Below are positions 1 through 49,326 of a DNA stretch of 49,326 nucleotides, one piece after another; positions within the stretch are counted from its first letter, which is position 1, and each line of letters begins with the position of its first letter. The DNA is taken from NCBI GenBank assembly GCA_030695905.1, contig JAUYOL010000042.1, forward strand, positions 1 through 49,326. Reading direction: 5' to 3'. The DNA is from Candidatus Omnitrophota bacterium. Lineage in GTDB: Bacteria > Omnitrophota > Gorgyraeia > 2-01-FULL-45-10. Position numbers and translations under genes: made by a program. Under the pieces are notes generated by a model. The model ran no database searches, was not told the origin of the DNA, and worked only from the letters and a program-made list of their open reading frames with translations.

Positions 1-482
1 GCCGTGTCATCGATTATGATATCGCCATCTTGTAGTATAAAAGAATTGAGAAGCTGTTCCTTCGTAAATAATCCGTTTATGGAGATATGTATCTCTCTGT
101 GTCCGTCCGGATAGATCGTTACAACTAAATTCCCCATAGTGTCGCAAAAAGAAGTGTCGGCTCCTGCCGCACGCTGATTCTGGCCATAGTTCGCGCTTAA
201 TATATCTACCTCTGTATCATACACCGCGCCATCACCGTCCATGTCCCCTTCAAGGTATGACTTGCCTGTCATGCCGTAGTATGCGCTTAAAAAATCAACG
301 TCTACGTCACTAACGACTCCGTCTAAATTAATATCGGCTAAGAGAAGGGGTTTATAATAATGAGGGTTACTCTGCTCCTGACTGGCGGCGCCTGCCCAGG
401 CTATCTGTTCAAATAAAAAAATCCCGGCTATTAAAGCTGAGATTACTTTGAATGCTACATTAAATTTTTTTGGTAATACCAT
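1..482 (-). CDS. Secreted dockerin-like EF-hand protein (N-terminal part; runs off the window)
   Basis: I translated this by hand; the reading frame stays open to base 1. The product begins MVLPKKFNVAFKV, followed by a hydrophobic stretch ending in a WAGA-type signal peptidase site near residue 31. Two calcium-loop repeats follow, DINLDG (about residues 50-70) and DMDGDG (about 80-105), each leading into a similar V-D-(F/I)-L-S-A-x-Y-G helix. This is the paired-loop layout of a type I dockerin. The start at 482 is preceded by AGGAGG seven bases upstream and a promoter at 514-542. A domain after residue 110 begins but is cut by the window edge. The role is probably an exported, calcium-binding surface or adhesion module; the partner is unknown. 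The secretion and dockerin calls are fairly sure, the function is not. Confidence 0.75.
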   Translation of the reverse strand, partial: MVLPKKFNVAFKVISALIAGIFLFEQIAWAGAASQEQSNPHYYKPLLLADINLDGVVSDVDVDFLSAYYGMTGKSYLEGDMDGDGAVYDTEVDILSANYGQNQRAAGADTSFCDTMGNLVVTIYPDGHREIHISINGLFTKEQLLNSFILQDGDIIIDDT

Positions 483-513
483 GGCATACCCTCCTTAATA
501 ACTATTAAAGAAG

Positions 514-542
514 AGCGTACCATTGATTTATCTATTTGTCAA
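514..542 (-). promoter_or_regulatory. Sigma-70-like promoter of the dockerin-like gene
   Basis: On the minus strand TTGACA (542-537) is followed by a 17-bp spacer and TACGCT (519-514). The predicted start of transcription is near 507, giving a leader of about 25 nt that contains the AGGAGG ribosome binding site. Confidence 0.6.
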
Positions 543-548
543 GAATAA

Positions 549-591
549 TTTGATTTTTAATCAAAAACCATTTATACCCACCCGGTGGGTA
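549..591 (-). terminator. Two adjacent hairpins after the YchF-like gene (possible terminator)
   Basis: A perfect 8-bp inverted repeat TACCCACC/GGTGGGTA (575-591, one-base centre) is followed in the minus direction by a second, AT-rich one TTTGATT/AATCAAA (549-565) with T-runs around it. The position just past the YchF-like stop codon fits a rho-independent terminator, although the T-tract directly after the GC-rich stem is short. Confidence 0.4.
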
Positions 592-597
592 AAACGG

Positions 598-1644
598 TTA
601 TACGTTGAAACGTATGGTGAGGATGTCGGCGTCTTCTACTATATAATCCTTGCCCTTCAGGTAGAATTTGCCCTGGGATTTTAATGTGTCTTCGCTGCCT
701 GACGCCTTGATGTCATTAAACTTAATGACCTCCGCCCTGATAAAGCCTTTCTGCAGATCCGAATGTATAGCTCCCGCGGCCTCGGGAGCGGCAGAGCCGG
801 CCTTAACGGTCCACTGGCGGACTTCATCAGACCCGACTGTAAAAAATGATATGAGATTGAGCGTCTTAAGCAGGAGCGTGGTCAATATATTTATCGCGGG
901 CTCGGTTATGCCTATATCTGAAAGAAATGCATCCTTCTCTTCTTCTGATTCGAGCGCTTCTATCTCGGCCTCGACTTTGGCGGATACCTGCATTATATTC
1001 GGACCTTCGACTTGAGGTTTTTCTTTAAGCTGGCTCTCTCCCACATTAAGCGCAATTATAATATCTTTGCGCGTCAGCAGTGGATAGCTCGACAGCGCCT
1101 TCTTTTCATCCGCGCTAAGCTCAAGCGTCCTCAAGGGCAATTCTTTATCAAGGTGGGCCTTCAGCTTAATGAGTATATCTCTTTCCTTAACAGAAGCTTC
1201 TTCCTTGGTTTGCTTTACCTTCTTATCGAGCCGTTCAAACCTCTTTTCTATAAATATCAGGTCGTGGAGCAATAACTCCGAATTCACCATATCGATATCG
1301 CGCTTCGGATCGACAGAGCCGTTTACATGGTATATAGAATCATCTTTGAAGGCCCTGACGACATGGCACAGGGCGTCGACCTCGGCTATATCCTCGAATA
1401 TACCGCCCTGCGCTATAGCGTCCTTCTCTATCTTAGGCAGTAGCTCAATTTCAATCCTTGCCCTGACATTTTTCTTAGGAGTGTAAATCCCAACGAGAAA
1501 GTCGAACCGGCTGTCGCGTATCTCGGCAACACCGTGTACAGGCTTGCCAGACGCGACTTCATTCTCCGAGGGCTTGTGCCCTGTGAGTAATTCGAATAAA
1601 GCCTTCTTCCCAACCTGCGGTAACCCGATTATTCCTATCTTCAT
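598..1644 (-). CDS. YchF/Ola1-family protein with degenerate nucleotide-binding motifs
   Basis: The 348 aa match YchF (usual length about 363) in overall plan: an N-terminal G domain, a helical coiled-coil insert near 130-185, and the C-terminal YchF/TGS domain (DUF933) ending in RFNV. The nucleotide site is abnormal. The P-loop reads GLPQVGKK, so the Ser/Thr that coordinates magnesium is Lys14. The stretch that should carry the switch II DIAGL motif has instead a run around EDIAEVDALCHVV without the invariant glycine. The NxxE-type specificity motif is still visible (ALNVGE). It may be a paralogue that has lost ATP/GTP hydrolysis and kept ribosome binding. It follows the XRE gene with a 3-nt gap. 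The family call is sure; activity is doubtful. Confidence 0.8.
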   Translation of the reverse strand: MKIGIIGLPQVGKKALFELLTGHKPSENEVASGKPVHGVAEIRDSRFDFLVGIYTPKKNVRARIEIELLPKIEKDAIAQGGIFEDIAEVDALCHVVRAFKDDSIYHVNGSVDPKRDIDMVNSELLLHDLIFIEKRFERLDKKVKQTKEEASVKERDILIKLKAHLDKELPLRTLELSADEKKALSSYPLLTRKDIIIALNVGESQLKEKPQVEGPNIMQVSAKVEAEIEALESEEEKDAFLSDIGITEPAINILTTLLLKTLNLISFFTVGSDEVRQWTVKAGSAAPEAAGAIHSDLQKGFIRAEVIKFNDIKASGSEDTLKSQGKFYLKGKDYIVEDADILTIRFNV

Positions 1645-1647
1645 CTG

Positions 1648-2166
1648 TTATGCCTTTTGTTTTTGTATTATGGATAACTCCAACCCCAAAACATCTAAAA
1701 CTTTTTTTAGCGTACTTAAGGATATATTAAGGTATCCGTTTTCCAGAAAAGAGACAAACTGCTGGGACATATCCGCGGATTGCGCGAATTCTTTCTGGCT
1801 CAGCTGTCTTTTCTGCCGGGCGGCCCTTATTATACTACCGATCACCTTCGCCTCTTCGGAAACAGGCTTGCGCTTCTCTTTTAACTCACTCTTGTCAACA
1901 TCCTGCGAAAGAACATCATAGACCTCGTCCCAAAAAATTATCCTTTTATTATTCCAGCTGTCTTTACGCATTTTTCTTTTTATCTTTCTCCAATTTTTGA
2001 GAAAGGTTATCTTATCCATATATATATCAAAAACCTCTCTTGGTTTTCCCGCGCGCGAAAGTACCAAGGACGCAAATTCGGGAAATCTCGGGTCCGAATC
2101 GTTATTTAATATAGCCTGCGCTTCTTTTTTTGTTGTCTTTCTGTCCCAGAAAATATCGGCAGTCAT
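1648..2166 (-). CDS. XRE-family regulator, likely antitoxin partner of the AbiEii-like protein
   Basis: The product is 172 aa. Residues about 108-165 form a Cro/C1-type helix-turn-helix with the typical LSQKEFA...MSQQFVSFLENG layout and a following helix for dimerisation. The first 100 residues are basic and unrecognised, and may contact the toxin. The start lies 1 nt after the stop of the upstream nucleotidyltransferase gene, so the two are co-translated. Gene order (toxin first, regulator second) and the use of an XRE domain differ from classical AbiE, where a winged-helix AbiEi comes first. It probably represses its own promoter through the palindrome at 2901-2949. The HTH call is firm; the antitoxin role rests on context. 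Confidence 0.75.
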   Translation of the reverse strand: MTADIFWDRKTTKKEAQAILNNDSDPRFPEFASLVLSRAGKPREVFDIYMDKITFLKNWRKIKRKMRKDSWNNKRIIFWDEVYDVLSQDVDKSELKEKRKPVSEEAKVIGSIIRAARQKRQLSQKEFAQSADMSQQFVSFLENGYLNISLSTLKKVLDVLGLELSIIQKQKA

Positions 2167-2167
2167 A

Positions 2168-2887
2168 TTATTCGAATTCCTTCCTCACCATCTGTTCTAT
2201 TTCCCGCTTGAAATGATTGTCCATATCCTTGAAGGATATATTTTTATCTGTCACTATATCCAGTACGCCCATCTGCATAGAACTCCTGCTATATGTCCTA
2301 TACCATACCGATAGACTTTCTCTCTGTGGATAAGAACAGTGTTCAAGCGCAAATTTCGATAACGGCATGAAAGTTGTTGAAAGAAAGTACAGATCAAAAA
2401 AATCTCTGGCCTCCTGCCTGCCGCCTTTAAATATTTCTCGCCCTATTACATCAACCGCTTTGTCGCTGCCGCAGGCGGCCAATATTTTTCTTATGTAGAT
2501 ATCCTCTATAGAAAGGACTGGAGTGCCATCTATTATTTTAACCGGCTTAAGAAGATCATATACATCTTCCACAAAATCTATTTTCAAGGTTTCATCTTTG
2601 TTTACATATAAATAATAGATCATCATCTGCACAAACTCTTTTTTTTCCTGAGTCTTAATTAATTCTATCTTCCGGCCGGTCGCTTTTGCCAGATCCGAAA
2701 CAATCGCCTCTATTTTAAGGCGGGAAAATTTTTTGGTGAATATATCCAGATCGTAAGACTCCCTGTGATGAAAATAAAATACAGATAAGGCTGTGCCGCC
2801 GGCTAAATACAGGCCGTCTATTTTGCCCGCTAATGCCTTTAACGCCTTGTTGCGCTCAATAATAACTTTTCCCGTAGTGTCTTCCAT
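2168..2887 (-). CDS. AbiEii/AbiGii-like nucleotidyltransferase (putative toxin)
   Basis: The protein has the minimal nucleotidyltransferase signature: a GGTALS glycine-rich turn followed about 15 residues later by DLDIF, and a later acidic residue in KIDFVED. AbiEii-family enzymes transfer nucleotides to tRNA 3' ends and stop growth when not neutralised. The open frame extends to an ATG at 2905, but that codon abuts and partly underlies a consensus -10 box (TATACT, 2902-2897). I therefore place the start at the next ATG, 2887 (239 aa), about 3 nt after the predicted transcription start. No Shine-Dalgarno sequence precedes it. The gene is followed after 1 nt by the XRE gene. Other solitary nucleotidyltransferases with this fold cannot be excluded. 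Confidence 0.75.
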   Translation of the reverse strand: MEDTTGKVIIERNKALKALAGKIDGLYLAGGTALSVFYFHHRESYDLDIFTKKFSRLKIEAIVSDLAKATGRKIELIKTQEKKEFVQMMIYYLYVNKDETLKIDFVEDVYDLLKPVKIIDGTPVLSIEDIYIRKILAACGSDKAVDVIGREIFKGGRQEARDFFDLYFLSTTFMPLSKFALEHCSYPQRESLSVWYRTYSRSSMQMGVLDIVTDKNISFKDMDNHFKREIEQMVRKEFE

Positions 2888-2896
2888 AACACATAA

Positions 2897-2949
2897 AGTA
2901 TACATGATAAACTAAATATTGTCAAGTATGATATTTATTTTATCATGTA
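2897..2949 (-). promoter_or_regulatory. Promoter and palindromic operator of the toxin-antitoxin-like pair
   Basis: TTGACA (2925-2920), a 17-bp spacer and TATACT (2902-2897) form a near-perfect promoter reading toward the nucleotidyltransferase gene. An exact 11-bp inverted repeat, TACATGATAAA at 2901-2911 and TTTATCATGTA at 2939-2949, brackets the -35 box, with one arm overlapping the -10. This is the arrangement expected for autorepression by a dimeric XRE protein such as the one encoded at 1648-2166. Confidence 0.65.
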
Positions 2950-2982
2950 AATATAGGCCCATAACAGCCTATAAGTTGCAAA

Positions 2983-3012
2983 TTGACAGGGCTATGTTAA
3001 GCATGCTACAAT
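2983..3012 (+). promoter_or_regulatory. Promoter giving a leaderless dus mRNA
   Basis: TTGACA (2983-2988), an 18-bp spacer and TACAAT (3007-3012). The expected transcription start, seven bases after the -10 box, is base 3019, the A of the dus ATG. No Shine-Dalgarno sequence is present. Confidence 0.65.
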
Positions 3013-3018
3013 ACGGAC

Positions 3019-3987
3019 ATGATCAAAATCGGCAACGCAAACATAAAGACAAATATAATCTTAGCGCCTCTATCGGGATGCACGGATCTTCACTTTAGAT
3101 TAATAGCGCGTGAACATGGCGCGGGCTTCTGTTTCTTCGAGATGTCAGATTCGAACTCACTGACACATAACCGCCGACAGTCATTTTCTATACTCGAAAC
3201 CGAAAAAAAGGACTCGCCTATTGCAGGACAGTTGCTGGGATCGGATCCCTCGCACATGCTGGATGCCGCGGGTAGGATCCTGGACAGAGTGAAGCTATCG
3301 TTTCTTGATATAAACTGCGCGTGCCCTGTCAAAAAAGTCATAAAAAAGAAGGCGGGCGCGCACCTGTTGCGCGACACGCCTCAATTATACGCCATATTGA
3401 AAAAACTCATCCCTAACCTGCCGCTGCCTATAACGATAAAAGTGCGCATAGGTTATGATAAAAAGGACCCGCGGCAATTAGCCAATATGGTAAAACAATG
3501 CGAAGATATAGGGGTGGCCGCCATATTTGCCCACGGCAGATTGGCTAATCAGGGCTACGCCGGCGATGTGGATTATTCTATGATAAAAAATATAAAAGAA
3601 GCGGTGCGTATTCCCGTCATTGGCTCGGGCAATATATTCTCGCCGGAGCTTGCCAAGAAGATGCTCGACGAAACGGCCTGTGACGGTGTGCTGGTAGCGC
3701 GCGGGGCGCTCGGAAATCCATGGATATTCAAACAGATAGACGATTACCTAAAACACGGCAAGTTGCACAAAATGGTTTCACTGGAAGAGAAAAAGAAAGT
3801 CTTGAAAAAACACCTTTCATACGTGGATAAATACAGGGATATGAGTAATAACGGGAAAACGGGATTTATGAAAAAAATCGCTATCTGGTATCTGAAAGGC
3901 GTCCCTGGAGCTCCCCGCCTGCGCGAGAAGATAACATCGGCTAAAAACTACGAAGAGATCCTTGCTACAATATCTTCAGTAAATTAA
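3019..3987 (+). CDS. dus: tRNA-dihydrouridine synthase (DusB-like)
   Basis: This 322-aa flavoenzyme reduces uridine to dihydrouridine in tRNA D-loops. The TIM-barrel start LAPLSGCTD holds FMN-binding residues. The catalytic cysteine is in DINCACPVKKV (canonical form is N-x-G-C-P-x-x-K-V, so the usual Gly is Ala here). IKVRIG, FAHGR, IGSGNI and VARGALGNPW are the remaining FMN/tRNA-site motifs. The C-terminal helical domain is present. This is the only plus-strand gene near by; it diverges from the AbiEii-like pair and its end overlaps the convergent PPC gene by 23 bp. The subclass (DusA, B or C) is not fixed, although the KKVIKKKAG stretch is closest to DusB. Confidence 0.9.
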   Translation: MIKIGNANIKTNIILAPLSGCTDLHFRLIAREHGAGFCFFEMSDSNSLTHNRRQSFSILETEKKDSPIAGQLLGSDPSHMLDAAGRILDRVKLSFLDINCACPVKKVIKKKAGAHLLRDTPQLYAILKKLIPNLPLPITIKVRIGYDKKDPRQLANMVKQCEDIGVAAIFAHGRLANQGYAGDVDYSMIKNIKEAVRIPVIGSGNIFSPELAKKMLDETACDGVLVARGALGNPWIFKQIDDYLKHGKLHKMVSLEEKKKVLKKHLSYVDKYRDMSNNGKTGFMKKIAIWYLKGVPGAPRLREKITSAKNYEEILATISSVN

Positions 3988-4402
3988 GTCCTGTCTCCGG
4001 ATCTATATCCTTTGTCGCCTTAACGCCCTTTATCTCAAAGACTATCGCTTCGACTACAAAAAATACTTTAGAATCTTTACGCACACAGCCGGTAAGGGTA
4101 TTGTTCTTCTTTCCCATCGAAGTGTGAATATGTATCTGCGGGCCCTTCTTATTAGTAAATATCGTGCCTATGCCCATCACTTCCCAGCCGTCTTTGAATT
4201 TTTTCCAATTAGGTTCCGGAGGGATCACGGGTTTCTTGGGGCCGGTAACGATATGGCCTTCTTTAAGCGCGCCCAAAAAGATCAGTGTAGCGCATTTCAG
4301 CTTCTCGTGCCTGGCGAATTTATCTATCTCTTTTAAGACAATATCATCGTTATCGAACTTTAATAAGAATATCCTGCCTACACTGCCTTTGGAATAACGC
4401 AT
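3965..4402 (-). CDS. PPC-domain (DUF296) DNA-binding-type protein
   Basis: The 145 aa form one PPC/DUF296 domain, a small trimeric fold found in plant AT-hook proteins and as stand-alone bacterial proteins. The metal-ligand motif is GPQIHIHTSMG (about residues 88-98), and the ending with a beta strand plus ETGLNLLKIL is typical. The bacterial members have no settled biochemical role. The gene overlaps the convergent dus 3' end by 23 bp and follows the 217-aa unknown with a 2-nt gap, so both are probably on one mRNA. Confidence 0.8.
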   Translation of the reverse strand: MRYSKGSVGRIFLLKFDNDDIVLKEIDKFARHEKLKCATLIFLGALKEGHIVTGPKKPVIPPEPNWKKFKDGWEVMGIGTIFTNKKGPQIHIHTSMGKKNNTLTGCVRKDSKVFFVVEAIVFEIKGVKATKDIDPETGLNLLKIL

Positions 4403-4404
4403 AC

Positions 4405-5058
4405 TTACCCTGCCTCCGCTTCTATCCTGTCTATAAGCATCTTGGTCTGTTTTAATATATCCGAGGGCAATACTTTTGTCACTTCTATCTCTGTCTTAAG
4501 CGACCTCAATGTGGTCAAGAGCCGTCTTATAGTCGCTTCTCTCTTCTTTTTGCGGGCCTCTTCCGGCTCAAGCTCTTCGCGCTGCTTTATAAGCGCTGTC
4601 AGGTCTTTTTTGACTTCCCTTCCATCCCTGCCTTTTTCCAGGATGTCTTTCCTGAATCTTTTATAGTCATCTTCATCCAGCAGCTGCTTCTTCTTGGCCA
4701 TGCGAAGCACATCTACAGACTCATAGCTCGGCACTTCGGCGGCGTCTTTTGTATTCACATAGTCTTTATTAATGAGATGCGGCTCTTCTTTTTCGAGGAA
4801 ATAATACGTCTTCAGAAGCTTCAGCGCGGTATTCTTTCTTATGCCTATCTCCTTGGAGGTATAAGCGTCGAACGTGAGAAAGCCCCAATCCTTGAAAAGC
4901 TTGTCCTTCCACACGCTGTAGAGCGCCTGGCCAAGGCCTATCCACGATGTCTTGAAACTCTTCGCGTTCTGCAGGATCTGGAATCTTAGGGATTCCGTAT
5001 CCATGCCCGTCATCTTCTCTTCTATCGCCTCAAGCGATTTTGTCTTAAATCTATTCAT
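4405..5058 (-). CDS. Conserved-looking unknown with C-terminal coiled coil
   Basis: I do not recognise this 217-aa protein. It has no signal peptide or membrane segment. Residues 25-85 are a compact helical block (FKTSWIGLGQALYSVWKDK, then a KNTALKLLKTYYFLE helix) that resembles small HTH-like repeats in plasmid or phage partition proteins, but without a clear family signature. Residues 120-217 are highly charged with a heptad look (EARKKKREATIRRLLTTLRS), so coiled-coil dimerisation is likely. A GAAAGGAT ribosome binding site precedes the ATG, and a TATAAT box lies about 30 bp upstream. It is co-directional with the PPC gene, 2 nt away. Confidence 0.65.
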   Translation of the reverse strand: MNRFKTKSLEAIEEKMTGMDTESLRFQILQNAKSFKTSWIGLGQALYSVWKDKLFKDWGFLTFDAYTSKEIGIRKNTALKLLKTYYFLEKEEPHLINKDYVNTKDAAEVPSYESVDVLRMAKKKQLLDEDDYKRFRKDILEKGRDGREVKKDLTALIKQREELEPEEARKKKREATIRRLLTTLRSLKTEIEVTKVLPSDILKQTKMLIDRIEAEAG

Positions 5059-5087
5059 CTTACCGATCCTTTCAATTTGAAGTCAAA

Positions 5088-5116
5088 ATTATACCGCACA
5101 TGCGTATAATTTTACA
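5088..5116 (-). promoter_or_regulatory. Probable promoter of the 217-aa unknown and PPC gene
   Basis: On the minus strand a perfect TATAAT (5093-5088) lies 17 bp after a weak -35 (TGTAAA, 5116-5111). The region up to 5200 separates divergent genes. It also holds a short GCCCC/GGGGC inverted repeat around 5135-5150 and no gene. Confidence 0.4.
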
Positions 5117-5200
5117 GATAAATTTTCTCCGTGCCCCTTATAGGGGGCAGCTTCCCGATTAACTTGGAAAGCGTCTCCGCTTTGGGGCGAAGAAAAAATG

Positions 5201-5229
5201 TTGACCCTGCCTGTGTGGCGTGATATTCT
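5201..5229 (+). promoter_or_regulatory. Promoter of the DUF2148 gene
   Basis: TTGACC (5201-5206), 17 bp, TATTCT (5224-5229). The expected transcription start is near 5236, at the GAGGTGA ribosome binding site, so the leader is only about 11 nt. Confidence 0.55.
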
Positions 5230-5246
5230 TGATACGAGGTGACCAT

Positions 5247-5774
5247 ATGAAAAAATCGAGTGAATTGGAAAGCGCGGCGATAAAGGATGCGGCGGAATTT
5301 ATGGCTGTTTCAGCGAGGACAGCGCCGAAGACCCGAGGCATAGACAATATCGAAGTCTTCGCTATAGACGATGATGCCACAAAGAAGAAGGTCATCGAGA
5401 AGATGAAAGAAGTCTCGAAAAAAGAGGCCAGGCCCAGCTTCGAGCGCGACGCCAGTTCTATAGAAGCGTCGCCAATTCTGCTGGTCATAGGCGTAAAATC
5501 AAACCCCGCGGGACTTAACTGCGGATTCTGCGGATATCCTACATGCGGCCAGCTGCAGAAAACATCCGGCATATGCTCCTACAATTCAATAGATCTGGGG
5601 ATAGCGGTAGATTCGGCGGTCGCGGCCGCGAGCTCATTTCATGCGGACAATAGAATAATGTATTCGATAGGAAGAGCCTGCCTCGATCTGAAATTATTCT
5701 CTCAAACCGTTAAGCAGGCCCTTGGAATACCTTTAAGTGTTACGGGCAAAAATCCATTCTTCGATAGAAAGTAA
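5247..5774 (+). CDS. Ferredoxin-domain protein, DUF2148 family
   Basis: The 175-aa product has the DUF2148 pattern: a helical N-terminal region, a strand region ending in LLVIGVKSN, then a cysteine cluster NCGFCGYPTCGQ with a fourth Cys in SGIC, suited to one iron-sulfur cluster. After it comes an alpha-helical tail with the DLGIAVDSAVAAAS run. The family is common in anaerobes; its redox partner and reaction are unknown. I prefer the ATG at 5247, four bases after GAGGTGA, to the in-frame ATG at 5220, which lies inside the promoter. It converges on the HAMP gene with a 14-bp gap. Confidence 0.75.
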   Translation: MKKSSELESAAIKDAAEFMAVSARTAPKTRGIDNIEVFAIDDDATKKKVIEKMKEVSKKEARPSFERDASSIEASPILLVIGVKSNPAGLNCGFCGYPTCGQLQKTSGICSYNSIDLGIAVDSAVAAASSFHADNRIMYSIGRACLDLKLFSQTVKQALGIPLSVTGKNPFFDRK

Positions 5775-5788
5775 CAGGCCGGCGAAGA

Positions 5789-6385
5789 TTATACTTTATA
5801 TCTGTTCAGCTCTAAGCTTGCCTTACTAATCTCATCACCCAGCTTCTCTACGGTATTTTCAAGCGTATGATGATCTACAGACTTTGACTGCGCGAGCCTT
5901 CTTAAAGCATCCACTGATACCGCCGATTTCGCCAGATGTTCCCTCTCCTGCCTTATGGTAGCCTTTATGCTTTCCGCCACGTTATTTATGCCTTCGGCAA
6001 GCGCTACAAGCTCATCATTCTTTCTTAATGTCAGGGGCTCCGAAAGCTCACCGGAAGCCATAGCTTTAAGGAACTTTTCTATTCTGTATATGGGACCCGC
6101 TATCTTGTGGGAGGCGTAAATACCTATTATAAATACAAGCGGCGTTATCAAGAGCAAGCTCAAGAGTATCCTGACATTCACCATATTAACTATCGAAATA
6201 AGACGGCCCTGCGGATAGACATTTGCCAGTTTATCCCCCAATAAAAGCATAGAGGTATAATACACCACGTATGAACATAATATGCCTGTTAGAAATACCA
6301 ATATAAGTATGAGCCCTACATACTTTAACTGAAACTTAGCGGCAACAATATACTGCTTTCTTTTGTATCTGGGCGCCATCGGCAT
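5789..6385 (-). CDS. Two-helix membrane protein with HAMP domain and no output domain
   Basis: The 198-aa product has two membrane helices (about 18-45 and 70-92) separated by a short 25-residue extracytoplasmic loop. A HAMP linker follows (about 92-145, starting SHKIAGPIYRIEKF and ending NNVAESI), then a 50-residue coiled-coil tail. There is no methyl-accepting, kinase, GGDEF or phosphatase domain. It may pass a membrane signal to a separate partner or act as an adaptor. The start codon lies 2 nt downstream of the stop of the PDZ gene, so the two are likely co-expressed. Confidence 0.7.
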   Translation of the reverse strand: MPMAPRYKRKQYIVAAKFQLKYVGLILILVFLTGILCSYVVYYTSMLLLGDKLANVYPQGRLISIVNMVNVRILLSLLLITPLVFIIGIYASHKIAGPIYRIEKFLKAMASGELSEPLTLRKNDELVALAEGINNVAESIKATIRQEREHLAKSAVSVDALRRLAQSKSVDHHTLENTVEKLGDEISKASLELNRYKV

Positions 6386-6387
6386 AA

Positions 6388-7344
6388 CTATCCTCCTTCT
6401 TTACCCCACATAACTATTTCTCTTCTTATAGTTAACCTAATAATACCGTCCTTTGATCTTTTAATAAGCTCTGAAGCTTTTTTGATCGGCATATAGCGCG
6501 TGCTCTGGCCGTTTATATATGTTACCAGATCGTTGGGCCTTAAGCCCGCCCCTTGAGCAAAGGAGCCGTTTTTAACGTCCGATATCGTCAATCCATCGAA
6601 TTGCATTTTAAACTCCGCTCCGATGTCGCCGGCACTTACCTCAACATTGCGCTCTATAGTGCATTTTGTCTCTAAAGACGTCTTTTCAAGAAGGGTTTCC
6701 ACGACTTCCGGAAGCGAAAGATATCCTACCAGCCTGCCCCATATCGCTATAAGGATATCGCCTGTTTCCATTCCTGCTTCATAGGAGGGAGAACCTATGG
6801 CAACACTGCTGATTTTAGTGCCGGATGGATCCGACTTTAATACAATCCCGGCTGTCTTCTTTAATTTTTCAAGACTTTCATTGAACTTCTCTTCTTCGGT
6901 CTTTATACTTATGGGCCCCGTTCCTCTTGCTTCAAACTCATTACGGCGGTTCACATCTTCTTCCTTTTTGGCCATATCTTTCTTAAAGAGATATCCCTGC
7001 AAAAATACTATACCGTCCTTGGCCGCTTTCGAATCGGGGTTTACCTTGAACGCTTTATCGTAATATACAAAGGCTTTTATCAGGTCGCCTCTGTCTCTTG
7101 CCTGCTCCGCCAATTTCACAAGGTTCTGTTCTTCCGTATCAAAATACAACTCTTTAATATCTGGCTTCATCAATGTGCGCTCGCCGTCCACCGTAGACAT
7201 AAGGACTCTGTCCTTATACTCTTCGATTATTATGCCCTTGATCTCTTTATTATCTTTGGTATAGATTGTGTCGGCGACCGCATAAGTTGCAAACTGTAAG
7301 CTGTAAGCTGTAAAAATTATAAACAGAAAAAACATCTTCTTCAT
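6388..7344 (-). CDS. Exported TPR/double-PDZ protein
   Basis: The 318-aa product has an N-terminal signal peptide (MKKMFFLFII... ending near AVADT). A small beta domain follows (YTKDNKEIKGIIIEEYKDR..., about 26-70, like an SH3-type or DUF4384-like strand block). Next come one or two TPR-like helices (about 75-110), a charged linker, and two PDZ domains (about 165-232 and 240-312; second with GLRPNDLVTYINGQ). No protease domain is present, so it is a periplasmic scaffold or substrate-presenting protein. The ATG directly abuts the larC stop, and its GAGGTG ribosome binding site lies in the last larC codons, so translation is coupled. Confidence 0.75.
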   Translation of the reverse strand: MKKMFFLFIIFTAYSLQFATYAVADTIYTKDNKEIKGIIIEEYKDRVLMSTVDGERTLMKPDIKELYFDTEEQNLVKLAEQARDRGDLIKAFVYYDKAFKVNPDSKAAKDGIVFLQGYLFKKDMAKKEEDVNRRNEFEARGTGPISIKTEEEKFNESLEKLKKTAGIVLKSDPSGTKISSVAIGSPSYEAGMETGDILIAIWGRLVGYLSLPEVVETLLEKTSLETKCTIERNVEVSAGDIGAEFKMQFDGLTISDVKNGSFAQGAGLRPNDLVTYINGQSTRYMPIKKASELIKRSKDGIIRLTIRREIVMWGKEGG

Positions 7345-8523
7345 TTACACCTCGACCGCTCTTTTTGCCGCGTCACACACCGTCTTCAGCGGCACTTTTT
7401 TTAATCTTGCCAATTTGGCACAGTCTTCATATTCCGGCGAAACCGTCAGTATGTCATCCGGTCCGCGGCTTAACTTTACCCTTACCCTGCCATATCCTGT
7501 ATCGACTTTTACGATCTCTCTATCGAGCTTATACCTGTTCTGCTCATGATATCTCAATCCTATCGATGAGGTCTCTTTGAATATTATTGAACATAGCTTA
7601 TCGAATATGGAAGGAGCTGATAATACGGTAAGTTTAAACGCGGGACGCGTCTTCTTCATTTGTATTGACGTCGTATAGGCGTCTAAAGCGCCTTCTTTGA
7701 ATAATTTTTCGAATAGATAATTAAAATGCTGCGGGTTCATATCGTCTATATTTGTCTCTATCACAAATATCCTGTCCTTCTTGAACGCCGCGTGCCTTTC
7801 GCCTATCATTATTCTCAACATGTTAGGCAACTCGCTTAATTCCTGGGTTCCCGCGCCGTGGCCTATATGAGACACCTTCATCTGGGGCATCTCGCCGAAA
7901 TTTTTCACAAGCGTCTTTAAGATCCCCGCTCCGGTAGGCGTAACGAGCTCCGCGTCGATATTTGAAATTTTCGCCGGAACGCCTTTGAGCAATTCCAGGC
8001 TCGCCGGCGCGGGCGTCGGCAATACGCCGTGCCTTGTGCTTACAAGAGTCCTGCCGAAATGTACAGGCGATGAATATATCTCTTCGATCTCCATCTTATC
8101 AAGAGCTATCGCGGTGCCGACGATATCCACTATCGAATCTACGTCGCCAAGCTCATGAAGAGAGAGATCTTTTTTATCGGAAATACCATGAATCTTAGCT
8201 TCAACTCCGCCTATATTATTGAAAATATTCTTGGCAACATCTTTTACATTATGACTTAGAGAGCTTTCGTCTATGATCTTAAGTATTTCACCAAGAGGCC
8301 TGTGGGTATGGGCGGACGGACTATCTTTCACCACAACGGTGAATTTTGTCCCGATAAGCCCGCCACGGCGCACCTTGCTCTTTTTGAGTTCATATCCTTT
8401 TATTTTGAGCTTCTTAAGTTCTTTTGCCAGAAATTTTATATCAAGGCCGGCGTCTATCAAGGCGCCAAGCACCATATCGCCCGCTATTCCGCTGAAACAA
8501 TCAAAATAAGCTATCTTTTTCAT
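7345..8523 (-). CDS. larC: LarC, pyridinium-3,5-bisthiocarboxylic acid mononucleotide nickel chelatase
   Basis: The 392-aa protein begins YFDCFSGIAGDMVLGALIDAG, the hallmark of the LarC/DUF111 family, and continues with LHELGDVDSIVDIVG and the TPTGAGIL motif. LarC inserts nickel into the pincer cofactor using CTP. In Lactobacillus the gene is read through a programmed frameshift; here it is one continuous frame and includes the C-terminal domain (RIFVIETNIDDMNPQ...). The neighbour 5 nt upstream is larB. No larA or larE is in the window, so the cofactor user and the sulfur-insertion enzyme must be elsewhere. Confidence 0.92.
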   Translation of the reverse strand: MKKIAYFDCFSGIAGDMVLGALIDAGLDIKFLAKELKKLKIKGYELKKSKVRRGGLIGTKFTVVVKDSPSAHTHRPLGEILKIIDESSLSHNVKDVAKNIFNNIGGVEAKIHGISDKKDLSLHELGDVDSIVDIVGTAIALDKMEIEEIYSSPVHFGRTLVSTRHGVLPTPAPASLELLKGVPAKISNIDAELVTPTGAGILKTLVKNFGEMPQMKVSHIGHGAGTQELSELPNMLRIMIGERHAAFKKDRIFVIETNIDDMNPQHFNYLFEKLFKEGALDAYTTSIQMKKTRPAFKLTVLSAPSIFDKLCSIIFKETSSIGLRYHEQNRYKLDREIVKVDTGYGRVRVKLSRGPDDILTVSPEYEDCAKLARLKKVPLKTVCDAAKRAVEV

Positions 8524-8528
8524 AGAGT

Positions 8529-9269
8529 TTAACTATTTATCATCGACGCCATATATCCGGCGCCAAAACCATTATCTATATTAACCACTGCCACACCCGG
8601 AGAACATGAATTCATCATTGTGAGCAACGGCGCAAGCCCCGAAAACGACGCGCCATAACCAACGCTTGTAGGCACGGCTATGACAGGCCTCGACACAAGG
8701 CCGCTTACGACACTGGCCAGCGCACCTTCCATGCCTGCGATGACGATGATAACATTCGCCTTCTCCAGCGTATCTTTACTATCCAAAAGCCTGTGCACTC
8801 CCGCCACTCCCACATCATACAGCATCTGAACTTTATTGCCCATTACTTCAAGGGTGATCCTGGCTTCCTGCGCAACAGGCAAATCACCTGTGCCGGCCGT
8901 CACCACTAAAACCGTTCCTTTTTTAAAAGAGCTCTTCTCTTTTACAAAATATATTATCTTCGCTTTTTCGTCAAACTTCGCCCCTGGACAGATCTTCTTT
9001 ATCCTGGAGAATACTTTCTTATCCGTACGCGTAATGAGTAATGTCCCGTCGTGCGATATGATATTTCCGGCTATCTTGACTATCTGCTCGGGCGTTTTGC
9101 CCGAACCGAATATCACTTCGGGAAAACCGCGGCGCAGCCGCCTGTGACAGTCTACCTTGGCGAACCCCAGATCCTTGTAAGGCAGATCTTTCAAAACACC
9201 AAGCGCCCTGGCCGACGACATCTCGCCCGACTTAACGCGCTTCAGAAGACTTTTAAGTTTTTGCGACAT
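8529..9269 (-). CDS. larB: LarB, pyridinium-3,5-biscarboxylic acid mononucleotide synthase
   Basis: The product is 246 aa. LarB carboxylates and hydrolyses nicotinic acid adenine dinucleotide, the first step to the nickel-pincer cofactor. The C-terminal half is a PurE/AIR-carboxylase-like Rossmann domain with TAGTGDLPVAQEA, YDVGVAGVHRL and VSRPVIAVPTSVGYGASF. The last carries the Cys-less loop seen in many family members, with the NIDNGFGAGYMA end also typical. The N-terminal half (FAKVDCHRRLRRGFPEVIFGSGKT) is the usual LarB extension. It is adjacent to larC and is probably the first gene of that pair. Confidence 0.92.
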   Translation of the reverse strand: MSQKLKSLLKRVKSGEMSSARALGVLKDLPYKDLGFAKVDCHRRLRRGFPEVIFGSGKTPEQIVKIAGNIISHDGTLLITRTDKKVFSRIKKICPGAKFDEKAKIIYFVKEKSSFKKGTVLVVTAGTGDLPVAQEARITLEVMGNKVQMLYDVGVAGVHRLLDSKDTLEKANVIIVIAGMEGALASVVSGLVSRPVIAVPTSVGYGASFSGLAPLLTMMNSCSPGVAVVNIDNGFGAGYMASMINS

Positions 9270-9275
9270 GGATTT

Positions 9276-9674
9276 TTAAGATCTCAAAATTATCGCGAGA
9301 AGGACCGCGACAACAACGGCCGACAGTATGTAAAAATCGTTGTAGTAGAAAAAGTCCCGCGCCTTTTCCGCTACGGTGTAATCATACTGGCTTATCACAG
9401 GCTCTTTGAGCTTAATGTCGTTTTCGAGATCAGTATATGGATGAGTCGGCTTACCCTTGTCGTCCAGTTTTATCTCGACACGGTTCGGATCCTTCTTTTC
9501 CACATCGCCTATCTCGGATTTTACGGCGTCTATCTGCTCTTTGCGGAACCTCAAGAAGCTGTCGCCTATCTTATAGGCGGGTATTTCGCCCATATCGACA
9601 AGGCGCTTCACCTCTTCCTCGGAGACGCCGAGATAATCCGCGACTTCTTTTATATTCAATAAATGTTCCGGCAT
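9276..9674 (-). CDS. Membrane-anchored protein with N-terminal HTH_17 (excisionase/MerR-like) domain
   Basis: In this 132-aa protein, residues 5-55 form a winged helix-turn-helix of the excisionase/HTH_17 type (LLNIKEVADYLGVSEEEV...YKIGDSFLRFRKEQID). A charged linker follows, and a single hydrophobic helix ends the protein (ILSAVVVAVLLAIILRS, about 115-132). The tail-anchor layout would hold the HTH domain at the cytoplasmic face of the membrane. The start is 4 nt after the bactofilin-HTH stop, and both proteins carry the same kind of HTH, so they probably work together. The domain could bind DNA or serve as a protein-protein adaptor. Confidence 0.7.
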   Translation of the reverse strand: MPEHLLNIKEVADYLGVSEEEVKRLVDMGEIPAYKIGDSFLRFRKEQIDAVKSEIGDVEKKDPNRVEIKLDDKGKPTHPYTDLENDIKLKEPVISQYDYTVAEKARDFFYYNDFYILSAVVVAVLLAIILRS

Positions 9675-9678
9675 ATTT

Positions 9679-10209
9679 TTACTTTATCTTTCCTTGAGCC
9701 ACCCATTCGTCTATCTTTGAGCGCTCAAACTTCCAGGCATTACCATCTTTGGCGCCCGGAAGCCTGCCTGCATTTGCCCACTCATGGACAAGATTCATAT
9801 CTATCTCCAAATATTTGGCCAGGTCCTCGGCATTCATAATATTTTCGAGATAATCTTTCGTCTCGGTGAGCATTTTTGAGTTACCGTCGAATATCGCGCC
9901 CTGGGCTATGCTTAATAGCGGCGTTCTTATGTCCCCTACTACGCACCCCGGCGCGATGAGCTTCAACTCCTTAAGAGCGGTTATGTTACCGTTCACTTTT
10001 CCGGCCACGACTATAGACTCGCCCGTGATGTCGGCATTTACAACGGCCCGTTCGCCGATCATAAGACTGCCCCTGGTATTTAATACGCCTTCGAACCTGC
10101 CATTAATTCGAAGGTTGACAGAATCTTTAAAGATGAGAGTGCCCTGCATGGAAGCGTCTACGTCGAGTACCTTTTCGACTTCGTGCCTCTTGTCCTTTTT
10201 CATCATCAT
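9679..10209 (-). CDS. Bactofilin fused to an HTH_17 domain
   Basis: Residues about 10-115 are a bactofilin beta-helix (repeated GTLIFKDSVNLRINGRFEG..., ESIVVAGKVNGNI, CVVGDIRTPLLSIAQGA), a family that polymerises without nucleotide at the membrane. Residues about 125-177 form a helix-turn-helix of the excisionase type (AEDLAKYLEIDMNLVHEWANAGRLPG...WKFERSKIDEWV). A fusion of a cytoskeletal polymer with a DNA-binding-type fold is uncommon. The open frame extends to 10248, but the ATG at 10209 is preceded by GGAGG at 7 nt, does not overlap mgtC, and is chosen (177 aa). Two further in-frame ATGs follow directly. Confidence 0.8.
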   Translation of the reverse strand: MMMKKDKRHEVEKVLDVDASMQGTLIFKDSVNLRINGRFEGVLNTRGSLMIGERAVVNADITGESIVVAGKVNGNITALKELKLIAPGCVVGDIRTPLLSIAQGAIFDGNSKMLTETKDYLENIMNAEDLAKYLEIDMNLVHEWANAGRLPGAKDGNAWKFERSKIDEWVAQGKIK

Positions 10210-10232
10210 ACAACCACCTCCCTCTCTTTGAC

Positions 10233-10904
10233 TTACTCCGCCTCCCACTTCGCGTGACTGACGCCTTCCAAATGGCTTACATCCCGCATCAGCGCCGCTA
10301 TGTTATGGGATGTGGAGAGTTTCAATCCTATCTTCAGGACCATCAGCGACCCGTCTTCGGACCGCTCCACTTCAAAATCGGTAATTACAGCGCCATATTC
10401 GCCCAATACATCCCTGATCCGTTTTAACTGATCAAAGCCGTCTTTCGACTCTATTACGATCGTCTTGTACCAATCCTTGCGTATCATCGCGTGTTCTAAT
10501 CTTCCGAATAACATAAGCGTGATTACCGCAAGCGCTGTAGTTAATATCGAACCAAAATAAAGCCCCGACCCTACCGCAAGCCCTATGCCGGTAACGACCC
10601 ACAGGCTGGCCGCGGTGGTCAACCCTCTCACCGAAGCTTTGTAACGCATTATTGTGCCGGCTCCCAAAAACCCTATGCCCGTAACTACGCCAGCCGCGAG
10701 TCTTGCGGGGTCTATCGGAGTCCTTCCGGAATACACATCGAATATGTGCACCGATGTAATCATTATCAGGGTCGTGCCAACGCACAAAAGTATATGAGTC
10801 CTAAAACCTGCGGCCCGGCCGTGAAATTCTCTTTCGAAACCTACTATACCGCTTAATATAGCGGCCAAGATAAGACGAAATACTATAGTCCATTCGTTAA
10901 GCAT
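10233..10904 (-). CDS. mgtC: MgtC/SapB-family membrane protein
   Basis: The 223-aa product has four or five membrane helices in the first 140 residues. It carries the family motifs GFEREFHGRAAGFRTHILLCVG, DPARLAAGVVTGIGFLGAGTI and VRGLTTAASLWVVTGIG. A soluble C-terminal ACT-like domain follows (about 145-223). MgtC proteins modulate membrane energetics and magnesium stress in pathogens, but the broad family is poorly defined. The start overlaps the tsaD 3' end by 8 bp. Confidence 0.85.
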   Translation of the reverse strand: MLNEWTIVFRLILAAILSGIVGFEREFHGRAAGFRTHILLCVGTTLIMITSVHIFDVYSGRTPIDPARLAAGVVTGIGFLGAGTIMRYKASVRGLTTAASLWVVTGIGLAVGSGLYFGSILTTALAVITLMLFGRLEHAMIRKDWYKTIVIESKDGFDQLKRIRDVLGEYGAVITDFEVERSEDGSLMVLKIGLKLSTSHNIAALMRDVSHLEGVSHAKWEAE

Positions 10905-11907
10905 TTACTACCTCCAGATTAGGCTGGGCGCTTAAGTAAAGATCGGACCTATGGCCCCTTTTATACAATTCCTCGCCCAACACGCCCACCATAGCCGCAT
11001 TGTCCATACAATACTCCATCTTTGGAAAATATGTCCTGACCCCGCCGGAGAATTTCGACGCATCCAAAAACTTCTCCCTCAATCTCGAATTTGCAGCTAC
11101 TCCACCGCCAACTATTATATTTTTCACCTTACAGAGCCTTGCCGCCAAAAACGCTTTCTCAACCAGCGTATCGAGCGCGTTCTCCTGAAAAGCGTAACAT
11201 ATATCATTTATTTCCGAAGGCCCACTATCCCTATTTCTCACGTAATACAAGACCGCTGTCTTTATGCCGCTGAAACTGAAGTCCAGCGAATCTTTCCCTA
11301 AAAATGTCCTGGGAAATTTAATACTGCCTTTATTTTTCGCCAGCCGCGCCCTTTTTTCTATCGCGGGCCCGCCCGGATAGCCCAGCTTTAATATCTTCGC
11401 GACTTTATCGAACGCCTCACCTGCCGCGTCGTCCTGTGTCTGCCCAAGAAGTTTTTGTTTATAACTTTTATCACAAAGAAACAATGCCGTATGCCCGCCG
11501 GATACCACCAGGCCTGCAAATGGAAAATCGGGGATATCTTCGCCGCTCAAAAACGCGCTGTATAGATGCGCAAGCACGTGATTCACGCCAATAAGCGGAA
11601 CCTTAAGGCTATAGCTTAAGCTTTTTGCTAACGATACGCCTATAAGTAAGGCGCCGACCAACCCCGGCCCATTGGTAACGGCTATCAGTTCCACGTCTTT
11701 TAGCTTCTTACGCGAGTCCTTCAGCGCTTTTTCAAGCACCTCCAGTATAAACTCCACATGGAACCTTGACGCTATCTCCGGCACGACACCTCCATACTTC
11801 TTATGAAGGTGCACGCTGGATGAAACTATATTTGAAAGAACGGTTCTGCCTGAAGTAACCGAAACGCTCGTCTCATCACATGAGCTTTCTATGCCCAGCG
11901 TTAACAT
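10897..11907 (-). CDS. tsaD: TsaD, tRNA N6-threonylcarbamoyladenosine transferase subunit
   Basis: The 336-aa ASKHA-fold protein has the start LGIESSCDETSVSV. The metal site is NHVLAHLYSA (HxxxH), with further family motifs VSGGHTALFL, QDDAAGEAFDKVAK, FSFSGIKTAV and VGGGVAANSRLR, and a final metal ligand in MEYCMDNAAM. It transfers the threonylcarbamoyl group to A37 of ANN-decoding tRNAs together with TsaB and TsaE, which are not in this window. The start codon overlaps the previous stop (TAATG). Confidence 0.95.
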   Translation of the reverse strand: MLTLGIESSCDETSVSVTSGRTVLSNIVSSSVHLHKKYGGVVPEIASRFHVEFILEVLEKALKDSRKKLKDVELIAVTNGPGLVGALLIGVSLAKSLSYSLKVPLIGVNHVLAHLYSAFLSGEDIPDFPFAGLVVSGGHTALFLCDKSYKQKLLGQTQDDAAGEAFDKVAKILKLGYPGGPAIEKRARLAKNKGSIKFPRTFLGKDSLDFSFSGIKTAVLYYVRNRDSGPSEINDICYAFQENALDTLVEKAFLAARLCKVKNIIVGGGVAANSRLREKFLDASKFSGGVRTYFPKMEYCMDNAAMVGVLGEELYKRGHRSDLYLSAQPNLEVVNA

Positions 11908-12749
11908 TATCTTACCATCTCCGACAGGGGCACAAATTCAATGCCTTCAGCGGACAGTTCCGGCATCATCCTGCTTAATACAGCTACTGTGTTTTTTCTG
12001 TCATGACAGACACCTATAGCGCTGCCTTTTCTAAAAGCTAATCTGCGCAGAGAAAGCACTTGCTTCTCTATGTAATCCGGCGATGAATCATTATCAAGAA
12101 ACATGTCACGCTTTGCGTATGGCACACCGGCATTCTTCGCCGCCTCCATACATACGGATTTGTCGGTAACAAGGCTGTCGAAAAAATACAAATTTCTACT
12201 TTTTAAATCAGCTAAGATTACGGACATTGTAGCCTTATCTTCAGTAGCCTTAGAGCCCTGATGATTCGATATTCCTTTTAAACCCGGCACGCTGGCTATA
12301 TCTTCGCCGAGTATCGAAGATATTTTTTTGTTATCCATGTCGGTCCTGATAGTGCCCAGTTCCTTGGGCGCCGACTTGTCATTCGACTCAAGCGGCAGGT
12401 GAAGTATTATTTCGTATTTTTTGGAATGAGCCAGCTGGGCCACGCGGCGCGAATATGGCAGATTCGGCAATATCGACAAAGTTACCGGCTGGCCCGCAGC
12501 GAACAAGTTGTCGGTATTGTTCATATTATAGCCAAAATCATCCATTACTATCGCTATCTTTGGATTTGAGAATTTTTTCTGCACTGCGGGCAACGCTTTT
12601 TTCTTTGCGGGAACTTTTAAAACGGCCCGCTTCTGCACTATTATCCTCTTTTTGGGCACATACGCGGACTTCCAGTATAAAAACATACCGGCCGCTATTA
12701 GAAATATCCCCGCCCCTGCCGCGATAATCAAAATGATCTTCGATTTCAT
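11907..12749 (-). CDS. Divergent polysaccharide deacetylase family protein (YibQ-like)
   Basis: The 280-aa product has an N-terminal membrane anchor (about 4-26) and a basic linker, followed from residue 64 by a divergent polysaccharide deacetylase barrel. Motifs are IAIVMDDFGYN, TLSILPNLPYS, EIILHLPLES, ISNHQGSKAT, YFFDSLVT and a final GVCHDRKNT. The HxxxS/T-type and DD metal ligands are recognisable. It is predicted to be extracytoplasmic and to act on cell-wall or envelope glycans. It shares one base with tsaD and follows ctpA by 4 nt, a pairing with C-terminal proteases that is common in diderms (envC-ctp-yibQ neighbourhoods). Confidence 0.85.
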   Translation of the reverse strand: MKSKIILIIAAGAGIFLIAAGMFLYWKSAYVPKKRIIVQKRAVLKVPAKKKALPAVQKKFSNPKIAIVMDDFGYNMNNTDNLFAAGQPVTLSILPNLPYSRRVAQLAHSKKYEIILHLPLESNDKSAPKELGTIRTDMDNKKISSILGEDIASVPGLKGISNHQGSKATEDKATMSVILADLKSRNLYFFDSLVTDKSVCMEAAKNAGVPYAKRDMFLDNDSSPDYIEKQVLSLRRLAFRKGSAIGVCHDRKNTVAVLSRMMPELSAEGIEFVPLSEMVR

Positions 12750-12753
12750 AATT

Positions 12754-14034
12754 TTAAGATTGCGCCTTGTAAACCTTTATTGCCTTCAAAAGATTCAGCG
12801 CCGACTGCAGTTGATTGTCGCGCTCTATTATCTCTTTAGGCTTTCCTGTCTTCCCAACCTTCTTTACATCCTTGTCTTCTTCTATCTTTTCAAATATATC
12901 CGTAGGAGATTTTTTCTTATCTTTCAACTCTTCCTGTTCTACGACAACATCGGGTGCAACCCCTTCGTTCATTATGCTCTTGCCGCTTGGCGTATAATAG
13001 GACGCTGTCGTAAGCCTCAACGCGGATCCGTCCTTTAACGGTATCACGGTCTGCACCGAGCCCTTGCCGAATGTCTTGGCCCCGAGAAGTATAGCGCGCT
13101 TATTATCTCTCAATGCGCCGGCAACTATCTCGGAAGCGCTGGCGGAACCTTCATTGACAAGAACTATTATAGGATACTGCGGATGCTGGGACTGGCCCTT
13201 TGATTTAAATATCGTGTTCTGCGACTGATTCTTACTCTTAGTAGAAACTATTGTATGGTCCTTCGGAAGAAATTTCTCCGATATCTCTATCGCGGAATCT
13301 AAAAGCCCTCCGGGATTATTTCTCAAGTCCAATATCAGCGCGTCCATACCCTGGCCTTCGAGTTTTTTCAAGTTGTCTTCCAGCTCACGGGCAGCTTTCT
13401 GCTGAAATTCGATAAGCCTTATATAGCCTATTTTGTCCTCCAATAAATACGCGTCTTTGACGCTCGTCACGTTTATCACTGCGCGTTTTATCGGGACATC
13501 CAGGACCTTCTCTTCTTTTTCCCTCCATATCGTCAGTGTAAGCGAGGTCCCCGGCTCTCCGCGCATCATCTTTACCGCGTCGTTCAATGTTATATTCTTC
13601 GTAGTCTTGCCATTTATCCTGACAATCTTATCCTGGGGTTTCAGGCCAGCGCTGTCAGCGGGTGTTCCGGCTATCGGAGTTATTATAGTGATGATGCCGT
13701 CTCTTAGGACTATTTCAACTCCTATGCCTCCAAACTCTCCTTTAGTCTCGACAGATATCTCTTTATATTCATCCGGATCAAGAAACGCGCTGAAGTCATC
13801 CAGCGAAGAGAGCATCCCTTTCAACGAGCCGTATATCATTTTTTTGGAATCTACTTCTGTGACATAGTCACTGCGGATCGCGCTTATCGCGTCGCTAAAC
13901 AGCTCTATCTGGCTATAGAGATCGTCTTTGGACTGCGCTTTGCCTGCCTTCTGGGCATCATAACCTCCCATAACCAGGGAAGTTGTTAAAATAAGCGCCA
14001 GCGCCAATAAAGGGATCTTCAGTCTTTTTAACAT
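12754..14034 (-). CDS. ctpA: C-terminal processing protease (S41 family)
   Basis: The 426-aa product has a signal peptide or anchor at 5-22, a helical cap at about 40-95, a PDZ domain at about 98-180 (GGIGVEIVLRDG, GLKPQDKIVRING) and the S41 catalytic core. By comparison with E. coli Prc spacing (25 residues), the catalytic pair is Ser299 in GSASASEI and Lys324 in TFGKGSVQ. A charged lysine/glutamate-rich tail follows. It acts in the periplasm on protein C termini or on peptidoglycan hydrolases. Its neighbour, the divergent deacetylase, suggests envelope maintenance. Confidence 0.92.
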   Translation of the reverse strand: MLKRLKIPLLALALILTTSLVMGGYDAQKAGKAQSKDDLYSQIELFSDAISAIRSDYVTEVDSKKMIYGSLKGMLSSLDDFSAFLDPDEYKEISVETKGEFGGIGVEIVLRDGIITIITPIAGTPADSAGLKPQDKIVRINGKTTKNITLNDAVKMMRGEPGTSLTLTIWREKEEKVLDVPIKRAVINVTSVKDAYLLEDKIGYIRLIEFQQKAARELEDNLKKLEGQGMDALILDLRNNPGGLLDSAIEISEKFLPKDHTIVSTKSKNQSQNTIFKSKGQSQHPQYPIIVLVNEGSASASEIVAGALRDNKRAILLGAKTFGKGSVQTVIPLKDGSALRLTTASYYTPSGKSIMNEGVAPDVVVEQEELKDKKKSPTDIFEKIEEDKDVKKVGKTGKPKEIIERDNQLQSALNLLKAIKVYKAQS

Positions 14035-14036
14035 GT

Positions 14037-15473
14037 CTATTCCCCCAAATGTTCTTTCAGCATTTGATTGACAAGTGCCGGATTTGCCTTGCCCTTAGTC
14101 TGTTTCATGACTTGCCCGACAAGATACGTTAACGCGGTCTTTTTGCCGCCCTTGTAGTCATTCACCGACTTCTCGTTGGTGGTGAGCACCTCTTTTATCG
14201 CATTCTCCAGGGACCCTTTGTCGCTTATCTGCGACAGGCCTTTCGACCTGACTATATCCTGCGGCATCGACTTGGTCTCGATCATCTCAAGTAAAACATC
14301 CTTGGCCATTTTGCCGCTTATCGCCTGGCTATCGATCATCTTTAGCAACTCCACCAAAGCAGCCGGCGCCACGGCCAATTCCGAAATAGATACATTTTTA
14401 AGGTTCATCGCTGCCATGATATCCCCTATTATCCAATTGGCAACCGCTTTTTTATTTGCGTAGTTTTTCACACACTCTTCGAAATAATCGGCTATAGAGC
14501 TGTCACTGGTAAGCACACCTGCGTCGTACTCTGTCATGCCGTAGGATTCTACAAACCTTTTCGCCCTTGCCTGCGGAAGCTCCGGAAGCGAGTTGCGCAT
14601 ATCTTCGATGACCTTCTTATCTACCACAAATGGGACCAAGTCAGGTTCGGGAAAATATCTGTAATCCTGCGCCTCTTCCTTGGAACGCATCGAGATGGTG
14701 ACGAGCTTCTGGGCGTCCCACAACCTCGTCTCCTGGAATATTCTTTCTTTAGCTCCCAGCGCGGATGTCTGCCTCTGGACTTCGTATTGCAGCCCCTCTC
14801 TTACCCACCTGAAAGAGTTCATATTCTTTATCTCGACCTTTACGCCGAGTTTTTCGTCTTCTTTTTTCTTTAACGATATATTGGCGTCGCAGCGCAGGCT
14901 GCCTTTCTCCATATCGCAATCGCTTACTTTAAGATACTGCAATATGGCCTTTAGCGCGGTTAAATAGTCATACGCTTCCTGCGGGGAGCTTATATCCGGC
15001 TCGGTAACTATTTCCAGCAGCGGCATTCCGGACCTGTTAAAATCCACGAGGCTGTAATTTGCCTTGGCCGGATGAACAAGCTTGCCCGCGTCTTCTTCAA
15101 GATGGACCCTTTTTATCTTTATCCTTTTTCTGGCGCCGCCGGAGTTTATATCGACAAAGCCGTCATACGATAAAGGCATATCATATTGAGATATCTGGAA
15201 ATTTTTCGGTAGATCCGGATAATAATAGTTTTTTCTGTCGAACTTTATAATATTCTGTATTTTGCAATTAAGCGCGAGAGCTACTTTTATCGCGTAAAAG
15301 AAAGCCTTTTCATTTAAGACGGGCAGCGAGCCCGGAAATCCAAGGCATACGGGGCACGTCTGGCTATTCGGCCTCTGGCCAAACTTTGTAGAACATCCGC
15401 AAAACGCCTTTGTCTCGGTAGCAAGCTGCAGATGGACCTCCAGCCCTACCACTGTTTCGTATGCCGCGCTCAT
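14037..15473 (-). CDS. gatB: Asp/Glu-tRNA(Asn/Gln) amidotransferase subunit B
   Basis: The 478-aa product has the GatB kinase-like domain: [59 protein letters not shown], and the HLEEDAGKL ammonia-channel/metal region. The C-terminal YqeY-like tRNA-binding domain is at about 330-478. It phosphorylates mischarged Glu- or Asp-tRNA and amidates it with ammonia from GatA. It starts inside an ATGA overlap with gatA, so the genes are translationally coupled. Together with gatA and gatC it implies that Gln-tRNA and/or Asn-tRNA are made indirectly in this organism. Confidence 0.96.
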
Positions 15474-16885
15474 ATCTTTGGCCTCTTGGTATGATAGTCT
15501 GTATTCTGCTCAAAAGTATAGGCAACCCTGAATATAGTCTCCTCGTCAAACGGCTTCGCTAAGATGTGAAGCCCTATGGGCAGATTATTTTTTGAAAACC
15601 CGCAGGGAATAGATATCGCGGGAAGGCCCGCGAGATTCGCGGATATCGTAAATATGTCAGATAAATACATGCTCAAGGGGTCGTCAGTCTTCTCGCCTAT
15701 CTTAAAGGCGGGCGTAGGAGATGTCGGAGTTATTATACAGTCACAAATTTTAAACGCGTTATCAAAGTCCTCTTTTATCTTCGTCCTGACCTTCTGGGCT
15801 TTTAGATAGTAAGCGTCATAGTAACCGGTTGAAAGACAATAAGTGCCTAAGAGTATCCTTCTCTTTGCCTCATTGCCGAATCCTTCTGACCGGGTCTTTA
15901 TATACATGTCTATAAGGTCATTCGCGCCTTCGGCTCTTAAACCATACTGGACTCCGTCGAAGCGCGCGAGGTTGGAACTGGCTTCAGCCGGCGCGACGAT
16001 ATAGTATGTGCTTACGGCATACTGGGTATGGGGCAATGATATCTGCACGACTTCTGCGCCCAGGTCCTTTAAAAGATCTATGGATTTCCTTACGCTCGCC
16101 TCCACCTCTTTGTCGATACCCTCTATAAAATATTCCTTCGGAACACCTATGCGCAGCCCCTTTACATCTTTTGTTAAAAATTTCGTGTAGTCAGGCACGG
16201 GCATGTCGACAGACGTGGAATCCATTTCGTCATATCCGGCTATTACGTTAAGCATAAGCGCGGCGTCCAAAACATCCTTGGTAATGGGGCCTATCTGATC
16301 AAGACTGGACGCGAATGCTATCAATCCATATCTCGAAACCCTGCCATATGTGGGCTTGAGCCCTACTACACCGCACAGACTTGCGGGCTGTCTTATAGAC
16401 CCGCCGGTATCTGACCCAAGCGCCAATATCGTCTCGTCAGCCGCTATCGCGGCGGCGGAGCCTCCGCTCGAACCACCGGGTATTCTTTTAAGATCCCATG
16501 GGTTCTTTGTGGCGCCATAACATGAGGTTTCACAGGACGAGCCGAACGCGAATTCATCCATATTGGCTTTGCCTATAAGCACCGCGCCTTCGGACTTAAG
16601 TTTTTTTGTGACTGTGGCGTCGTATGGCGGCTTAAAACCTTTTAATATTTTCGAACCGCATGTCATATCTTCGTCCTTAACGCAGATATTATCTTTTACA
16701 AGGACTGGTATTCCCGCCAATTTACCGGTTTTGTTCTTAGGATCCGCATTTTTATTCACCAGAACAAACGCTTTGACATCTTTGTCTATACTGTCTATTC
16801 TTTCAAATACGGAATTGAGGATATCCGCCGATTTGATACTCTTCTCGGCCAATTCGTGGGCTGTCAGACGAAAGAGGTCGCTCAT
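15470..16885 (-). CDS. gatA: Asp/Glu-tRNA(Asn/Gln) amidotransferase subunit A
   Basis: This 471-aa amidase-signature enzyme supplies ammonia from glutamine. The Ser-cisSer-Lys triad is Lys64 (VLVKDN), Ser139 (GGSSGGS) and Ser163 (TGGSIRQP), with the exact spacing of characterised GatA. It lies between gatC (0-nt gap) and gatB (4-bp overlap). Confidence 0.96.
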
Positions 16886-17182
16886 CTATTTACCCTCTAT
16901 GACTTGGGGAACCTTAAAAGAATCTCCCTCTTTAGAAGGCGCGTTTTTAAGCGCTTCTTCTGCCTCAAGAGACTTTTTTAATACATCGCTTCTGAAGACA
17001 TTTTTGAGCGTGGTCAACGGATGGCTTGTAGGGTGGACATTATTAGTATCTATTTCATTTAATTTGCTTATATATGATAATATTGAGGCGAGCTGTTTAG
17101 AATAGATATCCAGGTCCTTCTCGTCTAATTTCAGGCGGGAAAGAAGCGCGACATGCAATACGTCTTTTTTATCTATACTCAT
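16886..17182 (-). CDS. gatC: Asp/Glu-tRNA(Asn/Gln) amidotransferase subunit C
   Basis: The 98-aa product has the GatC pattern: a helical N-terminal part (VLHVALLSRLKLDEKDL...QLASILSYISKLNEIDT) and an extended belt region with NVHPTSHPL, LRSDV-like FRSDV and a KVPQVIEGK C terminus. It wraps around GatA and stabilises the complex. It is the first gene of the gatCAB group, behind a promoter at 17208-17236. Confidence 0.93.
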   Translation of the reverse strand: MSIDKKDVLHVALLSRLKLDEKDLDIYSKQLASILSYISKLNEIDTNNVHPTSHPLTTLKNVFRSDVLKKSLEAEEALKNAPSKEGDSFKVPQVIEGK

Positions 17183-17207
17183 TTAATGTAAGTCCCTATT
17201 ATGATAT

Positions 17208-17236
17208 AAGTTATCACACTATATAGCGTTTGTCAA
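17208..17236 (-). promoter_or_regulatory. Probable gatCAB promoter inside the rsmA 3' end
   Basis: TTGACA (17236-17231) lies in the last codons of rsmA, followed by 17 bp and TAACTT (17213-17208). The predicted transcription start is near 17201, about 19 nt before the gatC ATG. The -35 is perfect and the -10 weak. Confidence 0.5.
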
Positions 17237-18058
17237 ATTCGCGAATGCGCTTAGACTCAAGTCTTCCGGCCGTGATAGCGGATCTATGCCGACTTTATCT
17301 AAAATCTTGGCCAAATCCTCTTTAGAGATGTCTAAAACAGCTTCTCTGGAGAGTGAATTCATGATAGTCTTCCGCCTTTGATTGAAGGCGCCTCTTATTA
17401 TCTTGAAAAGCAGCCCTTCGTCGGCCACTTTTACCGAAGGCTCATCCAAAATATCGAACCGCACAAGGCTCGAATCGACTTCCGGCTCAGGATAAAAAGC
17501 GCTGCTTTTTATTGTGTGAATATATGAAACTTTCATGTAATATTGGACGAAACAGCTTATCGAGCCATAACCCTGGGTGCCGGCGGACGCGATAAACCGG
17601 TTGGCCACTTCCTTCTGCACAACGATCAACGCGGATTCCATAAACATTCTATTTTCTATCAGGTATTCTATTATAGGGGTTGTCACGTAATATGGGAGAT
17701 TACCAATGACTTTCATGTGTTTTGCGGGCGCTATTTTTTGCTTTATGTCAAAATCCAATATATCTTCATTGAACAATTTAATATTCGGAAATTCGTCGCG
17801 GACCATATCCGAAAAAATAGAATACGCTTTTTTGTCTTTTTCTACCGCAAATACCCTGGCGCCTGTCGCCGCTAAATCTATAGTAAGCGCGCCAAAACCG
17901 GGGCCTATTTCTAAAACAATATCATCCTTGCCGACACCTGCCTGCGCCACTATCTTATCCTTCACATTAGCGTCTATAAGATAGTTCTCGCCCAGCCTCT
18001 TTAGGGGCGCGAAGTTATATTTTAAAAAGATAGTTTTTAGTTGGGATTGTGTAAGCAT
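17219..18058 (-). CDS. rsmA: 16S rRNA (adenine1518/1519-N6)-dimethyltransferase RsmA
   Basis: This 279-aa Rossmann methyltransferase has a G-E-N-Y-L-I-D N-terminal motif, SAM site VLEIGPGFGALT, acidic ribose ligand in FAVEKD, NEDILDFD, and the catalytic NLPYYVTTPI (NLPY) motif of the KsgA/Dim1 family. The C-terminal helical domain starts with the FYPEPEVDSSLV motif. It dimethylates two adjacent adenines near the 3' end of 16S rRNA. It follows pdxA with a 1-nt gap, as in the pdxA-ksgA pairs of many bacteria. Confidence 0.95.
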   Translation of the reverse strand: MLTQSQLKTIFLKYNFAPLKRLGENYLIDANVKDKIVAQAGVGKDDIVLEIGPGFGALTIDLAATGARVFAVEKDKKAYSIFSDMVRDEFPNIKLFNEDILDFDIKQKIAPAKHMKVIGNLPYYVTTPIIEYLIENRMFMESALIVVQKEVANRFIASAGTQGYGSISCFVQYYMKVSYIHTIKSSAFYPEPEVDSSLVRFDILDEPSVKVADEGLLFKIIRGAFNQRRKTIMNSLSREAVLDISKEDLAKILDKVGIDPLSRPEDLSLSAFANLTNAI

Positions 18059-18059
18059 C

Positions 18060-19025
18060 TTATTTCTTCTTGGAAAGGATATCGGCCAGCTTTATCGCTT
18101 CCCGCATGGATGTGGCTTCGGCGATACCTTTACCGGCTATATCAAATGCGGTGCCGTGGTCGGGAGATGTCCTCACAAATGGAAGCCCTAAAGTCAGGTT
18201 GACACCGTCATTAAAATATAGCATCTTGAACGGCGCCAATGCCTGATCATGGTACATCGAAATGACCGCGTCGAACTTTCCATTCAACGCTTCATGGAAT
18301 ATCGCGTCGGCGGGTATTGGCCCGTAAAGAGCTTTGACATATTCTAAAGCCTTCTTTATCGCGGGAACTATTTTTTTAGCCTCTTCGTCGCCGAATAAGC
18401 CATTATCTCCGGCATGCGGATTCAAGCCCGCTACGCCTATTCTCGGATTTTCCACGCCAAAAAATCTTCTTAGGCAATCCGCGGTAAGAATTATGGTTCT
18501 ATATACATTGTCGATATTGACGGAGCCTGCGACATCCTTCAGCGCCACGTGCCTTGTAACCAGCGAGACTTTTAATTTTTTCCCCACAAACATCATCGAG
18601 AAATCTTTTGAAGATGTCTTTTGCGCTATATACTCTGTGTGCCCTTCAAAATTTTTTATACCTCCATCGCGGACGGATGATTTGTTTACCGGCGCTGTGA
18701 CCAGACAGTCGGCGTCGCCTTTTTTCAAAATATCCAGCGCTCTATCCACATATTCTATCGATGCCTTACCAAAAGACGGAGACTCTTTGCCGTAACAGAA
18801 ATTATTTTGGGGAACATTGGAAAGGTCCACGAGGGAAAATTCAGGATTCAGTTTCAGATCTTTTTTTACTCTGTTTATTATGAAATAATCGCCTATTACC
18901 GTGATATGCGCCGCGCGGCACAGTTCTTTGTCGCAAAGGGCTTTGACCAGGACTTCCGGCCCTACGCCGGAGGGATCACCCATAGTTATGATGACGCGGC
19001 TCTTATTTGAACTCAATGTAGGCAT
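18060..19025 (-). CDS. pdxA: 4-hydroxythreonine-4-phosphate dehydrogenase PdxA
   Basis: The 321-aa product matches PdxA, which oxidises 4-phosphohydroxythreonine in the DXP-independent-precursor branch of pyridoxal phosphate synthesis. Motifs are ITMGDPSGVGPEV, TAPVNKSSV, the metal histidine regions GHTEYIA, GLNPHAGDNG and YHDQALAPFK, and RTSPDHGTAFDIAGKG. The start codon overlaps the upstream chaperone gene by 23 bp. A start further in is possible, because family members usually have about ten residues before MGDP; here there are 14. Confidence 0.94.
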   Translation of the reverse strand: MPTLSSNKSRVIITMGDPSGVGPEVLVKALCDKELCRAAHITVIGDYFIINRVKKDLKLNPEFSLVDLSNVPQNNFCYGKESPSFGKASIEYVDRALDILKKGDADCLVTAPVNKSSVRDGGIKNFEGHTEYIAQKTSSKDFSMMFVGKKLKVSLVTRHVALKDVAGSVNIDNVYRTIILTADCLRRFFGVENPRIGVAGLNPHAGDNGLFGDEEAKKIVPAIKKALEYVKALYGPIPADAIFHEALNGKFDAVISMYHDQALAPFKMLYFNDGVNLTLGLPFVRTSPDHGTAFDIAGKGIAEATSMREAIKLADILSKKK

Positions 19026-19971
19026 TCTTGGCGAGCGAGTCTATCCAGCCTCTAAGCCTCTGGTCGGCTTTCTGGCGATAAAGATATTCTTCGATTTCCT
19101 GACGGACCTCGGACAATTCTTTGGTTCTGCGAAATTTTCTCTGTTCGACTTTAAAGAGATGATATCCCAGCGGCGTCTGGATGATACCGGACGTTTCGCC
19201 GTCTTTAAGGTTGAACGCTATCTCTTCTATCTGCGGCATCAGATCGCCTTTTTTCACATACCCCATTAGCCCGCCCGATTCCGTAGCGGGCCCGCTGGAA
19301 TACTCCTTGGCTAACCCGGCAAAATCGCATCCATCTTGAATTCTCTTCACGATTTCGCGGGTAATTCTCAACGCCTCGTCCTGGCTGGCTTTATCCTGTT
19401 GTTTGGGTTTTATCAATATCTGCCTTAACTGTATCTCTTCCGACTGCAAAAATTGATCCTTATTTTCACTATAATAGTTCTTTACCTCCAGCGGGGTGAT
19501 TATGATCCTGGCTCCCACTTTCTGGTCTATCAATTTTCGAATCATTATCTTTTCTTTATATCTCGCGCGAAGCTCGTTTAATGTAAGATTCTGCTGATTC
19601 AGCATATCTTCGAGCTCTTTTTCGCTGCCTATTTTTCTCTGTATCTCTTCTATTCTGACATTAATCTCTTTTTCTTCGACAGTTATATTGGCTTTTTTTG
19701 CCTCGCTAAAGATAAGCCTGTCTTCTATAAGCTGTTTTATAATACCTTCGCGGACTTCTTCGAGCCTTCTTATAAGTTCTTCGCCTTTATACATCGTCCT
19801 GTACTGCGCGTATACCGGCGAAAGCATTATGTCTATTTCGCGCTGCGTTATGATCTCACTATTGACAACTACGACAATTTTATCCACAACCGCGGCTTTC
19901 GCGCTGTCCGGCAGATTTATAAAAAACGTGCATGCTAAAATTAAGGCCGCTATCTGTAGATATCTTTTCAT
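19003..19971 (-). CDS. SurA-like periplasmic chaperone/parvulin
   Basis: The 322-aa product has a signal peptide cleaved near AKAAVVDK. A SurA N-terminal chaperone region follows (VVVNSEIITQREIDIML..., about 28-170), then one parvulin domain (about 178-275; LRQILIKPK, GGLMGYVKKGDL, LKDGETSGIIQTPLGYHLFKVE). SurA of E. coli has two parvulin domains; this one has a single active-looking one. It probably assists outer-membrane proteins, possibly including the secretins. It lies 7 nt behind a second parvulin gene. Confidence 0.85.
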   Translation of the reverse strand: MKRYLQIAALILACTFFINLPDSAKAAVVDKIVVVVNSEIITQREIDIMLSPVYAQYRTMYKGEELIRRLEEVREGIIKQLIEDRLIFSEAKKANITVEEKEINVRIEEIQRKIGSEKELEDMLNQQNLTLNELRARYKEKIMIRKLIDQKVGARIIITPLEVKNYYSENKDQFLQSEEIQLRQILIKPKQQDKASQDEALRITREIVKRIQDGCDFAGLAKEYSSGPATESGGLMGYVKKGDLMPQIEEIAFNLKDGETSGIIQTPLGYHLFKVEQRKFRRTKELSEVRQEIEEYLYRQKADQRLRGWIDSLAKNAYIEFK

Positions 19972-19978
19972 AATTTAA

Positions 19979-20854
19979 TTATTTCCGCTGATCTTCTTTT
20001 TTCGAGTTGATAGCTTCCATGGCCTTCACCGCGTCGTCCTCTACTCGGACGCGATATTTATTCTTAAGGTCTATCACCAATTTATCGAAGGTTTCGTTGC
20101 GTTTGCCCATCTTAAGCTCATTTTCGATCACCGGCCTCGCCTCTTCGAAAGACTGGATAGTTTCGGGCTTTATATCCGTCAGTTTTATTATATGATAACC
20201 GAACTGCGTGCGGATTATGGGGCTTATCTGTCCGACTTTAAGCTCAAGGCACGCGCTCTCAAACTCCGGCGTAACCTGCCCTTTTCTAAAATATCCTACA
20301 TCGCCCCCCCTGGAAGCTGTCGCGTCAATGGATTTTTCCATAGCGAGTTCCTGAAAACCTTTGCCGCCTGAAAGCGCCGATAAAATATTCTTTGCCTCAC
20401 CTTCGCTTGCCACGAGGATATGCGACGCTCGCCACATCTCGGGCTTCTTAAATTCATCCTTATGATCTTCGTAATAATTCTTCATTTCCTCTTCGGAAAT
20501 CTTTATCTTGTCATCTACTTCCATCTTAACAAATTTCGCTATGACTATCTTCTTCCTGGCTTCTTCAAGTATCTCACGCACTTCCTTGTCTTTATCCACG
20601 CCTTTTCTTACGGCGTCTTCAAGAAAGAGGGACTCCACCACCATATCATCGAGCAAAGTCTTTTTATTCTTTTGGGCCATGCCCTGGTAATAAGAAGGGA
20701 GCTTGGAGAGCTTCTGCTTAAAATCGTTTAAAGTGATGAATTTATTTCCTACAGTGACCAGAATCTTATCCTGCCCCGAAGGCCTTGAATCACATCCTGC
20801 CAGAAATGCCGGCGAGAATACTATCAAGAGTACTATAAAAATTTTCGTATTCAT
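19979..20854 (-). CDS. Parvulin-type peptidyl-prolyl isomerase lipoprotein (PrsA/SurA-like)
   Basis: The product is 291 aa from the ATG at 20854. The signal peptide ends in the lipobox LAGC, so it is a lipidated exported protein. A chaperone-like helical region (about 30-140) precedes one parvulin domain (about 143-240; ASHILVAS, GGDVGYFRKGQV, LKVGQISPIIRTQFGYHIIKL), and a charged tail ends it. The longer frame starting at 20875 is rejected because its ATG overlaps the -10 box of a good promoter (20866-20895). From 20854 the mRNA leader would be about 5 nt with no Shine-Dalgarno sequence. Confidence 0.83.
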   Translation of the reverse strand: MNTKIFIVLLIVFSPAFLAGCDSRPSGQDKILVTVGNKFITLNDFKQKLSKLPSYYQGMAQKNKKTLLDDMVVESLFLEDAVRKGVDKDKEVREILEEARKKIVIAKFVKMEVDDKIKISEEEMKNYYEDHKDEFKKPEMWRASHILVASEGEAKNILSALSGGKGFQELAMEKSIDATASRGGDVGYFRKGQVTPEFESACLELKVGQISPIIRTQFGYHIIKLTDIKPETIQSFEEARPVIENELKMGKRNETFDKLVIDLKNKYRVRVEDDAVKAMEAINSKKEDQRK

Positions 20855-20865
20855 AATTTTGATAT

Positions 20866-20895
20866 ATTGTATCATATAAAAAGAGTTCTTTTCAA
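20866..20895 (-). promoter_or_regulatory. Promoter overlapping the mfd-like stop codon, nearly leaderless
   Basis: TTGAAA (20895-20890), 18 bp, TACAAT (20871-20866). Predicted start of transcription is about 20859, five bases before the lipoprotein ATG at 20854. Confidence 0.6.
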
Positions 20896-22790
20896 CTTTT
20901 CTTTGACCTATAGCTTTCTATCGCGCTTTTCAATAACCTGCAATAGAGATCGAATCCCACAGAATAGATGTATCCGCTCTGTTCCATTCCCAAAAGGTTG
21001 CCGGCACCTCTTAATTCGAGATCCTCCATGGCGAGTTTAAAACCGGAACCCAGCTCTTTAAACTTCATTATAGCCTGCAGCCTCTTCTGGGAATCGGATG
21101 TGAGAACAAATTGTTTGGGTATTAGAAGGTACGCGTATGCCCCGCGTGAAAAACGTCCGACGCGGCCTCTTAATTGGTATAGGTCCGCCAGGCCGAACAT
21201 ATCTGCCCTGTTTATTATAAGGGTATTAGCGTTGGGAATGTCTATGCCGGACTCTATTATCGTGGTGGAAATAAGGCAGTCTATCTGGCCTGTCATAAAT
21301 TTCATCATCGTCTCTTCGAGTGACTTCTCATGCATCCTTCCGTGCGCCACGGCTATCTTTATCTGAGGCACAAGTTCGGATATTTTTTTCGCTATCTTCT
21401 CAATATCCTCTATCCTGTTATGCACAAAAAATATCTGACCCGACCTGTTCTTTTCTTTCAGCATGGCGTTCTTTATCAAATTATCGTCATAATAAGTTAC
21501 GTAGGTCTCTACCGGGAGCCTGTCCGAAGGCGGCGTATTTATAATGGATATATCACGGCCTCCCATAAGAGCCAGATATAATGTCCTGGGTATAGGCGTT
21601 GCCGTCAACGTAAGCACATCTGTGCTTAAGCGCAGGCTCTTTAAATACTCTTTGTGCCGCACGCCGAAACGCTGCTCCTCGTCTATAACCACAAGACCGA
21701 GGTCCTTAAACTTAATATCTCCCGACACAAGACGGTGCGTGCCTATAACTACATCTACGGCGCCCTTGGCGATGCCCTCTATTATCTCTTCCTGCTGCGA
21801 CTTCGTCTTGAAACGGGAGAGCATCTCGACTCTCACCGGATATTTTTTCATTCTGGTAGAAAATGTATTATAGTGCTGTTCCGCTAAAATTGTCGTCGGG
21901 ACGAGTATAGCGACCTGCTTATTGTCCATCACCGCTTTAAATGCCGCGCGCAGCGCCACCTCTGTCTTCCCGTATCCGACGTCGCCGCACAATAAGCGGT
22001 CCATAGGCTTCGAGGATTCCATATCCCGCTTAACTTCCGCGGCGGATCGAGCCTGGTCCGGCGTCTCTTTATAAGGAAATTCTTTCTCAAAATCCTTCTG
22101 CCATTCCTTATCCGGTGAATATTTAAAGCCTACGGCTTCGGAACGCTTTACCTGCAACTCCAAAAGTTCCAGCGCGACTTTGTTTACGCCCTCCTTCGCG
22201 CGCTCTTTTACGCTCTTCCACAGCTTCGAACCCAGCTTATAAAGCTTCGGCGGTTTTCTTTCAAAGCCTACATACTTCTGTATTTTATTAAGATCTTCAT
22301 AAGGAACATATAATTTATCACCGTCGGCGTACTCCACAACATAATGCTCGACGTATTTCTTATCTATCTTTACCCTTTCGATGCCTTTGTATACGCCGAC
22401 GCCATGATCTATATGGACGACGTAATCACCCGATTCTATATCGACAAAATTATCTATAGGGCTCTCTTCACCGGATTCGATGAGCCTTTTCTGCAGCTTC
22501 TTCTTCGCTATTCCTTTTATAGGAAGTATTATCGCGGCTTGATGGTCTTCTATGGGGTCATATGTAACGGGATCGAGCGAGCGGATTCTTTTTACCGATG
22601 AGCCTTCGAGTTCTATTCTTAGCGGATAGGCGAAAGTGAGCGGGTATATCGAAATTGTATCGCCCAGAAGAGCGAAGTCGCCTTCTTCTGAAACGCGTTT
22701 ACATGCGCGATATCCATATTCGACAAGATTAAGCGAGAGCTTCTCAAGATCTACTTCTTCTTTGAGGTATATCCTTATGGTATCGAACAT
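20892..22790 (-). CDS. mfd: Short Mfd-like transcription-repair coupling helicase
   Basis: At 632 aa it is little more than half of normal Mfd (about 1150). It begins with the distal part of the UvrB-like domain (GDTISIYPLTFAYPLRIELEG, about 43-62). It then has the RNA-polymerase-interacting CarD/RID domain (about 113-185; GDYVVHIDHGVGVYKGIE, KLYVPYEDL). The RecG-like translocase follows: Walker A GDVGYGKT at 269-276, DEEQ at 370-373, TATPIPRTL, and the IESGIDIPNANTLI and RGRVGR motifs. It ends at the GNLLGMEQSGYIYSVGFDLY region. The UvrA-binding module (D1a, D2, D3) and the C-terminal regulatory TRCF domain D7 are absent. The argS stop lies only 3 nt upstream, so no hidden N terminus fits. 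It could displace RNA polymerase without recruiting UvrA. Confidence 0.88.
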   Translation of the reverse strand: MFDTIRIYLKEEVDLEKLSLNLVEYGYRACKRVSEEGDFALLGDTISIYPLTFAYPLRIELEGSSVKRIRSLDPVTYDPIEDHQAAIILPIKGIAKKKLQKRLIESGEESPIDNFVDIESGDYVVHIDHGVGVYKGIERVKIDKKYVEHYVVEYADGDKLYVPYEDLNKIQKYVGFERKPPKLYKLGSKLWKSVKERAKEGVNKVALELLELQVKRSEAVGFKYSPDKEWQKDFEKEFPYKETPDQARSAAEVKRDMESSKPMDRLLCGDVGYGKTEVALRAAFKAVMDNKQVAILVPTTILAEQHYNTFSTRMKKYPVRVEMLSRFKTKSQQEEIIEGIAKGAVDVVIGTHRLVSGDIKFKDLGLVVIDEEQRFGVRHKEYLKSLRLSTDVLTLTATPIPRTLYLALMGGRDISIINTPPSDRLPVETYVTYYDDNLIKNAMLKEKNRSGQIFFVHNRIEDIEKIAKKISELVPQIKIAVAHGRMHEKSLEETMMKFMTGQIDCLISTTIIESGIDIPNANTLIINRADMFGLADLYQLRGRVGRFSRGAYAYLLIPKQFVLTSDSQKRLQAIMKFKELGSGFKLAMEDLELRGAGNLLGMEQSGYIYSVGFDLYCRLLKSAIESYRSKKS

Positions 22791-22793
22791 TAA

Positions 22794-24476
22794 TTACATC
22801 TTTTTGGGTAGGGACACTCCTAAAAGATTAAGGCCGTTCGCCAGTATCATTCTGACGCAATCGATAAGCACGAGCCGCGCCTTTGATAACACCGGGTCAT
22901 CACAGACCACTCTGTGCTTGGTATAAAAAGAATGAAATGCTTTAGCGAGATCCTGCAGATACTGCAAAACTATATACGGCTCAAGCGCGTCCGCGCTTAA
23001 AGATACTATAAGGGGAAACTGCCGCAGCATCCTTAACAGATCGAGCTCTTCTTCCTCTTTCAGGGCGCTGGAATCGTATCTTGAAGCCAGCTTCGCGCTT
23101 TTACTAAAGTCCAGTATGGACCATATCCTGGCGTGCGCGTATTGTATATAATAGACAGGGTTTTCCATCGACTGCTCTTTTGCCTTTTCCAGGTCAAAAT
23201 CCAGATGGCTCGAAATCCGCCTCATTATAAAACAGAACCGTCCCGCGTCCTTGCCTACTTCGTCCATCACTTCGCGCAATGTTATGAATTCTCCGGCCCT
23301 CGTAGACATCGGCACGACTTTGCCTGCCCTGTATAATGTCGCGAGCTGAGCTATCAGCACCGAAAGAGAGCTCTTTTCATATCCAAGCGCCTGCACCGCG
23401 GCAGTTATACGCGGTATATAGCCATGGTGGTCCGGCCCCCATATATCTATTATCTTCTTAAAGCCCCTTCTGTACTTATCAAGATGATAGGATATGTCGG
23501 GCGCCAGATAGGTGTACGACCCATCCGATTTTACTACCACTCTATCCTTATCATCGCCAAAATCGGTGGAACGGAACCACGTAGCGCCTTCCTGCTTAAA
23601 TATATAACCCTTGCCCTCTATAGCCTTAAGCGCCTTATCTATCTTGCCTGACTTTCTCAAGGATTTCTGACTATACCAAAGATCAAACTCCACGCCAAAA
23701 TCTTTTAGGTCCTTTTTTATGCCGTTCAATATCCATTTAAGGCCAAATTCGCGAAATGGCGCTATGTCGGTTTCGTCTGAAAATTTATCGCCATATCTTT
23801 TTCTGAAATCTTTCGCTATATCGGTTACATAAGCCCCTTTGTATCCATCCTGCGGAAATTCCTCGATCTTGCCCAATAGTTCACGATATCTTACCCTTAT
23901 CGAATTCCCCAGAATATTCATCTGCGTGCCTTCGTCATTGACGTAATACTCTTTTTTTACATTGCACCCGACGAACGCAAGTATCCTGGCAAGAGAGTCA
24001 CCTATCGCCGCCTGCCTGCCATGCGCTATGGTAAGAGGGCCCGTAGGATTGGCGCTTACAAATTCCACCTGCATCTTTTTACTGCGGCACAGGCTTATTC
24101 TGCCGTAACTATTCTTCTCGCGCTGTATATCAAGAACCACTTTATATAAATATGCTTTGCTAAGGAATAAATTTATAAATCCCGGAGCTTTCACCTCTAT
24201 CTTCTCAACGCTGTCTTTAAGAGACGATCCGGAAATAGTTTCATTCATCTTATCTGAAATAAGCTGGGCGAATTTTATCGGAGGCATTGCCGCGAGTTTT
24301 GATGACTTCATCGCGATATTTGTGGATATATCGCCGTGCGATTTTTCCTTGGGGATTTCCAGCTGGGGGATAACGTCTTCGGGGCGGCTTAAAGGCTTGC
24401 CAGCGTCTTTTAAGACACTCTTAACCGATGACTCTATAAAAGATATTATCTCTCTTTCGATACCGCCGTAATACAT
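22794..24476 (-). CDS. argS: Arginyl-tRNA synthetase
   Basis: This class I synthetase is about 560 aa. It has the ArgS N-terminal add-1 domain, the HIGH variant in SANPTGPLTIAHGRQAAIGD, GDYVNDEGTQ-like YYVNDEGTQMN, and the anticodon-binding DALR domain with HARIWSIL and YTKHRVV. The KMSKS position reads VPMSTRAGEF, the usual ArgS form. The open frame extends to a TTG at 24518 inside a terminator hairpin; the ATG at 24476 fits ArgS N termini better. Upstream is the rsfS terminator; no clear promoter or strong Shine-Dalgarno is seen. Confidence 0.94.
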   Translation of the reverse strand: MYYGGIEREIISFIESSVKSVLKDAGKPLSRPEDVIPQLEIPKEKSHGDISTNIAMKSSKLAAMPPIKFAQLISDKMNETISGSSLKDSVEKIEVKAPGFINLFLSKAYLYKVVLDIQREKNSYGRISLCRSKKMQVEFVSANPTGPLTIAHGRQAAIGDSLARILAFVGCNVKKEYYVNDEGTQMNILGNSIRVRYRELLGKIEEFPQDGYKGAYVTDIAKDFRKRYGDKFSDETDIAPFREFGLKWILNGIKKDLKDFGVEFDLWYSQKSLRKSGKIDKALKAIEGKGYIFKQEGATWFRSTDFGDDKDRVVVKSDGSYTYLAPDISYHLDKYRRGFKKIIDIWGPDHHGYIPRITAAVQALGYEKSSLSVLIAQLATLYRAGKVVPMSTRAGEFITLREVMDEVGKDAGRFCFIMRRISSHLDFDLEKAKEQSMENPVYYIQYAHARIWSILDFSKSAKLASRYDSSALKEEEELDLLRMLRQFPLIVSLSADALEPYIVLQYLQDLAKAFHSFYTKHRVVCDDPVLSKARLVLIDCVRMILANGLNLLGVSLPKKM

Positions 24477-24497
24477 AGTATACCCACTATCGATTCT

Positions 24498-24543
24498 AAA
24501 AGACGAGATTGCTCCCAAGCTATTTAAGGAACAATCTCGTCTT
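24498..24543 (-). terminator. Rho-independent terminator after rsfS
   Basis: On the minus strand a 12-bp perfect stem (AAGACGAGATTG/CAATCTCGTCTT, 24543-24532 with 24511-24500) extends by four more pairs, one a G-T wobble, around a roughly 12-nt loop, and runs into TTTT. It separates rsfS from argS. Confidence 0.7.
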
Positions 24544-24553
24544 AAAATTTGTT

Positions 24554-24976
24554 TTAGCGCTTCTTTTTCTTCTTACTGGTGACTCTGGTAGTAGTGCGGG
24601 TCTTCTTGCGAGAGCGCCTGACCTTATGAGTCTTTTCCTTAAACTTCTTTACGGGAACATCGCCCCATAACTTCTCAAGCTCATAGAAACGCCTGGTATC
24701 TTCCTGAAATATATGGACTACAACATCGCCGTAATCAAGGAGTATCCAGAGGGCTTCGCGCTCTCCTTCTGTATGCCATACACGTTCGCCCTCCAGCTTC
24801 AGCTTCTCGATTATGCTATCTGATATAGCCCTGACCTGCGTGGTGGATGTACCGCTTGCGATTACAAAATAGTCACAGACGCTCGGTATCTTCCTCATGT
24901 CCAACATCAATATATCGAGCGCCTTCTTGTCCGAAGCGGCCCGGGCAATGGCCAAGGCCTTAGACTTGGATTCTAT
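24554..24976 (-). CDS. rsfS: Ribosomal silencing factor RsfS, probable AUA start
   Basis: The Iojap/RsfS domain is clear: KKALDILMLDMRKI..CDYFVIASGTSTTQVRAI, VWHTEGEREALWILLDYGDVVVHIFQEDTRRFYELEKLWGD. RsfS binds L14 and blocks subunit joining during starvation. The C-terminal 30 residues are an unusual Lys/Arg/Thr-rich tail. There is no ATG or GTG in frame; a TTG at 24955 lies 28 nt from the only good ribosome binding site (AGAGGTG, 24990-24984). The codon 7 nt after that site is ATA at 24976. Starting there adds a residue series (ESKSKALAIA) that matches family N termini. I use that start; TTG 24955 is the alternative. Confidence 0.85.
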   Translation of the reverse strand: MESKSKALAIARAASDKKALDILMLDMRKIPSVCDYFVIASGTSTTQVRAISDSIIEKLKLEGERVWHTEGEREALWILLDYGDVVVHIFQEDTRRFYELEKLWGDVPVKKFKEKTHKVRRSRKKTRTTTRVTSKKKKKR

Positions 24977-25010
24977 AAAACTTCACCTCTTTCTACAATG
25001 AAGGTACTAC

Positions 25011-25154
25011 TTACTTCATTATCTTATACATTCCGGTGCCGCAAGTGGTGCATTTGCCCTTCATTGCCTGACGCTTGTTCTTCATTACAACCTTAGATGT
25101 GTCCTTCATCTCTTTCTTGGACTTGCACTTTACGCAATACCCTATCTCTGCCAT
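25011..25154 (-). CDS. Small zinc-ribbon protein, DUF5679-like
   Basis: This 47-aa gene is too short for usual ORF lists. It reads MAEIGYCVKCKSKKEM..., with a second pair CTTCGTGMYKI: two CxxC knuckles about 30 residues apart, the DUF5679 zinc-ribbon pattern. An excellent GGGGAGGTG ribosome binding site (25169-25161) and a near-consensus promoter (25191-25219) support it. The product probably binds zinc and possibly nucleic acid; its role is unknown. It sits between nadD and rsfS. Confidence 0.8.
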   Translation of the reverse strand: MAEIGYCVKCKSKKEMKDTSKVVMKNKRQAMKGKCTTCGTGMYKIMK

Positions 25155-25190
25155 TCAAATCACCTCCCCATATATTATAATTTGCTTAAA

Positions 25191-25219
25191 ATTATACACT
25201 ACAAAATGTGCCCGGTCAA
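25191..25219 (-). promoter_or_regulatory. Strong promoter of the zinc-ribbon/rsfS unit
   Basis: TTGACC (25219-25214), 17 bp, TATAAT (25196-25191). Predicted transcription start near 25184 and a leader of about 30 nt. Confidence 0.7.
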
Positions 25220-25224
25220 GGGCA

Positions 25225-25794
25225 TTACCGATAAAGTTTGTTATCGAGTATATATTTTCTTACTTTATCCGGAACAAGATACCTTATAGATCTGTGCTCC
25301 TTTAGGCGTTTTCTTATATCCTCGCTGGATACCTCTATAGGCGTTATTACCACGGTATCCGCCTCCTTCGGTATATCTTTAATGGGATAACCGGGCCTAT
25401 TGGCCACTATAAACTTTGATATTTTGAATATATCATTTATATTCTTCCATGAAAAAAGGTCCTTAAGCGAATCGGAGCCGGTAATAAAGCATAGTTGGGC
25501 CTCGTCTCCATAGATAGAGCGGAACTCTTTAAGAGTATCTATAGAATATGATTTTTTCTTTGAATCCACCTCATATGTTGACACGTCAAACGCCGGATTA
25601 TCCTCTATGGCGAGCTTTACCATCGCCAGCCTATCCCTGGCGCTTATCACTTCATTCGTATCTTTATGCGGAGGGATAAACGCCGGCACGAATATCAGCT
25701 TGTCGAGCTTAAGCTTAAAATAGGCCTCTTCGGCCAATATCAGATGCCCTATATGTATCGGATTGAACGTCCCGCCAAGTATTCCTATTCGCAT
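25225..25794 (-). CDS. nadD: Nicotinate-nucleotide adenylyltransferase
   Basis: The 189-aa product has the nucleotidyltransferase motif GGTFNPIHIGHLILAEEA (HxGH at about 17-20), PAFIPPHK, and the C-terminal ISSTxIR-type motif as VSSEDIRKRL. It adenylates nicotinate mononucleotide to make deamido-NAD. The gene ends the rplU-rpmA-obg-proB-proA-nadD series. Confidence 0.95.
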   Translation of the reverse strand: MRIGILGGTFNPIHIGHLILAEEAYFKLKLDKLIFVPAFIPPHKDTNEVISARDRLAMVKLAIEDNPAFDVSTYEVDSKKKSYSIDTLKEFRSIYGDEAQLCFITGSDSLKDLFSWKNINDIFKISKFIVANRPGYPIKDIPKEADTVVITPIEVSSEDIRKRLKEHRSIRYLVPDKVRKYILDNKLYR

Positions 25795-25802
25795 ATCCGC
25801 AC

Positions 25803-27053
25803 CTAACTCCTTACCTGCCCCTTGCCGTATATTATATATTTATACGAAGTCAGCTCTTCGACGCCTACGGGCCCGCGTGCGTGTATCTTATCCGTAGATA
25901 TGCCTATCTCGGCGCCCTTGCCAAACTCGCCTCCGTCGGTAAAACGCGTGGATGCATTTACATACACACAGGCCGAATCAACCTGGCTCAAGAACTTTTC
26001 GGCATTCTGCTTGGTTTTGGTAACTATCGCGTCGGAATGGTATGAGCCGTACTTCATTATATGCGCTATCGCTTCGTCCACGCCCCCAACGATCCTGACC
26101 GATAGTATCAGATCCGAATACTCTGTATGCCAGTCCTCTTCGGTCGCTTTCTTTACATCACCGGATATCTTCTTTGTTTCATCGCATCCGCGTATCTCTA
26201 CGCCGGCATCCCTAAATCTTCGTATCATCTCCGGCAAAAATTTTGCCGCTATCTTTTTACTGACGAGCATAGTCTCCATGGAGTTGCATACACCGGGCCG
26301 CTGCACTTTCGCGTTAAAACATATATCATAGGCCATCTCCAGATTAGCGGAATCATCGACATATGTATGACACACGCCTTTATAATGTTTCATGACCGGG
26401 ATCTTTGAATTCTTGGTAACTTCTCTTATAAGCGACTCGCCTCCCCTGGGTATTACAAGGTCTATCAGCCCTTCCTGGACAAGCAGGTCATTGATAATAC
26501 TTCTGTCCGTATCCTTTATCATCGTTATCGCGCCTTCGGGCATACCCTGCGCAAGTCCCTCTTTGTTTAAAATATCAAAGATGGCGGTATTCGAATTTAT
26601 AGCTTCGCTTCCGCCTCTTAATACGCAGGCATTGCCCGACTTAAGGCACAGACCCACGCAGTCACTCGTTACATTAGGACGGGATTCGTATATTATCAAT
26701 ACGACACCTATCGGGACTCTTACTTTTTTTATCAAAAGACCATTCGGCCTCTTCCTCGTCTCAAATACTTCGGCTACGGGATCTTCAAGCCTGGATATCT
26801 CGATAAGCGAATCCGATATGTTCTTCAGACGTTTTTCGTCAAGTTCCAGCCTGTCTATCATCGCATCGGAAAGTCCGGACTTTTCGGCTGCCCTGATATC
26901 TTTTTCATTTTCTTCTATAATGTAATGGATATTTTTCTTTAAAGCGCCCGCCATCGACCGCAGGATCTTTTCTTTCGATACGGAGTCCATCAAGGCAAGC
27001 TTACGGGAAGCGTCTTTAGCTTTAATGCATATATTTTTTATGTCCGCTATCAT
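25803..27053 (-). CDS. proA: Gamma-glutamyl phosphate reductase
   Basis: The 416-aa aldehyde-dehydrogenase-fold enzyme has the catalytic Cys in RPGVCNSMETMLV and VPIGVVLIIYESRPNVT, SGNACVLRGGSEA and NASTRFTDGGEFGKGAEIGISTDK at the end. It reduces glutamyl phosphate to the semialdehyde in proline synthesis. It overlaps proB by an ATGA. Confidence 0.96.
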   Translation of the reverse strand: MIADIKNICIKAKDASRKLALMDSVSKEKILRSMAGALKKNIHYIIEENEKDIRAAEKSGLSDAMIDRLELDEKRLKNISDSLIEISRLEDPVAEVFETRKRPNGLLIKKVRVPIGVVLIIYESRPNVTSDCVGLCLKSGNACVLRGGSEAINSNTAIFDILNKEGLAQGMPEGAITMIKDTDRSIINDLLVQEGLIDLVIPRGGESLIREVTKNSKIPVMKHYKGVCHTYVDDSANLEMAYDICFNAKVQRPGVCNSMETMLVSKKIAAKFLPEMIRRFRDAGVEIRGCDETKKISGDVKKATEEDWHTEYSDLILSVRIVGGVDEAIAHIMKYGSYHSDAIVTKTKQNAEKFLSQVDSACVYVNASTRFTDGGEFGKGAEIGISTDKIHARGPVGVEELTSYKYIIYGKGQVRS

Positions 27054-28138
27054 ATTATCGCCAGATTGTCCTTGTGTATAACTTCATCCGCGCCTTTATA
27101 CCCTAATACGCTCTTTATTTCGCCGGTCTTCAATCCCTTTATCTTTAAAAGCTCCGACGACGAATAGTTGGCCAGCCCTTTGGCAAATTCTCTGAATGTC
27201 TTATCAGTCACCTTTACCACATCTCCGGCGGTAAAATTCCCGTCGACTTCGACTATACCGGAAGCCAGAAGGCTCTTGTCTTTATGCAACAACGCCTCTT
27301 TGGCGCCTGAATCAACAACTATTGCGCCCTTGGCCTTAGAAGAAAAAGCTATCCATCGCTTCTTCGCGAGCAATTTGGAGACCGAGGCCTTAAATTTTGT
27401 CCCGACACTCTTGCCGTCGATTATATCCACAAGTATATTTTTGGTTTTGCCGTTAGCAATGACACACTCTATGCCGGACGCGGCCGCCTTTCTTATCGCG
27501 TCAAGCTTCGACGCCATGCCGCCTGTGCCAAGCTCGCACTGGCTCGACCTGGTAAGCTTCAATATTCTTGGCGTGATCTCATCCACAAAGTTTATAACAT
27601 TGCACTTCTCGTCCAGCAGTCCGCCCACATCGGTCAAAAGTATGAGCATATTCGCATGGCAAAGATCGCCGACCAGGCTCGACAGCCTGTCATTGTCTCC
27701 GCACTTTATCTCTTCGGTGGATATAGTATCATTTTCATTTATGACAGGGACTGCTTTGTGATCAAGAAGAGTCTGTATGGTGTATTTTATGTTGAGGTAT
27801 CTGACTCTATCGTTAAAATCTTCCTGTGTAAGCAGAATTTGTCCTACGAGATATCCTCGCTCTTTGAAATATCCGCTGTATAATTGCATAAGGTGGCCCT
27901 GGCCGATGGAAGCCGTAGCCTGCAGTTGGGATAATTTTACAGGCCTCTTCTTTAAACCTAAAAGACCCATGCCCGCGCCTATGGCTCCGGAAGTCACAAC
28001 TATCACGCGAAAGCCCTTATCAAGAATATCGGAGATCTGGCCGATAACATCTTTCAGCTTATCCTTGTCCAGAGTCTTGTCCGACGAGGCTATGACTTTT
28101 GTGCCTATCTTTATCACTACTATCTTATCTTTAGCCAT
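27050..28138 (-). CDS. proB: Glutamate 5-kinase with PUA domain
   Basis: The 362-aa product has the amino-acid-kinase domain (about 1-260: VVIKIGTKVIA, VTSGAIGAGMGLLG, NENDTIS, NDRLSSLVG, LLTDVGGL, GTGGMASKLDAIRKA) and a C-terminal PUA domain (about 275-355). It phosphorylates glutamate for proline synthesis and in this family is feedback-inhibited by proline. It overlaps obg by 8 bp and proA by 4 bp. Confidence 0.96.
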   Translation of the reverse strand: MAKDKIVVIKIGTKVIASSDKTLDKDKLKDVIGQISDILDKGFRVIVVTSGAIGAGMGLLGLKKRPVKLSQLQATASIGQGHLMQLYSGYFKERGYLVGQILLTQEDFNDRVRYLNIKYTIQTLLDHKAVPVINENDTISTEEIKCGDNDRLSSLVGDLCHANMLILLTDVGGLLDEKCNVINFVDEITPRILKLTRSSQCELGTGGMASKLDAIRKAAASGIECVIANGKTKNILVDIIDGKSVGTKFKASVSKLLAKKRWIAFSSKAKGAIVVDSGAKEALLHKDKSLLASGIVEVDGNFTAGDVVKVTDKTFREFAKGLANYSSSELLKIKGLKTGEIKSVLGYKGADEVIHKDNLAII

Positions 28139-29111
28139 CTTTTTTTAACGATTTAACCTTTTTATACACGGCAGCCAACAATTCCTTGACGCCTTCACCG
28201 GTAACCGCGGATATCGGGAATACCTTAACGCCGCGTATATGTTTTTTGAACTTCTTTATATTATCCGCCGCCCCTTCAATATCTGATTTATTTAACGCTA
28301 TAAATTGCGGTTTCTTTATAAGTTCTTTGCTGTACAACCTAAGTTCTTTGTTTAAATTTATATAATCCTTATACGGATCCCTGCATTCGCTTCCGGCTAC
28401 ATCGATCAGGCGTATCAGCACTTTCGTTCTTTCCACATGTCTTAGAAATCTGTCACCCAACCCCTTGCCCAGGTGAGCGCCTTCTATCAATCCCGGGATC
28501 TCCGCGACTACGAGGCTGGCGTCTTCATGAATTTTTACAACACCTAATACAGGGGCTTTAGTTGTAAATGGGTAATTGGCTATCTTTGGCCTGGCGCTTG
28601 ATATTTTTGATATGAGCGTGGACTTCCCCGCGTTTGGGTAACCTACGATACCTGCGTCCGCGATAAGTTTTAACTCGAGAATTACCGTCTTTTCTTCACC
28701 TAAAGCGCCGGGGGAGGCTTCCCTATGGCGGGAGTTGCCCCTGCCGCCAGACCCGCCTTTAGCGATAATTACATGGTCGCCGACGTGCACCAGTTCACGC
28801 ATTACAAGGCCGCTTGGAGCGTCCTTTATTATCGTCCCTGGCGGCACTTTTATGCGAAGGTCCTCGCCGTATCTTCCTTTTTTATGATTGGAGCTTCCGT
28901 GAAGGCCGGAATCGGCCTGGAAGTGCTGACGGTACTGAAAATCTAAGAGTGTGTGAATATTCTGGTCTGCCACGAAGACGATATCTGCGCCCTTGCCGCC
29001 TTCTCCGCCGTCAGGCCGGCCATATCTGCATGACCTGTCGCGAAACAGAGAATTACATCCATCGCCGCCGTCTCCGGCTTTGATATAGATTTTGGCCTCG
29101 TCTACGAACAC
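28131..29111 (-). CDS. obg: Obg-family GTPase
   Basis: The 326-aa product has the glycine-rich Obg fold at 1-157 (GDGGDGCNSLFRDR.., GGEGGKGADIVF, GGRGNSRH) and a G domain (GYPNAGKSTLI, switch II in EIPGLIEGA, NKSD). The C-terminal OCT domain of longer Obg proteins is absent. It participates in 50S assembly and stress signalling. The start codon is GTG (29111), preceded by AGGA. Confidence 0.95.
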   Translation of the reverse strand: MFVDEAKIYIKAGDGGDGCNSLFRDRSCRYGRPDGGEGGKGADIVFVADQNIHTLLDFQYRQHFQADSGLHGSSNHKKGRYGEDLRIKVPPGTIIKDAPSGLVMRELVHVGDHVIIAKGGSGGRGNSRHREASPGALGEEKTVILELKLIADAGIVGYPNAGKSTLISKISSARPKIANYPFTTKAPVLGVVKIHEDASLVVAEIPGLIEGAHLGKGLGDRFLRHVERTKVLIRLIDVAGSECRDPYKDYINLNKELRLYSKELIKKPQFIALNKSDIEGAADNIKKFKKHIRGVKVFPISAVTGEGVKELLAAVYKKVKSLKKDG

Positions 29112-29132
29112 TTGTTCCTATCCGCTTTTAGA

Positions 29133-29366
29133 TCAAGACTTCTTCGATAATATAACGCTTACGATCCTTCTGGGATCGAACTCAACACGGCCGTCAACAA
29201 GAGCAAAAAGTGTGTGATCTGTCGCAACGCCAACGTTCGCGCCTGCTTTGAAACTCATACCCCTCTGCTTAAGAATTATATTGCCGGCTTTGACCGTCTG
29301 GCCTTTGAATTTTTTAACACCAAGTTTCTTTGGCTGGCCGTCGCGGCCATTAACTACATGTGCCAT
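29133..29366 (-). CDS. rpmA: 50S ribosomal protein L27 with shortened N-terminal tail
   Basis: The 77-aa product matches the conserved L27 body [45 protein letters not shown]. The N terminus is MAHVVNGRD, where the usual form is MAHKK(A/G)GGS(T/S)xNGRD. About six residues are missing, including the lysines and glycines that reach toward the peptidyl-transferase centre. The start and frame are clear. The gene is in the standard order rplU-rpmA-obg. Confidence 0.95.
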
Positions 29367-29373
29367 TGTATCC

Positions 29374-29694
29374 TCACCCTTCCTTTATATCTATCGATTT
29401 TACCCTAAGCCTCAAAAGATCCTGGCGATGGCCTATCTTCTTCTTTTCTGATTTACGCTTCTTGTACTTAAAAGCGATCAACTTGTCGCCTCTGACAAAG
29501 CCAAGAAATTCACAGGTAACATGCGCACCTTTTAGGTACGGCGTCCCGACGTGAACAGTGTTGCCTTCCTTGGCAATCAGTACCTTGTCAAGCTTTACCG
29601 GGCTACCTTGCTTAACATCAAGTTTCTCTACCAAAATTATGTCATCTTTGGCTACTTTGTATTGTTTTGAACCTGTCTCAATTACAGCGTACAT
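29374..29694 (-). CDS. rplU: 50S ribosomal protein L21
   Basis: The 106-aa product has the L21 pattern: [52 protein letters not shown] lies 6 nt before the ATG. It is first in a long series that includes rpmA, obg, proB, proA and nadD, behind the promoter at 29723-29751. Confidence 0.96.
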
Positions 29695-29722
29695 TGCATT
29701 TCTCCTTGTAGTTAGGCGGTAT

Positions 29723-29751
29723 ACTATATCACAACCGCCCTAATTCGTCAA
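29723..29751 (-). promoter_or_regulatory. rplU promoter with overlapping inverted repeat
   Basis: TTGACG (29751-29746), 17 bp, TATAGT (29728-29723). GGCGGT and ACCGCC form an inverted repeat around the -10 box (about 29716-29740), a possible operator. The leader is about 22 nt. Confidence 0.65.
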
Positions 29752-29780
29752 GCGTTTCAAGGGGGCCCCTCTTTTTAACC

Positions 29781-30060
29781 CAAGCCTACAGTTACGGTCA
29801 GTACAAGCCAACTAAAAGATTTCTCCTTCTCATGCAGGCGGTTACTTTGGCGGTCGCCTTCCGCTTGCCGTCCCGCCATATTAGGCATATGGCGGGACTG
29901 TGGAAAAATTTTGATGGCCGTCCAACCTGCCAACATTTGAACGCTGGCGCAGTTTGTCCGGCCGTTCTAAATCGCCCTAAGGTATCAAAATTTTTAACAG
30001 TCGCTCCAGGCTAGACCGCCAAAGTTCCGCCTGCGACATGTAGTAATAAAATTTTCTCCC
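29781..30060. repeat. Long nested imperfect palindrome, no protein gene
   Basis: The outer arms share GCAGGCGGnnACTTTGGCGGTC (left from about 29834, right arm ending about 30034, inverted). The inner arms are an exact AAAAATTTTGAT (29904-29915) and ATCAAAATTTTT (29984-29995). The left arm carries an inserted perfect 12-bp hairpin, GTCCCGCCATAT/ATATGGCGGGAC (29870-29898). The left edge (29781 on) has CAAGCCTACAGTTACGGTCAG, the same end sequence seen at 30297, 30547 and 49160. It may be a non-autonomous mobile element, a structured RNA or a merged set of REP-like repeats. The short open frames here look random. Confidence 0.7.
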
Positions 30061-30296
30061 ATATCTATATGGTCCCCGAGGGATGGGGTATTGAGCTGAA
30101 AATCTTTACGGGTGGCGAGGGATAAGCCTTGAGGGTGGGTTCAATAAAGCGGCGAGTGCCTGCCGGTAGGCAGGCTAAGCGGCGGCCTATTCCCTATACA
30201 CCATGCTCGCCTAATATCCAAAAATCCTCAAAGCGTCACCCGCAATTGATATCCATAATGAGACAGGGAAGTTTTATGCGGTACGAGTTGATAATA
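30061..30296. repeat. Non-coding stretch with short hairpins between two long palindromes
   Basis: I find no credible gene in these 236 bp. They contain small inverted repeats: CCATAT/ATATGG near 30059-30072, and GCCTGCC/GGCAGGC (about 30158-30175, with GGTA centre) flanked by direct AGCGGCG copies. It belongs to the same repeat island. Confidence 0.5.
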
Positions 30297-30547
30297 AACC
30301 TAAGCCTGCGGTTATGGGAAGCACAATAAAAATGTTAGGTCTTTTGTGATGACGAAAAACGGTTAAAAAGGGCCGAGGATGTCCGAGGCCCCGTTTAGGG
30401 GCCGAGTTCCGCAGGCCCCCGTTTTTATCCTGAACAAAAGACCGACCCGGAACGAAGTGAAGGGTAACATTTTTCCTGCCACCTATACATGACTATCTTA
30501 CATACTTATTTAGGTGGCTTGTGCTGACCGTAACTGTAGGCTTAGGT
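30297..30547. repeat. About 250-bp modular palindromic element
   Basis: The left arm runs CCTAAGCCTGCGGTTATGG, then AAAAATGTTAGGTCTTTTGT (from about 30328), then AAAAACGG. The right arm, read inward, mirrors these as ACCTAAGCCTACAGTTACGG, AAAAATGTT, GGTCTTTTGT and AAAAACGG. The centre is GC-rich with GGCCCC/GGGGCC (about 30388-30403). The right arm has an extra hairpin GCCACCTA/TAGGTGGC that the left arm lacks. Its right 82 bp recur at 49160-49241 in opposite orientation. Confidence 0.75.
30466..30547 (-). repeat. 82-bp repeat, copy 1 (inverted relative to 49160-49241)
   Basis: Base-by-base comparison of the minus strand here with 49160-49241 shows 82 of 82 identical bases. It starts ACCTAAGCCTACAG and ends GGAAAAATGTT. 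Identity stops at both edges, although shared shorter modules continue beyond the ATGTT end. Confidence 0.9.
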
Positions 30548-30591
30548 TTGGATCCCGCAAGGTAACCCATTCCTCAGGGGCCGCTGCGAGC

Positions 30592-32094
30592 TTACCTCTT
30601 CTCGTCGATACGCACTTCTTCCATGTGCTGGTTTGGGTCCTCGATTATACGGATATACTTGTGGAAACGCCTTTCAAGCGGTTTTATCATGTTCTTATCG
30701 GGTGTGGATACATATGAGGCCACGGTGGGGTGAAGCGATACGAATATCTCCCTTGCCCTTGTCTGCGCTAAGACGCGCGCCAGCTGCCTTGTCAGGTTGG
30801 CCGCAACCGTTGCCGCGGATTTTATCGTGCCGCGGCCACTACAATATGGGCACTTCTGATAGCTCTTGCCCTCCACGCTGCGCCTTGCGCGCTGCCTGGT
30901 CATTTCAACCAAACCTATGCTTGAAATATTAAGTATTTTGGTCTTTGCCTTGTCGTTCTCAAGAGCTGCCTCCAGGGCCTTGGATATAGCTTTCCTGTGG
31001 CCTGAAAATTCCATATCAATAAAATCTATTATTATGATGCCGCCTATGTCACGCAGTTTTAGCTGCCTGGGAACCTCGTTGGCCGCCTCAAGATTTGTCT
31101 TAAAAGCGGTCTCTTCCAGATTCTTATGCCCTACGGACTTTCCGGAGTTTACATCTATCGCCACCAGGCTTTCGGTCTCATCAAACACCAAATATCCGCC
31201 GCTTTTAAGATGGACTATTCTTGAATATATCTTCTCTATATGCTTCTCTATGTCATACTTTTCGAATAGAGGGACTCTCTCCTTATAAAATTTCAGGCGA
31301 GATCTTAGCTGGGGTGACGTCATCGCGAGAAATCTCGATATTCTCCTGAAATCATTCTTCGAGTCTATCTCAAGCTTTATAACATCTTCGGTAAACATAT
31401 CGCGGGCAACCCTTAAGACCATGTCATACTCCGCATGTATTATCTGCATCGGCTTTGCTTTTTTTGCCCTATGCTTTATATTCTGCCATAGCCTTATCAA
31501 ATAGCGGGTCTCGCGGAAAAAATCCTTCTGACTCGCGCCTATAGCGGCCGTCCTTACGATAAAGCCTACGTCCTGGGGCAGCTTCAGCTCTTCTATGATC
31601 TTGCGGATCCTGTCACGTTCCTTGTGGTCCTCTATCCTCTTCGATATGCCTATACGGTTATCGAACGGCATCAATACAAGGAATCTGCCGGGAATAGATA
31701 TATGAGTGGTAAGACGCGCGCCCTTTGTGCTTATGGGCTCTTTTACTATCTGAACGAGCACTTCGTCGCCTTTTTTTAATACCGCGGCTATGGACTGCTT
31801 CTTCTCTTCTTTCTTCTCCGGGAATATGCCGGCCTCTTCGTCGAGAAGCCTGTCAAAATTCGAAGCGTCTTTTTCAACATCCGAAACATAGAGAAAGCCG
31901 TTCTTCTCAAGACCGATATTAACAAACGCCGCGTCTATGCCCGGAAGCACGGACTCGACTTTACCTTTATAAATATTACCGACGAGGTTTACCGAATTCT
32001 GCCCCTCGACGTTGTAATCTTCTACCTTTTTGTTGTCGATGACGACCAGCCTCTTTTCATTGTGGTCGACATTAATATATATTTCTTTTGGCAT
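30592..32094 (-). CDS. rng: Ribonuclease E/G family protein (RNase G type)
   Basis: The 500-aa product has an S1-like RNA-binding domain (about 35-130; GNIYKGKVESVLPGIDAAFVNIG), a 5'-sensor/RNase H-like region, and the DNase I-like catalytic part with the Asp residues in AIDVNSG and IIIDFIDM. The zinc-link cysteines are in KCPYCSGRG. It processes 16S rRNA ends and degrades mRNA in the cytoplasm. There is no long C-terminal degradosome scaffold. It follows DUF2344 by 8 nt. The usual downstream rplU lies across the repeat island. Confidence 0.93.
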   Translation of the reverse strand: MPKEIYINVDHNEKRLVVIDNKKVEDYNVEGQNSVNLVGNIYKGKVESVLPGIDAAFVNIGLEKNGFLYVSDVEKDASNFDRLLDEEAGIFPEKKEEKKQSIAAVLKKGDEVLVQIVKEPISTKGARLTTHISIPGRFLVLMPFDNRIGISKRIEDHKERDRIRKIIEELKLPQDVGFIVRTAAIGASQKDFFRETRYLIRLWQNIKHRAKKAKPMQIIHAEYDMVLRVARDMFTEDVIKLEIDSKNDFRRISRFLAMTSPQLRSRLKFYKERVPLFEKYDIEKHIEKIYSRIVHLKSGGYLVFDETESLVAIDVNSGKSVGHKNLEETAFKTNLEAANEVPRQLKLRDIGGIIIIDFIDMEFSGHRKAISKALEAALENDKAKTKILNISSIGLVEMTRQRARRSVEGKSYQKCPYCSGRGTIKSAATVAANLTRQLARVLAQTRAREIFVSLHPTVASYVSTPDKNMIKPLERRFHKYIRIIEDPNQHMEEVRIDEKR

Positions 32095-32102
32095 ATATTT
32101 TC

Positions 32103-32399
32103 TTAAAACTCCTTAATCTCTTTTATCCTGACCCCTGCCGGCAATTTATTATTCAGGGACTGCCTGATTATATCCGCGGGGATTCTTTCGGACATATCTA
32201 CTACCAATTCTTCGGACTCACTCTCTACTCCTAATTTCAACGCCCTTGAAATGCTTATCTTTAAATGCGGGCTAAAACCTTGCGTTATCGCCACTGGAAG
32301 GCCGGCCCTGCGCAACGCTCTACCGAATAATCTCATCAGGTCCAGATGAGAAATAAAGCGCATGTCGCCGGTCTTCGAAAATATCGCGTTCAATTTCAT
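32103..32399 (-). CDS. Short DUF2344 protein (radical-SAM-linked)
   Basis: The 98-aa product matches the first half of TIGR03936/DUF2344 proteins: FSKTGDMRFISHLDLMRLFGRALRRAGLP, TQGFSPHLKISISRALKLGVES. Family members are usually about 200 aa; here the frame stops after KEIKEF. The family is typically fused to or next to a TIGR03960 radical SAM protein; that partner is present 15 kb away at 47427-49142. Function is unknown. Confidence 0.8.
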   Translation of the reverse strand: MKLNAIFSKTGDMRFISHLDLMRLFGRALRRAGLPVAITQGFSPHLKISISRALKLGVESESEELVVDMSERIPADIIRQSLNNKLPAGVRIKEIKEF

Positions 32400-32422
32400 G
32401 TAATTTACCTGTCATGATCATC

Positions 32423-32530
32423 CCCGCCTATAATGCACTGCTTGATTTGCGGCGGGGTCCCGCCGCCATACAGATATCATACTACAGGCGGGAAAATACT
32501 ATCGCCGGTACCATCTTGTCCGGCACCGGC
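32423..32530. repeat. Nested hairpins between secretin and DUF2344 genes
   Basis: A perfect GCGGCGGG/CCCGCCGC (32449-32466) lies inside an outer CCCGCCTATA/TACAGGCGGG pair (32423-32492, one mismatch), followed by GCCGGT/ACCGGC (32504-32530). It may stop transcription of the pilus operon or be another relic of the palindromic repeat family. No gene is seen in 32400-32570. Confidence 0.55.
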
Positions 32531-32570
32531 ACTTAAAATCTTATCCTGCCAAACCAAAAACCGCCAAAAC

Positions 32571-34256
32571 CTAATTTACTCTTCTCTTCTTGACGGTCTT
32601 CTGCCACTCTTCCTGTGTCAGGTTATAGTTAGGCACATACGTCCTGCTTGCCAATGGGACATCCGGCAGGTCGACGCCTCTTTTAATGAGCCGGACCGTC
32701 ACGAAAAATATCAATTCTGTCTTCTGCTTTGTTTTCTCTTTCTTGCATACAAGCAAACCTATAAAAGGCACATCGCCGAGCATATCCCCTAAAAACGGGA
32801 TCGGCTTTTTAACGTCAACTACATTCTCTTTTATAAGGCCGCCGATAAATATCGTATCATTATTTCTTATCATGACCTTTGTATTCGCCTGTCTCGAAGC
32901 GAAGACCGGCGCGACAATACCATTTGCCGCGTCTATAGTGTCATACTTAACAAGGTCGCTTATTTCCGGAATGACATCCACGACTATCTGACCATTTTCG
33001 TTTATATGCGGCGTGACTTTTAATTTTACCCCGAGATCTTTCGCTTCATAACCGGTAATCTCCATCTTGCCTGTTATCGCGTTTCTTTCATACTTTGGCA
33101 TATTCAAAGTCTGCCCGACGAGAATATTGGCCTCGGTATTGTCGAGAGTGGCTATGCGCGGGTTTGAAACGACCTCGGTATCGGAGCGCTGTTTTAATAA
33201 TTCCAGCACGGCCTGAAATTGTGAAAAATCGAGCGTGCCGAACCTGAATGTGTCCTTAAATAGATCCTGGGAATAGTCCACAAATGGGAACCCTTTGGCA
33301 TAGCCGGTAGCTGGCGGAGGAGTAAGAGACCCCGGCCCGCCCGGATAGGCCGCAGGTGTGGTTGTGGTCGTGGTGCCACCCGCTGTCACGGCAGTAGCTG
33401 TATTTCCGGTCTGCACTAAAGGCGAATATTGGTCAAGCCATTTAAGCCCTGTCCCCGCGCCAAAATAATTAAACGGAGCGGTAATAGGCCTTTTGGCTCC
33501 GCTGACTTCAAACTTTATATTCCAGTCTATGCCAAGTTTTTCATCATCGCCCAAAACGGTTTCAATAACACGCGCTTCTATCAAAACCTGATCGGTCTCT
33601 TTATCCAACTTCTGGATTATCTCACCTATCTTGTAAACGTTTGTAGGAATATCTGTAACTACTATTATGTTTGTCCTGTCGTCATATTTTACCTTGCCCT
33701 TACTGCCGACAATCTTTTTTATAGCAGCTACCACATCTTTTGCTTTGCCGTAATTCAAAGCGAATGTCTGCGTCACAACCTCTTCCTGTTTCAATTTATC
33801 GAGCGTTACCACGCGTATTATATCGCCTTCTCTTTCGTAAGCGAAGCCGTAATTTCTGGTTATTATATCAAGCGCCACCTTCCAGGGCTTATTGGTAAGC
33901 TTCAAATCTATTATGCCTTTGACGTCGGGAGCGGCTACTATATCAACACCAGATACTTCGGAGATGTAGGCAAGCACAGTCCTTACATCGGCGCCTTTAA
34001 AATTCACCGTCACGTTACCGGGATCGATGATGGCCTGCTCCTCCTGTGCCGGCACGGCAGGCTTGACTTCTTCGACAACAGGCTTCTGCACAGCATCACT
34101 TTGTGACTGCGCTTGGGCCTTGGGCTGCTCAACCGGCGCCTGCGGCTGCTGCTGGGCCTTTACAGCAGACTCCTGTGTAGACAGGACCTTATCCTCTGCC
34201 AGGGAAATATTGACAATAAATAACGCGATTAAAACAATTGAAGCCGTCTTCTTCAT
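32571..34256 (-). CDS. pilQ: Type IV pilus secretin, paralogue 1
   Basis: The 561-aa product has a signal peptide (about 1-20) and a Gln/Ala/Pro-rich linker. An STN/N0-type domain follows (about 80-150; VNFKGADVRTVLAYISEVSGVDIVAA), then a secretin N1 domain (about 160-235; NYGKAKDVVAAIKKIVG). The secretin barrel domain runs about 335-530 (VSNPRIATLDN, SRQANTKVMIRNNDTIFIGGLIKEN, PFLGDMLGDVPFIGLLV). A Thr/Gly/Pro-rich spacer at about 275-315 differs strongly from the paralogue. It forms the outer-membrane channel. It is 3 nt downstream of paralogue 2. Confidence 0.9.
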   Translation of the reverse strand: MKKTASIVLIALFIVNISLAEDKVLSTQESAVKAQQQPQAPVEQPKAQAQSQSDAVQKPVVEEVKPAVPAQEEQAIIDPGNVTVNFKGADVRTVLAYISEVSGVDIVAAPDVKGIIDLKLTNKPWKVALDIITRNYGFAYEREGDIIRVVTLDKLKQEEVVTQTFALNYGKAKDVVAAIKKIVGSKGKVKYDDRTNIIVVTDIPTNVYKIGEIIQKLDKETDQVLIEARVIETVLGDDEKLGIDWNIKFEVSGAKRPITAPFNYFGAGTGLKWLDQYSPLVQTGNTATAVTAGGTTTTTTPAAYPGGPGSLTPPPATGYAKGFPFVDYSQDLFKDTFRFGTLDFSQFQAVLELLKQRSDTEVVSNPRIATLDNTEANILVGQTLNMPKYERNAITGKMEITGYEAKDLGVKLKVTPHINENGQIVVDVIPEISDLVKYDTIDAANGIVAPVFASRQANTKVMIRNNDTIFIGGLIKENVVDVKKPIPFLGDMLGDVPFIGLLVCKKEKTKQKTELIFFVTVRLIKRGVDLPDVPLASRTYVPNYNLTQEEWQKTVKKRRVN

Positions 34257-34259
34257 CTT

Positions 34260-35936
34260 CTATTTAATCTTTCTCTTTTTGGAGAGAACCCTCTTCTTGT
34301 CCTGACTAAGCTCATAAGTGGGTTTATACGCTTTTTCCGGATTCGGAACTTCACTTAATTCTTGCCCCGGCTTCATCAGCCTTACGGTTATGAAGAATAT
34401 CAATTCAACTTTCTGCCTTATCTTATCTTTTTTCGTGAAGAGTAATCCCAGGTAAGGAACATCCCCGAGAAGGTCTCCGACAAAAGGAAGCTTCTTCTTT
34501 GAGTCGATTATATTCTCTTTTATCATGCCGCCTATGAATATAGTGTCGCCGTCCCTTATCATGACCTTTGTATTTGCCTGACGCGATGAAAATACGGGAG
34601 CAACTATGCCGCTTGAGGCGTCGAGCGTATCATATCTTACAAAATCGCTTATCTCGGGAGCGAGCTCTACAACTATCTCATCCTTCTCATTTATGTGAGG
34701 CACGACTTTTAATTTTATCCCCAGATCCTTCGCGTCATAACCCGATATCTCCATTTTACCCGTCGTAGAATTTCTCTCATACTTAGGAAGATTTATCGTC
34801 TGTCCAACTATAATATTTGCCGGATTATTATTTAATGTCGCTATGCGCGGATTTGAAACTATATTCGTATCAGACCTGGATTTTATCATCTCCAGCACGG
34901 CTTTGAATTGTGAAAAATCGAGCGTCCCAAATGTAAAAGTATCCTTGAATATATCCTGGGTGTAATCAATGTATGGGAATCCTTTAGACCCGGCGGTGCC
35001 CGGAGTCCCTACCGTGCCCAAAGCGTCTATTGGATATGGAGGAGTGGTATTAGCGCCGCTTGCGCCCGTAGTGGTAGTAACTGTATTTGTTGTGCCAGAC
35101 TGGGTCAGAGGATAAAAATTCTCGATAAGGCGGCTGTCTGCACCATAATAATTAAACGGCGCTGTTATCGGCCTCTTGGCGCCGCTCGCGGTAATCTTTA
35201 TGTTCCAGTCTATTCCGAGCTTTTCGCTGTCGCCCAAAACAGTCTCAAGAACCCTGGCCTCTATAAGCACCTGGCTCGTCTCTTTATCGAGCCTTTGCAC
35301 TATCTGGCCTATCTTGTAAACATTCGTCGGTATATCGGTGACGATGACCATATTGGTCCTGTCGTCATGCATTACACTGCCTCTGTCTCCTACGATATCC
35401 TCCACGGAACTTACTATATCTTTCGCCTTTCCATAATTTACCTTAAAGGCCTGGGTTGTAACTTCCTCCTGCTTTAATTTATCTATCGTCACAACGCGTA
35501 TTATATCGCCTTCTCTTTCGTAAGCGAAGCCGTAATTTCTCACTATTATATCGAGTGCCACCTTCCAGGGTTTGTTCGAAAGTTTTAGATCTATAATTCC
35601 TTTGACATCCGGAGCGGCGACTATATCAATACCCGCAACTTCGGATATGTAGGACAGCACTGTCTTTATATCCGCGCCTTTGAAATTAACGGTTACATTG
35701 CCCGGTTCTATCTTAACAGACTCGTCAAGCGCTTCTTCTTCGGCTTCAGATTCTTGCGCGGGTATGGCGGCGGTAGCAACTGCATCTTTAGGTTTTTCCG
35801 ATGAGGCAGGTTCTGCTTGAGGCTTAACTTCAGCAGGCGTATTTTTAGCGGTTTCTTCCGCTAATAAGCCATGCACGGCTACAGTTAAAACAAATGTAAA
35901 AACAACTAAAAATATTTTATTTTTTATTGCCCGCAT
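34260..35936 (-). CDS. pilQ: Type IV pilus secretin, paralogue 2
   Basis: The 558-aa product has the same domain order as its neighbour and very high similarity in N0, N1 and secretin domains (for example DVKGIIDLKL(T/S)NKPWKVALDII in both). The N-terminal acidic linker, the Thr/Gly/Ala-rich spacer and the C-terminal tail (KRVLSKKRKIK) are different. A recent or gene-converted tandem duplication is likely. The start overlaps the PilP-like gene by 20 bp. Confidence 0.9.
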   Translation of the reverse strand: MRAIKNKIFLVVFTFVLTVAVHGLLAEETAKNTPAEVKPQAEPASSEKPKDAVATAAIPAQESEAEEEALDESVKIEPGNVTVNFKGADIKTVLSYISEVAGIDIVAAPDVKGIIDLKLSNKPWKVALDIIVRNYGFAYEREGDIIRVVTIDKLKQEEVTTQAFKVNYGKAKDIVSSVEDIVGDRGSVMHDDRTNMVIVTDIPTNVYKIGQIVQRLDKETSQVLIEARVLETVLGDSEKLGIDWNIKITASGAKRPITAPFNYYGADSRLIENFYPLTQSGTTNTVTTTTGASGANTTPPYPIDALGTVGTPGTAGSKGFPYIDYTQDIFKDTFTFGTLDFSQFKAVLEMIKSRSDTNIVSNPRIATLNNNPANIIVGQTINLPKYERNSTTGKMEISGYDAKDLGIKLKVVPHINEKDEIVVELAPEISDFVRYDTLDASSGIVAPVFSSRQANTKVMIRDGDTIFIGGMIKENIIDSKKKLPFVGDLLGDVPYLGLLFTKKDKIRQKVELIFFITVRLMKPGQELSEVPNPEKAYKPTYELSQDKKRVLSKKRKIK

Positions 35937-36315
35937 TCTCTTTCTCGGGTTCCTGCAAAGTTAAAGCATAATCCCGGCCTTCTATCGAAAGGTCCACCTG
36001 CTTACGGGATATCTTTTTTATCAAAAGGGCGCCAAATTTGTCTTTCTCTTTGACCATCTGGCCGTTTATTATAGCCACCTGTCTACCGCCGATACCGGTA
36101 GCTATACCCTCGAGCCTCAAATCGTCAAAGGATACCACAGTCTCGAGGCCTGCACCGGCGCTTCTCTCCTGTCCTATTAGAGGAACGAACGGATCTCTCT
36201 TGCCTCTGGAATCATAAATAAATCCATCGCTTAAGCTATCCGCGCACCAGATATATGGCGCCGGAATGGATAAAAATACTATTACCAAGAGAGTATACAC
36301 TATTGTCTTATACAT
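35917..36315 (-). CDS. pilP: PilP-like pilus assembly protein
   Basis: The 132-aa product has a signal peptide, then YDSRGKRDPFVPLIG, the typical R-(R)-DPF opening of PilP, and a beta-rich HR-domain-like body (LRLEGIATGIGGRQVAIINGQMV). PilP links PilN/PilO to the secretin. No lipobox is visible, unlike proteobacterial PilP lipoproteins. Position between pilO and pilQ supports the call. Confidence 0.75.
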   Translation of the reverse strand: MYKTIVYTLLVIVFLSIPAPYIWCADSLSDGFIYDSRGKRDPFVPLIGQERSAGAGLETVVSFDDLRLEGIATGIGGRQVAIINGQMVKEKDKFGALLIKKISRKQVDLSIEGRDYALTLQEPEKENAGNKK

Positions 36316-36326
36316 TGCACACTTTA

Positions 36327-36923
36327 TTATTCAGCAGGCAGTACATAGGTATATACCATCAACTCCACATCATGCCTCTTCGGCATCGCGGAGTTTGCCT
36401 TTATGCTGATATCCACTATTTTCATGAATCTGTCGCCATTTTCAAGATTATTCAGGAAACGGCCGAGTTCATGATAACCTGATTTCGCGGTAATTAAAAT
36501 CGGTATCTCCTGATATACGGAGATCTTCTTTTCTTTTTGAAGCTTCATAGTTATGGGCGTTATACCTATAATCGTTATATTGGCGTTCCTGGCCATCTTC
36601 GAGAGGTCTTCCAGCAGGCTCGGTATCTCTTGCTGGGCAGGAAGCTTCTTTTCGTATAACTCTATCTTCTCGTTGTATTCCCCCACTTTCTTTCTCAGTA
36701 TATCTTTTTGGGCTATCAAAGACTTTGCTTCCTTCAGATCCGTCCTCATACCAATGGTCTTTCCTATTACAACTACATCATTCGTAACCCTGGGTAGAAA
36801 AACATAGTATATATAAAGAATGAATACAGTGGCGGACAGCAATATGATCAGTGTGGTGGTCTGCGTCTTTTTGTCCTTAAAGTCGATATTTTTGAAATCT
36901 ATATTTTTTATATTAAAAGCCAT
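36327..36923 (-). CDS. pilO: PilO-like inner-membrane pilus protein
   Basis: The 198-aa product has one N-terminal membrane helix (about 24-46), a coiled coil (about 60-95), and a ferredoxin-like periplasmic domain (about 100-195; ITPITMKLQKEKKISVYQEIPILI, LGRFLNNLENGDRFMKI). It dimerises with PilN to form the inner-membrane platform. It follows pilN with a 5-nt gap. Confidence 0.85.
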   Translation of the reverse strand: MAFNIKNIDFKNIDFKDKKTQTTTLIILLSATVFILYIYYVFLPRVTNDVVVIGKTIGMRTDLKEAKSLIAQKDILRKKVGEYNEKIELYEKKLPAQQEIPSLLEDLSKMARNANITIIGITPITMKLQKEKKISVYQEIPILITAKSGYHELGRFLNNLENGDRFMKIVDISIKANSAMPKRHDVELMVYTYVLPAE

Positions 36924-36928
36924 ATCTG

Positions 36929-37615
36929 CTACCTTATTTTAAAGAGGCATGTTATCTTAAAACTCATGACTTCCTGTCCGGATACCTGCTCTCTTTTTAT
37001 GCTGCCAAGTTCTATATCGCTAAAATCGGAATAAAACGAGGGGTTCTCCTTGAGATTCTTTATGAAGCGCCCTATAAGGGCCGTGCCTTCCTCTCCCATG
37101 CTGGAAGCCGCCCCGGATATAATGAGATATCTTTCAACGACTTTTTCCATAGCCTGCCTGCCTTCCGCGCCGTCTTTGCCTTTCGACGTGTTATTACCGG
37201 AGGCCCTGGGCCTTTCTACCAACTTTTCGTCGTATTCCAGCTGCGTGATCCATACACCGGGCGTTGTTGAATCACTTAAGTCATTCAGCTTTTTCGTCCA
37301 ACTGAATCGCTTTACCATCAATTCATCTATTGCCGACACTTTCCTGCTCATCTTGGATATCTGCGCCTGCAGCTTGTCCGCCTCTTGCTTCTGGGGCAGC
37401 ATCTTGTTGTAACCCTTCTCCATTGAGTTAAAAATGATACTGCCGAGAAATCCCAAGCCGAATACCAGCACCTGTATAGCGACAAATATGACCGCCGCGA
37501 CTATAGCTATCCTGACAAAAAGGATCTTCTGGAGATCTATATTCATAACATCTATTTTAGATGCCGAACGTTTCTTCTTTTTTAACTCTTCCGGCAATAA
37601 ATTTATCTCTATCAT
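36929..37615 (-). CDS. pilN: PilN-like inner-membrane pilus protein
   Basis: The 228-aa product opens with MIEINLLPEELKKKKR, the PilM-binding peptide typical of PilN. It has a membrane helix (about 33-58), a coiled coil and a periplasmic ferredoxin-like domain. A basic/Gly/Ser insertion near 135-155 (ASGNNTSKGKDGAEG) is unusual. It follows pilM by 6 nt. Confidence 0.87.
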   Translation of the reverse strand: MIEINLLPEELKKKKRSASKIDVMNIDLQKILFVRIAIVAAVIFVAIQVLVFGLGFLGSIIFNSMEKGYNKMLPQKQEADKLQAQISKMSRKVSAIDELMVKRFSWTKKLNDLSDSTTPGVWITQLEYDEKLVERPRASGNNTSKGKDGAEGRQAMEKVVERYLIISGAASSMGEEGTALIGRFIKNLKENPSFYSDFSDIELGSIKREQVSGQEVMSFKITCLFKIR

Positions 37616-37621
37616 ATATTT

Positions 37622-38653
37622 TTACCTTATCGCGAGGCCGACGGCCACCGCAAAAGACCTGCTCATCTTTTTTATAAGATCCGCGTTCTGTGTTACTCTG
37701 GATGTGTCGAGAAATTGCGTCGGATCCCACAAGAATGGTTTTGACTCGAATGCTTCATGGAAAGCGCCTTCCAGGCCCACAAGATCGGAAGTGCCGCCGG
37801 AAAGATATATCTCATCAATGCCCATGCCGGACTGGTTCTCATAATAACTGAATGAGAGCCTCATCTCATCAAGAAGATTATTAAGCATGCTTTTAGTGCA
37901 ACTCACCACATCCGGCGCCTTATCTTTGGGCGCTATCTTTATGTTTTCCGCGCCTGCCGGATCAAGGTTAAGGCCCTTGGAAATAACATTATTAAAATCC
38001 GCGCCGCCTATAGCGACGTCTCTGGAGAAGTGCAGCACACCGTCTCGAACTATACTGACATTTGTCAGGCCCGAGCCTATGTTGAGAAGCGCCGCCGTCT
38101 TGTTCGTATCGTGATTATTGAAATTTTTTAAAAACGAATTCGCGATGGCGAATGTATCCACATCTACGATCCTTACGTCCAGGCCACCGGCCTCGGCAAT
38201 TGCTATCTTGCCCATAACGAGTTCTTTTTTGACAGCGACAAGCAGCATATCAAGCTTATTCTCTTTTTCATCCTTCTTCAAAACCTGGTAATCTATTATG
38301 CAGTCGTCTATCGCAAACGGGATATACTTTTCCGCCTCGAATTTTATCGCCCCTTTTAATTCGTCCTCTCTCATCTTTGGCATCGAAACAAACCGTACTA
38401 TTGTCGAAGGTCCCGATACGGACACACTGACTTCTTTAGATGATATCTTTGATTCTTCAATCAGTGATTTGATGGATTCTACGAGAGTCTCTTTTGATGG
38501 GTTGGGAAGTTTCTTCAGGCCTATATGCGCCAAGATAGACTTACCTTCGAGGTTTTCTATCTCGACTATCTTTACCGCGGAACTTCCGATATCAAGGCCT
38601 ATCCTATTCTTAGGCTTGGTCTGGAAGCTTTTTTTAAAATCAAAACTAAACAT
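37622..38653 (-). CDS. pilM: PilM, actin-like pilus assembly ATPase
   Basis: The product is 343 aa from 38653. The actin fold is shown by RIGLDIGSSAVKIVEIE, the SHS2/1C domain (about 60-150), ALLNIGSGLTNVSIVRDG and YLSGGTSDLVGLEGAF. PilM binds PilN on the cytoplasmic side and helps dock PilB. The open frame extends 50 residues upstream into the prepilin gene, but MFSFDFKKSF is the natural start. It lies 1 nt after the prepilin stop, so translation is coupled. Confidence 0.92.
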   Translation of the reverse strand: MFSFDFKKSFQTKPKNRIGLDIGSSAVKIVEIENLEGKSILAHIGLKKLPNPSKETLVESIKSLIEESKISSKEVSVSVSGPSTIVRFVSMPKMREDELKGAIKFEAEKYIPFAIDDCIIDYQVLKKDEKENKLDMLLVAVKKELVMGKIAIAEAGGLDVRIVDVDTFAIANSFLKNFNNHDTNKTAALLNIGSGLTNVSIVRDGVLHFSRDVAIGGADFNNVISKGLNLDPAGAENIKIAPKDKAPDVVSCTKSMLNNLLDEMRLSFSYYENQSGMGIDEIYLSGGTSDLVGLEGAFHEAFESKPFLWDPTQFLDTSRVTQNADLIKKMSRSFAVAVGLAIR

Positions 38654-38654
38654 A

Positions 38655-39017
38655 TTAATTAGCCAATTTATGGCCTTCACTTTCAAGGCTGCAGGAAACT
38701 TGCGGTGTTTCTCCCACGGTATGTAAAGTATATGCCCCGCCAGCAGGGCATTCCTTTTTTCCGCCTTGCGTAAAATTATTGTATATATCGTCTTCGTCCA
38801 CACCTGATATCGCGGTTCCGGCCGGTATCTGTCTTTCGAGTGCCCATTGGTCTATTGCGCCGCTTATCTTATCGAGATTGGCTATGCATATGGTCTTCTG
38901 TGAGTTAATTCTTATTGTGATGAAGGTTGGGATGGCTATGGCGAGTATAAGCGCGATAATTGCCACGACGCACAATATCTCTACGAGAGTGAAGCCTTTA
39001 TTTGGGTTAATACGCAT
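38655..39017 (-). CDS. Type IV prepilin, minor or second
   Basis: The product is 120 aa from the ATG at 39017. A short leader MRINPNKG is followed by the prepilin-peptidase site and FTLVEILCVVAIIALILAIAI, with Glu5 present. The body has Cys pairs (KTICIANLDK, KKECPAGG, QVSCSLES). The longer frame to 39098 is rejected because it runs through a promoter and the major-pilin terminator. With TAATAT ending 13 bp before ATG, the leader is about 7 nt without Shine-Dalgarno. Confidence 0.85.
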   Translation of the reverse strand: MRINPNKGFTLVEILCVVAIIALILAIAIPTFITIRINSQKTICIANLDKISGAIDQWALERQIPAGTAISGVDEDDIYNNFTQGGKKECPAGGAYTLHTVGETPQVSCSLESEGHKLAN

Positions 39018-39030
39018 AAATAATAAAACA

Positions 39031-39059
39031 ATATTATCATGATAGAAGATAAAAGTCAA
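39031..39059 (-). promoter_or_regulatory. Promoter of second prepilin and pilMNOPQ
   Basis: TTGACT (39059-39054), 17 bp, TAATAT (39036-39031). Predicted start about 39024, seven bases from the ATG. It lies directly after the major-pilin terminator. Confidence 0.6.
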
Positions 39060-39070
39060 GGCGACGCAAC

Positions 39071-39107
39071 AAAATAAAAACCCCGCGCTTAAAAGCACGG
39101 GGTTTTT
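39071..39107 (-). terminator. Strong terminator after the major prepilin
   Basis: On the minus strand AAAAACCCCGTGC pairs with GCGCGGGGTTTTT (one G-T wobble) around a TTTTAA loop, ending in a T-rich tail. It makes the major prepilin a single-gene unit. Confidence 0.85.
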
Positions 39108-39135
39108 AAGTACTAACTTCCAAACTGTCTATAAA

Positions 39136-39462
39136 TTACAACGTATGCCCGGCTGTTCCGTTAGGACAAACGGGATCCGCATTTAAGGCAGCTGGAATAG
39201 CATAAGCAACGCCGTTGCATGCCGGCCATACTCTTATATAGCCAGGCACGAGCTGGGCCTGGGTTGGAGGAACCGCCAAACCAAGATCAAGCGCAGCAAC
39301 CTGTATGCCCCCCTGAATCTGCTTCAGGTTCGCTATACAAGCGTTTCTCTGTGCGGTTGTTCTCGCGTTCACGAAGTTCGGAATGGCTATTGCCGCCAAT
39401 AGACCTATAATTGCAACTACTATCATTATTTCCACTAATGTAAAGCCTTTTCTTCTTAACAT
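39136..39462 (-). CDS. pilA: Type IV prepilin, probable major pilin
   Basis: The product is 108 aa from the ATG at 39462, preceded by a GGGGGGTGA ribosome binding site. MLRRKG is the leader; FTLVEIMIVVAIIGLLAAIAIPNF is the N-methylated assembly helix with Glu5. The body is very short (about 75 residues), with a Cys pair (PACNGV, DPVCPNG) likely forming a C-terminal loop. Its own consensus promoter, long leader and strong terminator point to high, separate expression, hence major pilin. The GTG at 39471 is rejected as part of the ribosome binding site. Confidence 0.88.
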   Translation of the reverse strand: MLRRKGFTLVEIMIVVAIIGLLAAIAIPNFVNARTTAQRNACIANLKQIQGGIQVAALDLGLAVPPTQAQLVPGYIRVWPACNGVAYAIPAALNADPVCPNGTAGHTL

Positions 39463-39648
39463 GTCACTCACCCCCCTTCTTCACTTTTTATAAGGATGCA
39501 CTTGGAGTATATATAAATAAAAAAAACTCCAAAAAGACCCAATTTCAAAGCTTCCTTTTTGTTAACTTAGGCCTAGTTGGAGAACTTATATTCCCATTAA
39601 ACTATATATAATGGCATTTTAAAGATAATATCCCCTTCAAGACCTTAC
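39463..39648 (-). promoter_or_regulatory. Long structured 5' leader of the major prepilin
   Basis: About 186 nt separate the predicted transcription start from the ATG; no ORF is seen. It has inverted repeats CCATTA/TAATGG (about 39590-39613), TTGGAGT/ACTCCAA (about 39501-39532), and an imperfect palindrome AACTAGGCCTAAGTT near 39565. It does not match the c-di-GMP-I riboswitch consensus that I know. Confidence 0.5.
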
Positions 39649-39654
39649 ACAAGA

Positions 39655-39683
39655 AGTATACCCTATAAATGCCGCTTTGTCAA
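39655..39683 (-). promoter_or_regulatory. Consensus promoter of the major prepilin
   Basis: TTGACA (39683-39678), 17 bp, TATACT (39660-39655), just after the pilC stop and a GATAGGCA/TGCCTATC hairpin that may end pilC mRNA. Confidence 0.75.
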
Positions 39684-39699
39684 GATAGGCAATAAATGC

Positions 39700-40917
39700 C
39701 TATCCGCCGCCCATTATGGATGTAACCTTAAATATAGGCAGAAACATACATATAACCACGGTCCCTATTACGATGCCTAAGAACGCTATTATGAGAGGCT
39801 CTATCAGGCTGGTAAGCCCGCTTACAGCCGCGTCAACCTGCTCATCGTAAAAATCGGCTATTTTTGTCAACATCTTCTCAAGCTGGCCCGACTGTTCTCC
39901 GACAGAGATCATCCTGACAACCATGGGAGGGAATAATTTCGACCTGGCTAACGGCTCTGCCACGCTTTCCCCCTCGCGAACATTGTTCTTCACAGTATCA
40001 ACGGCCATTTCTATGGCTCTATTTCCCGCTGTTTTACCCACTATATCCAGGGAATTCAGTATGGGAACGCCGCTTTTTATCAGTGTGGAAAGGGTTCTTG
40101 TAAACTTACTTATCGCGACTTTCTTAAATAACACGCCAAATATCGGCATTTTCAGCAGCAACGAATCATATACGAGCCTTCCTTTTTCGGTCCTGACGAA
40201 TCTAATGGCGAAGAAAGCTATAATAACAACCGCACCTACGATAGCCGGAAAGTAATATCTTATGGCATCGCTTATGCCTATCATTATCATGGTTGGTTTT
40301 GGCAATGCCGCGCCGAATCCCGCGAATATCTCTTTGAATATCGGTATGACCTTAAGAAGCAAAACCAATGTTATGGCTACTGCCATGCCGCTTACAACAG
40401 CCGGATATACAAGGGCCGATCCTATCTTTTTTTGCAGAGCGCTGGTCTTTTCAAGATATGCGGCTAACCTATCCAATATCTCATCAAGCATACCGCTGGA
40501 CTCACCCGCCTTTACCATGCTTACAAATAATGGCGAGAATGCTTTCTTATGTTTAGATAAAGCGTCCGATAAGCTGGAGCCGGTTTCGATGTCATTTCGT
40601 ATCTTAAGTATCATGGCGCCAAATGTTTTGTTTTCCATCTGCTCGCCCAGTATATCAAGCGCCCCGACTAAAGGTATACCTGCGTCGACCATCGTGGCAA
40701 GCTGTCTTGAGAAGACCACGAGATCGTCTATCTTTATCTTCTTGCCCTTGAATAGCGAAAAAGACTTGGAAAATTTCGGGAGGGCTTCATCTACAGAAAC
40801 TATTATAAGGCCTTTTTTACGCAGAGTATCCACTGCCTGCGCGCGGTCCGGAGCCTCAAAGGAACCGTTTACGGTTTTTCCGGAATTATCTTTAGCTGCA
40901 TATTTAAAATTGGGCAT
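39700..40917 (-). CDS. pilC: PilC, pilus inner-membrane platform protein
   Basis: The 405-aa GspF-family protein has a short N-terminal strand domain (PNFKYAAKDNSGKTVNG) and two repeated GspF domains (about 70-195 and 270-395; FSRQLATMVDAGIPLVGALDIL and FTRTLSTLIKSGVPILNSLDIV). Three membrane helices follow the usual layout. It couples PilB/PilT rotation to pilin insertion. It follows pilB by 4 nt and ends in GGG. Confidence 0.93.
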   Translation of the reverse strand: MPNFKYAAKDNSGKTVNGSFEAPDRAQAVDTLRKKGLIIVSVDEALPKFSKSFSLFKGKKIKIDDLVVFSRQLATMVDAGIPLVGALDILGEQMENKTFGAMILKIRNDIETGSSLSDALSKHKKAFSPLFVSMVKAGESSGMLDEILDRLAAYLEKTSALQKKIGSALVYPAVVSGMAVAITLVLLLKVIPIFKEIFAGFGAALPKPTMIMIGISDAIRYYFPAIVGAVVIIAFFAIRFVRTEKGRLVYDSLLLKMPIFGVLFKKVAISKFTRTLSTLIKSGVPILNSLDIVGKTAGNRAIEMAVDTVKNNVREGESVAEPLARSKLFPPMVVRMISVGEQSGQLEKMLTKIADFYDEQVDAAVSGLTSLIEPLIIAFLGIVIGTVVICMFLPIFKVTSIMGGG

Positions 40918-40921
40918 CCTC

Positions 40922-42646
40922 TTAATCCTCCGACGTGACTCTTAAAACCTCTTCCAATGTTGTAACACCCATGATGCAGTTTTCAACGGCGTTATCTCTC
41001 AAGGTCATCATCCCTTTTTCTTTGACCGCGTAATCCTTTATTTCATCGCTCGACGCCTTCTTCATTATCATGCTTCTTACAGGATCATCTATTAACAGCG
41101 CCTCGAGTATGGCTATTCTCCCATAGTAACCGGTGTCGTTACATCGCGGACATCCCCTGCCTTTGTAAAAAGTCTTTACGGATCTGGTCTTCATTTCCCC
41201 TGATTCCAGGCCCAGCCTTTCTAAAACGTCCTGGGGTATCGCCATCTCCTCTTTGCAATTTTCGCAAATCTTTCTCATAAGACGCTGCGCTGACGCGAGT
41301 ATTAAGCTTGACGCCACAAGAAACGGCTCTACTCCCATATCTATCAACCTGGTTATGGCTCCGGCAGAATCATTTGTATGCAAAGTGCTCAATATAAGTT
41401 GACCCGTAAGAGACGCTTTAATGGCTATATCGGCTGTTTCAAAATCACGTATTTCTCCCACCATTATTATATCCGGGCTTTGTCTTAACACGCTCTTTAA
41501 GCCCGTCGCGAACGTCAGGCCTATCTCGGGCCTGGCGGGTATCTGTGTAATCCCTTCGGTTTCATACTCGACGGGATCTTCCAATGTTATTATATTGCGC
41601 TCCGCCACATTAAGCTGGCTTATTATTGAATACAGCGTTGTAGATTTGCCGCTTCCGGTCGGGCCGGTAACCAGTATCATTCCATAAGGCCTGGCGAGGG
41701 CTGTTTTAAAAGTTTCTAAAGGCTGCGGTAAAAATCCTAATTTTTCCAACCCTATATTTATGCTCGACTTGTCCAGTATCCTCAATACCACCTTGCCGCC
41801 AAAAGTTATCGGCAGCACCGATACTCTGAAGTCTATCTCTTTGCCTTCAAAGCTTATCTTAAAGCGTCCGTCCTGCGGCAGGCGTGTTTCAGTGATGTCA
41901 AGCTTAGACATTATCTTAAGGCGCGCGAGTACCGCGTTCTGGTTTTTTTTAGGTAAAGTAAAGACGTCGTGAAGGCTTCCGTCTATCCTGTATCTGACCT
42001 TTAAGAATTTTTCGTTTGGTTCGATATGTATATCACTGGCTCTCTTCTTTATAGCTTCGTTAAGAATAAGGCTCACCACTTTTACTATCGGCGCCTTTTG
42101 GCTCTCTTCCGTTACCTCGCTGACATCTATCCTCTCCTCCTCAACGATCTCCACGTCATCACCCGGCTTTACCTCTTCAAGTATTTTAGATATCTCCTGA
42201 GTCTGCGCAGTTGTGCCATAATACGAATTTATCGCGTCTTTTATTTCGCTTTCCTGAGCGATAACAAGATCTATCTTAAAATGCGTCATCATCTTTACAT
42301 CATCGATGGCAAAAACATTCAGAGGATCCGATATTACTACTGTCAGTACATTGCCTATCTTGGAAAGAGGTAAAAGCGTGTACTGACGCGCGACCTTTTC
42401 GGGTATAAGCCGAAGCAGTTCTTTGTCTATCTTATATTTCGCAAGATCTATCGGCGGAATATCAAGGTGGCTGCTCATAGCGACAACGAGGCTCTTTTGA
42501 GATACAAACCCTTTGTCTACAAGTATCTTCCCCAGGCTCCCGCCCGACGTCTTTTGGATTTCAAGCGCCTTATCAAGGTCCTTCTTTTTGAGAAGGTTGC
42601 CTTTTATAAGTATATCTGTAAGCTTGTCTTTTAGTGATTCTGCCAT
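40922..42646 (-). CDS. pilB: PilB-type extension ATPase, paralogue 1
   Basis: The product is 574 aa from 42646. An MshEN domain (about 1-145) has the tandem L-x-x-x-L..G.....L..AL pattern. The ATPase core has Walker A GPTGSGKST, Asp box, Walker B DIIMVGEIRDFETA and His box STLHTNDSAG. The zinc-site cysteines are CENC and CPRC. A longer frame to 42700 overlaps the upstream pilB and is rejected. It drives pilus extension. Confidence 0.92.
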   Translation of the reverse strand: MAESLKDKLTDILIKGNLLKKKDLDKALEIQKTSGGSLGKILVDKGFVSQKSLVVAMSSHLDIPPIDLAKYKIDKELLRLIPEKVARQYTLLPLSKIGNVLTVVISDPLNVFAIDDVKMMTHFKIDLVIAQESEIKDAINSYYGTTAQTQEISKILEEVKPGDDVEIVEEERIDVSEVTEESQKAPIVKVVSLILNEAIKKRASDIHIEPNEKFLKVRYRIDGSLHDVFTLPKKNQNAVLARLKIMSKLDITETRLPQDGRFKISFEGKEIDFRVSVLPITFGGKVVLRILDKSSINIGLEKLGFLPQPLETFKTALARPYGMILVTGPTGSGKSTTLYSIISQLNVAERNIITLEDPVEYETEGITQIPARPEIGLTFATGLKSVLRQSPDIIMVGEIRDFETADIAIKASLTGQLILSTLHTNDSAGAITRLIDMGVEPFLVASSLILASAQRLMRKICENCKEEMAIPQDVLERLGLESGEMKTRSVKTFYKGRGCPRCNDTGYYGRIAILEALLIDDPVRSMIMKKASSDEIKDYAVKEKGMMTLRDNAVENCIMGVTTLEEVLRVTSED

Positions 42647-42650
42647 AAAA

Positions 42651-44387
42651 TTAGTCCACTTCCAGGTCCTGGTCGCCGACTGTAACGCGAACAATTTCAT
42701 CTAACGTAGTAACGCCGTCCAGAGCCAGCGCGATCCCGTTTTCTCTTAGCGTTATCATGCCTTCCGCCCTGGCCTGCTCCATTATCTTATACTCCTGCGC
42801 CCTTTCAAGTATAAGAGTCTTTATTTTAGGTGTTAAAGTCAGCACTTCTATCAATCCGACCCTGCCCCTATATCCTGTTTTGCGGCAAATATCACAGCCT
42901 TTGCCGTGATATAAAGTAACTTTCTTGCCATCCTTATTGATATTATATTTTCCCGCGATATCCGCATCCAGCTCATACGGCTCCTTGCAATTATTGCATA
43001 TTTTCCTTACAAGCCTTTGGGCGGCCACTAATATCACCGAAGATGTTATCAGGAAAGGCTCAACGCCCATATTCAAGAGTCTTGTGACCGACCCGGCGGC
43101 TGTCGTAGTATGCAGCGTACTTAATACCAGATGTCCTGTGAGCGCCGCTTTTATCGCAATATCTACAGTTTCGAAATCGCGTATCTCGCCTATCATTATT
43201 ATATCGGGGTCCTGTCTTAATATTGATCTTAGCGCACCCGCAAATGTTAAGCCTATATCCGGCCTTGCGGTAACTTGATTTATGCCCCCTATAACATATT
43301 CGACAGGATCTTCAACCGTTATAACATTATCTTCGGGAGAGTTTATGTATTCTAATACCGAATATAACGTCGTCGTCTTGCCGCACCCTGTGGGGCCACA
43401 CACGAGAATCATACCGTGCGGCTTCATCGCGCCCTGCCTTATCTCTTCCATCGACTTTTTATCAAACCCCAGCTTTTCAAGATCCAGCATAGCCTGCGAC
43501 TTATCGAGAACTCTTAATGCCGCCTTCTCGCCCTTACTTGAGGGTATAACTGATATTCTGAAATCTACTTCGCGGTTATGAAGCCTGACCTTGAACCTTC
43601 CGTCCTGTGGAAGCCTGCGTTCCGCTATGTCAAGGTTTGACATAACCTTTATTCTGGATATTATGGCGTTGTGAAGAGCCTTTGGCGGACGCTTTGCCTC
43701 CTGAAGCACACCGTCCACCCTGTATCTTACACGCACTTCCTGCTCAAGAGGCTCTATTAAAATATCGCTCGCCCTGGCATTGACGCCTTCCGCGAGAATC
43801 AGGTTTGTGATCTTGACTACGGGCGCATCTTGCGTGATTCTAAAAAGATCCGTCGAATCCTGCGCCTCCTGGGCGGAGCGCTCCTCGATCATGCTTATAT
43901 CAGCAGCGTCTTTCATATCGCCGACTATCTTCTCTATAGCCGTATAAGCGCTCTCTTCATAATACTGTCCTATCGCGTCCTTTATATCACCGTCGGCAGT
44001 TATAATAGGGCTTATATTGTATCCGGTAATGGCTTTTATGTCGTCTATCGCAAATATGTTCAATGGATCGACCATAGCCACGACCAGGGTATTGCCCATC
44101 TTTGATATAGGTATTATTTGATACCGTTTGGCGATCTTTTTCGGGATCAATTTTATAACATTGGGGTCTATCTTATATCTTGAAAGATTTATCGGTGGGA
44201 TGCCAAGCTCGTGGCTCAATGCCACCATAAGTTCGCTTTTGGATATATGGCCGAGATCGACTAAGATATCGCTTAAAGATCCTCCTTTTTCACGCTGTAT
44301 CTTCAGCGCTTTTTCGAGGTCAGCCTCTTTTATAAGCTTCTTCTCGAAGAATATCTTAAGGATCTTTTCTTTTAGCGAAAGTATCAT
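42651..44387 (-). CDS. pilB: PilB-type extension ATPase, paralogue 2
   Basis: The 578-aa product has the same domain order as paralogue 1: MshEN (about 1-150), ATPase with GPTGCGKTT (Ser/Gly of the P-loop replaced by Cys-Gly), DIIMIGEIRDFETVD, STLHTTTAAG, and zinc cysteines CNNC and CDIC. Sequence divergence between the two is well above that between the secretin pair, so this duplication looks older. It overlaps the MshEN-only gene by 4 bp. Confidence 0.9.
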   Translation of the reverse strand: MILSLKEKILKIFFEKKLIKEADLEKALKIQREKGGSLSDILVDLGHISKSELMVALSHELGIPPINLSRYKIDPNVIKLIPKKIAKRYQIIPISKMGNTLVVAMVDPLNIFAIDDIKAITGYNISPIITADGDIKDAIGQYYEESAYTAIEKIVGDMKDAADISMIEERSAQEAQDSTDLFRITQDAPVVKITNLILAEGVNARASDILIEPLEQEVRVRYRVDGVLQEAKRPPKALHNAIISRIKVMSNLDIAERRLPQDGRFKVRLHNREVDFRISVIPSSKGEKAALRVLDKSQAMLDLEKLGFDKKSMEEIRQGAMKPHGMILVCGPTGCGKTTTLYSVLEYINSPEDNVITVEDPVEYVIGGINQVTARPDIGLTFAGALRSILRQDPDIIMIGEIRDFETVDIAIKAALTGHLVLSTLHTTTAAGSVTRLLNMGVEPFLITSSVILVAAQRLVRKICNNCKEPYELDADIAGKYNINKDGKKVTLYHGKGCDICRKTGYRGRVGLIEVLTLTPKIKTLILERAQEYKIMEQARAEGMITLRENGIALALDGVTTLDEIVRVTVGDQDLEVD

Positions 44388-44839
44388 TTCTGGGTTTTCC
44401 CATAATACTTGCTTATGGCGTTATTTATATCGGTCATTGTGCTTATGAAGATCTGAACCTTGCAGGCGGTTAGCATCTCGACGTCTTCCACCGCCTGTGT
44501 GTTCAGAGGGTTTGACATGGTTATGGTGAGAAGGTTCCCTATCCTGTCTATGGCTATAAGGTTATACTGCTTGCATACATTTTCCGGCACGAGCTTTATT
44601 ATGTCATCGCTTATTTCATAACTTTGAAGCGGCAGGTACGGATATCCGTATTGTACCGTCAAGACTTGGGCTATCTCTTCTTCTTTGGCGTATCCAAGCA
44701 TCACAAGGATCTGGCCTATCAGCCCGCCTTTTTCACTCTGTATCTTGATGGCTTTATCGAGTTGGGCCTCGTTTATTATGCCCTTCTCGCAGAGCAATTC
44801 TCCCAGCTGTTTTGATATGATGCGTCTAGTTGGCGGCAT
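44384..44839 (-). CDS. Stand-alone MshEN (GspE N-terminal) domain protein
   Basis: The 151-aa product equals only the N-terminal domain of a PilB ATPase: QLGELLCEKGIINEAQLDKAIKIQ, GLIGQILVMLGYAKEEEIAQVL, then the GspE N2 region ending ISKYYGK. No ATPase follows. The family includes c-di-GMP binders. It could sense c-di-GMP or compete with or cap the hexamers. AAAGGTGATT precedes the ATG. The frame is intact, so it is not an obvious pseudogene. Confidence 0.8.
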   Translation of the reverse strand: MPPTRRIISKQLGELLCEKGIINEAQLDKAIKIQSEKGGLIGQILVMLGYAKEEEIAQVLTVQYGYPYLPLQSYEISDDIIKLVPENVCKQYNLIAIDRIGNLLTITMSNPLNTQAVEDVEMLTACKVQIFISTMTDINNAISKYYGKTQK

Positions 44840-44845
44840 TCGTAA

Positions 44846-45910
44846 TCACCTTTTAAATAGCCTCGCTAAATCTTCCGGATCGGTACTTCTCGCGACTGCC
44901 TGTTCGTAAGTTATGAACTTCTTCTGATAAAGTTCATACAGCGCCTGGTTCATCGTCTTCATGCCTTCTTTTTGAGAAGTCTGTATTGCTGAATATATCT
45001 GGTGCACCTTCGACTCCCTTATCAAGCTCCTGACGGCGGGATTTACCATTAAAACCTCGGCCGCGAGCACGCGCCCCTTACCTCCCTGTTTCGGTATAAG
45101 CTGCTGCGATATGACGCCAAGCAGCACAAATGACAGCTGTGTCCTTATCTGCTGCTGCTGGTGCGCCGGAAAGACATCCACAATCCTGTTTATAGTCTGG
45201 ACGCAATCTGAAGTATGAAGCGTAGCGAATACAAGATGTCCGGTCTCCGCGATTATTAACGCTGATTCTATCGTCTCCAGATCGCGCATTTCCCCTATAA
45301 GTATAACGTCGGGATCCTGCCTTAAGACATGTTTTAACGCCGCGGGAAACGTATGCGTATCGCTGTAAACTTCTCTCTGATCCACCAGGGCCTTCTTATT
45401 CTGGTGGACAAATTCTATCGGGTCTTCTATCGTTACTATGTGGCACGGCCTGTCATTATTTATCCAGTCTATCATAGAAGCTAAAGATGTTGACTTGCCG
45501 CTTCCGGTGGCTCCGGTAAAAAGCACCAACCCTTTCGGTCTTTTGCAAAAATTAACCGCTATATTCTCCGGCAAACCGCATTCCTCAAAAGACCAGATCT
45601 TATAGGGTATCAGCCTTATCGAGGCGCCGACAGTGCCTCTTTGTTTAAAAATATTTACCCTGAACCGGCTTATTTCGGCCAACTCAAAGGATATGTCCAG
45701 CTCAAAATCCCTCTCAAATTTCTCTATCTGCTGTTTAGTCAACATGCTGTATATAAGGCTCTTTACCTCTTCGGGCGATAGAATATGATCGTCCACAGCT
45801 ACCAGTTTCTCATCTATTCTTATCTGGGCCGGCCACTTTACGGTAATATGCAGGTCCGACGCGCCTTTTTCCACCATCAGCTTCAGCAGGGAATTCATAT
45901 CCTTGGGCAT
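44846..45910 (-). CDS. pilT: PilT, pilus retraction ATPase
   Basis: The 354-aa product has GASDLHITVKWPAQIRID, Walker A GATGSGKST, Walker B DVILIGEMRDLETI, the His box TLHTSDCVQTINRIVDVFP and the C-terminal AIRNLIRE motif as AVRSLIRESKVHQ. It lacks zinc cysteines, as expected. AAGGAGATGATT precedes the ATG. Confidence 0.95.
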   Translation of the reverse strand: MPKDMNSLLKLMVEKGASDLHITVKWPAQIRIDEKLVAVDDHILSPEEVKSLIYSMLTKQQIEKFERDFELDISFELAEISRFRVNIFKQRGTVGASIRLIPYKIWSFEECGLPENIAVNFCKRPKGLVLFTGATGSGKSTSLASMIDWINNDRPCHIVTIEDPIEFVHQNKKALVDQREVYSDTHTFPAALKHVLRQDPDVILIGEMRDLETIESALIIAETGHLVFATLHTSDCVQTINRIVDVFPAHQQQQIRTQLSFVLLGVISQQLIPKQGGKGRVLAAEVLMVNPAVRSLIRESKVHQIYSAIQTSQKEGMKTMNQALYELYQKKFITYEQAVARSTDPEDLARLFKR

Positions 45911-45933
45911 ACAATCATCTCCTTATCTCTTAT

Positions 45934-47352
45934 TTAGGCAACAACCCTGTTCTTGCCTAAAGACTTGGCATTCTGCAGGGCTTCCATAGCTTTCTTAAAC
46001 AGTTCTTCCTGAGTTGAACCATCTATGGGGTTTTCGCTTACTCCGCCTGAAACCGTTATCGTAAATTTCCCGTCACGCGAAAAGTTGGTAGCCTCTATTT
46101 TCTTTCTTAAGTCTTCCGCTATTTCGGCGGCCTGGCGCTTGTTCTTTTCGGGCAGCAGCATCGCGAATTCATCCCCGCCTATCCTTGCCGCTTTTCCGAC
46201 AGGCGTTGTATTATCTTTTATCACCTTCGCGACTTTCTTGATAATATCCTCCGCGACCAGCTCTCCTTTGACGTCACGCAGAGTTTTAAAATTATCTATG
46301 TTGAACACGAGGAAGGAACATGGCCTCTGATAAAATATGGAACGCCGGATCTCTTCGTCGAGCCTGGACAAAACATAATTCTTATTATAAAGATCCGTAA
46401 GGTCATCTTTTATCGAAAATTCCTCCGTCTTCTTTATCCAGATATCATTCTCTATGGCTATAGTAACCTGCTTTGAGAATATCTTAATAAGATCTATATC
46501 GTCGGTCTTGTAACGGTAATCATCAAGCCTATTGCCCACAATAAAAAGGCCGTAATCTTTATTCCCGGAATATATCGGCACAACTACCATATTTTTTACA
46601 TTGTGCGATTGCCTGAATTCTTCTATATCGTTATTCATTTTGGTGGATTTATCCACTATTAGAAATGTCCTATTCTGGACTATCTTGCCCAGCAGCCCCT
46701 CTCCTTTTCTTACGATTATATCAAGCAAGGCTTCTTCGCGTACGCTGGAGTGCGCTTTAGGTAAAAACTCGCTGCTCTCCTCTTTGGGCATCATATAAAA
46801 TACGCAGAAGCCGCCGTCGAAGAGCATCGATACCTTCTGAGCCGAAAGTTCCAGTATAGCGTCCAACTCCGTGGATCCGGACGCGACGAGGTCGCCTATC
46901 TGAAGCAGGCTGGACAGCGCCAGCACTTTTTTATGTATTTCAATATTTAATTCTTTGGTTCTCTGGCCGAAACTCTTCAGCTCGTCGAGATTAAGCCGTA
47001 TCTTCTGCGTCATCGAATTGATGGACTCTCCAAGTATGCCTATTTCATCCGGACTCGACACGGATATCTCTCTGCCGAATTCGCCGTTTGCTATCATCTT
47101 TGCTTCTATGGCCATGTCTATTACGGGATCCACAAGGCCCCTGGCAAGAATAAGGCCCAACATCGCTATAACAATTGATATCGCGATAACTGCCGCTATG
47201 CTTATAAGTTCTGTCGCTGTGGGGAATGAGTAGGAGAATATTATATACGCGCAGGCTAATATTGGGATTATAGACATCAGGCTGAAGGCCATTATCAGTT
47301 TATATCTTAAACCTTTTGGCGCAAGGGACATCTTCTTGAAGAGACCCATCAT
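45934..47352 (-). CDS. HAMP-GAF-GGDEF diguanylate cyclase
   Basis: The 472-aa product has two membrane helices (about 15-40 and 47-72), HAMP (about 72-125), a GAF domain (about 150-300; GFCVFYM, VVPIYSGNKDYGLFIVGN) and a GGDEF domain (about 310-470) with intact GGDEF at 392-396 and the metal Asp in FNIDNF. The inhibitory I-site RxxD position reads TPVG, so product feedback should be absent. It is the first gene of the pilT/pilB unit, with GGAGG 7 nt from the ATG and its own promoter. Confidence 0.9.
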   Translation of the reverse strand: MMGLFKKMSLAPKGLRYKLIMAFSLMSIIPILACAYIIFSYSFPTATELISIAAVIAISIVIAMLGLILARGLVDPVIDMAIEAKMIANGEFGREISVSSPDEIGILGESINSMTQKIRLNLDELKSFGQRTKELNIEIHKKVLALSSLLQIGDLVASGSTELDAILELSAQKVSMLFDGGFCVFYMMPKEESSEFLPKAHSSVREEALLDIIVRKGEGLLGKIVQNRTFLIVDKSTKMNNDIEEFRQSHNVKNMVVVPIYSGNKDYGLFIVGNRLDDYRYKTDDIDLIKIFSKQVTIAIENDIWIKKTEEFSIKDDLTDLYNKNYVLSRLDEEIRRSIFYQRPCSFLVFNIDNFKTLRDVKGELVAEDIIKKVAKVIKDNTTPVGKAARIGGDEFAMLLPEKNKRQAAEIAEDLRKKIEATNFSRDGKFTITVSGGVSENPIDGSTQEELFKKAMEALQNAKSLGKNRVVA

Positions 47353-47418
47353 CTTTAAGCCTCCTTATATTAATTTAAATAACAATATTATATTATAATC
47401 TACTTTATATTTATGCTA

Positions 47419-47447
47419 AGTATACATTACGAATGCACAGTTGTCAA
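47419..47447 (-). promoter_or_regulatory. Consensus promoter of the cyclase-pilT-pilB unit
   Basis: TTGACA (47447-47442) lies within the last radical SAM codons, then 17 bp and TATACT (47424-47419). The leader is about 60 nt. Confidence 0.75.
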
Positions 47448-49142
47448 ACCCGCGCCTATGTCTATAAAACTCCAGGGTAGCGTCTCATCGTGGCTTCTTG
47501 TACGGATGGCGTAAAAATCCGGGTCCACACCGGTTTTCTTAAAAGATTGCAGCCATAAATCAAAATTGAAGTATTCATTCCATCCGTCAAACTTAAGCCC
47601 CGACTTCCATGCTTCATATATGGCCTCCGACAACCTCCTGTCTCCTCTTGCGAAGACCGCTTCAAGGTATCCCATCTGAAATGAGTGAAAATCCAGTTCA
47701 ATCATCCTGGATTTCATCTGCTTCCTTAACTGGTATTTCTTTTTATTCAGGGAGTCTATGCTTTCCATGGCCTGCCATTGAAAAGGTGTATGTGGCCGCG
47801 GCACGAACGCGTTAATACTTGCGGTAACATGAGCGTCTTTCTTATCTATTTCACGCCTTGAATTAGAAATTTTGTAAAGAAGCTCTGTCATCGCGACAAG
47901 GTCCTCTTCTTTTTCTGTGGGCAGCCCTATCATAAAATACAGTTTCACTTTTCGCCAACCCGCTTTAAAAGATTCTCTAAGCGCTGATAATAGTTTTTCT
48001 ATATCTATATTTTTATTTATGGCTTTTCTTAAACATTCGCTTCCGGCCTCCGGGGCGAATGTGAGGCCCGACTTTTTCACCTGCGCTATCAGGACGGGCA
48101 GCTTATTCAGCGTGTCTTCTATCCTTAGGGATGGTACGGATATCGACACAGCCTTATCTTTAAATATTTCATTTAAGCCTTCGATTATCTCTTTAATCCC
48201 GGAATGGTCACCACTCGATAGAGATAAAAGTGATATCTCCTCGTAGCCTGTATTAGCGTATGTTTCGCGCGCAAGCTCAAGAACCTTCTCTTTCGATCTT
48301 TCACGGCGGGGCCTGTATGTTGTGCCGGCCTGGCAAAACTTGCATACATGCTTGCATCCGCGCATTATCTCGAGCATTATACGGTCATGAACTATCTGTA
48401 TATGCGGAACTATCTGATCCGTGGGATAAAAAGAATCATCCAAATCTTCTATAAGGGCTTTGCGAACTTTCTGGGGCACGCCTTCATGCTTAGGTAAAAA
48501 ACTTTTTATTGTACAGTCATCGTTATATTTAACTTCGTATAGTGACGGCACATAAACACCCTGTATTTTTGCGAGCTCACGCAATATTTGCTTACGGCCT
48601 CCGGCTCCTGCTTTGTACGCTTCTACAATCTCGCCTATTGCCCCTTCGCCGTCACCTATCACAAACGCGTCAATAAATTCCGCCATCGGTTCAGGATTGA
48701 AAGATGCAGGGCCTCCGGCAATTATCAGCGGATCGCCATCTGACCTTTCCGAGGATCTTAAAGGGATATTGCCGAGACCTATAAGGTTCAATACATTTGT
48801 ATAATTAAGTTCATAGGCAAGGCTGAATCCGATAATATCAAATTCCTTTATCGGCCTTCTCGATTCGAGGCTGAAGAGGCTTATATTGTTATCGCGCAGG
48901 ACCTTTTCGAAATCCGGCCACGGAGAAAACACTCTTTCGGCGAGACAGTCATCGCGTTTATTCAGAATACCGTACAAGATCTTCAAACCCAGGTAGCTCA
49001 TCCCGACTTCATAAACTTCCGGGAACGCGAGCAGCACCTTCACCTTATCAGGCGTCCACTCCTTCTTAACGGAGTTCCACTCCCCACCGATATATCTGGC
49101 GGGCTTCCTCACAGTCAATAACAACTCATTTAAATTGCCCAT
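47427..49142 (-). CDS. TIGR03960-type radical SAM protein
   Basis: The 571-aa product has an N-terminal B12-binding-like domain (about 30-180; LLAFPEVYEVGMSYLGLKIL, IAGGPASFNPEP). The radical SAM core carries the cluster cysteines 263, 267 and 270 in RGCKHVCKFCQ, then LSLSSGDHS and TFAPEAGSECLR. The C-terminal part (YNFDLWLQ-like) is intact. The family is usually next to DUF2344, rng and rplU, and its substrate is unknown. The open frame continues upstream to a GTG at 49193, but those 17 residues are encoded by the 82-bp repeat; ATG 49142 is chosen. Confidence 0.87.
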   Translation of the reverse strand: MGNLNELLLTVRKPARYIGGEWNSVKKEWTPDKVKVLLAFPEVYEVGMSYLGLKILYGILNKRDDCLAERVFSPWPDFEKVLRDNNISLFSLESRRPIKEFDIIGFSLAYELNYTNVLNLIGLGNIPLRSSERSDGDPLIIAGGPASFNPEPMAEFIDAFVIGDGEGAIGEIVEAYKAGAGGRKQILRELAKIQGVYVPSLYEVKYNDDCTIKSFLPKHEGVPQKVRKALIEDLDDSFYPTDQIVPHIQIVHDRIMLEIMRGCKHVCKFCQAGTTYRPRRERSKEKVLELARETYANTGYEEISLLSLSSGDHSGIKEIIEGLNEIFKDKAVSISVPSLRIEDTLNKLPVLIAQVKKSGLTFAPEAGSECLRKAINKNIDIEKLLSALRESFKAGWRKVKLYFMIGLPTEKEEDLVAMTELLYKISNSRREIDKKDAHVTASINAFVPRPHTPFQWQAMESIDSLNKKKYQLRKQMKSRMIELDFHSFQMGYLEAVFARGDRRLSEAIYEAWKSGLKFDGWNEYFNFDLWLQSFKKTGVDPDFYAIRTRSHDETLPWSFIDIGAGLTTVHS

Positions 49143-49159
49143 ATGTTTTTCTTGTCCAT

Positions 49160-49326
49160 ACCTAAGCCTACAGTTACGGTCAGCACAAGCCACCTAAATA
49201 AGTATGTAAGATAGTCATGTATAGGTGGCAGGAAAAATGTTCCCCCGCCTTCGCAATCAACTATGTAGTAGACCAGATGCTACGGTGAGGTCGGTCTTTT
49301 GTTCTGTCGAAAAACGGGGGCCTGCG
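49160..49326 (+). repeat. 82-bp repeat, copy 2, plus continuing modules
   Basis: Bases 49160-49241 equal the reverse complement of 30466-30547. Then a 47-bp stretch not found in copy 1 is followed by GGTCGGTCTTTTGTTC (49289-49304) and AAAAACGGGGGCCTGCG (49310-49326), both present in the 30.4-kb element in the same order and relative orientation. The element continues past the window. Confidence 0.88.

Follow-up and report, generated by a model that had tools for sequence, protein, structure and literature searches.

A bactofilin and a membrane-helix protein sharing the HTH_17 domain are encoded by a conserved gene pair in Omnitrophota

Our present results describe a pair of adjacent genes that marks the phylum Omnitrophota. 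The first gene, BacH, codes for a bactofilin with a C-terminal helix-turn-helix (HTH) domain, and the second one, HTM, for a protein with an N-terminal domain of the same kind and a C-terminal membrane helix. The pair was found in the genome of a Candidatus Omnitrophota bacterium, in a stretch of 49,326 nucleotides that was analysed as a whole and is called the window below. We consider it fairly probable that BacH and HTM work together as a single functional unit, in which a converted pair of winged HTH (wHTH) domains couples the bactofilin filament to the cytoplasmic membrane. The proposal is based on the architecture of both proteins, their linkage throughout the phylum, the loss of the basic recognition helix and the independent retention of the juxtamembrane motif and membrane helix of HTM.

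The two genes and their products

Both genes lie on the reverse strand, with HTM downstream of BacH after a gap of 4 bases. BacH occupies positions 9679..10209 and codes for 176 amino acids, according to its open reading frame, Pfam and AF2. Its start is most likely the first ATG, at 10209, located behind AGGTGG; a GTG at 10248 is merely the first mechanical start and was set aside. The N-terminal tail, MMMKKDKRHEVEK (10171..10209), resembles a bactofilin membrane-targeting sequence. It is followed by the bactofilin beta-helix domain (9877..10170; Pfam, Foldseek, alignment) and by the C-terminal wHTH (9691..9837), in which the recognition helix is acidic (D137, E143) and L134 and W144 are invariant. 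Pfam recognizes the Bactofilin domain (PF04519) at amino acids 14-111 with 80.6 bits (cut-off 27.9) and HTH_17 at 125-173 with 41.0 bits (cut-off 27), and the excisionase-type HTH profile TIGR01764 of NCBIfam matches with 29.1 bits (cut-off 28.8). The AF2 model consists of a beta-helix and a wHTH (mean pLDDT 88.7), and its Foldseek matches include bactofilins 6rib and 2n3d together with BldC (6ama) and Xis (4j2n). The column of the polymerisation interface (F130 of C. crescentus BacA, F105 of the Thermus protein) holds F in the window BacH and L, F, I, M or V in 79/79 sequences.

Bactofilin membrane-targeting sequences have the global consensus MFSKKKK (PMC12448750). All 127 BacH tails compared contain at least two K/R at residues 3-9, and 88 of them are also hydrophobic at residues 2-3; as a set they are weaker than this consensus. 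BacH probably has a membrane-targeting tail of its own, and HTM need not be its anchor.

HTM (9276..9674, reverse strand, 132 amino acids) is composed of an N-terminal HTH_17 domain, a variable linker, a juxtamembrane motif and a C-terminal membrane helix. Its wHTH (9522..9662) likewise has an acidic recognition helix (E19, E21), and it carries an always-aromatic site, here Y34. The juxtamembrane motif RDFFYYNDFYI (amino acids 106-116) and the membrane helix are encoded by 9279..9383. HTH_17 was matched at amino acids 5-51 with 44.5 bits against the cut-off of 27, TIGR01764 with 42.5 bits against 28.8, and HTH_25 had no match in Pfam. In the AF2 model, a wHTH is followed by a linker of low confidence and then by a C-terminal helix, 113-131, modelled with confidence (block pLDDT 89-98), beyond which the chain stops within a few residues, leaving no sensor domain past the membrane. 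Structural matches comprise RacA (5i44), Xis (4j2n) and BldC, the best one being a RacA-DNA complex; the CbpM complex 3ucs is also among them.

The window had been given a preliminary description, which noted the same HTH_17 fold in two adjacent genes, in one attached to a bactofilin and in the other to a C-terminal membrane helix. The shared fold is borne out by Pfam, NCBIfam, AF2 and Foldseek, and both architectures by Pfam and AF2; the profile search that had been suggested as a check placed both domains (41.0 bits in BacH, 44.5 in HTM) well above the HTH_17 cut-off.

When the motif (as DFFYFNDFYI) plus membrane helix, hereafter the juxtamembrane-TM module, was used as a query that included members from families f6 and f17, a single match was obtained in each of 136 out of 146 Omnitrophota genomes. 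No other protein carrying the module turned up.

Spread of the pair and its gene neighbourhood

In the 238 Omnitrophota genomes searched, nearly all at least 90% complete, a bactofilin is present in 207, nearly always in one copy, and a clear HTM is found in all but a few of these 207. Among the weak cases, the HTM of G151 is truncated by the end of its contig and that of G055 belongs to a clear pair. In every one of the 112 genomes for which both positions were listed, HTM comes directly after BacH on the same strand. The same order was seen in 79 of 80 named loci; the 80th stops at the contig end. Of the best 80 of 314 relatives in a scan of named genomes, 79 are titled Omnitrophota or Omnitrophica and one "uncultured bacterium". 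The distant families f48-f56 contain the same pair with the same bactofilin-HTH fusion in 16/16 loci, and both genes are jointly absent in many genomes that lack a bactofilin. The pair therefore withstood the gene-neighbour survey that had been proposed for it, and its conservation is far beyond chance.

BacH is the only bactofilin of the 1.82-Mb source genome. One relative with BacH has a second bactofilin-like gene (G023:C43:7185-7517) that matches the bactofilin part only, and a few other genomes carry two bactofilins. In the genomes examined from family f39 (G144, G157, G181, G219, G226), neither a bactofilin nor a convincing HTM is present. An apparent natural fusion of both proteins in G225, a frame of 271 amino acids, spans an assembly gap of Ns and was rejected. 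Three genomes that seemed to have HTM without a bactofilin (G222, G242, G145) were also dismissed, as their HTM is cut at the contig start and no loss is demonstrated.

In the window the pair is part of the order ctpA - polysaccharide deacetylase - tsaD - mgtC - BacH - HTM - larB (8529..14034, reverse strand), which is the context in one part of the phylum and lies outside the BacH-HTM unit proper. Could two unrelated housekeeping genes simply be held together by inertia of a tsaD-mgtC-larB operon? The surrounding gene order is indeed conserved in much of the phylum. In distant families, however, the neighbours of the pair are genes judged DnaK-, AccA-, GreA-, AcpS- and ChbG-like by sequence inspection, with none of tsaD, mgtC and larB, and the joint absence of both genes from many bactofilin-less genomes also speaks against inertia. 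As the pair stays intact in unrelated neighbourhoods, its adjacency is not a matter of operon inertia; this explanation is largely refuted and we give it very little credit.

Several neighbours were recorded in their own right. MgtC was discarded as a general membrane partner, because many genomes have the pair without mgtC nearby. The genes larB (8529-9269, reverse strand, directly downstream of HTM) and larC (7345-8523, reverse strand, after larB), involved in synthesis of the nickel-pincer cofactor, come directly after BacH-HTM across much of the phylum and have no obvious functional link to a cytoskeleton. After larC, positions 5789-7344 (reverse strand) code for a HAMP-domain protein of 198 amino acids and a PDZ-domain protein of 318 amino acids; the PDZ gene recurs after BacH-HTM in many relatives, sometimes directly after HTM. 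Further away, at 1651-2905 (reverse strand), an AbiEii-type nucleotidyltransferase (PF08843) is located directly upstream of an HTH_3 protein, an arrangement resembling a type IV toxin-antitoxin pair. ParA and ParB families are absent from the annotated window genes around the pair, between 1.6 and 25.8 kb.

The preliminary description knew of no system with such a pairing, and literature searches agree with it. No work on Omnitrophota bactofilins was found, and titles and abstracts of literature naming both bactofilin and helix-turn-helix do not describe a bactofilin-HTH fusion. The pair is so far undescribed in the literature searched, whereas the theme of a bactofilin with a membrane client is already known.

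Recognition helices and the question of DNA binding

One suggestion made for the window was a membrane-tied polymer that binds DNA, and homologues without basic residues in the recognition helix had been named beforehand as evidence against it. The 12-residue recognition helix was compared in 79 BacH, 79 HTM and, as controls, 33 stand-alone HTH_17 proteins, all from Omnitrophota. Its mean net charge is -1.72 in BacH and -1.91 in HTM, compared to +2.36 in the controls, and a net charge of at least +1 occurs in 0/79 BacH and 8% of 79 HTM, compared to 94% of the 33 controls. The p values of the charge comparison, about 1e-18 and 1e-16, overstate the independence of the sequences, because these are related. 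Wings have a mean charge of -0.37 in BacH, +1.57 (partly basic) in HTM and +3.45 in controls. In HTM, the recognition helix has Glu at position 3 in 73 of 79 sequences and Glu/Asp at position 5 in 63 of 79.

BldC contacts DNA by K26, T27, T29, R30 and K33; Arg30 reads bases and its replacement by Ala abolishes DNA binding (PMC5859096). The alignment places S/N, a hydrophobic residue, a variable residue, E/D and N/S at these five sites of BacH. The fourth of them, helix position 8, corresponds to the base-reading Arg30 and is Glu/Asp in 72/79 BacH, in contrast to Lys/Arg in 28/33 controls. The basic residues are thus lost in homologues, as had been named in advance, and both recognition helices are acidic where those of the controls are basic. 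DNA binding by BacH and HTM appears unlikely from these comparisons. With DNA-reading surfaces turned acidic, the HTH pair most likely links the filament to the membrane and not to DNA.

The strongest form of the DNA reading has the bactofilin polymer, HTM or both anchor chromosomal DNA to the membrane, a task for which RacA and the Myxococcus bactofilin-PadC-ParAB system use other means. Both folds are of the DNA-binding wHTH type, HTM has a RacA-DNA complex as its best structural match, and individually weak sites, when arrayed along a polymer, could hold DNA through avidity. Moreover, HTM retains the basic wing mentioned above, and R24, K35, R42 and R44 are kept in the window protein, so that HTM may still contact DNA weakly. 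Against such a tether stand the acidic recognition helices, unlike those of stand-alone HTH_17 proteins of the phylum, the non-basic wing of BacH and the exchange of the residue essential for binding in BldC, and we judge it quite improbable.

ToxR/CadC-like one-component regulators consist of an N-terminal HTH and a membrane helix. HTM matches this layout and might be such a membrane-bound transcription regulator, with BacH as a bystander or scaffold. Yet it has no sensor domain outside the membrane, its recognition helix is acidic, and it is strictly co-conserved with a bactofilin that has this domain too, so this assignment is hardly credible. Annotations of proteins like BacH and HTM as "helix-turn-helix, excisionase family" are probably wrong in the functional sense.

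A small basic HTH_17 protein containing ..MKPVTIYKHAKAGKLPCFKVGANWRFKKSTIDRWI.. is encoded a few kb downstream of the pair at several loci (L137, 7097-7294; L214, L218, L220, L221 and others). It is plausibly a true DNA-binding paralogue, and it served here as a control.

A predicted coupling of filament and membrane

The head-to-tail oligomer interface of BldC sets F21, V23 and W31 against L11', I40' and T42', with a salt bridge between R22 and E16' (PMC5859096). BacH has L134 (79/79), V/I136 and W144 (79/79) at the sites of F21, V23 and W31, and the residues of HTM equivalent to the opposite face are L5, Y34 and I/V36. Position 34, equivalent to I40 of BldC, is aromatic in all 134 HTMs paired with BacH (9 of the 134 were read directly from sequences). 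The related protein RdfS oligomerises without DNA (PMC11963761). Given these conserved residues at the oligomer sites of BldC and the RdfS precedent, a contact of the BldC type, in which the head of BacH (L134, I136, W144) would bind the wing of HTM (Y34, I36), is the likeliest geometry. At the site of the salt bridge, both partners are acidic (E135 of BacH, E10 of HTM); the bridge is not conserved, and the exact BldC-like interface is therefore not favoured. In a tree of 54 HTH columns, the BacH domains form one group and the HTM domains another, and the groups are not joined, which lends no support to an origin of the two HTHs by mutual duplication.

Seven lineages without BacH keep HTM or its remnant (f1-g10, f1-g15, f10, f8, f40, f17 and f6). 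In f1-g10, f1-g15 and f10, an intact HTM with a normal HTH is located between mgtC and larB, which suggests either another use of the domain or a decay that is still pending. In the remaining ones the domain is altered. Four genera of f8 have HTM directly after tsaD with His at residue 34, and one genome of f40 (G167) has Thr there in place of the F/Y retained by f40 genomes that have BacH. In f17 (G045) the HTH is degenerate and the juxtamembrane-TM module is kept. Finally, f6 (G027, G093, G236) has lost the HTH altogether, and what is left is a protein of 64-75 amino acids, made of a short N-terminus and the juxtamembrane-TM module and encoded at new genome places (L291 3137-3331, L292 2764-2958, L293 3537-3764). 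Position 34 is thus lost in 4 of the 7 BacH-less lineages and in 0 of 134 pairs (Fisher 2e-6, uncorrected for descent). As the HTH often decays without BacH while the module stays, BacH would seem to be at least part of what the HTH of HTM serves, and the module appears to serve something else. By eye, a PlsX-like gene precedes the small f6 protein in two genomes and an Apt-like gene adjoins it in the third; G027 has another, weak bactofilin match.

HTM and BacH might also not touch each other at all, each HTH docking some third protein (perhaps one client shared by both), so that the genes would be neighbours through a common process. The survival of HTM without BacH in several lineages favours this possibility and implies that HTM has at least one other partner. 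Covariation was uninformative and is also without a signal for direct contact: in mutual information with average-product correction over 134 BacH-HTM pairs (Neff 74), 19 of the top 50 column pairs were inter-protein, where 48.5% was expected, and the top pairs fall largely in variable tails. On the other side, the matching domain type, the unbroken adjacency and the selective decay of the HTM HTH are more simply explained by contact, and we regard third-protein docking without contact as unlikely, though less so than a DNA tether. An adaptor pair of HTH domains had been the other suggestion for the window. It has gained from the strict adjacency, the unrelated neighbourhoods and the decay or loss of the HTM HTH in several BacH-less lineages, the contact itself being a presumed one.

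We infer the physical contact between the two HTHs, its geometry, the membrane topology of HTM and a third partner, and the coupling of filament and membrane would work as follows. BacH would polymerise through its beta-helix into filaments that lie at the membrane, which they may touch by the basic N-terminal tail. Since every BacH subunit would display its C-terminal wHTH, the filament should present a regular wHTH array. HTM, presumably a tail-anchored membrane protein with its N-terminus inside, would dock on this array by its own wHTH, and binding with avidity would concentrate the juxtamembrane-TM module. The aromatic motif and membrane helix may in turn hold or position a further membrane partner, to which the retention of the module after loss of the filament points. 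Both domains belong to the DNA-binding wHTHs of the excisionase/BldC type, but an acidic surface has taken the place of the one that reads DNA. A broader scenario, for which we see evenly balanced support, is that two wHTHs of the DNA-binding type, carried by a cytoskeletal polymer and by a membrane protein, became dedicated to protein-protein coupling in the Omnitrophota ancestor. The result would be a phylum-wide filament-membrane connector, whose separate aromatic juxtamembrane-TM module can persist after the cytoskeleton is gone. In a large uncultured phylum with little-tested cell biology, BacH is the bactofilin normally present, in single copy, and the pair offers a specific, cheaply testable hypothesis, namely that one DNA-binding fold was put to new use at both faces of the joint between cytoskeleton and membrane.

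Bactofilins with membrane partners are known elsewhere. In BacA-PbpC and BacA-LmdC a bitopic membrane protein binds the bactofilin by its cytoplasmic N-terminus, and lmdC and bacA are adjacent (PMC12448750, PMC10945521). Caulobacter BacA-PbpC and Hyphomonas/Rhodospirillum BacA-LmdC resemble BacH-HTM in adjacent partner genes and a single-pass membrane protein, for which binding is predicted in the case of HTM, and HTM may be a client or positioning partner of BacH as PbpC and LmdC are of BacA. In those systems, however, a short docking peptide binds the bactofilin core, the bactofilin has short disordered tails and the client a large enzyme domain in the periplasm, whereas BacH and HTM each have a folded wHTH and HTM ends just past its membrane helix. 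The C-terminal extension of Myxococcus BacP recruits another protein, whose gene lies nearby (PMC5703909). The BacNOP-PadC-ParAB system thus shares with our pair a bactofilin with a C-terminal extension and a partner encoded nearby, but the BacP extension is disordered, PadC is ParB-like and DNA-associated, the system positions chromosomes and no HTH_17 is described on its bactofilins; BacH and HTM, on their part, have acidic recognition helices, and HTM has a membrane helix. BldC, RdfS and Xis share with both proteins the fold, the HTH_17/TIGR01764 family and the hydrophobic residues of the oligomer interface, and differ from them by the lack of acidic recognition helices and of fusion to a polymer domain or membrane helix. 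RodZ, composed of an N-terminal cytoplasmic Xre-type HTH (HTH_25), a membrane helix and a periplasmic domain, binds the actin MreB. It works alike in outline, as a cytoplasmic HTH with a membrane helix joining a cytoskeletal filament to the membrane; HTM, with an excisionase-type HTH_17 and almost nothing past the membrane helix, is not a member of the RodZ family. An HTH engaged in protein-protein contact is also known from CbpM, an adaptor and inhibitor of the J-domain of CbpA with a MerR-like HTH, which is a soluble chaperone regulator with no link to cytoskeleton or membrane.
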